38,902 nt of DNA from a bacterium (lineage in GTDB: Bacteria; Eisenbacteria; RBG-16-71-46; CAIMUX01), in contig JAUIHP010000035.1 of assembly GCA_030431975.1 (NCBI GenBank), positions 1-38,902 on the forward strand. Reading direction: 5' to 3'. Below are positions 1-38,902 of this stretch, one piece after another. Under the pieces are notes generated by a model. It worked only from the letters and a program-made list of their open reading frames with translations, made no database searches and was not told the DNA's origin. How positions within the stretch are numbered: the first letter of the stretch is position 1; each line of letters begins with the position of its first letter. A program made the translations under genes and the position numbers.

Positions 1-132
1 CGAGACGAGAGTGAGAACATCTTGGAAAGCGCGGAAGTCGACCCCGGTCGTCGCGCCGAGACGTTGGACCTTCCCGAGTTCGAACGGTTGGTCGCAGCGT
101 TTCAAGAGTTTCGTCAACGTGGAAGCCGTTAG
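1..132 (+). CDS. rsmA: Partial 3' end of 16S rRNA dimethyladenosine transferase (RsmA/KsgA-like)
   Basis: The first 44 codons of the window stay open in frame 1 and end at a TAG at 130-132. The 43 residues include the pattern ILESAEVDPGRRAETL followed by LPEFERLVAAF. This matches the conserved C-terminus of RsmA/KsgA, the methyltransferase that dimethylates two adenines near the 3' end of 16S rRNA during 30S maturation. Only the C-terminal tail is present, so no catalytic motif can be seen and the call rests on this tail. The gene converges on polB, and its stop codon lies inside the first unit of the tandem repeat at 127-238, so the repeat has supplied or replaced its natural end. Confidence 0.7.
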   Translation, partial: RDESENILESAEVDPGRRAETLDLPEFERLVAAFQEFRQRGSR

Positions 133-238
133 TCTAGAACAACGTTCCCCGCACTGCTGTGACCCGTTAGGCTAGAACAGCGTTCCCACACTCCGTGACC
201 CGTTAGTCTAGAACAACGTTCCCTGCACGCCCGTGACC
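127..238. repeat. Three imperfect tandem copies of the polB 3' tail (36-38 bp units)
   Basis: The units are 127-164, 165-200 and 201-238. Each begins CGTTAG and ends GTGACC. Read on the minus strand, the third unit encodes the last codons of polB (VTGVQGTLF and the stop). Unit 1 would encode VTAVRGTLF and a stop. Unit 2 has lost two bases but still holds GTLF plus stop in one frame. The motif TTAGTCTAGAA carries a stop codon on both strands: it ends rsmA on the plus strand (130-132) and polB on the minus strand (208-210). This looks like tandem duplication of a gene end between convergent genes. There are no spacers, so it is not a CRISPR array. Confidence 0.9.
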
Positions 239-2529
239 CGTTCCCAGTCGAGCCCAATCAGTCCAAAGACCGATTCTGCGATGGGGCGGATCTGTTTCTC
301 CACGTAATGCTCGTGGTCGAACGGATTCTTCCGCTCGTCCGCAGGTTCGGGTCCGTCGATCGTAAAGACATAGCGAATGATCCGCGGCGGTTTCCCGCTC
401 ATCTTGCGCGCGGCCTGAACGTGGGGCGGAGTCGTCGAGGTGTACTCCTCCGTCGCCTTGCGAAGCGCCTTCTTGTAGACGAGTTGCTCGTCAAACGCTC
501 CTCCGCGCAGTTGGTCGACGAAGTCGCGCGTGTAGTCCTCGACGGGCTGGTCGTGAAAAATGCGATCGATCAGTTCCTTCTGAAAGACCTTGGCCAGATC
601 GGTCCAGTCACGCCGGACGGATTCCAGCCCCACGAAGTGGAGCGTCTCTTTGCCGCCGACGTGTCGCAAACCGACGTAGCGCTTTTTGCTTCCTTCCGTC
701 GAGTGGCGAAGCGCGGGTAGAAACAGGCGCGAGAACAGATACTCGAACTCGACTTCGAGTAGGCTTTCCACGCCGTAGTCGGCCTTCAGCCTTTCGGTCA
801 GTCGCCGGTTGATCTCGTAGGCCAACTCGCGTCCGCGTTCCGCCGCCTTCTTTGCATCCGGTTCCTTGCCCAGGTCGACGAAGAGGGAATCGGTATCGCC
901 ATAGAGAACCTGGTAGCCCTCACGGTCGAGTACGCTCTGGGTCCAACGCAGGATCTTCTGCCCGAAGCCGGTGATCGCGTTCGAGGTTTCCGGTGAGTAG
1001 AAGCGACAGCGCGTTGTTCCCATGACTCCGTAGAAAGAGTTCATGAGAATCTTGAGTGCCTGCGAGGTCAGCTCATCGCCCTCGGCCTTGGCTTGCTCCC
1101 GCAACGGAAAGAAGTCGTCCAGAAGTTTCGGAAGAATGCCCCCGGTCCGTTCGAAGCGCGCGCCGTTGGGAGCGGAGATCAGGACCTCACCGTCGGTCGG
1201 CTCTTCGCCTCTGGGAATGACGCGCAACGGATCGAGTCGGAAGGTTCGAATGATCGAAGGATAGAGAGACTTGAAGTCGAGCACTCCGACCTGTTGGTAG
1301 AGCCCGGGTGTCGGATCGAAAACGAACCCGCCTTGCAGGGCGGCGCTGATCCGTCCCTGCGGTACGGTCGGTGCGACCTGCTTCCTGGCGTGAAGCGCGC
1401 TGATGTAGCTGAAGTCGAAGGTGGCGATCGATCCGCCCAGTCGGTCCAGCGGCATTCCCGTGACCTGTGACCGACGAATGCCCAACGGCATCAGTTTCTT
1501 CGCTTCCAGAATCTCGAGCACGAGCTCGCAGTCGACCAGGTTGTAGCGAACGAAGTCCTCACGGTCTTCCCGAAACATTCGAACGATCTCGCCGGCCCGG
1601 TCGACGGCGCCGACCGTCTTACCCTTGCCGAGAATCTGTCGGGCGGCGGTTTCCAGACGGTAGTCGTCCAGCTTGATGAAGCTGTCGCGAACGACGTTCA
1701 AAGTGTCGAGGACGACTCGGCCGGGGATGATGGCCCGTGAAGAGCCCCACGCGGCGCCCGTTTCCAATCGAAGGCGACAGGGGAGATTGGCCCGTCCGAT
1801 TTGAAAAGGAACGCGTGAGCGTGAGAAGACCTCTTCCAGGACACGAAGGTCGAAGTCGATGACGTTCCAGCCGGTGATGATGTCGGGATCGATGTCGCGA
1901 ATGCGGTCGACGAGTTTGTAGCAGAGGTCGGCTTCGTCCGAGCAGCCGATGACTTCGATCCCGTCGACCTCGGGGGGAGATCCGATGATGAGGACCTCGC
2001 GGACTCCCTCCGCGGCCAGACCGACGGAGAAAAGTTGCCGTCCCGTCGGATCGGTCTCGATGTCCAAAGAAAGAATGCGAATCTCCGGCACCCAGTCAGA
2101 CGGTTTCAGGTCCGGATTGACGAAGACCTTCTTCAGAAGCTTGCCCGCCTTGTGCTCGCCGGAGATCTCGACAGAGCCCCGTAGCTGATGCTGGATGAGA
2201 TAGCCGGTGGCAAAAGGAATGTCCGCTTCGAAGGTGGCGATGCCGGCGTCCTGCAGCGCGTCGCGAATGGCCGGAGTCTCCGGTGGCGTCGGCACGTAGA
2301 CGCGGCTGACCGGCTGACCGTTCGGAGTCGTCCAGTCGCTCTCGACGATCTCCAGCGTCTCGACATCCTGGGCGGCCTTGACGTCTTCCGTGCGAATGAA
2401 GAAGTGGGGGCGCCAGCGGTCGTCGCGAACGACGAAGGAGTCTCCCTCTTCGTCCTTGCCGAAAAGGTGAACGATGGCCCGGCCGCGTTCGATGTAGTAC
2501 GTCGGGTGGAGAATGAACCCGCGGGGCAT
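208..2529 (-). CDS. polB: Family B DNA polymerase II with 3'-5' exonuclease
   Basis: This 773-residue protein is a DNA polymerase II used in damage-tolerant or repair synthesis. The exonuclease domain shows ExoI DIE (D156, E158), ExoII N222 and D225 in GWNVIDFD, and ExoIII Y329 and D333. The polymerase domain shows motif A DFKSLYPSI (418-426), motif B KILMNSFYG (493-501) and motif C YGDTDS (543-548), all with their acidic residues intact. The C-terminus ends QGTLF, a beta-sliding-clamp-binding peptide of the QxxLF type. The ATG at 2529 is preceded by AAAGGA (2537-2542 on the complement) seven bases upstream. The length is close to the family norm. The gene is monocistronic here, convergent with rsmA and divergent from the glycosyltransferase. 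Confidence 0.96.
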   Translation of the reverse strand: MPRGFILHPTYYIERGRAIVHLFGKDEEGDSFVVRDDRWRPHFFIRTEDVKAAQDVETLEIVESDWTTPNGQPVSRVYVPTPPETPAIRDALQDAGIATFEADIPFATGYLIQHQLRGSVEISGEHKAGKLLKKVFVNPDLKPSDWVPEIRILSLDIETDPTGRQLFSVGLAAEGVREVLIIGSPPEVDGIEVIGCSDEADLCYKLVDRIRDIDPDIITGWNVIDFDLRVLEEVFSRSRVPFQIGRANLPCRLRLETGAAWGSSRAIIPGRVVLDTLNVVRDSFIKLDDYRLETAARQILGKGKTVGAVDRAGEIVRMFREDREDFVRYNLVDCELVLEILEAKKLMPLGIRRSQVTGMPLDRLGGSIATFDFSYISALHARKQVAPTVPQGRISAALQGGFVFDPTPGLYQQVGVLDFKSLYPSIIRTFRLDPLRVIPRGEEPTDGEVLISAPNGARFERTGGILPKLLDDFFPLREQAKAEGDELTSQALKILMNSFYGVMGTTRCRFYSPETSNAITGFGQKILRWTQSVLDREGYQVLYGDTDSLFVDLGKEPDAKKAAERGRELAYEINRRLTERLKADYGVESLLEVEFEYLFSRLFLPALRHSTEGSKKRYVGLRHVGGKETLHFVGLESVRRDWTDLAKVFQKELIDRIFHDQPVEDYTRDFVDQLRGGAFDEQLVYKKALRKATEEYTSTTPPHVQAARKMSGKPPRIIRYVFTIDGPEPADERKNPFDHEHYVEKQIRPIAESVFGLIGLDWERVTGVQGTLF

Positions 2530-2730
2530 GGCGAAATCCTTTCGCGCCGATCAGGGTGTCACGTCCTTGTGGTCGATGTTCGGCGAGGTCCCTCGAGTGA
2601 GGGGTCGCCGGGCGCGGTCCACAAACATCTAGCTTCGCAGTCTAGCGGATTCGCTCCCGTCCCGACTGCGACAAAGCGAAACTTCAGCCGATCCATCCGC
2701 CGTCAGTCACTCTTTCCTTGTCGCCCTCGG

Positions 2731-2759
2731 TTGACGCTTCCGAAACACACGACTACGGT
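2731..2759 (+). promoter_or_regulatory. Candidate sigma70-type promoter for the glycosyltransferase
   Basis: TTGACG (2731-2736) lies 17 bases from TACGGT (2754-2759). The predicted start of transcription falls near 2766, almost on the GTG start codon at 2768, and no Shine-Dalgarno is visible. The mRNA may therefore be leaderless. The -35 is good and the -10 is weak. The rest of the 2530-2767 gap is the divergent polB upstream region, where I see no convincing second promoter. Confidence 0.35.
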
Positions 2760-2767
2760 TCCCGATC

Positions 2768-3535
2768 GTGAACACCGCCCCGAACAGAGGCCGCAATCCC
2801 GTCGGAAAGACTGTCGGCAACAAGCCCAGCAAGGACTGGTCCGACGTTGCCGTGATCATCCCTGCATGGAACGAGGAGATCACGATCGCTTCGGTCGTGG
2901 AAGAACTCCCGCAGAACCTGCGCGCCATCGTCGTGGCCGACAACGGCTCCACCGACGAGACGGCGGCACGGGCACGGGATGCAGGAGCGGTCGTGGTTCC
3001 GGCTCCACGCCGCGGCTACGGCAGCGCCTGTCTGGCCGGGCTCGAATGGTGTCGCCGCCAGGATCCCCCGATTCGTGCGGTCGTTTTCGTGGACGGCGAC
3101 GGCAGCGATGACCCGCGAGACTTCGACGGCCTCATCACTCCCGTTCTGGAAGACGAGGCCGATCTCGTGATCGGGTCCCGGGCGACGGGGGAGCGTGAGC
3201 CCGGCTCGGTTCTCCCGCAGGCCCGAATTGGGAACTGGATCGCCTCGACCTGGATCCGGCTCGTCAGCGGCGTTCGCTTCACGGACTTGGGTCCATTTCG
3301 TGCGGCCGACTATCAGGCCCTGGAGTCGATCCGGATGGAGGACCCGAACTGGGGCTGGACCGTGGAGATGCAGATCAAGGCGGCCCGGGCCGGGCTCCGC
3401 TGCCACGAGATTCCCGTTCGCAACCGGCACCGCCGCGGGGGCCAAAGCAAGGTCACGGGCACGATTCGCGGAACGATCGGAGCCAGCGTCAAGATCATCT
3501 GGAGCCTGCTCCGCTACAGCACCTGGCGTCCTTGA
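2768..3535 (+). CDS. Family 2 glycosyltransferase (dolichol-phosphate-mannose synthase-like)
   Basis: The 255-residue soluble protein has a GT-A fold signature. It shows IIPAWNEE (30-37), DNGSTDET (58-65) and the metal/nucleotide-sugar acidic motif VDGDGSDDP (108-116), followed by the usual GSR and GPFRA segments. It resembles GT2 enzymes that transfer a sugar from a nucleotide donor to a lipid carrier such as undecaprenyl phosphate. It has no C-terminal membrane segments, so it would act at the cytoplasmic face of the inner membrane. The start is GTG with no clear ribosome-binding site, so an internal start is possible. It precedes a sugar nucleotidyltransferase, which fits surface polysaccharide or glycolipid synthesis. 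Donor and acceptor cannot be read from the sequence. Confidence 0.85.
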   Translation: MNTAPNRGRNPVGKTVGNKPSKDWSDVAVIIPAWNEEITIASVVEELPQNLRAIVVADNGSTDETAARARDAGAVVVPAPRRGYGSACLAGLEWCRRQDPPIRAVVFVDGDGSDDPRDFDGLITPVLEDEADLVIGSRATGEREPGSVLPQARIGNWIASTWIRLVSGVRFTDLGPFRAADYQALESIRMEDPNWGWTVEMQIKAARAGLRCHEIPVRNRHRRGGQSKVTGTIRGTIGASVKIIWSLLRYSTWRP

Positions 3536-3648
3536 ACTCTTAGTGACCGGGCTGCTGGCCCCGGCGGGTTCGGGGGTGGTACCTTCCCTGCTTCGGCCCA
3601 GGCATGCTGTCGGGCCTTCACGCATTCAGACACGTTTCCGGAGGGCCC

Positions 3649-4380
3649 ATGCGCGGCATCGTTCTCGCGGGAGGGTTGGGCACACGGCTCGCCCCCCTGA
3701 CCACCATCACGAACAAGCATCTCCTTCCCGTCTACGACAAGCCGATGGTCTATTACCCCATCGAGTCGCTCGTCCGCGCCGGGGTCAAAGACATCCTCCT
3801 GGTCACGGGCGGAAACTACGCCGGTGACTTCCTCCGCCTGCTCGGGAACGGCAAGGAGTTCGGGCTCAGCCACATCGACTACGTCTACCAGGAAGGGGAG
3901 GGTGGAATCGCGGAAGCACTCGGACTGGCCGAGTACTACGCCCGCGGCCAGAAGGTTGTCGTCATCCTCGGAGACAACATCATCCAGGACGACATCACTC
4001 CCTACGTCAATGCCTTCCGCGAACAGGGCGAAGGGGCGCGCATCCTTCTGAAAGAGGTTCAGGATCCCGAGCGCTTTGGCGTGGCCGAAATCGATGGGGA
4101 CCGTGTGGTTCGTATCGAAGAGAAACCGAGTCAGCCCAAGTCGAACTTCGCGGTCACGGGCATCTACATGTATGACGATAATGTCTTTGACGTCATTCCG
4201 ACCCTGACGCCGTCGGGTCGCGGCGAGCTCGAGATCACCGACGTCAACAATGCTTACATCGACAGGGGACAGATGCACTTCGACTACCTGAACGGCTGGT
4301 GGACCGACGCCGGAACTTTCGAGTCCCTGCACCGTGCGACGAATCTGGTCAAAGCCGACCGGGACCGGAAGGACGGATAG
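3649..4380 (+). CDS. Sugar-1-phosphate nucleotidyltransferase (RmlA-like, short form)
   Basis: The 243-residue protein should condense a sugar 1-phosphate with an NTP, most likely glucose 1-phosphate with dTTP, to give an NDP-sugar. Visible signatures are the N-terminal GGLGTRLAPLT nucleotide loop, NKHLLPVYDKPM, the metal-binding GDN, ERFGVAE, EKP, TGIYMYD, RGELEITDVN and WWTDAGTF. It is shorter than the roughly 290-residue RmlA of Enterobacteria and belongs to a short group lacking the C-terminal extension. I chose the ATG at 3649 because GGAGGG (3640-3645) precedes it and the fold begins at MRGIVLAGG. An upstream in-frame ATG at 3604 would add 15 unconserved residues. The exact substrate is inferred. 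Confidence 0.85.
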   Translation: MRGIVLAGGLGTRLAPLTTITNKHLLPVYDKPMVYYPIESLVRAGVKDILLVTGGNYAGDFLRLLGNGKEFGLSHIDYVYQEGEGGIAEALGLAEYYARGQKVVVILGDNIIQDDITPYVNAFREQGEGARILLKEVQDPERFGVAEIDGDRVVRIEEKPSQPKSNFAVTGIYMYDDNVFDVIPTLTPSGRGELEITDVNNAYIDRGQMHFDYLNGWWTDAGTFESLHRATNLVKADRDRKDG

Positions 4381-4386
4381 CGGGCG

Positions 4387-6846
4387 ATGCCGCGAGTACT
4401 CGCGACCCGAGTCCGGTCCCTTGGGCTCCTGCCCCTCATCCTTGCGGCCTTTGTTGTCTCACCGTCCCCGGCTTCGGACGAGGACTTCGACAAAGCTCGC
4501 ATGGAATGGACGGAGCCCCGGACCGGCAAGACGGTTCGCCTCCAGGGGATCCCTGGCGAGTACCTCATCCGCTTCGAAGAAGACGTCACGCCGATCGAGG
4601 CCGAAGGCTGGTTGCGCGCGGAAGCGACCGCCACCCTGCGTCGCTTCGGCGAAAGAACCCGGACCGCGATCCTTCGCACGGAAGAGCCTCGCGTTTTTCT
4701 CGAAGCACGCCCCGAGATCGCGGGCGTCTCTCCGGTTCGCATCGACGAGGAAGGGTTCCGCAAGTACTTCTTCGAAGATCGTCTTGTTCTCCGTTTTCAG
4801 GACACGGTCACGCCGCAGCAGGCTGAGGCCAGGATTACGGCGGCCGGATCCGAGGTGCTGCGTCGGTACCACACCCCGGGTTTCTATCTCATCTCCCTTC
4901 CGGAAGAAACCGACCTGGACTCTGAGCTTCAGCGCTGGCTCGATGACACGACCTTCATTCGTTTTGCCGAACCGAGCTACCTCGGGTTCGACGATGCCCT
5001 GACCACACCCAACGACCCGCTCTTTCTTTCGCAGTGGGGTTTGCGCAATCCCGGCAACGGAAGCTGGAAGGAAACGGCCGACGTCTGGGCCGATGCGGCG
5101 TGGTGGATTCATCGGGGAGATCCCGACGTGATCATTGCCTTCGTCGACACGGGAATGGACATGTCGCACGAAGACCTCGTGCCCAACCTTCTGCCGCGCG
5201 ACGGGGAAGACTGGGACTTTCTCGATCCCGATCCGTCTCCGGATGACACTCGCAACCACGGCACTCTGGTCACCGGGATCGCGGGCGCTGTTCAGAACAA
5301 CGAACTGGGGGTCTCCGGCCTGGCCCCGGACTGCCGCATCATGCCGCTCCGCGTCTCTCTTGACGAAGGGGAGATCGCCGAGCGCGTCGACGCCATCAAC
5401 TATGCCGCGTCCCGCAAACCCGAGTTCGACGGAATGATCATCAACTGTTCCTGGGGCAACTCTTCGGGTGACTTCAGTTCGGTAGAGACGGCCATCGAGG
5501 ACGCGGTCGCCGCCGGGTGCGTCGTCCTTTGCGCGGCCGGGAACACCGGTGATCCCGTCATCTATCCGGCCCGGTACCCCGACGCGATCGCGATCGGCGC
5601 GACCTCTCCCTGTGACGAACGGAAACGCGTCGGTTCCTGCGACGGTGAAGTCTGGGCCAGCAACTTTGGGCCGGAGATCGATGTCGTGGCGCCCGGAGTT
5701 CGCATCCAAACGACGGACCGCACCGGCAACCTGGGTTTCAGTTCGACCAACTACTTCAACCTCTTCAACGGGACGTCGGCGGCGACCCCGTTTGTCGCGG
5801 GAGTCTGCGCCCTCATCGCCAGCGCTGATCCGACGCTGACCCCGTCGGAGATCCGCCAGATTCTGCAGGACTCCGCGGACGACGAAGTCGGTTGGGCTCC
5901 CGAGGACGTTCCCGGATTCGATGAGTTCATGGGGTGGGGGCGGGTCAATGCCTACAAGGCTCTCGTCCTGACGCTTCATCCGGACGGCTTTGCTGACGAC
6001 ATCGAAGTGCCCGACCCGTATTGGACAGCGGACAGCACGTGGCACGTCACGAGTGTCGACAACCACACCGGCGGCGGAACGCAGTGTTGGACCGTGGGCG
6101 ATCCGTCCGACGACACTTACGACGCTGGGCTCGACGTGTCCCTTTATCTACCGGACTTCTGGGTCCCGGAGAACGGTTGGTTGTCCTACTGGCAGACGAT
6201 CGAGGCTGGCGAGCTTTCCCCCGGGCAGGCCGTCGACGGAGGTCTTCTGGAGGCCAGTGCCGATGGGGGAGAAACCTGGACCACGCTCATCCCGGAAGGC
6301 GGGTACACCCACATCATCGCGGCCATCGACGGTGATCCTTTCCCACAGGGGACGGCGGTCTTTTCCGGGACACAGCCCTGGACCGAAGTCCGGGTCGACT
6401 TGACGAGCTTCACCGGCGCTCCGTTGCGGGTTCGGGCCCGCTTCGGCGCCCGTGCGGGCACCCTCGAAGAAGAACGCGGCTTTGGCTGGAGAATCGATGA
6501 CGTCGAGGTCGCGCCCTACGTTCCGGTCGGTTGGGAGCCGGGCGCGGGGCCGGTCGGAGTCACGGACCTCCGTACTTCGATCCACTTTCTGGCGCCGGCC
6601 AATCCGTTTCAGGACCACAGCCGGATACGCTTCGAACTTGCGACACCGGCCGAGGTTCGACTTGATTGGATGGACGCTTCGGGACGCATCGCCCACGGTC
6701 ACGATCTGGGGTGGCGCGAGTCCGGCTCGCACGAACTGCACATCGACCGTCCGGCCCACCTTCCGGCCGGCAGCTACTGGCTGCGGTTGGCGACCCCGGA
6801 GTCGTCGGCGGCGCGGCGCATTGTGGTACTGGACGCCACGCCCTGA
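4387..6846 (+). CDS. Secreted subtilisin-like (S8) serine protease with duplicated propeptide and FlgD-like C-terminal domain
   Basis: The 819-residue protein starts with a signal peptide (about 1-29). Two similar propeptide-like segments follow (about 59-118 and 132-198), both built on a L-RF-VTP-AE pattern. The S8 catalytic domain (about 205-530) has the triad D254 in FVDTG, H291 in NHGT and S464 in GTSAATPFV, and the oxyanion N386 in AAGN. A jelly-roll-like segment (about 545-700) precedes a C-terminal beta domain (about 735-819) with the NPF-x-F-L-x-V-R-L-x-D-x-GR pattern of FlgD-like or type-A sorting domains. It probably acts outside the cell or at the surface. The start lies six bases after the upstream gene and lacks an obvious Shine-Dalgarno. 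The 3' end overlaps the convergent gene by 73 bp. Confidence 0.92.
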   Translation: MPRVLATRVRSLGLLPLILAAFVVSPSPASDEDFDKARMEWTEPRTGKTVRLQGIPGEYLIRFEEDVTPIEAEGWLRAEATATLRRFGERTRTAILRTEEPRVFLEARPEIAGVSPVRIDEEGFRKYFFEDRLVLRFQDTVTPQQAEARITAAGSEVLRRYHTPGFYLISLPEETDLDSELQRWLDDTTFIRFAEPSYLGFDDALTTPNDPLFLSQWGLRNPGNGSWKETADVWADAAWWIHRGDPDVIIAFVDTGMDMSHEDLVPNLLPRDGEDWDFLDPDPSPDDTRNHGTLVTGIAGAVQNNELGVSGLAPDCRIMPLRVSLDEGEIAERVDAINYAASRKPEFDGMIINCSWGNSSGDFSSVETAIEDAVAAGCVVLCAAGNTGDPVIYPARYPDAIAIGATSPCDERKRVGSCDGEVWASNFGPEIDVVAPGVRIQTTDRTGNLGFSSTNYFNLFNGTSAATPFVAGVCALIASADPTLTPSEIRQILQDSADDEVGWAPEDVPGFDEFMGWGRVNAYKALVLTLHPDGFADDIEVPDPYWTADSTWHVTSVDNHTGGGTQCWTVGDPSDDTYDAGLDVSLYLPDFWVPENGWLSYWQTIEAGELSPGQAVDGGLLEASADGGETWTTLIPEGGYTHIIAAIDGDPFPQGTAVFSGTQPWTEVRVDLTSFTGAPLRVRARFGARAGTLEEERGFGWRIDDVEVAPYVPVGWEPGAGPVGVTDLRTSIHFLAPANPFQDHSRIRFELATPAEVRLDWMDASGRIAHGHDLGWRESGSHELHIDRPAHLPAGSYWLRLATPESSAARRIVVLDATP

Positions 6847-9380
6847 ACGTCGAGAACAAGGTCCACGACCAAAGGTAGATGGTCTGAGGACACACGGGTC
6901 AGCTGGTCCCGGGGGACACGCACGTCGGCAGCCTCCAACCCTTCCGAAACGAAGACGTGATCGATGCGGCGTAGAGGAACTCTCGAACTCCAGGTTTCCC
7001 GCGGCCGCCAAAGGTCGCCGTCGACATCACTCAGGCGCTCGCCGATCCGTCGACACGTATAGGACCGCGGTCCCGCGTTGAAGTCACCGCAAACCACGGA
7101 AGGCGCGCGGAAGTCGGGATGGTCCAGCCAGTCTGCGGAGACCAGTGCGTCCGCCTGTTGCCGACGTTCCGTCTCGACGATACTCAGGTGAGTGTTTAAA
7201 ACCTGGACTTCGATGTCACCCAAAGTGATCGCGACCCAGAGGGCTCCTCGTTCCTTTCCGAAATCGGTCGGCAACGTGTCGGCACGAACGGTGCGCATCG
7301 GATGACGCGACAGAACGGCATTGCCGAACTCACCGTCGTCGACACGGGAGATCCCGTGGAACTCGGCCTCTGCCGCGATGGCGCGCGCGATCTCTGCTGT
7401 TTGATGCCTCCATCCGGATCGTCGACTTCCGTTGTCGAGCTCCTGCAAACAGACGACGTCGGGCCGTTCGCGCGCAATGACGCGGGCAATCCGCTCCGGT
7501 GAAAAGACGCCGTCCATTCCGCGGCAGCTGTGGACGTTGTACGAAAGCAGTCGGAATCGTTGAGGGAAGTCACCCGCACGGTGCCATCCCTGAGCCACGT
7601 CGGCCCCGCGACCTTCGAGGTGATCGAGAGCGAGGTCGCGAAGTTCGGACATCCGTAGCCGCCCTCCAGCCGGGCGCGGCCCTTCTCTGGGCAAGAGCAC
7701 GAAAGCGCCGGTTTCGCGCGGCCCGGGACCACCGTGCGAACCATTTTCCAACTGCAGCGACATGGGCTCATCACGGTTGAATCCCATGAGAACGATGTCG
7801 CCCGCGTCCGGATGCTGAACGACCCGAACCAAATCCTCGCTGACCCGATCGAGTTCCGGATGGTGTTCACCCAGGAACTCTGCGCGATCCCGTGGAAGGC
7901 GTAGATCCCGACCGTCGGAAAGAAAGAGTTCGATCTCTTCATCGCCGGCCGGAATGGCCACGCTGGGGATATGACCCTCGAGCGCGATGCGACGGGCGAG
8001 GTCACGTCGCGATTCCGTCGTCGGCTCTTCCGGGAGATACACGAATCCGACCGGACCCTGGTGAACGACTTCGATTCTTTCGGGACGAGCATCGTCGTCC
8101 GACTCGTGGTCGGCCCGTTCCGTATGCTCGGATCCCATGCGTCCGGCCTCTTCCCGTCCGGGTCCCATACGCCCGTCATCATCCCACCCGGACTTGCCCT
8201 GCCGAGCGGCATCGCGCTCTTCGGCCAGCCGCAACCACTCGGGAAGCTCGTCCTCCAACCACTGCCGTCTCGCCTCGGTTCGGCTGGACTGGGACGCCTC
8301 GGCTTCTTCCCGTTCGGGGGACCGGCGGGTGACCGTGTGCCGATCGGCAAGAGCGACTTCCGACTCGGACTTCAGCCACTCCTCGTGAATCCGGCGCACT
8401 GCTCGCGCCACACTCTCGCCATAGCGAACCGGGTAGGGGACGGTCGGTTCCTGGCCGTGGTCGGAATAGATCCACATCTGGTAGTCGCGCACCGGACTCC
8501 GGTGTCCTGCGTTCCAAACACGCCGGATCGACTTGTCGATGCCGCGCAGCGTCCACAGTGCAAACAGGGAGTCGGGCCCGCGTCGGTGGCCGTGTTCGTC
8601 GTAGCCCAGAAAGTTCATCTGGATGACGGGAAGCCCACGCTCGGCGTCGACGGCGGCCCCGGCGGCAATGACCTCCCGCATCCCTGCGGTCACGATGACG
8701 CGCGTGGGCACGAAACGCAGCTCGGCCAGAAAGTTTCGACCAGAAACGGCTCCGCGAAAGAAGTCGTAGAACGCGAGCAGTGTTTCCATGACGAGGTTGG
8801 CCACGAATCGAACCAGACTCCAGCCGTTGCCGAGCAGGACGAAAATCAACTTCTGCGGATTGAGCGCGGAAAGGACGGTTTGGATTCCCGTCGTCGCGGC
8901 CGTCAGGTGGGACTCGTTCGCTTCACCCCCGTAGATGTTCGACCAGGCGCTTCCTCCGCGAAAGAGACCGACGTGGTCTTCCTTGAGTCGGGCTTCGATT
9001 CGCGAAGCGGTGTAGGGGTCGTTCATGCGAATGACGCGACCCAACTCCCGATCGCGGAATCCGAATGCCGGGACGAAGGTGCGCGCACCGTAGAAAAGTT
9101 CCGCCTGGGATCCGGGAGTGCTGCTCGGCAACCCGGAATAAAGTGAGAAGAGTCGATGCTCCTCTTCGCGGATGAGTTGCCGAACGAACGGCATGTGACC
9201 TTCCATCAGCGCTCGCTCCAGCACCTGGCGACCGAGTCCGTCGATCTGGACGAGGATGAGCCCGACGCCTTCCTGGCGCTCTTTGGGTGCGGGAGGGAAG
9301 CCGAGGATGCGCGCGGTCCAGCGGTTACGACTGACCAGTCGCCTCAGGCGGCTGTAGAGAATCTCGATGCGGTCGATCAC
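6774..9380 (-). CDS. Alkaline-phosphatase-superfamily phosphodiesterase fused to an EEP-family phosphodiesterase
   Basis: The 868-residue protein joins two metallohydrolases. Residues 38-335 and 435-565 form an alkaline-phosphatase/type I phosphodiesterase-like domain, with metal-ligand candidates D47 (QIDG), D261 and H263 (DEHGH), D307 and H308 (SDHGQ) and H549 (SHGG), and a nucleophile candidate T88 in PSSTPGS. A charged insert (about 340-435, rich in E, R and D) splits it. Residues 609-842 form a complete endonuclease/exonuclease/phosphatase (EEP) domain with N615, E647, H731, D766 and N768 (GDFN), D807 and H834 (SDH). No signal peptide is visible. It lies 15 bases downstream of a flippase gene in the same transcript, which suggests a lipid or glycan phosphodiester substrate. 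That substrate is inference. A nuclease role is possible. Confidence 0.85.
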   Translation of the reverse strand: MIDRIEILYSRLRRLVSRNRWTARILGFPPAPKERQEGVGLILVQIDGLGRQVLERALMEGHMPFVRQLIREEEHRLFSLYSGLPSSTPGSQAELFYGARTFVPAFGFRDRELGRVIRMNDPYTASRIEARLKEDHVGLFRGGSAWSNIYGGEANESHLTAATTGIQTVLSALNPQKLIFVLLGNGWSLVRFVANLVMETLLAFYDFFRGAVSGRNFLAELRFVPTRVIVTAGMREVIAAGAAVDAERGLPVIQMNFLGYDEHGHRRGPDSLFALWTLRGIDKSIRRVWNAGHRSPVRDYQMWIYSDHGQEPTVPYPVRYGESVARAVRRIHEEWLKSESEVALADRHTVTRRSPEREEAEASQSSRTEARRQWLEDELPEWLRLAEERDAARQGKSGWDDDGRMGPGREEAGRMGSEHTERADHESDDDARPERIEVVHQGPVGFVYLPEEPTTESRRDLARRIALEGHIPSVAIPAGDEEIELFLSDGRDLRLPRDRAEFLGEHHPELDRVSEDLVRVVQHPDAGDIVLMGFNRDEPMSLQLENGSHGGPGPRETGAFVLLPREGPRPAGGRLRMSELRDLALDHLEGRGADVAQGWHRAGDFPQRFRLLSYNVHSCRGMDGVFSPERIARVIARERPDVVCLQELDNGSRRSGWRHQTAEIARAIAAEAEFHGISRVDDGEFGNAVLSRHPMRTVRADTLPTDFGKERGALWVAITLGDIEVQVLNTHLSIVETERRQQADALVSADWLDHPDFRAPSVVCGDFNAGPRSYTCRRIGERLSDVDGDLWRPRETWSSRVPLRRIDHVFVSEGLEAADVRVPRDQLTRVSSDHLPLVVDLVLDVQGVASSTTMRRAADDSGVANRSQ

Positions 9381-9395
9381 TCGCCGGTGTTCCGA

Positions 9396-10907
9396 TCAAA
9401 GAATGCGGAGAACCCAATCGCGTCCTGGCAACTTGGAGTTGGCGATGAACTCGCGCTCCGTCGGCCCCAGCACACGGAAGAGACGATAGCCGATCAGGGT
9501 GGCCACTGCGGCGTAAAGCGCGGCCAGCAACAATCCCATGAAGCCGTCGAGATAGGGCCGGAGCAGTAGAAGACCCAGAACCGGCGCTGCGGCGACGTAG
9601 ACCCGGCCGATGAAACCCCACGGGATCCGAATCCCGGGCACATAACGGCGGGCGATCCAGTAGCGGACGAACGGAGTCAACGCCGTGACGATGGCGGTCG
9701 GAATGATCGCTCCAATCAGCCCGTACTTCGGGATGAGCAGTAGATCCAGTCCGATCGTGACCACGCCGTAGGCGACGTTGAGGAGCAGATTGACCCACAC
9801 CTTTTCGATGACATAGACGGCCATCGAAAGTGGAGTCCCGAAGAACGTCAGCATGAAGATGAAGAAGAAGACGCGGCAGTACGGTCCGGCCGGCGCCAGG
9901 TCCGGATAGAGCGTTGTCAGGAGCAGATCACCGATGGCGATGCCGCCATAGGCAATGGGAACGACGACGAAGAAGAGCAGCCGGTAGTAGTAGGCGATGA
10001 AGTTCGGCATGCGCTCCTTCGAGACGGTCGACGACTCGGAGAAGCTGGCCAACAGCAGCGAGTGCATGGCCAGGGGGATGAACTCCATGGTTAGTTGCGG
10101 AAGTGCGTAGGCCCGGTCGAAGTAGGCGGAGAGTTCCGGCTCGTGGTAGCGGGTCAGGAACACGGTTTCCGAAGAGCGCCAGACTACGAAGTGAAGCGCG
10201 TTGTTCGGCACCCAGGGAAGGGCATACCGAAAGAGTCGTCCCAACGGGAATCTCGACTGGGGAACGGCAAGGCTCGACTCCGGTTCGTGCAGCCGCCGAA
10301 GAAGGACGGTCAGGAAGACCACGTTGGCCGCATGCCCAATGGCCAGGGACCAAAGAACACCTTCGATCTTGAGTCCGCGGCTGAGCAGGTACCACGTGGC
10401 TGCCGCCATGAAGATCGAGCCGGCGGAAATGCCGACCGCGACTTCTCGAGTCTTGTAGGACGCGGTGGCATAGGCGTTGAGAGACTGGGCCCAGATCTCG
10501 ACGATCGAGAGGAGCACGCCCAGGATCAGAAGTGGGGCGTACTCGTGCTGTACTTCGTAGAGGAAGCCGCGAAGAAGGAAGATTCCACCCAAGGTGGCCA
10601 GCCACAGCAATGACTGGATCCCCAGACATCGATAGAGAAGGGCCCGCGCTTCGGACCCCGGATTCTGTAGCCGGATTTCAGGGACGAAGCGATTGAGAGC
10701 CTGCCCGAGCCCGAAGCTGATCCCAATGATGATGACCCGAAGGATTGGGTCGAGGGCTTTCAGCCGACCGTACTCGAAGTCGCCCAGCGACTTGACGATG
10801 TAGACCGACGTGACCAGCGTAATGGCCATTTGGACGATGCGGGGAAGGAACGTCCAGTACAGCGCACCGGTCGTCTTGTCACGGGTCGAGCCCTGCGAAG
10901 CGCTCAT
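9396..10907 (-). CDS. MOP-superfamily polysaccharide/lipid flippase (Wzx/MATE-like)
   Basis: The 503-residue integral membrane protein has about 12-14 hydrophobic segments along its whole length. It has the N-terminal layout of oligosaccharide flippases: a charged start, then a first helix near LVTSVYIVKSLG, and the F-x-Y-G-R-L-K segment. Family members move lipid-linked oligosaccharides or polyisoprenoid-linked glycans across the inner membrane. The ATG at 10907 lies about 65 bases below a credible minus-strand promoter. No clear Shine-Dalgarno is visible, and a small inverted repeat (10909-10920) sits just upstream of the start. It is the first gene of a two-gene operon with the phosphodiesterase fusion. 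The cargo is unknown. Confidence 0.88.
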   Translation of the reverse strand: MSASQGSTRDKTTGALYWTFLPRIVQMAITLVTSVYIVKSLGDFEYGRLKALDPILRVIIIGISFGLGQALNRFVPEIRLQNPGSEARALLYRCLGIQSLLWLATLGGIFLLRGFLYEVQHEYAPLLILGVLLSIVEIWAQSLNAYATASYKTREVAVGISAGSIFMAAATWYLLSRGLKIEGVLWSLAIGHAANVVFLTVLLRRLHEPESSLAVPQSRFPLGRLFRYALPWVPNNALHFVVWRSSETVFLTRYHEPELSAYFDRAYALPQLTMEFIPLAMHSLLLASFSESSTVSKERMPNFIAYYYRLLFFVVVPIAYGGIAIGDLLLTTLYPDLAPAGPYCRVFFFIFMLTFFGTPLSMAVYVIEKVWVNLLLNVAYGVVTIGLDLLLIPKYGLIGAIIPTAIVTALTPFVRYWIARRYVPGIRIPWGFIGRVYVAAAPVLGLLLLRPYLDGFMGLLLAALYAAVATLIGYRLFRVLGPTEREFIANSKLPGRDWVLRIL

Positions 10908-10978
10908 GGGGCAGATGCCCGATCCGGGCGGAAGCTGGCCAAATTGAAAGCATCCATGAGGTTAAGCGGCATCGGGGC

Positions 10979-11008
10979 ACTCTATCGGTAGGGGCCGTGG
11001 TTCGTCAA
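10979..11008 (-). promoter_or_regulatory. Promoter for the flippase operon
   Basis: On the minus strand TTGACG (11003-11008) is separated by 18 bases from TAGAGT (10979-10984). This gives a predicted start of transcription near 10972 and a leader of about 65 bases. It is arranged back to back with the plus-strand promoter at 11017-11046, with only eight bases between the two -35 boxes. Confidence 0.5.
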
Positions 11009-11016
11009 TCGCCCCA

Positions 11017-11046
11017 TGGACGCAGCCTCGCCAACCTTGCTAGAAT
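11017..11046 (+). promoter_or_regulatory. Extended -10 promoter for the outer-membrane barrel gene
   Basis: TGGACG (11017-11022) lies 18 bases upstream of TAGAAT (11041-11046). The TGC immediately before the -10 gives an extended -10 element TGCTAGAAT. Transcription would start near 11053. A GGAGGA at 11082-11087 in the leader is not followed by a start codon in the frame of the barrel gene. Confidence 0.5.
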
Positions 11047-11153
11047 CGAAACTGTTCACAGAATGACCCGACCCATCCTTCGGAGGACGACCTAGCGATC
11101 CTTGGTAACGCGACTTTCTTGCGCAACCTGACCTCAGACTCTTAGCAGCCCGA

Positions 11154-13241
11154 ATGGGCGGAGTAGATCGCTTGCTTCCTCCGGTTCCTGAAGCCAAGAC
11201 AACCGGATATTGCCTGCCCACGTGCCCCTCTCTCGGCGCATGCGGCTTGCGCTTGGGCTCTTTCCTGCTTTTCTTCGTCCTGTTCGCAGCAGATCTTGCC
11301 TTCGGTCAGGCAACGGGTCAGGTCGAGGGGCCGCCGGACCTGGTCCCCGCCGATTCCACCCGTTATCCGACGCTCTTCGATCGGATCGGAATCCATCCCC
11401 AACTGACCGCCAAATTCCAGGTCAACCGCGGTTCGACAACCTTCCAGGAACTGCTCAAGGTCCGCAGGCACTTCGGCCGGGTCCTCGTCGATTCGGACTG
11501 GAACGTGCGGGTGCAGAGAAACGAGGAACGCAACAACCGTCGCCAGCAGTCCGGTAAGGGGGACACCCGCCTGGCCTACGCCGGCCAAAGCCTCGGGGGA
11601 TGGACCGTCGGAACCGCGTTCTCGACCGGCCGCAGCAACTCCAGCGAGACGTTCAGCCGAAAGGTCAAAAATGACTCGGCTGTTTCGCTGACGAGTTCGT
11701 GGAGCGGCCTCCGCCTGGTGGCTCCCGATCTGGGTGTCGACGACAGCTTCTACTGGGACGTCACCGCGGATCTCAGTGCGACCGAGGAAACGTCGATCAA
11801 CGAACGCTTCAGCCGGACGTCCACCGGCATCAGCGACGCGGACTCCACGTCGTCCGACGGAGGTGTCCTTGATTTCGGCACTGCGCTGGGATTCGTGCCG
11901 GCGACGGATTGGAAATTCACGGCGGAAGCCGGATGGAGCCGGGGAACCGATGACTTCTCGACCCGGCTGGAGGAAGCCTCCGGGGATTCGTCACTGGTCA
12001 GCTTCCTCGATGGGACGAACCGGGACCGGGCACGCGATCTTCGGATCGCATCGGGCTGGCGTCGCGACCAGAATCGGTTCTTCGAAATCGGAGCCTACTG
12101 GGCACGCAGCGTCACCCAGGACTTCTCGTCCGCCGAGGAACAACAGGACACTCGAACCGCGGTGGAACGTTCCTTCTCCCTCGATACCAAAGGGGAGCCG
12201 TACTTCGGTATCGGTCTCGACTTCTCTGCCAATCTGCGACGAATCGGATCGACGTTCGACCTTTCCGACAACGGCTCGGGAAGTGACGGGTGGGACACAC
12301 GACTCATCGCGTCTTACGTCCTGGGTCCGGCGTGGAGCATGCTCGACGGTGTCGAACTCGAGTTTGACGGCGGACTCGAAGAGAGGGACTACACGGCCGA
12401 CTCCGTGAACAGTCCGGACTACACCCAGGAAACGATTTCCATCAAAGGCACCGTGCGGAAGTCCTGGCGCCGAAACGTCTCTCTGTCCATGAGCGCGAGC
12501 GGGGAGCTGGAGCAGAGCTTTTACGAGGATGACAAGGACCGGGACGAGGTCGAAAACCGCGTCGAAGCGCTCTTCACGTATGCGCTGGGGGAACGATTCT
12601 CGAACACGGACGAGTTCGTGCCGACGCTTCACTTCAACTACCGGCGCAACCAGACCATCGCCATCGCCGCCGCTCGGGCCAACGGAAACACGGATCAAAC
12701 CTCGATCACGGCGGGCGGGCGCTATACCTGGACTTTCAACCCGCGTCTCGAACTGTCCCAGGACATCACAGTCACCGCCAACTCGAGTACGCTTCCCTTC
12801 GACGAGGACCGAAGCAAGCTCACCCGAACCAGCCAGCTTCGATCGACGCTCAATGCCCGCCTGGGAGAGCGCATTCTCATGTCCTTCGACCACGACTTCA
12901 GGGCTCGGGACTCCGGCGCTTTCCGCATCGATCCGGAAGACGGCATCCGCAAGTACATTCAGGACACCAAAGGTATCCAACAGGTCTTGAACAACGAGAT
13001 CCGGCTGGCCGTTCATGCCAGCGTCGATCTCTTCTACAACCAGCGTTACCAGTTCGACACGAACAAGAACCTCGTGTCCGGGGCCGTGAATCGGGACCCG
13101 CGCACGGAGATCACGTGGGGTGGAGTATTCCGTCACTACTTCAGTGCGGACTCTTCGCTCAACGTCGATCTGAAACGTCTTTCCTCGACCCGTGAGGAAA
13201 GCGACTGGAGAGGGCAGGCTTCTGTTTCACGTATCTTCTAG
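11154..13241 (+). CDS. Predicted outer-membrane beta-barrel protein, unknown function
   Basis: The 695-residue protein has a hydrophobic export signal at about residues 32-51 ending LAFGQA. Many alternating polar/hydrophobic strands then run to the C-terminus, which ends RIF; a terminal aromatic is typical of barrels recognised by the BAM complex. It has Ser/Thr/Asp/Arg-rich strands and no cysteine after the leader. I do not recognise a named family. The start is uncertain. The ATG at 11154 has no ribosome-binding site and gives a 31-residue N-terminal extension before the signal. A TTG at 11247 would give a compact signal beginning RLGSFLLFFVLF. It heads a cluster with two lipoproteins, which may be periplasm-facing partners. 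Confidence 0.75.
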   Translation: MGGVDRLLPPVPEAKTTGYCLPTCPSLGACGLRLGSFLLFFVLFAADLAFGQATGQVEGPPDLVPADSTRYPTLFDRIGIHPQLTAKFQVNRGSTTFQELLKVRRHFGRVLVDSDWNVRVQRNEERNNRRQQSGKGDTRLAYAGQSLGGWTVGTAFSTGRSNSSETFSRKVKNDSAVSLTSSWSGLRLVAPDLGVDDSFYWDVTADLSATEETSINERFSRTSTGISDADSTSSDGGVLDFGTALGFVPATDWKFTAEAGWSRGTDDFSTRLEEASGDSSLVSFLDGTNRDRARDLRIASGWRRDQNRFFEIGAYWARSVTQDFSSAEEQQDTRTAVERSFSLDTKGEPYFGIGLDFSANLRRIGSTFDLSDNGSGSDGWDTRLIASYVLGPAWSMLDGVELEFDGGLEERDYTADSVNSPDYTQETISIKGTVRKSWRRNVSLSMSASGELEQSFYEDDKDRDEVENRVEALFTYALGERFSNTDEFVPTLHFNYRRNQTIAIAAARANGNTDQTSITAGGRYTWTFNPRLELSQDITVTANSSTLPFDEDRSKLTRTSQLRSTLNARLGERILMSFDHDFRARDSGAFRIDPEDGIRKYIQDTKGIQQVLNNEIRLAVHASVDLFYNQRYQFDTNKNLVSGAVNRDPRTEITWGGVFRHYFSADSSLNVDLKRLSSTREESDWRGQASVSRIF

Positions 13242-13800
13242 AAAGTGGTGCGGTCTCCTTCTCGGGCTCTGTGCCTGTGGTCTGCTCGAACCTCGGGATC
13301 CCGAGGATCCGACCTCGGAAGCGGTTCCGTTCAAGAACCCGGTCCATCCCGATACGGTCCTGGTCAACATGGAGGTCGCGATGGAGTTCAAGAGCGCGAT
13401 CACCTTTGTCGACTCCATCGTCGAGGACGGCTACGAGTACATTCCTGCCGGAGTCGATGAGACCGAGTTCAACTCCGCCTTCGCCGGAGGCTACGGACGG
13501 ATCCAGGAAGAGGTGCAGCATGAAGCGATCCTGGGGCGGGACGACGAGTCCGTCACCGTGACCTGGACCCCACAGGGAGACCTTCGCGACGAGTCCGCGA
13601 CGGAGCGCTTTTATGAAGATCTGATTTATCGTGTCGCTTTCCAGAAGGGAGGTCAAACCATCGTCTTCTCCGGGACGTGTGACCTCTACTTCCGGGATAC
13701 GGGAGGCCTTTGGGAGGTCTACCGATGGATCGACAACGATGACGGCTCCGGGAACGAAACTTGGACCAAGCTCCGCATCGAGGGCGGACCCGGGTTTTAG
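13192..13800 (+). CDS. NTF2-like lipoprotein
   Basis: The 202-residue protein has a charged N-terminus, a hydrophobic stretch and the lipobox LCAC, with C29 as the likely lipidated residue (a competing C27 lies two residues before). The mature part has short helices followed by beta strands ending in a WEVYRWID segment, similar to the end of the neighbouring lipoprotein at 13879. Both suit an NTF2-like cup fold common in FCB-group lipoproteins of unknown function. The GTG start at 13192 overlaps the end of the barrel gene by 50 bp. No other start precedes the hydrophobic segment in frame, so translational coupling is likely. It is probably anchored in the outer membrane. Confidence 0.68.
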   Translation: MRKATGEGRLLFHVSSRKWCGLLLGLCACGLLEPRDPEDPTSEAVPFKNPVHPDTVLVNMEVAMEFKSAITFVDSIVEDGYEYIPAGVDETEFNSAFAGGYGRIQEEVQHEAILGRDDESVTVTWTPQGDLRDESATERFYEDLIYRVAFQKGGQTIVFSGTCDLYFRDTGGLWEVYRWIDNDDGSGNETWTKLRIEGGPGF

Positions 13801-13835
13801 TCCCTAATGCCGAGCGGCCCCGCGTGCCGATGATG

Positions 13836-13841
13836 TACAAT
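13836..13841 (+). promoter_or_regulatory. Weak -10-like element before the second lipoprotein
   Basis: TACAAT (13836-13841) is a five-of-six match to the -10 consensus in the 78-base gap between the two lipoprotein genes. No recognisable -35 is found at the right distance. It may give a secondary start of transcription within the cluster. Confidence 0.25.
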
Positions 13842-13878
13842 GGAAGAAGAACCCCTGATGGAGGTGCAAAGAAGACGC

Positions 13879-14514
13879 ATGAAACTTCGTAACCACAACA
13901 CGCTTGGCCTGGGCCTTCTGGCCCTGCTTCTGGCCGTTGCCTCGACCGGCTGCCTCTTCTCTCCGGACAAATCAAAGCCGACAGAAGATGGCGAGGCCCA
14001 GTACCTGCCGCAGACCTCTGAGGCCAACGTTCTCGAGAATCTGATCACGTCATATGTCGAGAAGGAACTTCTCGAGTACGAGAAACTGTTCGACCACAAC
14101 GTTTTCGAGTTCGTCTTCGATCCGCTGGACGTTCAGGAAGACCAGGACCTTCCGCCGTTCTGGCTTTGGGACGAGGAGCGCGAGTCGACGAAGAACATGT
14201 TCGAGAGTGAGCTGGTTCTGGAGATTCGTCTGGAGTACATCCCGGGTACCGCAGTGGCCGTGGACGAAGGTGACGACGTTCCGGACCTGACCTGGACCAA
14301 GGTCGAAGTGACCAACGTCGAACTCGAGGTCGAGACCCGGGATCCCCTGGGTGGTGAGAACATCATCTACAAGGTGTCCGGGGACCGGGCCATCTACTTC
14401 TTCAAGTCCTACGACGACGAACTCGTCGACGGTCAGCCGACGGTTCGCATCGTCGAGTGGCGCGACCAGCGGACGGGGCTTTTCGCCCGGCTGGGCTTGG
14501 AAGCCGCCCTCTAG
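13879..14514 (+). CDS. NTF2-like lipoprotein, paralogue of the upstream gene product
   Basis: The 211-residue protein has a signal peptide with the cleavage context ASTGC, placing the lipidated cysteine at C25. The early mature region reads like an NTF2/SnoaL-type helix pair (NVLENLITSYVEKELLEYEKLF), followed by a strand and the pair LWDEERESTKNMF. It closes with a strand VRIVEWRDQRTG that aligns with the end of the upstream lipoprotein. The start chosen is the ATG at 13879. An in-frame ATG at 13858 is an alternative, because GGAGG (13860-13864) is rather far from 13879. The gene is followed by a strong terminator, so it closes the barrel/lipoprotein cluster. Its function is unknown. Confidence 0.75.
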   Translation: MKLRNHNTLGLGLLALLLAVASTGCLFSPDKSKPTEDGEAQYLPQTSEANVLENLITSYVEKELLEYEKLFDHNVFEFVFDPLDVQEDQDLPPFWLWDEERESTKNMFESELVLEIRLEYIPGTAVAVDEGDDVPDLTWTKVEVTNVELEVETRDPLGGENIIYKVSGDRAIYFFKSYDDELVDGQPTVRIVEWRDQRTGLFARLGLEAAL

Positions 14515-14580
14515 CAAGAACGGCGTCGCGGGTTCGAAACATTTGCCGAGGCTGCCCTGCGCCTCGCACCTCTCCAGTCA

Positions 14581-14610
14581 CGGTCGGCCTTCGGGCCGGC
14601 CGTCTTCCTT
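14581..14610 (+). terminator. Intrinsic terminator with UUCG tetraloop
   Basis: A nine-base-pair stem (14581-14589 with 14594-14602, one G-U pair) closes on a TTCG tetraloop (14590-14593). The pyrimidine-rich tail TCTTCCTT follows (14603-14610). It ends the barrel/lipoprotein transcript just before the secD promoter. Confidence 0.8.
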
Positions 14611-14624
14611 ATCTGGCTCCGGTG

Positions 14625-14654
14625 TTGACGTCTTCTTCATGCCCTCGTTATCCT
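14625..14654 (+). promoter_or_regulatory. Promoter for secD-secF
   Basis: TTGACG (14625-14630) lies 18 bases before TATCCT (14649-14654). The predicted start is near 14661, giving a leader of about 50 bases to secD. It sits directly downstream of the terminator at 14581-14610, as expected for a new transcription unit. Confidence 0.45.
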
Positions 14655-14715
14655 GCCGGATCTGTGCGTGATTCCCGGTCGCGTCCCTAGGCGGGGCTGT
14701 GGGGAAGGGATGGGC

Positions 14716-16449
14716 ATGACTCCATACCGTTGGAAAATACTGGTCCTGTTCGGCATCATCGCTTTGGCGGGATGGGCGCTCCTGCCGTCGATTCGGCTCT
14801 ACAGCATGCCGGCCGAGGAACGTTACGGCAGCGATCCCGAGGTTGCTGAGCTTCGGGACCAGTCCCTCAAGCTTGGACTCGACCTTTTGGGCGGTATGCA
14901 CCTCGTGCTCGCTCTGGATCGAAGCGAACTCACCGACGAGCAGGTTCCCGACGCCATGGACCGGGCCATGGAGGTTCTCCGCAATCGTATCGACCAGTTC
15001 GGTGTGGCGGAGCCGTCCATCCAGCGCCAGGGAGAAGACCGAATCCTCCTCCAGCTTCCGGGAGTGGTGGACCAGGAGCGCGTCAAAGACCTGATCGGGG
15101 CCACGGCCCAGCTCCACTTTCAGCTCGTCATGGACCGGGAAGAGAGCGCGATGATCCTGGATCGGGTCGACCGGGCTCTCTATAACGCCATGAGCGGTGA
15201 AACCGGGGCTATGGAAGAGGCCGCCGATACGACCGGCCTGGGCTCCAACGACGGGATGTCGGATAGCGACGGCACAGACTCTGGGTCCAACGCCGGAAGT
15301 GCAGGAAATGACGTCGCTGGCGGGGACGGCGAGGCCGGATCCGGAGACGAGCCGCTCGCCGTGCCGACCCTCGCTCCAGGCGAGACCCGCCCTCTTATTG
15401 ACAAACTCTACGACTACCCGACCCTGCCCCGTGGTTCCGCCGCAGTTCAGATCGAGGATAAGGACCGGATTCTCGAGCTGGTCGAGTACGCGCGGGAAGC
15501 GGATCTCATCCCGCCGGGCCGGGACCTCGGCGTCCTGAGCAAGCCCCGCGATCTGGGCGGCGGCTTCGTCGGATACGAGATCTTCGTCCTCAAGCGGGCC
15601 CCGGAAATGACGGGAGAGGGTATCAAGACCGCCTCCATGGTCATCGGACTCGATCCGAACCGACCGGGCCAGCCTGGCGTGTCTTTGAGTTTCACGCCGA
15701 AAGGGACGAAGGACTTTGCCCGCGTCACCGCGAATACGGTTGGCCGCCAGCTCGCCATCGTCCTTGATGGTCGCGTCTCCTCGGCCCCGACCATCAACGA
15801 GAAGATTCCTTTCGGTCAGGCCTCGATCAACGGCTCATTTTCCGATACCGAGGCCAACGACCTGGCCATCGTCCTGAGGGCCGGTGCACTCCCCGCGGAC
15901 CTCGACTTCCTCGAGGAACGGACCGTGGGGCCGTCCTTGGGACGGGACTCGATTCGGACCAGCCTCTTCGCCGCGATGATCGGAGCGGCCGCGGTCGGGC
16001 TGTTCATGCTCATCTACTACCGGGCCAGTGGCGTCATTGCCCTGATCGGGTTGACCCTGAACATCACCTTCCTCATGGCCGGACTGGCGCTCTTCCGGGG
16101 AACATTGACGCTTCCGGGTATTGCCGGAATCGTTCTGACCATCGGAATGGCCGTGGACGCCAACGTGCTCGTCTTCGAGCGCATTCGGGAGGAGATCCGC
16201 GCCGGGAAGCGGCCCCGCCTGGCCATCGCATCAGGGTACGACTCGGCCTTTTCGACCATCCTCGACGCCAACCTGACGACTCTGATCAGCGCCATCGTCC
16301 TTTTCTGGTTCGGAACCGGTCCGATCAAGGGATTTGCCGTGACGCTCGGCATCGGAATCATCGCCAACCTCTACACCGCGGTCGTCGTGACCCGAACACT
16401 CTTCGATACCGTGACCTCTCGTCGCAGCATCGATGAGCTGTCCATCTAA
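14716..16449 (+). CDS. secD: Protein translocase subunit SecD
   Basis: SecD pairs with SecF and uses the proton-motive force to help complete export through SecYEG. The 577-residue protein has an N-terminal membrane helix (7-29), then the conserved LKLGLDLLGG (51-60), NRIDQFGVAEP and the LPGV of the periplasmic P1 domain. A cluster of five membrane helices (about 415-562) includes GMAVDANVLVFERIREE. It carries an unusual acidic, Gly/Ser/Asp-rich insertion at about 165-212 inside the periplasmic region. I chose the ATG at 14716, since GGAAGGG (14703-14709) sits six bases upstream; the ATG at 14710 is an alternative. secF follows after 11 bases, with its Shine-Dalgarno overlapping the secD stop. 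Confidence 0.95.
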   Translation: MTPYRWKILVLFGIIALAGWALLPSIRLYSMPAEERYGSDPEVAELRDQSLKLGLDLLGGMHLVLALDRSELTDEQVPDAMDRAMEVLRNRIDQFGVAEPSIQRQGEDRILLQLPGVVDQERVKDLIGATAQLHFQLVMDREESAMILDRVDRALYNAMSGETGAMEEAADTTGLGSNDGMSDSDGTDSGSNAGSAGNDVAGGDGEAGSGDEPLAVPTLAPGETRPLIDKLYDYPTLPRGSAAVQIEDKDRILELVEYAREADLIPPGRDLGVLSKPRDLGGGFVGYEIFVLKRAPEMTGEGIKTASMVIGLDPNRPGQPGVSLSFTPKGTKDFARVTANTVGRQLAIVLDGRVSSAPTINEKIPFGQASINGSFSDTEANDLAIVLRAGALPADLDFLEERTVGPSLGRDSIRTSLFAAMIGAAAVGLFMLIYYRASGVIALIGLTLNITFLMAGLALFRGTLTLPGIAGIVLTIGMAVDANVLVFERIREEIRAGKRPRLAIASGYDSAFSTILDANLTTLISAIVLFWFGTGPIKGFAVTLGIGIIANLYTAVVVTRTLFDTVTSRRSIDELSI

Positions 16450-16460
16450 GGAGGCGCGTC

Positions 16461-17396
16461 ATGTTTCGAATCATTGGCGACACCCATATCCCCTTCATGA
16501 GCATCCGGCGCCGGACCTACGTCGTTTCGGCGCTGCTCATCATCGTCGGTTTCGTTTCCCTGTTTGCCCATAAGGGGCTGAAGCTCGGCGTCGACTTCGC
16601 CGGCGGGCGGCTTTTCGAGTACCAGTTCTCCGAGCCGCTCGAGGTGGATGAACTTCGTAGCGTCCTCGACGCCATGGGTATTGCAGGCGGGGAAGTGCAG
16701 GAGATTGGTGAGGACGGGACGGACTTCATCGTTCGAATTCCCATTGCCGACGACGAAGCGTCAGTGGGAGCCCCCGACGAGGAGGGCATTTCCACTGCTT
16801 TTGCCTCGGAGATCGAGGCGAGACACCCGGGAATCCAAGCCGATCTCAGACTCGAAGAACTGGTTGGGCCACGCATCGGAGCAGAACTCCGCGGGAAGGC
16901 GTTCCGTGCCGTCGGGGTGGCTCTCTTCCTGATCCTTCTCTACGTCGGGTTCCGATTCGAGTTCAAGTTCGCACTCGGGGGCGTAGCCGCGCTGGCTCAC
17001 GACGTCCTTCTAACCGTTTTCGTGTTCTCGCTCTTCGACATCGAGTTCACGATCCCTATCGTGGCGGCGCTGCTGACGATCGGCGGGTACTCGATCAACG
17101 ACACCGTGGTCGTTTTTGACCGGATCCGGGAACGATCGCGAACCATGATCGGCAGCCGTCTGGAAGAGGTCATGGATACGAGCATCAACGAGGTGCTGTC
17201 CCGGACCCTTGTCACCTCGATTACGACGTTCTTCTCTGCCGGGGCCCTCTGGCTCTTCGGCGGGCAGGTCATCCACGACTTCGCCTTCGCCATCCTCATC
17301 GGGATCGTCGTCGGTACCTATTCCTCGATCTACGTGGCCTCGGCCATCGCGCTCGAAATCTCCAAGAACGAGGTGGTCACCGCACCCGAGGCCTAG
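16461..17396 (+). CDS. secF: Protein translocase subunit SecF
   Basis: The 311-residue partner of SecD has a first membrane helix at about 17-35 and the motif LGVDFAGGRLFEYQF near 42-56. A short periplasmic domain follows, then five further helices containing the conserved SINDTVVVFDRIRE and STNEVLSRT-like segments (here SINEVLSRTLVTS). Length and order match the separate SecF of most bacteria. The ATG at 16461 has a near-perfect AAGGAGG (16448-16454) that overlaps the secD stop codon, so the pair should be translated together in roughly equal amounts. It is followed at once by the GATCCC repeat, and no conventional terminator is visible. Confidence 0.96.
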   Translation: MFRIIGDTHIPFMSIRRRTYVVSALLIIVGFVSLFAHKGLKLGVDFAGGRLFEYQFSEPLEVDELRSVLDAMGIAGGEVQEIGEDGTDFIVRIPIADDEASVGAPDEEGISTAFASEIEARHPGIQADLRLEELVGPRIGAELRGKAFRAVGVALFLILLYVGFRFEFKFALGGVAALAHDVLLTVFVFSLFDIEFTIPIVAALLTIGGYSINDTVVVFDRIRERSRTMIGSRLEEVMDTSINEVLSRTLVTSITTFFSAGALWLFGGQVIHDFAFAILIGIVVGTYSSIYVASAIALEISKNEVVTAPEA

Positions 17397-17403
17397 CCCC
17401 GGT

Positions 17404-17492
17404 CCCGGATCCCGATCCCGGATCCTGATCCCGATCCCGATCCCGATCCCGATCCCGATCCCGATCCCGATCCCGATCCCGATCCCGATCCC
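17404..17492. repeat. GATCCC hexanucleotide tandem repeat
   Basis: Starting eight bases after the secF stop there are degenerate hexamers (17404-17426), then 11 perfect GATCCC copies (17427-17492). The run contains a GATC site every six bases. It lies outside any supported gene. Downstream to 17603 I see only an inverted CCGCGG pair near 17519-17537 and nothing coding. Confidence 0.95.
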
Positions 17493-17603
17493 TGGCCCCT
17501 TTTCACCGATCCGATCTGTCCGCGGACGACCTCCGCGGGTGGATCGGCGTGGCCGGTCCCCGGAACTGACGAAAAACAATGCGTTTCCGGCGCGGAGGGG
17601 ATT

Positions 17604-17631
17604 TTGCACAGCTTTTTACCGATGCTAGACT
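17604..17631 (+). promoter_or_regulatory. Candidate promoter for the DUF4159-DUF4175 operon
   Basis: TTGCAC (17604-17609) lies 16 bases before TAGACT (17626-17631), with a T-run inside the spacer. The start would be near 17638, leaving a leader of about 115 bases. It is the best promoter-like pair between secF and the next gene. Confidence 0.4.
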
Positions 17632-17754
17632 AGGGAGGAAGAGCGCCGACTCGGTCCGGTCAGGGTCCGAAATTCGGGGGAGAGACGCTCTTTGCGCACG
17701 AGGCCGGGAACCGATCCAAGTCTCGTGTTTTCAAAGCGTACCGAGGACGCATCG

Positions 17755-18537
17755 ATGGAAGGACCCCGAACCTTGCGCCACCCCGACTGGAAACTCCCCC
17801 CGGCCCCCTGTCAGCGGTCGAAAAGCCGCCTGGCCGTAGGTTTCTTCGCGGTTCTGTTTTCCGTCGGCCTGCTTCTGACCGGCGAGGCGGTCCTCATCCG
17901 GGCCCAAGCCCAGGCCCAGGGGCTGACCGGTGCGGACGGGCCCGGCCTGACCATCGCCCGGCTCAAGTACGGTGGGGGAGGTGACTGGTACAGCAATCCG
18001 TCCAGCTTACCCAACCTGGCCGAGGCCATTCGGAAACGTACCTCCGTCGTCGTCACGCAGATCGACGAGGCCCGGGTCTCGATTCTCGATCCCGACTTCT
18101 TCAGCTACCCCTACCTCTACATGAATGGTCACGGGGTCGTCCGCTTTACCGAGAGCGAAGTCGATCGCCTGCGCAAGTACCTCTTGGCGGGTGGCTTCCT
18201 CTTTGCCGATGACAACTATGGGATGGACGAGTCCTTCCGCAAGGAGATGCAACGGGTCTTCCCCGACCGAAAGTTGGTCGAAGTGCCGTTCAGCCATCCG
18301 ATCTACCACTGTTTCTATGACCTCCCTGGGGGACCGCCCAAGGTGCACGAGCATGATGGGAAGCCTTCGCAGGGTTACGGAATCTTCGACGGTGACCGCC
18401 TGATCGTCTTCTATACGTTCCAGTCGGACATCGGAGATGGAATCGAGGACGATCACGTTCACAAGAATCCGCCTGAGGTTCGGGAAGCGGCCATGCGCAT
18501 GGCCGTGAACACAGTCGTCTACGCTATGTCCTATTAG
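17755..18537 (+). CDS. DUF4159-family exported protein (GATase1/ThuA-like fold)
   Basis: The 260-residue protein has one N-terminal hydrophobic segment (26-42) that anchors or exports it. The domain begins at GLTIARLKYGGGGDWY and contains SILDPDFFSYPYLYMNGHG, the strand-turn LAGGFLFADDNYG and FSHPIYHCFYDL, all typical of DUF4159. The family has a class I amidotransferase/ThuA-like fold, but the nucleophilic cysteine position reads ADDNYG here, so glutaminase activity is unlikely. I chose the ATG at 17755, preceded by GAGGA about eight bases upstream. It opens an operon with DUF4175, TPR and another GATase-like protein. DUF4159 genes often lie near MoxR/BatA-type envelope loci in FCB bacteria. 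Its biochemical role is unknown. Confidence 0.85.
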   Translation: MEGPRTLRHPDWKLPPAPCQRSKSRLAVGFFAVLFSVGLLLTGEAVLIRAQAQAQGLTGADGPGLTIARLKYGGGGDWYSNPSSLPNLAEAIRKRTSVVVTQIDEARVSILDPDFFSYPYLYMNGHGVVRFTESEVDRLRKYLLAGGFLFADDNYGMDESFRKEMQRVFPDRKLVEVPFSHPIYHCFYDLPGGPPKVHEHDGKPSQGYGIFDGDRLIVFYTFQSDIGDGIEDDHVHKNPPEVREAAMRMAVNTVVYAMSY

Positions 18538-18609
18538 TCCACCAGCAGGTTTGCCGTGGGTCGAAGCGTCAGCTCGGGAGAGCGGCCCTCGGAAACCGGG
18601 AGAACGGTA

Positions 18610-21600
18610 ATGGAGAAAGCACAACGCTTCCGCAACATCGCTCGATCCGGTCACGGCGTCTTTCGTCGCAGGAGGTGGGTCGAAGCCGCGTCCTTGGCGG
18701 TTTCGTTCCTACTGCCGCTGGCCCTGGCCGCGGTGGCCCTGGGAATGCTCTTCCGGTTCCACCCGGTGAGCGGCTGGGCGCCCACGGCGATGGCTGCGGT
18801 TGCGGTGGTGGCAGCGGCGGTCGTGGCGGTCCGCTATCTGACGCGAAATCGCCTTCAGTATGAGGAGTTCCTCCGTCATCTGGAGCACCGGCTGTCCCTG
18901 CGGCGCAACGAGCTGGTCAATGCCGACGAGCTGGAATCCCGCCTCGACGCCATGGAAGATCCGCTTTCCCGCGGGCTGGCGGCACAGGCCGTCGACTCGG
19001 GAATCGAGCAGGTCCGTCGCGTTCGCTTCGGCGAACTCGCTCCCAAGCGCAGTGTCCGTGGACCGTGGCTCCGATCGCTCGCGACGGTCGCCGTGGCTGT
19101 GGCCCTCTTCTTCGTAGCCCCGCAGTCGTTCCAGGGAGCGTTGGCGCGGATCGCGACGCCGGGCACCTATGAACTGCCGCCGGCCATCCGCATCGATGTC
19201 ACCCCCGGGAACGTCGTTCTGCAGCGGGGTCAGGTCCTTTCCATCACCGCATCCGTTCCGTCCGACGCCGAAGGCGCCCAGCTGTTCTGGCGCAGCGACG
19301 GCGGCGCCTGGCGGACTCTCGATATGAACGCCGGAGCCGCCGCGGCAGACGGTGACGAACGAACGGAGTTTGCCGCGGCGCTCCGCGGACTCGTCGAAAA
19401 CTCCGAATACGCCGTGGCCACGAAGGATGCGCGTTCCCAGACCTATGAAGTCCAGGTTACGGAGCCGCTCCGCGCCGTCGGATACCGGAAGAGCGTGACG
19501 CCGCCGGCCTACACCGGACTTCCGAAGAGCCAGGAACTCTCCGCCAACGGAAACGTCTCCGCGATCTTTGGTTCGGAACTCCGACTGGGAATCCAAACGG
19601 GACGACCCGGTACGGACGGTTCGCTCATCTGGGAGGACGGAACGAGCCAGCCTCTGACCGAAGCCGACGACGGTCTCCTCATTGCCGAACTCCGCATGGA
19701 CGAGACCCGTTCCTACACCGTCGAGCTGACCGCGGAAGAGCTGGAGGACGTGAAGTGGAATTCGCGAGTCTTCAAGCTCGAACCGGTTGCCGACCGCATG
19801 CCCACGCTCTATCAGCTGGCGCCGGAGGTCTCCGTCGACCTTCCGCCCGAGATGATCGTCCAGCTGGACGCGGACTGTGTGGATGACTTCGGGCTTTCCC
19901 GTCTCGACCTCGTCTATCAGCGCAACGATCAGCCGAAGGTGCGCGAGCGCCTGGCCACCTGGAAGGGCGACCGGGAAGCGCGCGTCGTCCACGACTGGGA
20001 TCTGGAAGGCATTGCGCTCGTCCCGGGCGACGTCATCCAGTACCACCTCGAGCTGACGGACAACGACGTCATCTCCGGTCCCAAGACGGTCCGGGGTCCG
20101 GCCAGTGAAATCCGTTTCCCGTCCCTGGAAGAGCTCTACGCCGAGGTCGAGAAGGATCGCGACGAGCAGATGGGGGACGTCGGTGACCTTCGCGCCGAGC
20201 AGGAGGAGATTCGCGACGAGCTGGACAAGGCTCTCTCCGATCTCCGGAAGCAGAAGGACATGGACTGGGAGCAGCAGGAAGCCCTCAAAGACCTGGCCGA
20301 GCGTCAGGAAAACGTCACGAAGAAGTTGGAAGAGCTTTCCAAGTCGCTGGACCAGTCTCTCGAGGAGATGCAGCAGGCTGAACTCTTTTCACCGGAGCTT
20401 CTGGCCAAGGTCGAAGAGATCAACAAGCTCTCCAAAGAGATCCAGAATCCTGAGTTCCAGCAGCAGATGGACCAGTTGAAGGATGCGCTCGAGGAGCTGG
20501 ACAAGAACAAGGTCGAGAACACGCTCGAGCAGATGAAGATGAGTCAGCAGGACTTGTCCCAAAGCCTGGAGCGGACGCTCGAACTGCTCAAGCGGATGAA
20601 GAACGAGGAAGAGCTCGACGAGCTGGTTCAGAAATCGCAGCGTCTCTTGGAGGAGCAGGAGCGACTGAACGACGAGATGGCTCGCAAGATGGGTGACGAG
20701 CCGCAGGATCGGGATGAGCCTCAGGACGACCCGCAGAACGACGCCGACGGAGAGAACTCCGACGATGCCGAGGACTCTGAAGGTGAAGACACCGAGGGTG
20801 AGAACTCCGAGGGCGAGAACGCGGAGGGCGAAGACTCCGAAGGCGAAGACTCCGAGGGTGAGAACGCTGAGGGCGACGATTCCGAGTCACAGGAAGGTGA
20901 CGACTCCGAGAGCTCTGAGTCCGATTCTGAATCCGAGTCTTCCGAGTCCGACTCGCAGGAGGGTGAGTCCTCCGAAGGAAATCAGGAGCAAAACTCTTCT
21001 GAGCAGAATCCGTCCGACCAGAACTCCGGTGATCCGCAGCAGCAGGATCAGGCCCAGTCCTCCGAGTCTCCGATGAGCCCGGAAGAGCGGGCAGAGATGG
21101 AGAAGAAGCAGGAAGAACTCGAGAAGCAGCTCGAAGAACTGAAAGAACAGCTGGCCGAACTTCAGAAGGAAGCGGAAGAGAATTGGGAAGAGCTCAGTGA
21201 AGAGCTTTCCGAGAGCCAGCCGCAGAAGAAGCTCGACGAAGCGCAGCAGAACATGGAGCAGTCGCAGCAGAACATGTCGGGCAGTCCCCAGCAGAGCATG
21301 AAGTTCGGTCGTCAGGCCGAACAGGACCTGCAGGAGTTTGCCCAGCAGATGCAGCAGGCTCAGGAAAACGTGGCTCAGGAGGAGCAGGAGGACATCACGC
21401 GCGATCTCTTCCGCATCTCCGGGCAGCTGGTTCACGTCAGTGAGGGGCAGGAAGGGCTTTTGGGTCGGGCGCCCAGCCAGCCGACCCGGGATCTGGCGGC
21501 GGAGCAGGCGCAGCTATCCAAGTCGGCCCGGCAAAGCCTGAATGACCTCTACGAGTTGGGGAAGAAGTCCCGAATTCTCTCCCCGGATCTCACGCGGGAG

Positions 21601-22317
21601 ATGTCCGGCGCGGTCAATGCCCTGGAGCACTCGACTAAGGCTTTCGAGAAGGGCAATCGCCAGTCCGCGATGGCTCAGGGGACGAAGTCGACCAACACGC
21701 TGAACTCGACCGTCATCGAGCTGCTCGAAGCCAACGAACAGATGTGCAACAACCCGTCGTCGGGAAGTTGCAACAACCCGATGAGCAAGATGCGCAGTCT
21801 TTCCGCCCAGCAGCAGCAGCTGAACAGCGACAGCAAGAACATGATGGGACAACAACAGCGACTGCAGCAGCAGGGCGGCTCCAAGCAGCAGCTCGAAGAG
21901 ATGGCCGCGCGACAGGAGATGATCCGTCGCGGGCTCGCCGAACTCGAGCAGAGCCTGGGAGGCCGTAAGGACATCCTGGGACGACTCGACGAACTGGCCG
22001 AGGATATGGGCGATGTCGTCGACGAGATGAAGAAGGAAAACAAGATCGACGACCGCATCCTCGAGCGGCAGGAGAAGATTCTCTCCCGCCTCTTGACCGC
22101 GCAGAAGTCGATCCGCCGCGAGGATCAGAAGGAAGAGCGGACGGCGCGGACCGGTGTGAATCCGGAAGATCGCGACTCGCCGCCTCCGGTTGCGCAGGAA
22201 CTGGGTCAGAAAGAGCTGCTTCGCCGAGGCATTCTCCGGGGAAGTCAGGATCCGATCCCGGATGAGTTCCGCTCGCTCGTCGAGGACTATTACGAGTCGC
22301 TGGCGGACAAGCCGTAG
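18610..22317 (+). CDS. Giant DUF4175-type membrane-anchored coiled-coil protein
   Basis: The 1235-residue protein has membrane helices at about 25-48, 57-75 and 156-170. A beta-rich region (about 180-505) resembles the extracytoplasmic part of DUF4175 proteins. Long Glu/Lys/Gln-rich coiled coils span about 510-700. An extremely acidic Ser/Glu/Gly segment follows (about 695-835), then Gln-rich coiled coils to the C-terminus. A CNNPSSGSCNNP pair of cysteines lies near 1045-1057. I chose the ATG at 18610, with GGGAGA (18598-18603) upstream; an in-frame start at 18556 is less likely. It lies 72 bases after DUF4159 and 27 before the TPR gene. It may be a structural or tethering component of the envelope; that is inference. 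Confidence 0.82.
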   Translation: MEKAQRFRNIARSGHGVFRRRRWVEAASLAVSFLLPLALAAVALGMLFRFHPVSGWAPTAMAAVAVVAAAVVAVRYLTRNRLQYEEFLRHLEHRLSLRRNELVNADELESRLDAMEDPLSRGLAAQAVDSGIEQVRRVRFGELAPKRSVRGPWLRSLATVAVAVALFFVAPQSFQGALARIATPGTYELPPAIRIDVTPGNVVLQRGQVLSITASVPSDAEGAQLFWRSDGGAWRTLDMNAGAAAADGDERTEFAAALRGLVENSEYAVATKDARSQTYEVQVTEPLRAVGYRKSVTPPAYTGLPKSQELSANGNVSAIFGSELRLGIQTGRPGTDGSLIWEDGTSQPLTEADDGLLIAELRMDETRSYTVELTAEELEDVKWNSRVFKLEPVADRMPTLYQLAPEVSVDLPPEMIVQLDADCVDDFGLSRLDLVYQRNDQPKVRERLATWKGDREARVVHDWDLEGIALVPGDVIQYHLELTDNDVISGPKTVRGPASEIRFPSLEELYAEVEKDRDEQMGDVGDLRAEQEEIRDELDKALSDLRKQKDMDWEQQEALKDLAERQENVTKKLEELSKSLDQSLEEMQQAELFSPELLAKVEEINKLSKEIQNPEFQQQMDQLKDALEELDKNKVENTLEQMKMSQQDLSQSLERTLELLKRMKNEEELDELVQKSQRLLEEQERLNDEMARKMGDEPQDRDEPQDDPQNDADGENSDDAEDSEGEDTEGENSEGENAEGEDSEGEDSEGENAEGDDSESQEGDDSESSESDSESESSESDSQEGESSEGNQEQNSSEQNPSDQNSGDPQQQDQAQSSESPMSPEERAEMEKKQEELEKQLEELKEQLAELQKEAEENWEELSEELSESQPQKKLDEAQQNMEQSQQNMSGSPQQSMKFGRQAEQDLQEFAQQMQQAQENVAQEEQEDITRDLFRISGQLVHVSEGQEGLLGRAPSQPTRDLAAEQAQLSKSARQSLNDLYELGKKSRILSPDLTREMSGAVNALEHSTKAFEKGNRQSAMAQGTKSTNTLNSTVIELLEANEQMCNNPSSGSCNNPMSKMRSLSAQQQQLNSDSKNMMGQQQRLQQQGGSKQQLEEMAARQEMIRRGLAELEQSLGGRKDILGRLDELAEDMGDVVDEMKKENKIDDRILERQEKILSRLLTAQKSIRREDQKEERTARTGVNPEDRDSPPPVAQELGQKELLRRGILRGSQDPIPDEFRSLVEDYYESLADKP
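20770..20874 (+). repeat. Seven in-frame 15-bp units encoding an acidic pentapeptide
   Basis: Within the DUF4175-type gene seven consecutive 15-base units encode the pentapeptide E-[DN]-[STA]-E-G. They form the start of the acidic low-complexity segment. The unit is a multiple of three, so copy-number change would lengthen or shorten the linker without a frameshift. Confidence 0.9.
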
Positions 22318-22344
22318 CCGCAGCGAACGTCAGGAGACGTATCC

Positions 22345-24051
22345 ATGCCACGACGTGTGTCGTCGTTCCGTAACTTGGGAACTCTGGGCCTGGCCCTGTT
22401 CCTCGCCTGCGCCGTGTGCTGTTTCGGCGCTGCCGATGCCGATGCACAGGCCCGCAAGGTCTCTGAGGTCGAGCGGGAGGTCAACTCCACGATCTCGAAG
22501 TCGAAGCTTCTCGTTCGCGACGGGAAGACCGAAGCCGGGTTGTCCCTTCTCGAAGAACTCAACAAGAAGTATCCCGGGGACGTGCGCGTCCTTCAGGTCT
22601 ACTCCCAGTTGCTGCGACGCGAGGGGCGGCTGGAGGAAGCGGTTCCCCTCTATCGTCGTGCCATGGAGAACTCGCCCGAGCCGGGTGTGCTCTTTCAGGA
22701 GTTGGAAGGCATCCATCGGGAGTTGCGACAGGACGTCGAAGCTCTGGAACTCTGTCTGGAGTATCAGGAACGGTTTGGCGAACGGGGCCGCTGGGTCTCG
22801 CGCGAAATCGAGTCCCTCATCCTGACCGGGCGTCTGGGAGACACTGCGGTCGAGAAGATCGAGAAGGCTCTCAAGTCTCGTGAGAAGAACAGTTCTCTCT
22901 ATCGCCTGCGCCTGTCCGCTCTCTACTTCGCCGGCCGTTCGGATGACGCACTCGAGGCGGCCCGCAAGCTGGACCAGGACCGCAAGGCGCAGGGCGCCGA
23001 AGTCATGGCCTACGCCGCGCTCCTCGAATCGAAAGGGGAGCTGGCCGATGTCCTCCCGGCGCTCGACGTGGCGTTGGAAATGCAGCCGGAAGTGGGACTC
23101 CGTCTGGAATTGTTGAACCGGAAGGCCCAGACGCTTCGGCGACTCCGTAACATCGACCAGGCCCTCGCAGTCTACGATCAGATCGTGGCGGAGAGCCCGG
23201 ACGGCGCCCTTAGTCGCAAGGTTCTGGAAGACAAAGCGCAGATCCTCGACAAGGAACTGAAACGAAAGAGCGAGGCTCTCGAGGTCTATTCAGAGCTGCT
23301 GACCCGGGTCACGCCGGTCAAGACTGCGGAAGACGCGAAGACGGCCAACCGGCTGCAGCTGGCCATGGCCGACTGTCACCTTCTTCTCGAGCGACCGGAA
23401 AAGGCGGGAGAGATCTACCAGCAGATGGCGGACGATGCGACGGATCCGGGTGTCCGGGTGGAAGCGCTGTTTCAGGTGGGAGAAATGCTCTTCTACCAGG
23501 GGCGAAGCGACGAGGCCGAGGAAACCTACTACCGAATCGTCGACGAGTACCGCACGTCCAAGTGGACGAACAATGCTCTGGACCGGATTCTCGTCATCGG
23601 TGAGAACGGCGACTACGACGGTGTGCCGCTCTCCGCACTGGCCCAATCGAGCTACTACCGGAAGCTGGGCAAGCTCGAGCGTGCGCTCGCTCTGGTCAGT
23701 GAAGCACAGGACGGATTCCCCGACAGCGAAGCGGTGGATAATCTCCTCTTCGAGGAAGCGTCGATCTATCTCGGTCTGGGCAAGCCGGAACAGGCCCATG
23801 CGGTGGCCAAGGATCTGGCCGAGCGCTATCCGGAATCGACCTTTGCGCCGCGCGGTCTCAAGATCGTCGCCGACTACTACCGGAAGCAGGCGGGGGGGCG
23901 GGCTCTGGCCCTCGAGATCTACGAAGATGTTTTGGTGCGTTTTCCGACCTCCATCGAGACACCGGAAGTACGCGGCCGCATCGATGAATTGAACGGGCGG
24001 GGCCCGGACAGCTCTTCCCACTTCGGGTCTGAGACCCATCTGCGGGGCTGA
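22345..24051 (+). CDS. Exported tetratricopeptide-repeat protein
   Basis: The 568-residue protein has a signal peptide (about 1-35, ending ADADAQA). Helical tandem repeats of TPR/SEL1-like character then run through most of the chain; examples are GKTEAGLSLLEELNKKYPGD, GRLEEAVPLYRRAMENSPE, NIDQALAVYDQIVAESPDG and RSDEAEETYYRIVDEY. It should act in the periplasm as a protein-binding scaffold. The ATG at 22345 is preceded by AGGAG about nine bases upstream. It lies 27 bases after the DUF4175-type gene and 78 before the next gene, so it is part of the same operon. No enzymatic motif is seen. Confidence 0.88.
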   Translation: MPRRVSSFRNLGTLGLALFLACAVCCFGAADADAQARKVSEVEREVNSTISKSKLLVRDGKTEAGLSLLEELNKKYPGDVRVLQVYSQLLRREGRLEEAVPLYRRAMENSPEPGVLFQELEGIHRELRQDVEALELCLEYQERFGERGRWVSREIESLILTGRLGDTAVEKIEKALKSREKNSSLYRLRLSALYFAGRSDDALEAARKLDQDRKAQGAEVMAYAALLESKGELADVLPALDVALEMQPEVGLRLELLNRKAQTLRRLRNIDQALAVYDQIVAESPDGALSRKVLEDKAQILDKELKRKSEALEVYSELLTRVTPVKTAEDAKTANRLQLAMADCHLLLERPEKAGEIYQQMADDATDPGVRVEALFQVGEMLFYQGRSDEAEETYYRIVDEYRTSKWTNNALDRILVIGENGDYDGVPLSALAQSSYYRKLGKLERALALVSEAQDGFPDSEAVDNLLFEEASIYLGLGKPEQAHAVAKDLAERYPESTFAPRGLKIVADYYRKQAGGRALALEIYEDVLVRFPTSIETPEVRGRIDELNGRGPDSSSHFGSETHLRG

Positions 24052-24129
24052 GCGGACGCGACAGATCTGCGTATCCCCGGCCGGGTTGGACTTGGCCGAC
24101 CTCGCGAAACGTTAGAAAAAGGACTTTGA

Positions 24130-25407
24130 ATGAAATCGTCGCTCCCCGCCGGGTTCGCCCGTGTCGTGGCCGCCACTCTTTTGAGCCTGGTGCTCTCGGT
24201 GGCGGCTGAGGCCAAGCTGCTCATCCCCATGGACCTCGAACAGACGGATCACCTTCGGGCCTACGGTGTCGCCTTTCGCAGCCTCGAACGCGGGGACAAC
24301 GTAGAGTGGTTGCTCAACTACCGTGGCGGTTCCTTCGTCATGGACGAAACCCGGGCCAACGAGAGGGAATGCCTGCTCGCGGGGGTTCAGTTCGACAAGG
24401 TGGGAAGCGCGGACATCGGGCGCATCTACGACTCCATCGAGCAGAACAACATGGAGATCGTGTTGCTCGAGAAGGCGCCCAGAATCTGTGTCTACACTCC
24501 GCCCAACAAGCAGCCGTGGGACGACGCCGTGACCATGGCCCTGGCCTACGCCGAGATTCCCTTCGACAAGGTCTGGGATCACGATGTCATCGGCGGCCGC
24601 CTCCTCGAGTACGACTGGGTGCATCTCCACCACGAGGATTTCACGGGGCAGTACGGCAAGTTCTATGCGTCCTATGCGACCGCGCCCTGGTACATGGAGC
24701 AGCAGCGGCAGTTCGAGGCCGCGGCCCGGGAGGCCGGTTTTGCCACGGTTTGGGAGCACAAGCACGCCGTCGTCCGCCGGATTCGGGAGTACGTGGCCCA
24801 GGGCGGGTTTCTCTTCGCGATGTGTTCCGCCTGTGACACCTACGACATCGCCCTCGCGGCGCAAGGTGTGGATATCGTCGACGTTCCCTTCGACGGAGAC
24901 CGCCCCGATCCCGGGTGCCAGGCCCGTCTCAACTACGACAACACCTTTGTCTTCGAGAACTTCAAGCTCGAGATGAATCCGATGGCCTATGAGTACTCCG
25001 ATATCGACATGACGCAGGAGGCGGTGCGGAGGGGGCAGCGGGCCGACTTCTTCACCCTCTTCGACTTCTCGGCCAAGGAAGACCCCGTCCCGACGATGCT
25101 GACCCAGTGTCACGTCAACGTCATTTCGGGCTTCATGGGGCAAACGACCTCCTTCCGGAAAAGTTTGCTCAAAAAGTCGACCATCGTCCTGGCCGAGACG
25201 GAAGGGGTCGGAGAAGCCAAGTACATCCATGGCAACTTCGGGCAGGGAACGTTCACGTTCTACGGGGGACACGACCCTGAGGACTACCAGCACCGGGTGG
25301 GGGATCCTCCGACGGACCTCCGGCTGCACCCAAATTCGCCCGGATATCGTCTCATTCTGAACAACATCCTCTTTCCGGCAGCCGAAAAGAAAGAACGCAA
25401 GACCTGA
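24130..25407 (+). CDS. Exported GATase1-like protein of the family often mislabelled 'asparagine synthetase B'
   Basis: The 425-residue protein has a signal peptide (1-28). It shows the highly conserved segments LLIPMD-x-x-Q-x-x-HLRAYG (30-45), LLNYRGGSFV, KQPWDDAVT, YDWVHLHHEDFTGQYGKF (161-178), GGFLFAMCSACD (225-236) and TFYGGHDPEDYQH. I recall this family from Bacteroidota, where it is often labelled asparagine synthetase B. Yet it has no N-terminal catalytic Cys2 and no ATP-pyrophosphatase SGG-type loop, so that label is not supported. The strand-turn with C232 and C235 resembles the same element of DUF4159 (GGFLFADD), suggesting a distant GATase1-like relation. AAAAAGGA lies seven bases before the ATG. 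It is last in the operon. Its role is unknown. Confidence 0.8.
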   Translation: MKSSLPAGFARVVAATLLSLVLSVAAEAKLLIPMDLEQTDHLRAYGVAFRSLERGDNVEWLLNYRGGSFVMDETRANERECLLAGVQFDKVGSADIGRIYDSIEQNNMEIVLLEKAPRICVYTPPNKQPWDDAVTMALAYAEIPFDKVWDHDVIGGRLLEYDWVHLHHEDFTGQYGKFYASYATAPWYMEQQRQFEAAAREAGFATVWEHKHAVVRRIREYVAQGGFLFAMCSACDTYDIALAAQGVDIVDVPFDGDRPDPGCQARLNYDNTFVFENFKLEMNPMAYEYSDIDMTQEAVRRGQRADFFTLFDFSAKEDPVPTMLTQCHVNVISGFMGQTTSFRKSLLKKSTIVLAETEGVGEAKYIHGNFGQGTFTFYGGHDPEDYQHRVGDPPTDLRLHPNSPGYRLILNNILFPAAEKKERKT

Positions 25408-25432
25408 GAACTCCGCCCATCCGCGAATTCGC

Positions 25433-25461
25433 TTGACTCCGCACAGGTCCGTTCTGACGAT
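25433..25461 (+). promoter_or_regulatory. Weak candidate promoter before the zinc-ribbon gene
   Basis: TTGACT (25433-25438) is 17 bases from GACGAT (25456-25461). The -35 is good and the -10 is poor. It lies in the 178-base gap between the operon end (25407) and the next start (25586), which holds no other gene that I can support. Confidence 0.3.
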
Positions 25462-25585
25462 TGCGGAGGCGAGTCGTTCGCCAGACACGGCACTCGCAGG
25501 GGACGACCAGCGTGGGGAAGCGGGGAGGATGCGCGTTTACGCGCGGGACAGGGTCACGAAAGGGCCCGGTGAGGGGAGGCGACCC

Positions 25586-25777
25586 ATGGAGGGTTCACAC
25601 GCCCAGTGTATGAAGTGTAAGGACGGAGTGCTTTTGCCGCTCTCCGATTACGGGCGCGACGGTGCGCCGATTCGCTTCAAGGCATGGGCCTGCAGCAATC
25701 CGACCTGCGGATTCAATATCCGAATCGACAACGGCGAGATCAGCTACGGCAAGTCCATTAGCCAGTCTTCGAAGTAG
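25586..25777 (+). CDS. Small zinc-ribbon protein
   Basis: The 63-residue protein has two cysteine pairs, C8-x-x-C11 and C36-x4-C41, which form a zinc-ribbon-type binding site. The middle part reads LLPLSDYGRDGAPIRFKAWAC and the protein ends in a short polar tail. No enzyme motif is present, and such proteins bind nucleic acid or act as small adaptors. I chose the ATG at 25586 because GGGGAGG (25573-25579) lies six bases upstream and the frame before it looks non-coding. It is separated by 116 bases from the HAD gene. Its function cannot be assigned further. Confidence 0.75.
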   Translation: MEGSHAQCMKCKDGVLLPLSDYGRDGAPIRFKAWACSNPTCGFNIRIDNGEISYGKSISQSSK

Positions 25778-25893
25778 TTCGAACGGGTCGACGTAGCGAT
25801 ACGAAAGGCCGTAGGGATGCGGGCTCCCGGTATGGGTGTGCCCAGGACGGAAGCCGGGTCCGAGTGGCCCGGATTCAGGATGAAGACCGTCTC

Positions 25894-26586
25894 ATGATTC
25901 GTGCCGTCATTTTCGACCTCGACAACACCCTGACCGACTTCATGAAGATGAAGGAAGCCTCGGTCAAGGCAGCGATCGATTGCATGATCGACATGGGGCT
26001 TCCCCTCTCGAAGGAGGAAGCCCATCGTCGTATCTTCGAGATCTACGATCGGGAAGGGATTGAAGACCAGCAGGTCTTCGACCGCCTGCTCAAGGACGTC
26101 TTCGGGAAGGTCCGACCCGATATCCTGGCTGCCGGCATCGTCGGATACCGGCGTGCCCGGTCGAACTATCTCATCCTCTATCCTCACGTGCGCATGACGC
26201 TGATGGAGCTGTTGCGAAAGGGCCTGAAGCTTGCGGTCCTTTCCGATGCGCCGTCCCTTCAGGCGTGGCAAAGGCTGCACCAGCTCGCGCTGGAACACGT
26301 CTTTCGACCCGTCGTCACCTTCGATGACACGGGGGAACGCAAACCGAGCCCGGCGCCGTTTCGGAAGGCGTTGGAGTTGCTGGAACTGGGGGCCGACGAG
26401 GTCCTCATGATTGGGGACTGGCCTGAGCGGGACATGATCGGGGCCAAGGGCGTCGGCATGAAGACGGTCTTCGCCCGGTACGGGGATACCTTCGGAACCG
26501 AGGAGTCCGGCGCTGATTTCGAGGTCGATGATATCCAGGAACTGCTGGACGTCGTCGACCAGTTGAACGGCTCACAAACTTCCTGA
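25894..26586 (+). CDS. HAD-superfamily hydrolase, subfamily IA (phosphatase)
   Basis: The 230-residue cytoplasmic protein has all HAD motifs: FDLDNT with nucleophile D8 and general acid D10, motif II Ser in VLSDAP, motif III Lys in ERKPSPAPF, and motif IV acidic GDWPERDM. The helical cap between motifs I and II (about 15-95) marks it as subfamily IA, related to phosphoglycolate phosphatase and haloacid dehalogenase-like phosphatases. The ATG at 25894 begins the fold exactly (MIRAVIFDLD). A GTG 30 bases upstream is possible but adds unconserved residues. The stop overlaps the Shine-Dalgarno of the next gene, so it is translationally linked to the NAD(P)HX repair enzyme and may also clear a damaged or toxic metabolite. 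The substrate is unknown. Confidence 0.88.
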   Translation: MIRAVIFDLDNTLTDFMKMKEASVKAAIDCMIDMGLPLSKEEAHRRIFEIYDREGIEDQQVFDRLLKDVFGKVRPDILAAGIVGYRRARSNYLILYPHVRMTLMELLRKGLKLAVLSDAPSLQAWQRLHQLALEHVFRPVVTFDDTGERKPSPAPFRKALELLELGADEVLMIGDWPERDMIGAKGVGMKTVFARYGDTFGTEESGADFEVDDIQELLDVVDQLNGSQTS

Positions 26587-26595
26587 GGTTTCTTT

Positions 26596-28356
26596 GTGAA
26601 GCTCTTGAGCCAGGCTCAGATGCGCGAGATGGACCGCAGGACCATCGAGGGCGGAACGCCGGGACTCGAACTGATGGAGCGAGCCGGTCGGGGGATCTTA
26701 CGGTCCCTCCTGTGGCGGAGCGGCGCCCTTGCCTCGTCCCCCGGTGATCCAGGCCATCCCGGCCCTGGTGATCGTCCCGGCCAGCTTCTTCCGCCCCTGC
26801 ACAAGACCGCCATCTGGATTCTCTGCGGAAAGGGCAACAACGGCGGCGACGGCCTTGTCCTGGCGCGGCTGCTTCGAAATCGCGGACTGCACCCCAAGGT
26901 TTGGATGTCCTGTCGTCCCGAAGAGCTGACCGGGGACGCGGCGGCCCAGGTCGATCTGCTCCTAAGGTCGGGTGTCCTGCTGACGACTCCAGCGGATTCC
27001 GACTGGCAGTCCCTCCGCCGCCATTGTGGGAAGTCGTCCCAGTCGTCGCCTCCCGGAGTCCTGATCGTCGATGCTCTTTTAGGAACGGGCCTGCAGGGAC
27101 CGGCGCGGGGCGTGCCTGCCGAGTGGATCGAGCGTCTGGCCGAGTTCCAGACCGGATCCCAGACCGGGTCCCTGACCGGGCTTCAGACCCGGTTCGATCG
27201 TGGCTTCAAAGCTCGTGTCCTTGCGGTCGACATTCCCTCAGGGTCCAGCGGCGACATCGCGAACCCGGATGCTCTTTCGGTCCGGGCCGACTGGACGGTC
27301 ACGATGTCCGCTCTCAAACGGAGTTTTCCCTTCGCCCCGGTCCGCGAACTGGCCGAGCCCGTCGACGTCGTCGACATCGGAATCCCCTCCTCGGTCGAGG
27401 AGTCGGTCGGCGCGGATGCCGACCTGGTGTGTCCTCGGATGGTTTCCCAGTGGGTCCCGCGCCCCCAAGGGCGAGACCACAAGGGGCGATGGGGTCGCCT
27501 TCTCGTCGCAGGTGGGGCGCCCGGAATGACAGGGGCACCGACCCTGGCTGCACGGGCCGCTCAACGTATGGGGGCCGGACTCATTCGGGTCTGCACGCCC
27601 GCCTCCCTCGCCCCGTGGATCGAAACGGCCGTGACCGAGGCCATGACCGTCGCCTTGCCGGAAGGGGAGGACGGACAGGCTCTGGCCCGTGGAGCCGAAC
27701 GCATCCTGGCCGACTACGGTTCCTGGCACGCGCTGGTTGTGGGGCCGGGACTCGGGCGGTTTCCGGACACGGACCGGTTCGTCCTCAAACTGCTCGGTGG
27801 CTGGCGCGGACCTCTCGTCATCGACGCCGACGGACTGAACGTTCTCGCCGACTGGGGTCCCGATTCCTGGGTGCCGCGGGCGCGGGAGATTCGGGCCGCA
27901 GGCTCTCCGGGTGGACTCGTCCTGACTCCGCACTACGGCGAGATGGAACGCCTGACCGGACGTCCCAAGAAGGAGTGGTCCCACGATCCGATTGCGACGG
28001 CGCGCGAATGGGCCACCCGCTGGGGGGTGACGTTGGCCCTGAAGGGCGCGCCCACGGTGACCGCAGCACCCGACGGACGGGTTTGGGTCAACGGGACGGG
28101 GCACTACGGACTCGGTTCCGGAGGTTCGGGAGACGTTCTATCCGGAATCATCGGGACTCTTCTCGCGCAAGGTCTGGACGGACCCCGAGCCGCGACGTTA
28201 GGTTCCCACCTTCACGGCCTGGCTGCCGAATGCGCGACCCCGGCGGATCCGAGATCGCTGCGCCCGACGGACGTCATCGACGGTCTACCGGAAGCGCTTC
28301 GACGCACTCTGGCCTGCGAAACTGGACCGAACTGGAGATGGACGCACCTTCCTTGA
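26596..28356 (+). CDS. nnr: Bifunctional NAD(P)HX epimerase / ADP-dependent dehydratase
   Basis: This 586-residue enzyme repairs hydrated NADH and NADPH. The N-terminal YjeF_N epimerase domain (about 1-235) shows CGKGNNGGDG (77-86), DALLGTGL and the AVDIPSGSSGD strand. The C-terminal carbohydrate-kinase-like dehydratase domain (about 290-575) shows VAGGAPGMTGAP, VIDADGLN, LTPHYGEMERL and GSGGSGDVLSG (507-517), with catalytic D513. The start is GTG with TGAGG (26584-26588) upstream. Two insertions are unusual: a Pro/Gly-rich stretch (about 46-67) and a QTG repeat (about 184-199) from a 12-bp DNA repeat. It is cytoplasmic, links to the HAD gene upstream, and overlaps the aldolase gene by 19 bp. 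Confidence 0.95.
   Translation: MKLLSQAQMREMDRRTIEGGTPGLELMERAGRGILRSLLWRSGALASSPGDPGHPGPGDRPGQLLPPLHKTAIWILCGKGNNGGDGLVLARLLRNRGLHPKVWMSCRPEELTGDAAAQVDLLLRSGVLLTTPADSDWQSLRRHCGKSSQSSPPGVLIVDALLGTGLQGPARGVPAEWIERLAEFQTGSQTGSLTGLQTRFDRGFKARVLAVDIPSGSSGDIANPDALSVRADWTVTMSALKRSFPFAPVRELAEPVDVVDIGIPSSVEESVGADADLVCPRMVSQWVPRPQGRDHKGRWGRLLVAGGAPGMTGAPTLAARAAQRMGAGLIRVCTPASLAPWIETAVTEAMTVALPEGEDGQALARGAERILADYGSWHALVVGPGLGRFPDTDRFVLKLLGGWRGPLVIDADGLNVLADWGPDSWVPRAREIRAAGSPGGLVLTPHYGEMERLTGRPKKEWSHDPIATAREWATRWGVTLALKGAPTVTAAPDGRVWVNGTGHYGLGSGGSGDVLSGIIGTLLAQGLDGPRAATLGSHLHGLAAECATPADPRSLRPTDVIDGLPEALRRTLACETGPNWRWTHLP
27145..27192 (+). repeat. Four in-frame 12-bp units inside the nnr gene
   Basis: Four units of 12 bases (27145-27156, 27157-27168, 27169-27180, 27181-27192) share the core CAGACCGG and encode a Gln-Thr-Gly-type repeat. 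They sit in a surface loop of the epimerase domain, just before the VDIPSG strand. Confidence 0.8.
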
Positions 28357-29213
28357 GTTACCCGCCGCCCGGAACGACGCCTTCAACGCCGCGACGGGAC
28401 GAGACCGCCCTCTTCATCGAGATCGGACGACGGCTGGATTCCAAGGGTTGGGTTGCAGCCAACGACGGCAATCTGAGCGTTCGGTTGCCTGCCGACGCCT
28501 TTCGGGTGACGGCGAGCGGTTCGAAGAAGGGATACCTCAGACCGGAGGACGTCCTCGACATCGAGGAGTCGGGCCGAGTCCTTCGTGGGCATGGCTGTGC
28601 CTCGTCGGAGTGGGATCTTCATCGGACCATTTACGCCGAGCGAGAGGACGTCCACGCGGTCGTCCATGCCCACCCGCCGGTGGCTACGGCCTTCGCCGTG
28701 GCTCGCCGCTCGCTGGAAGACTGCGTCCTGCCGGAACTCGTCCTCACCCTGGGCCGCGTGCCCCTGGCTCCCTACGCGACGCCGGGTACACCTGAACTGG
28801 GCCGGAGCGTTGTGGAAGCCATCCATGGCTCGGACGCGGTTCTTTTGGCCAATCACGGTGCTGTCACCGTGGGGCCCGACCTCGAAACCGCGTACTTCAC
28901 GATGGAGCGGCTGGAACACGGGCTGCGGATTCTCTTCTACGCCGAGTTGCTGGGCCAGGTCACGTCCCTGAATGCGGACGAGGTCGGCCGTTTGCTTCGG
29001 ACCGACCCGACGAGGGGGAGGGACGCTCCGCTTCCTTGCCGTCCGTCGGTCAATGTCGGGTCCGCGCCGGCCGAAGACTCGACCAGGGACCCGGTCGGCT
29101 CCAGCGCTTCCCATCCCGATGACACAGAACTCATGAATCTGATCCGCGAGGTGCTCGCCCAAAGAAAGGCCGGGCATGCGCAGGATCCCAACCCACCAGG
29201 AGTCGTACGATGA
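28338..29213 (+). CDS. Class II aldolase with C-terminal encapsulation-peptide-like tail
   Basis: The 291-residue protein has the class II aldolase/adducin fold (about 20-212). Motifs are GNLSVR (44-49), SGSKKGYL, catalytic E91 in SSEWDLH, zinc ligands H110 and H112 in HAHPP, and H173 in ANHGAVTVG. Members split sugar phosphates such as fuculose 1-phosphate into lactaldehyde or glycolaldehyde and dihydroxyacetone phosphate. After the domain come a flexible Pro/Ser/Gly/Asp-rich linker (about 222-260) and an amphipathic helix DDTELMNLIREVLAQ (261-275). That helix resembles encapsulation peptides of bacterial microcompartment enzymes. No shell protein gene is in the window. The ATG at 28338 overlaps nnr by 19 bp, and the TGA overlaps the glnA start (ATGA). 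The substrate is inferred. Confidence 0.85.
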   Translation: MDAPSLSYPPPGTTPSTPRRDETALFIEIGRRLDSKGWVAANDGNLSVRLPADAFRVTASGSKKGYLRPEDVLDIEESGRVLRGHGCASSEWDLHRTIYAEREDVHAVVHAHPPVATAFAVARRSLEDCVLPELVLTLGRVPLAPYATPGTPELGRSVVEAIHGSDAVLLANHGAVTVGPDLETAYFTMERLEHGLRILFYAELLGQVTSLNADEVGRLLRTDPTRGRDAPLPCRPSVNVGSAPAEDSTRDPVGSSASHPDDTELMNLIREVLAQRKAGHAQDPNPPGVVR

Positions 29214-30541
29214 ACGGAGTCACGACGAAGTCCGAACTCATGCAGGTGATCCGCGATCGAGAGATCGGGATCATCTACCTTTGGTTCACAGATATTCTCG
29301 GAATGCTGAAGAGTTTCGGAATCACCCCACGCCAGCTCGAGGAAGCGGTCGATGAAGGGCTTGGTTTCGACGGTTCCTCCGTCGAAGGTTTCGCCCGCAT
29401 CTACGAGTCCGACCTCATCGCGTTCCCGGACATCTCCACGTTCCAGATCCTGCCTTGGGAAGTCGACGGCCAGGGTGCGGCCCGCATGATCTGCAACATC
29501 CAGAACCCGGACGGCACTCCCTACGACGGCGACCCGCGCTACGTCCTGCGTCGCGCTGTCGAGGCCGCGGCCAAAGAAGGCTACGAGATGTTCGTCGGGC
29601 CGGAGCTCGAGTATTTCTACTTCACCGACAGTGAAAACCCGCAGATCGTCGACCGCGCGGGCTACTTCGATCTCGTCCCGGACGACCTCGGCAACACCAT
29701 TCGTCACCGGACGATTCAGGCGCTCGAACAGTTGGGCATCGAAGTCGAAGTCGGCCATCACGAGGTTGCGCCCAGTCAGCACGAAATCGACCTGCGCTAT
29801 CAGTCCGCGCTCGAAATGGCCGACACCTGCATGACCTATCGCTACGTCGTCAAGCAGATCGCGCGACAGAACGGTCTCTACGCAACGTTCATGCCCAAGC
29901 CCATTCACGGTGTCAACGGAAGCGGGATGCACGTCCATCAGTCACTCTTCAAGGACGGAAAGAACGCCTTCTTCGACGCCAACGGTAAGTGGCACCTGTC
30001 CACTGTCGGACAAAGCTACATGGCGGGAGTTCTTCACCACGCCAAGGCGATCACCGGAGTCTGCAATCAGTGGGTCAACTCCTACAAGCGGCTCGTGCCC
30101 GGATACGAAGCTCCTGTCTACATGGCGTGGGGCCAGCGAAACCGGTCGGCGCTCATTCGCGTCCCCATGTACAAACCGGGGAAGGAGAATGCCACGCGCA
30201 TCGAATTGCGGAGCGGAGACCCGGCCTGCAATCCCTACCTGGCCTTCGCGGTCATGCTGGAAGCGGGGCTCGAGGGGGTTCGCTCGAACCGTCAACTCGC
30301 CGACCCGGTCGAGGAGGACATCTTCGACATGAGCAAGGCCGAACGGAACGACAATCGTATCGACACACTTCCGGCTTCGTTGGCCCGGGCCGTCGAGGAA
30401 GTGGCGAAGTCCGAATTGGCGCGCCATGCCCTGGGCGAGCACGTCTTCCAAAAGTTCATCGAGAACAAGAAGCTGGAATGGGACGAGTTCCGGACCACCG
30501 TGACGCAGTACGAGGTCGAGAAGTACCTGCCGATGCTGTAG
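29210..30541 (+). CDS. glnA: Glutamine synthetase type I (alpha-type)
   Basis: The 443-residue enzyme makes glutamine from glutamate, ammonia and ATP, as a dodecamer in the cytoplasm. It has DGSSVEGF (54-61), the metal-ligand segments GPELEYF and VEVGHHEVAPSQHE, the glutamate-flap region NGSGMHVHQS, the ATP motif KRLVPGYEAPVYMAWG, and NRSALIRVP. R63 in EGFARI corresponds to the arginine used for glutamine feedback inhibition in Bacillus-type GS. The adenylylation-loop Tyr motif of GSI-beta is absent, so control is likely allosteric, not covalent. AGGAG (29198-29202) lies seven bases before the ATG. The start overlaps the aldolase stop by four bases. A terminator at 30595-30625 ends the operon. 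Confidence 0.97.
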   Translation: MNGVTTKSELMQVIRDREIGIIYLWFTDILGMLKSFGITPRQLEEAVDEGLGFDGSSVEGFARIYESDLIAFPDISTFQILPWEVDGQGAARMICNIQNPDGTPYDGDPRYVLRRAVEAAAKEGYEMFVGPELEYFYFTDSENPQIVDRAGYFDLVPDDLGNTIRHRTIQALEQLGIEVEVGHHEVAPSQHEIDLRYQSALEMADTCMTYRYVVKQIARQNGLYATFMPKPIHGVNGSGMHVHQSLFKDGKNAFFDANGKWHLSTVGQSYMAGVLHHAKAITGVCNQWVNSYKRLVPGYEAPVYMAWGQRNRSALIRVPMYKPGKENATRIELRSGDPACNPYLAFAVMLEAGLEGVRSNRQLADPVEEDIFDMSKAERNDNRIDTLPASLARAVEEVAKSELARHALGEHVFQKFIENKKLEWDEFRTTVTQYEVEKYLPML

Positions 30542-30594
30542 TCGGCGGATGACGATTCCTCATCAGCGGCGATGCCGGTGAAGGAGAACGTATT

Positions 30595-30625
30595 GGCCCG
30601 GTTGCAAGATGGCGACCGGGCCTTT
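30595..30625 (+). terminator. Intrinsic terminator after glnA
   Basis: A perfect eight-base-pair GC stem (30595-30602 with 30615-30622) and a 12-base loop are followed by a short TTT. The uridine tract is short, but the position, 54 bases after the glnA stop, fits. Confidence 0.6.
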
Positions 30626-30688
30626 CACGTGCCCGCGACCGAACGTGGCCCCGTAGAGCGCTGCACCGGGGCGCCGGCCCAGGACCCA

Positions 30689-30827
30689 TTCGGCGCTCCG
30701 CTGCGGCATCCGCTGCCGAACTCAATTCGGCTCCGATGCGGCATTGGCCGCCGAACTCAATTCGGCTCCGCTGCGGCATCCGCCGTCAAACTCGAGTTCG
30801 GCTCCGATGCGGCGGCCGCCGCTACGA
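30689..30827. repeat. Four direct repeats of 35-37 bp forming serial hairpins
   Basis: Units are 30689-30725, 30726-30760, 30761-30795 and 30796-30827 (partial), each starting with TTCGGCtCCG and containing TGCGGCAT. At the unit junctions GCCGAA pairs with TTCGGC across a five-base loop (30715-30731, 30750-30766, weaker at 30784-30802). The array therefore makes consecutive hairpins. It lies in the 428-base gap between glnA and the HEAT gene. No open frame with normal codon use covers it. Confidence 0.85.
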
Positions 30828-30891
30828 TCAGGAATTGTCCGATCCTGCCCATTTCCTGCCGTTCTCCCGCCATCCTTGCCACCAATCGGCG

Positions 30892-30903
30892 CTCAACGTT
30901 GAG
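30892..30903. promoter_or_regulatory. Perfect 12-bp palindrome upstream of the HEAT/HD-GYP pair
   Basis: CTCAACGTTGAG (30892-30903) is a perfect palindrome 67 bases before the HEAT gene start. It could be an operator for a dimeric regulator. No convincing -35/-10 pair was found with it, so the assignment is tentative. Confidence 0.25.
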
Positions 30904-30969
30904 ACGGAATCGGCCGATCTACCTCCCTGAGCGTAGTTTCCGCGAGGGGCCGCGACGCGCCGGAGTTTC

Positions 30970-32613
30970 ATGGATCCCATCGACTTGTATCGCCACTTCC
31001 GCCGCGCTCTGCGCGCCTGCCAGCTCTACCCGGAGGGTAGTCGGATTCGGATGGAGACATCCGATCGCCTGGCCCGAAAAATCGCGGAAGCTATCGAAGA
31101 GCACGTTGAGGGCGTCTCGCTCTCGTTCCTGGAAGACGGCGCCTACGTGGACGGAATCCCCGTTCCCGCCGGTCAGGGCGAGGAAGAAGCGGATGGCCTC
31201 TCCGACCATCTCTTCAATCTGGGTGTTCGCGAGATCCGCTTTCTTATCGGAATCCACGCCGACGAGGTGTTGCGGCTGCTCGAGGTTCTGACCCGGGCCC
31301 GTTCCGGCGAACTCAATCCGGTTGACGAAGACCTCTCCATTCTTCTGTGGGAAAGCGACCTCACCCACGTCGGCTATCTGCTCTACGAAGAGGACGAGCC
31401 CGAAGCCGACGACGTCTCCCACGAGCAGCTCGAAGTCGAGGAGATGATCTCCAACGAGCCTCCGCTCGACGACTACCTGGCGACGGATGAAGAGATCGTC
31501 ATTCAGGAGATGCCGCTCTCGGCTCCCGCCGGCCTGACCGAGGCCGAGCGTCTCGCCGTCATCGCCGACTATCGAAACGAGATTGCCGAAACGACGCCGC
31601 TCAAGTACGGCCGGTTGCTCCTCGAGATCCTTCGCGTCGAGAACGACACGAAGGAAGTTCCCCGGTTGGAGAAGTACCTCGTCGACTACCTGGAAGTCCT
31701 GATGACGACGGAGCGCTTCGCCATCCTCGCCAACCTCGAGAAGCACCTGGGAGCCGAAGGCGGAGAGATCGACTCCGTCCACCTTGCACTCGGGAGAGCC
31801 CGGGATTGGTTCCTTCAGTCGGAACTCTACATTCGCGCGGCGCGGGCTCACCACCTGCATCCCTCGGACGGGGAGGCGGCCAAGGGATTCCTGGCGCGAG
31901 TTCCCAAGGAAGTCGTTCCGGATCTGGTCAGCCTCTGCCTGGACGAACGGTCTGAAGACCTGGCCGGTTCCTTCGAGCAGATCCGGGTGCGGATCCGTGA
32001 GAGCGCAGAGGTTCAACGCATCTGCCTGAGCGATCCCCGCCCCGAAGTGCGAAAGCTGGCCCTCGAAGAATCGTGTGGACTGGACCGGGAGACGGCTCAT
32101 CAGGTCCGGGAGCTCATGACCACACCGGATCCGGAGGTTCGGGTCCGGGCCGCCTGGGCGCTCTCCCGAACGGACTCCCACGAGGCCTACGACGGACTGG
32201 CCGAAGCGTTGGAGGATCCGGAACCGCGGGTTCGGGTCGCGGCAGCGGGGGCTCTGGCTCAGCGCGGAGGCGCAAAGGCTCTGGAGCTTCTCTTGCGCAT
32301 CGTCGTTTCGAAGAACTTCGCGAAGAAGGCTCCTGAAGAGAAGCGCGCCTTCTTTCACGCCGCCGGCCGGGTTTCGCCGGAAGAGGTCCTGCCGGTCTTG
32401 GCGCGGCTCGCCGAGCAACGCGGATTCTGGCCCTCTCGTGAGCGCAGCGAGCGGGCCGAGGCCGCGCTGGAAGCGATGAGCCGACTTGGCCCGGAGGCTC
32501 GGGAGTTTCTGATGCAAAGGTGGCGCCGGAAGCGGCCGGACCTTCTGCGTCGCTTCGAACGTTTTTGGATCGAAGCGGATAGTGCCGCCCCGGCGCGACA
32601 GGAGGCGGCATGA
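30970..32613 (+). CDS. HEAT-repeat protein with an N-terminal domain shared with the HD-GYP neighbour
   Basis: The 547-residue cytoplasmic protein begins with a domain (about 1-115) of the pattern helix, beta, YVDGIPVP, helix, LGVREIRFLIGI and a Leu-rich helix. This aligns with the N-terminus of the following HD-GYP protein. An acidic helical middle follows. HEAT-like repeats lie at about 350-450, for example DPRPEVRKLALEES, DPEVRVRAAWALSRT and DPEPRVRVAAAGALAQRG. HEAT repeats act as protein-binding solenoids. GGAG (30962-30965) precedes the ATG. Its stop overlaps the next start (ATGA at 32610-32613), so the two proteins are likely made together and may form a complex. No enzyme motif is seen. 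Confidence 0.82.
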   Translation: MDPIDLYRHFRRALRACQLYPEGSRIRMETSDRLARKIAEAIEEHVEGVSLSFLEDGAYVDGIPVPAGQGEEEADGLSDHLFNLGVREIRFLIGIHADEVLRLLEVLTRARSGELNPVDEDLSILLWESDLTHVGYLLYEEDEPEADDVSHEQLEVEEMISNEPPLDDYLATDEEIVIQEMPLSAPAGLTEAERLAVIADYRNEIAETTPLKYGRLLLEILRVENDTKEVPRLEKYLVDYLEVLMTTERFAILANLEKHLGAEGGEIDSVHLALGRARDWFLQSELYIRAARAHHLHPSDGEAAKGFLARVPKEVVPDLVSLCLDERSEDLAGSFEQIRVRIRESAEVQRICLSDPRPEVRKLALEESCGLDRETAHQVRELMTTPDPEVRVRAAWALSRTDSHEAYDGLAEALEDPEPRVRVAAAGALAQRGGAKALELLLRIVVSKNFAKKAPEEKRAFFHAAGRVSPEEVLPVLARLAEQRGFWPSRERSERAEAALEAMSRLGPEAREFLMQRWRRKRPDLLRRFERFWIEADSAAPARQEAA

Positions 32614-34115
32614 GTCTGCTCGGACGTGAACTGACTGAAGTCTTCGCGCAGGATGACGGGAGCATTCTCCTCATCAAGCAGCTCTTCCTGGCCATGCAGA
32701 CGCGAAAGCTTCGGGGCTCGACGGATCAACGGACGGCGGCCGAAGAAGAGTCGCTCCGTGAGATGCTGCAGGCACAGGCGGACTGTGAACCCATCCGGGT
32801 GCAGCGTTCGGGACCACATCTGGTCATCGATCGACAAAGAGTTCGCACCAACGGTGATCTGAAACTGCTGGCGCGCTCGCTCAGCTCCGACCTGGAACGG
32901 TTCGGCATCGGCGGTTTCGTTTTGGATCCCGCGATCGAGCCGCAGGACCTCTCCAACTTTCTCGATCTCTACTCACGACTCGATCAGGTCTTTCTCGAAA
33001 GCGAAGCTGCCGTCAAGGTCACCGACAGTCGTGGCGTGGAACGCGTCGTCCTCGAAGAGGAAGTCGAGGTCGTCCCCGGCGTCACCGCGTTTCCCTACAG
33101 TCCGGAGTCGGACGCGGCCGCACTCGATCCGAATGAACGACGTCGCCAGGCGCGACGGACGTTCTTCCGCGCTTTGCGCGGCGCCCGCCATGTCTTCAAG
33201 CAGGCGCAGCTCAATCGGATTCCCGAGCTACGCAAGACCCGGGCCGTCGTCCACGAAATGATCGACACCGTCGTCGAGGAAGAGTTTTCGCTGCTCGGTC
33301 TTTCTGCGATCCACTCGTTTGATGAATACACGTTCCAGCACTCTGTTCACGTCGCCGTCCTTTCCGTCGCGTTGGGACAGAGGCTCGGATTGCCACGCAG
33401 TGAGCTGGCCAGCCTCGGCGTCGCGGCCATGTTCCACGACGTCGGGAAGACCCGCGTTCCCCGCAAGGTGCTTTGGAAGCCCGGGAAGTTCGACAACGCC
33501 GAATGGAAACTGATGCGGAAGCATCCGCTGGCCGGCGCGCGCGAACTCCTTCGTATGGGCGGGGCCAGTGACCTGGCCGTTCGCGTCATGCTCGTTTGCG
33601 CGGAACACCACATGAGGTTCGATGGATCCGGCTATCCGAAGCTGGGAGAAGACTGGCAGCAGGGACTCTTCTCCCGGATCGTCGCGACGGCAGACTGCTT
33701 CGATGCCATGACGGCGAGTCGCGTCTACATGGAACGTCCCTTCACTCCGGATGCGGTCGTCCGGTACATGATCGAAAACACCGGCCGGGTCTTCGATCCG
33801 GATCTCCTCCGGGAGTTCGTCGGATTGATCGGGCTCTATCCGGTCGGGTCGCTGGTTCGACTGGCTTCCGGCGAGCTTGCCGTGGTCACCGAGCCTCCGT
33901 CCCAGCCTCGGGAAGTGGACCGTCCGCGCGTTCGCATTCTGGAAGCGGCGGCCGCCGGTTTGGCGCCGGGGGAGGAGCGGGCTCTGGCCGAGGGCGCGTT
34001 GGCCGACCCGCGCTATCAAATCAAGGCCGGATGCCATCCCATGGACTTCGGAATCGAGATCGACGACCTCTTGCAGGATTACTACCTGGACGACGTCACC
34101 GAAGCTGCGGCCTAG
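32610..34115 (+). CDS. HD-GYP domain phosphohydrolase (predicted cyclic-di-GMP phosphodiesterase)
   Basis: The 501-residue protein has an N-terminal sensor-like domain (about 20-125) shared with the HEAT neighbour, then an HD-GYP domain (about 225-410). Metal-ligand candidates are H244 in QHSVH, H276 and D277 in HDVGK, and H333-H334. The GYP signature is at 341-343 in FDGSGYP, and D369 lies within the ADCFDAMTA segment. The usual HHE reads HHM here (M335). HD-GYP enzymes hydrolyse cyclic di-GMP; activity is likely but not proven by sequence. There is no membrane segment or receiver domain, so input must come through the N-terminal domain or the HEAT partner. AGGAGG (32600-32605) precedes the ATG. 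Confidence 0.9.
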   Translation: MSLLGRELTEVFAQDDGSILLIKQLFLAMQTRKLRGSTDQRTAAEEESLREMLQAQADCEPIRVQRSGPHLVIDRQRVRTNGDLKLLARSLSSDLERFGIGGFVLDPAIEPQDLSNFLDLYSRLDQVFLESEAAVKVTDSRGVERVVLEEEVEVVPGVTAFPYSPESDAAALDPNERRRQARRTFFRALRGARHVFKQAQLNRIPELRKTRAVVHEMIDTVVEEEFSLLGLSAIHSFDEYTFQHSVHVAVLSVALGQRLGLPRSELASLGVAAMFHDVGKTRVPRKVLWKPGKFDNAEWKLMRKHPLAGARELLRMGGASDLAVRVMLVCAEHHMRFDGSGYPKLGEDWQQGLFSRIVATADCFDAMTASRVYMERPFTPDAVVRYMIENTGRVFDPDLLREFVGLIGLYPVGSLVRLASGELAVVTEPPSQPREVDRPRVRILEAAAAGLAPGEERALAEGALADPRYQIKAGCHPMDFGIEIDDLLQDYYLDDVTEAAA

Positions 34116-34127
34116 TCCAGGTCGCGG

Positions 34128-34814
34128 TCAGCCGGTCGCTCTTTTCGCTCGGCTTCGCTTCCCGCCAGGTAGGGCGCCGGCTCCCGCCACCCCGTCGGCC
34201 ATCTTGGGTGCTGCGCCTCCGTGCGGCGTCTTCCGACCGGAGATATCTCCGCCCGCGATCCGCTGCGCCGCCTCCAAGCTCGGTAACAGCACCCGGAGCC
34301 GCTGGAACCCCGACGTCCGCGCCCAGGCCATCAGGCGATCCAGATCAATGGGCTGAGCCCGCAACAGGTGGAACATCTCGGACTGGACTGCGGCCCCGAG
34401 CACGCCGCGGCTCTCGTCGATGAGACTCGCAAAGGCCTGGAGCGGCGTGAGCAGGACGATGACGGAATCGCTTCGGAGGGTCTCCCGAGTCGGTGAGAAC
34501 GGGTCCTCAGTCAGGGAATCCAGGGGAGGAGGCACCACCACCGAGGTGGCGAACCGGGAGCTACGAAACTCTCTTTCCCCAACCTCCAGATACCCTTGAT
34601 CCGCCAAGGCGGCCCGAAGCCTTTGAGAGCGCTCCGGCCCCTCCCAACCCCAGCGTCCCCATTCATACGGGTCGCCGGTCGACACGGAAACGGCCGGAAT
34701 CCCACGGAGGGCGAAGGTCCGGACGCCATCCGACTGGGCCATCCCTGCGGCCAGAGCCCGGGCCTGATTCCAGTACGGGTGGAGCGGCGGACACCGTTCG
34801 AGCGGCGGACTCAC
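34128..34814 (-). CDS. Hypothetical protein, no family recognised
   Basis: This 228-residue minus-strand frame has a protein-like composition and regular hydrophobic patterning, for example GVRTFALRGIPAVSVSTG, SDSVIVLLTPLQAFASLI and EMFHLLRAQPIDLDRLMAWA. The C-terminal 30 residues are Gly/Ala/Lys/Arg-rich and probably disordered. It starts at GTG (34814) and has no good Shine-Dalgarno nearby. It converges on the HD-GYP gene with a 12-base gap and diverges from the lipoprotein gene. I see no membrane segment, signal or catalytic motif. No plus-strand frame of similar quality competes with it, but its reality rests on composition alone. Confidence 0.55.
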   Translation of the reverse strand: MSPPLERCPPLHPYWNQARALAAGMAQSDGVRTFALRGIPAVSVSTGDPYEWGRWGWEGPERSQRLRAALADQGYLEVGEREFRSSRFATSVVVPPPLDSLTEDPFSPTRETLRSDSVIVLLTPLQAFASLIDESRGVLGAAVQSEMFHLLRAQPIDLDRLMAWARTSGFQRLRVLLPSLEAAQRIAGGDISGRKTPHGGAAPKMADGVAGAGALPGGKRSRAKRATG

Positions 34815-34911
34815 GGTCGGCGATCCAGGTTTGGGTTCAAATCCTTCACTCTCAAGAGTCTACCTTAGGGAGGATGCGGGAGGGAGCCGGACCTGCTGGT
34901 CGGAGCCGGAC

Positions 34912-34941
34912 TTGACCCGGTGTGGATGCGTTGCCTATAGT
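34912..34941 (+). promoter_or_regulatory. Near-consensus sigma70 promoter for the lipoprotein-porin pair
   Basis: TTGACC (34912-34917) lies 18 bases before TATAGT (34936-34941); both boxes match five of six consensus bases. Transcription would start near 34948, leaving a leader of about 135 bases. This is the strongest promoter-like pair in the window. Confidence 0.65.
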
Positions 34942-35082
34942 GCCGCGATACCGGGGAAGGAGAATACCGATTCAAGGGCGGTGGCCCGAACGCGGGGACG
35001 GGGGAATCGGTTGGCCCAGATTCGCAGGTCGTCTCAGAACCCGGGCCTACCTCAGCCGAGTTCCCGCTGCTGGAGATCCTAC

Positions 35083-35562
35083 ATGTACCCTCGCTCCTGG
35101 CTCTTCCGTGGAGTCGGCCTGGTTCTGATGGCAACGTTGATGACCACGGGTTGTGCAAAGCGTATCCCCGTGGATGACGGTGCTTTCGAGGCCCAGGAAA
35201 ACGTGGTCCTGCTCTTTTCCAATGACCGCAGCCTGCACGGCAAGATCGATACGGACTCGAGCGTCCGCTATGTCGATGCCGGTTCCAGCTATCGAGCCCA
35301 GATCAGCTCCGTTTCCGAGACCACGATCATTCTCGAGGGTGTCGTCCTCGAGAAGTCGGCCGGCTCCGTCGAGGAAGCTGCGCTTCGGCTGGGAGACTCG
35401 CGGATGGCGGTGGACGACGAAATCCCGGAGATCGTGCTCCTGCGGTCCGAGGTCGAGGGCGTGGAGCGGGTCGGCTTCGATGGGCCGACAACGCTTCGCA
35501 ACGTCACCTTCTGGGGACTTTCCGGCGTCATTCTTGGTTTTCTCCTGGGCGAGCGTTCCTAA
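35083..35562 (+). CDS. Small lipoprotein with C-terminal hydrophobic segment
   Basis: The 159-residue protein has a signal peptide and the lipobox context MTTGC, with lipidated C24. The mature part is beta-rich (VVLLFSNDRSLHGKID, TTIILEGVVLEKSA, IVLLRSEVEGVERVG) and the C-terminus carries a hydrophobic, glycine-rich stretch, LSGVILGFLLG. I chose the ATG at 35083 because GGAG (35072-35075) lies seven bases upstream and the signal peptide begins there; the open frame further upstream looks non-coding. It lies 14 bases before the FadL-type gene and shares its promoter, so the two may work together at the outer membrane. The family is not recognised. Confidence 0.75.
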   Translation: MYPRSWLFRGVGLVLMATLMTTGCAKRIPVDDGAFEAQENVVLLFSNDRSLHGKIDTDSSVRYVDAGSSYRAQISSVSETTIILEGVVLEKSAGSVEEAALRLGDSRMAVDDEIPEIVLLRSEVEGVERVGFDGPTTLRNVTFWGLSGVILGFLLGERS

Positions 35563-35576
35563 TCTCGGAGGTTGGC

Positions 35577-37253
35577 GTGAGTCGTTCCCTGTTTCGCTTT
35601 CTGTTGGCCCTGACCGCCGTTGTGGCGGCCACACCCGGCCGGGCTCAATTCGAATCCATCGAGATCGATGCCGGCCGCTTCGGCTTTGATACGCTGGCCC
35701 GTTTGGCGCCCAACCTTTACTACCGGCCCTTCGACATGCTCGGCACACGGCCCGATGCGCGTGCCCTGGGCATGGGGTCGGCCTACATCGCGATGGCTGA
35801 CGATCCGATGGCCATCGGCTGGACTCCGTCCGGGATCGCGATGCTCGAGGACTTCACTCTGGCCGTCGACGGTTTGAATCGCAGTTCCAGCGACACCGCG
35901 ACCGGCTTTCCCCGTGTACTGCAGATTCCGCAGTCACCGGAGCTCGCCATTTCGAGCTACGACAGTCGCCTCAAGAGCCAAACGCTGTACGGTTCGATCG
36001 CGGCCGGTGTCCCGCTGATCCAGCGCGGCAGTCTCAAGTTCGTAGGAGGCTTCTCCTGGCGGCGCTACGCCGATGTGGCCCGGGCCGAGGAAACCGTTCA
36101 GGACTTCCTCCTCGACCAAGGTGGCGGATTCCCGGTCACGGTCGCCGATGACTCGAAGGAACGAGGGTCGGTGGAGGCTTTCGGCCCAACGCTCGCGCTC
36201 CAGGTCGCACCCGGCATCTCCGTCGGCGGAACTGCCAACTTCCTGACCGGGCGTAGCCGGCTGACCGCTTCGACCCGGGTCAATACCGGTGGTGGCGGCA
36301 GTCCGCCTCCCTCGACCGAGCGGTTTACGCAAAAGTACGATGGTTTCTCGATGGATCTCGGGGCCACGGTGCGCCTCGGGGACCGACTGCGTCTCGCCGG
36401 CCGCCTTACTCCCGAGTACACCCTTGACGTGACGGGAGGCTCGTACGAAGTCGTTTCCTCGACCGGAGTCGGGACGTCAACCATCCGGGTCTTTGGGACT
36501 CTGAGTGGGTACGAGCTGACGATCCCAAGCCTGCTCTCCCTCGGAGCCGCCATCAAGCCGATCGACCGTCTTTGGCTTACCGCTGATTATGTGTCCCAGA
36601 AGATGGGGGATACTGGCGTCGTCTACACCGGTGCCGCCGCCCAGAGCTTTCAGGATGTGGACGTGAACTGGCTGACCTTCGAGAACGGTCCTATTCCGGA
36701 CGCGCCCGGTCCGGAAGTACCTTATGCCGACCTCACGCAGCTGTCTTTCGGTGCGGAGTACGTCCTTTTCGACAAGAGCTGGGGGAAGATACCGGTCCGC
36801 TTCGGCTACCGATCCACCGAGTTGCCGTACCTGGCAGCGGACAGTCTGGACTATTCCTACCGCTATGCGCATGTCGAAGCCGCGGAGGACGGTCTACCCG
36901 TCGACGAACTCTCCGCATTCGCCGTGGCTCAGACGATCGGCGTGCGATACAACGGGCCCAATGGCCAACAGCCGGATGGGACCGGGTACTCGTTCGGCGC
37001 CTCGTTCGAGACGGACCGGGTCACCTACGACCTGGGTGTCGACGTGTTTTCCTATGAAGAGACGGAGTTCTACGGCGACTCCGTGTGGGACGCGATCTTC
37101 AATCCGAATCCCGACGAGGGGCGGCGGATCCTGTACGACGACAAGGGAACGCCGATCACCCCTCTGGGGCAGCACCCGAACGTCGTCAGCCTCGACCGAA
37201 CTGTGACGACGATTCGCTTCTCCGCGACCTACAACTTCCCAGGCCTCTTTTAA
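35577..37253 (+). CDS. FadL/OmpP1/TodX-type outer-membrane transport protein
   Basis: The 558-residue protein has a signal peptide cleaved after GRA (residue 23). The N-terminal plug-like hallmark is ARALGMGSAYIAMADDPMAIGWTPSG (about 62-87, of the FadL GxA-x-A-x-ND-x-A-x-NPAG type). About a dozen amphipathic strand pairs follow, and the end is FPGLF with a terminal Phe as in barrels. FadL-family channels carry hydrophobic compounds such as long-chain fatty acids or aromatics across the outer membrane. The cargo here is unknown. The start is GTG with GGAGG (35567-35571) five bases upstream. It follows the lipoprotein gene and is ended by a strong terminator at 37322. Confidence 0.82.
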   Translation: MSRSLFRFLLALTAVVAATPGRAQFESIEIDAGRFGFDTLARLAPNLYYRPFDMLGTRPDARALGMGSAYIAMADDPMAIGWTPSGIAMLEDFTLAVDGLNRSSSDTATGFPRVLQIPQSPELAISSYDSRLKSQTLYGSIAAGVPLIQRGSLKFVGGFSWRRYADVARAEETVQDFLLDQGGGFPVTVADDSKERGSVEAFGPTLALQVAPGISVGGTANFLTGRSRLTASTRVNTGGGGSPPPSTERFTQKYDGFSMDLGATVRLGDRLRLAGRLTPEYTLDVTGGSYEVVSSTGVGTSTIRVFGTLSGYELTIPSLLSLGAAIKPIDRLWLTADYVSQKMGDTGVVYTGAAAQSFQDVDVNWLTFENGPIPDAPGPEVPYADLTQLSFGAEYVLFDKSWGKIPVRFGYRSTELPYLAADSLDYSYRYAHVEAAEDGLPVDELSAFAVAQTIGVRYNGPNGQQPDGTGYSFGASFETDRVTYDLGVDVFSYEETEFYGDSVWDAIFNPNPDEGRRILYDDKGTPITPLGQHPNVVSLDRTVTTIRFSATYNFPGLF

Positions 37254-37321
37254 CCGGTCTGTGATCTAGATCGTTTCGGCATGGTCCAGCGAGGGGCCGC
37301 CCGAACCAGAGCCCTCCAGGA

Positions 37322-37351
37322 GCCCGGCCCCGTTGCCGGGCTTTTCCTTTT
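37322..37351 (+). terminator. Intrinsic terminator after the FadL-type gene
   Basis: A perfect seven-base-pair GC stem (37322-37328 with 37335-37341) with a six-base loop is followed by TTTTCCTTTT (37342-37351). It lies 69 bases after the stop of the porin gene. Confidence 0.85.
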
Positions 37352-37524
37352 GGTTGTGGACGGAAGATTGCGGATGCTCGCTTCCGAAGCGTCGGCGCGG
37401 CAAGCACTTCCGAGAAGCCCGATCGGCACTGCAGTCACCAGCCGAGTGTCGGTTCGGCAACGTAGCTTCGGTTAAGGGACTTAGCCTCTGTGCCATCCAC
37501 AATCTTCCGTCCACAACTCAAAGG
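37346..37524. repeat. Long inverted repeat enclosing about 117 bp (MITE-like or RNA stem)
   Basis: Positions 37346-37376 pair with 37494-37524 at 28 of 31 bases. The core 37353-37370 and 37500-37517 matches perfectly over 18 bases. The enclosed segment holds smaller inverted repeats such as CGCTTCCGAAGCG. There is no open reading frame of note. The left arm overlaps the T-tract of the preceding terminator. It may be a miniature inverted-repeat element or the closing stem of a structured RNA. Confidence 0.8.
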
Positions 37525-38010
37525 CGGTTACATACGGACGTCGATAGGGGGTGGTACCGTGGTATCCACACATAACTACCTGTCATGAAGGGAGTTGGGG
37601 GAGTTCGGGTCTTGTCGGTGGCACCGCAGGAACGAATGGCTGCCGGGCCTCAGCCCCTCGTTCTTGCGCCCAAAGATTCTTCCCAATTCTAACTAGTTCT
37701 TATTTCAATGTTTAGCCCGACAGATGGGAAACAAGGGCGGCGTTGGCACGGATATCGCTATAACCCAAGTAAGTTCGGAGGCTCTTGTCGGGCCGGGTCT
37801 GATGAAACCCAACCCCGGCAGAGAGGCAATCTGGAAGCGGTGGAGGCCGATCAGATTGCTACCCGGTCCGACAAGGCTCCCGAGCTTGTTCAAGGTTTTC
37901 CATATAGGGCTGCGAGTTTTCAGCTAAGACGTGATTCGGAACTCCCCATAACCTTTTCCGAGGTCCAGGAGAGTTTCGACCCGGAACTGGGATGAGCGGC
38001 CCACCCTTCG
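37525..38010. other. Non-coding, relatively AT-rich region with local hairpins
   Basis: No frame here has the codon use of its neighbours. Local structures include GTGGTACC facing GGTATCCAC near 37550-37570, an eight-base long-range pair (37715-37722 with 37786-37793), and a hairpin at 37872-37888. An AT-rich patch lies near 37670-37710. Together with the strong terminator that follows, this suggests a transcribed non-coding RNA. No match to tmRNA, RNase P RNA, SRP RNA or 6S RNA signatures was seen by eye. Confidence 0.4.
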
Positions 38011-38052
38011 AGAGACCCGGCGTTCGTGGGAACGGTCCGGGTCTCTTCTTTT
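38011..38052 (+). terminator. Strong intrinsic terminator after a non-coding region
   Basis: A perfect ten-base-pair stem (38011-38020 with 38037-38046) is extended by an inner five-base-pair stem (38021-38025 with 38030-38034). The tail is TTCTTTT (38046-38052). No coding gene ends upstream within 700 bases, so it should terminate an unannotated transcript. Confidence 0.85.
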
Positions 38053-38197
38053 GGGACAGCCGGATGCCGTCGACTCCACCGACCGAACTTTTCCCGGCGT
38101 GTATGCGTAGTTTCCTCCGGAGTGACCTCGTGGACTTGGCCGGTTGCGGAAGCGGCGGGGCAGGTTTAGTTTTCACCCCTCGAACCAAGGAGGAGAC

Positions 38198-38551
38198 GTG
38201 AGCGACCTGGACCACAAAGAGCCCGACGTCGCCGCCAAGCAGGCTGCGGCCGCGTCCTACTTTCTGGTCGCGCTCTCGGGCATTCTCGTCCTGGCCTGGA
38301 AGCGGGATGACCCGTTCGTCCGCTTTCACGCCTTGCAGTCGATACTAGGCACATTCGCGATCTTTCTCGGCGGGATTGTCCTCCGCCTCCTCGCCAACTT
38401 CCCGATCGTCGGCTTCCTCTACGGATACCTCCTGCAGGTCTACCTGATCGGAATCTTCCTGCTCTGGGTGTTCCTCATGATCCGCGCCCACCGCGGCGAC
38501 CGCTTCCACATCCCATACCTCGGCCCCATCGTCGAACGCCAAATCGACTAA
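38198..38551 (+). CDS. DUF4870/Tic20-like small membrane protein
   Basis: The 117-residue protein has a polar N-terminus and three hydrophobic segments (about 20-34, 45-64 and 70-97). The pattern is that of DUF4870 proteins: FVRFHALQSILGTFAIF after the first helix, then a long final hydrophobic region, and a closing RFHIPYLGPIVERQ. The start is GTG at 38198 with AAGGAGGAG (38187-38195) just upstream. The in-frame ATG 54 bases earlier lies ahead of that ribosome-binding site and is rejected. Members of the family are inner-membrane proteins of unclear function. It stands alone between a non-coding region and a tandem repeat. Confidence 0.82.
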   Translation: MSDLDHKEPDVAAKQAAAASYFLVALSGILVLAWKRDDPFVRFHALQSILGTFAIFLGGIVLRLLANFPIVGFLYGYLLQVYLIGIFLLWVFLMIRAHRGDRFHIPYLGPIVERQID

Positions 38552-38573
38552 CCCCCTCGTGTGAGGCTGCCCA

Positions 38574-38888
38574 CCCCTCTACGACCCAACTTGCGGTCCT
38601 CCGAGGAGTCGCCTTTGGGCACCCCGTCCGGGGAGGCGGCCCGGTGCGGGTCGAACGAACCAATGAGCCCCACGCCACCCCAACCCCACTCGTCACCCAA
38701 ATCCCCCCCCGCGGTCGAACGTGAAGTGAGCCCCTCTATGACCCAACCTGCGGTCCTCCGAGGAATCGCCTTTGGTCACCCCGTCGGGGGAGGCGGCCCG
38801 GTGCGGGTCGAACGAAACTATGAGACCCGCGCCACCCCCACCCCACTCGTCACCAAATCCCCCCCGCGGTCGAATGTGAAGTGAGCCC
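38574..38888. repeat. Two tandem copies of a 157-bp unit, possibly continuing past the window
   Basis: The segment 38574-38730 recurs at 38731-38888 with few substitutions. Both copies hold GCGGTCCTCCGAGGA, GGCGGCCCGGTGCGGGTCGA and a closing GTGAAGTGAGCCCC. Partial similarity just before 38574 and after 38888 suggests more copies. The period of 157 is not a multiple of three and the copies differ by small indels, so it is not coding. Each copy contains small palindromes such as TCCTCCGAGGA. Confidence 0.88.
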
Positions 38889-38902
38889 CACCGGACCGCC
38901 TC

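Follow-up and report, generated by a model that had tools for sequence, protein, structure and literature searches.

Bacterial minisatellites, or VNTR loci, are tandem repeats of ~20 nt or more that are used in strain typing. The array described here, which lies where polB and rsmA converge in a bacterial genome, resembles them in its head-to-tail units of 36–38 nt, largely intergenic, imperfect and consistent with slippage, and differs from them in that its unit happens to include the final codons of a gene and, on each of the two strands, a stop codon. A published definition of minisatellites requires at least 90% identity among copies (PMC2884548), a level not reached by the array, whose copies are 83–93% alike; because the array fits just the looser definition used by TRF, we call it a degenerate tandem array. 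It also resembles tandem duplications made by slippage in that the repeated block is bounded by a short direct repeat (AACGG), although the event is read here from one genome. Literature searches brought up no work dealing directly with slippage-made tandem duplications of gene ends in bacteria.

The gene tail itself has a well-described counterpart in Escherichia coli DNA polymerase II, whose beta-clamp-binding peptide is QLGLF; across structures of clamp-bound peptides, it is the Gln of the motif that is highly conserved (PMC3716654). The translated copy at our locus likewise ends with QGTLF at the extreme C-terminus. It differs from the E. coli peptide at position 2, where Leu is replaced by Gly, a residue also found in same-family relatives (QGTLF, QGSLF), and in being followed by extra copies that are untranslated and have no Gln.

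Results

The window, that is, the whole 38,902-nt stretch of DNA analysed, starts at the edge of contig C46 in an assembly of 6.19 Mb and 59 contigs. The features at the polB–rsmA junction are as follows.

1..132, + strand: 3' end of rsmA, last 43 codons followed by TAG at 130–132, the remainder lying beyond the contig edge (sequence, BLASTP)
126..242, no strand: tandem array, 3.1 copies of a 38-nt unit (direct-repeat search and TRF)
126..130, - strand: AACGG, distal member of the direct repeat; on the other strand CCGTT runs into the rsmA stop
131..168, - strand: copy 3, rsmA-proximal, untranslated, 38 nt, AACGGGTCACAGCAGTGCGGGGAACGTTGTTCTAGACT; would read RVTAVRGTLF-stop
169..204, - strand: copy 2, middle, untranslated, 36 nt, AACGGGTCACGGAGTGTGGGAACGCTGTTCTAGCCT; Gln codon lost
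205..242, - strand: copy 1, polB-proximal, translated, 38 nt, AACGGGTCACGGGCGTGCAGGGAACGTTGTTCTAGACT; encodes RVTGVQGTLF-stop (from sequence)
238..242, - strand: AACGG, the proximal partner in the direct repeat; copy 1 begins with these 5 nt
208..2529, - strand: polB, DNA polymerase II (family B), 773 aa, ending with DWERVTGVQGTLF (ORF, Pfam, NCBIfam)

TRF detected an array with a period of 38 and 3.1 copies at positions 126–242, with a score of 167. When the whole window was shuffled 200 times by a first-order (dinucleotide-based) procedure, the top score was 71, and the array is far above chance. A direct-repeat search placed the copies at 121–149, 159–187 and 195–223, with a spacing of 38 and 36 nt and 83–93% identity to the reference copy over 29 nt; within the TRF array, matches amount to 83%. 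An earlier note on this DNA had reported a tandem triplication at 127–238, and this is what we find to within a few bases: three tandem copies of the polB 3' end, of 38, 36 and 38 nt, within 126–242.

The polB product matches the NCBIfam model NF004421 for DNA polymerase II (775 bits for a cutoff of 570) over its full length, contains the Pfam domains PF00136 and PF03104, and carries QxxLF at its C-terminus. The gene ends with QGTLF-TAG inside copy 1, the right-hand copy, which thus encodes the true C-terminus of PolB and, with it, a predicted clamp-binding end of the QxxLF type. Copy 3 has four substitutions relative to copy 1 that would alter two residues, Gly to Ala and Gln to Arg, so that it would read VRGTLF with the clamp-binding Gln gone. 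Copy 2 has lost 2 nt relative to copies 1 and 3 and is frame-shifted. On the polB strand, copy 3 is followed by AACGGCTTCC. The stretches GGGAACG, TGTTCTAG and CTAACGGGTCAC are identical across all copies, and the differences are mildly clustered in ~9 nt of the unit between nearly identical flanking stretches; this clustering comes from few differences and could be explained by chance, shared constraint being a conceivable source of the near-identical flanks. Copies 2 and 3 have decayed in the way expected of untranslated sequence, with the conserved motif kept in copy 1. The statement that each unit carries a GTLF end and a stop needs one correction: all three copies offer both in one frame or another, whereas the translated copy alone has the clamp-binding Gln.

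On the opposite strand, the frame 1–132 ends with GSR-TAG and aligns with the C-terminal end of RsmA from the nearest relative, G002 (17 of 34 residues identical, E 6e-9, BLASTP). The 43-residue piece, too short for such models, gave no Pfam or NCBIfam match. Since the G002 protein stops almost where this one does (FARLTAAWGARFGSPE and FERLVAAFQEFRQRGSR for G002 and the window, respectively), the RsmA end is intact here. The rsmA stop TAG lies at the outer edge of copy 3. That a single motif supplies stops to both rsmA and polB, as the earlier note had it, therefore stands, with the two stops sitting in different copies. As a search with the Pfam RrnaAD model found no convincing rsmA elsewhere in the assembly (two weak partial matches), the 5' part of the gene is probably located in an assembly gap.

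A single polB tail was found in all relatives examined, the nearest of which is just 67% identical in PolB; no other genome of the genus was found among the relatives searched. In this nearest relative, G002, rsmA is also downstream of polB and convergent with it, at a distance of 1.5 kb, and the gap holds, among other sequence, an apparent transposase remnant as well as a CDGSH-like gene, both named by reading the sequence alone. The PolB proteins of two same-family relatives end with DWDKVTGMQGTLF and DWEGVTGGQGSLF, without a repeat, which identifies copy 1 as the ancestral tail; the residues common to both are kept in copy 1 and not in copies 2 and 3. An array of this kind over the stop is absent from ~80 polB loci of other genomes and occurs only in the window, so that a conserved feature of polB tails can be rejected. 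Unrelated short repeats do lie near or after the polB stop in a few of these loci (L056, 18 nt x 3.3; L065, 22 nt x 2). Furthermore, the unit is found nowhere else in the genome with up to 3 mismatches and is therefore not a dispersed intergenic element of the REP/PU type.

Tandem arrays are common in this genome. In a 613-kb sample (stretches L123–L152), 85 arrays score at least 50, and 19 combine a period of 30 nt or more with a score of 100 or more, that is, ~31 per Mb. Loci of other genomes, 807 kb in total, contain ~6 per Mb of the same class; they form a comparison set that is taxonomically mixed and of varied G+C, which makes the about fivefold difference indicative only. With genes called by a simple codon-usage script, six arrays overlap gene stops where 4.1 are expected (P 0.2), a chance rate that does not support a preference of arrays for gene ends. 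The duplication of a gene tail, previously described as unusual, is indeed so at this locus, since it is missing from every other polB tail examined, but not for the genome, where arrays abound and overlap stops at about the chance rate. Further small arrays spanning the stop between predicted convergent genes are found at L125 10168–10206 (20 nt x 2) and L149 9104–9130 (12 nt x 2.2), so the polB array is not the sole case of its kind.

Discussion

These observations lead us to regard the array very probably as a neutral, minisatellite-like repeat made by replication slippage. The repeated block begins with AACGG and is bordered beyond its far end by AACGG, and such borders fit the footprint expected from slippage between short direct repeats, though this is one case, short at 5 nt, with a probability of ~0.006 for a border match of at least 5 nt by chance. 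The ancestor, as we infer it, would have had polB and rsmA tail to tail with a single copy that carried both protein ends, the stop codons being one base apart. A slip between the AACGG inside polB, in the E-R codons of DWERV, and the AACGG at the rsmA stop would have duplicated the 38-nt block lying between them, and a third copy could have followed from a second slip or an unequal exchange. In such an order of events polB would still read copy 1 and rsmA would keep its old TAG, and the two extra copies would have become untranslated spacer, presumably decaying since without effect on fitness. The duplication alters neither protein, since the end of the block coincides with the end of both reading frames. 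Slippage at convergent genes, one of the origins put forward earlier, is thus the best supported, by the AACGG borders, the divergence of the copies and the many similar arrays of the genome.

The position of the array, 125 bases from the end of C46, together with the missing 5' part of rsmA, raises the question of whether the assembler multiplied one genuine copy close to the edge of the contig. The copies, however, are set apart by several substitutions and an indel of 2 nt, which duplicated read paths would not create, and the assembly contains the first 128 bases just once; an assembler-made expansion is consequently very unlikely. Contig-end overlap as a sign of variant arrays was likewise discarded, window positions 1–128 matching no other contig. 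The copies could, on the other hand, be real and serve a purpose, for instance as a terminator acting in both directions, as a series of protein-binding sites or as some other functional spacer separating the convergent genes. Their location between two convergent stops and the stretches identical in all of them would suit such a role. Against it, RNA folding of the array is no better than that of shuffles on both strands (z -0.28 and 0.59), no terminator-like site (a stable G+C-rich hairpin followed by a T-run) lies inside it and an Rfam search of it gave no match, on which grounds we reject a terminator or a structured RNA; copies are also lacking in the rest of the genome and in the relatives. 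A functional element of any sort is therefore improbable here, and nothing suggests that the array has any function.

The earlier note had also imagined a store of alternative tails, in which contraction or recombination among the copies would swap the C-terminus of PolB and tune its binding to the clamp. In its favour, each copy offers a GTLF-stop in one frame or another, and the array could mechanically contract from one copy to the next. However, the extra copies lie downstream of the stop and have lost the Gln or the frame, and when crossovers between identical 8-mers of the array were enumerated (31 sites with at least 8 identical bases), 23 restored the same QGTLF tail, three gave VRGTLF, with loss of the Gln that is highly conserved in clamp-bound peptides (PMC3716654), and five gave a frame-shifted tail without the motif. 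Readthrough of the first polB stop would append TNGSRSVGTLF up to the next stop, again without Gln. As contractions either restore or damage the tail, this proposal is not supported, and we consider a reservoir of tails to be hardly credible. The same can be said of a contingency locus in which slippage among the copies would switch polB between clamp-binding and clamp-defective ends; such switching, by which PolB in a fraction of the cells would compete differently at the replication fork, appears extremely improbable.

Slippage and neutral decay thus remain our preferred reading, and we regard the array as a genuine, ordinary degenerate tandem repeat, most likely made by slippage, that happens to contain a gene tail. 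Its importance beyond this locus is little. It nevertheless offers a clear example of a duplication that, by ending at two convergent stop codons, changes neither protein, which allows the additional copies to persist as spacer and to bear witness to an earlier slip, and it calls for caution in inferring function from repeated gene tails where the genome is rich in tandem repeats.

Further arrays are present in the window itself. Two 157-nt tandem copies, 91% alike, lie at 38574–38889, just before the contig end; contig C49 has related sequence at its end (99% over 135 nt) and C42 in its interior (85%), which indicates that this repeat is dispersed and that the assembly seems to break there. 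An intergenic array with a 35-nt unit in 3.6 copies is located at 30695–30822, downstream of a gene named glutamine-synthetase-like by reading its sequence alone, and its unit has one partial match elsewhere in the window, at 12347–12374. Finally, 15.5 copies of the hexamer CCCGAT occupy positions 17398–17492, directly after the stop of a predicted gene (17396).
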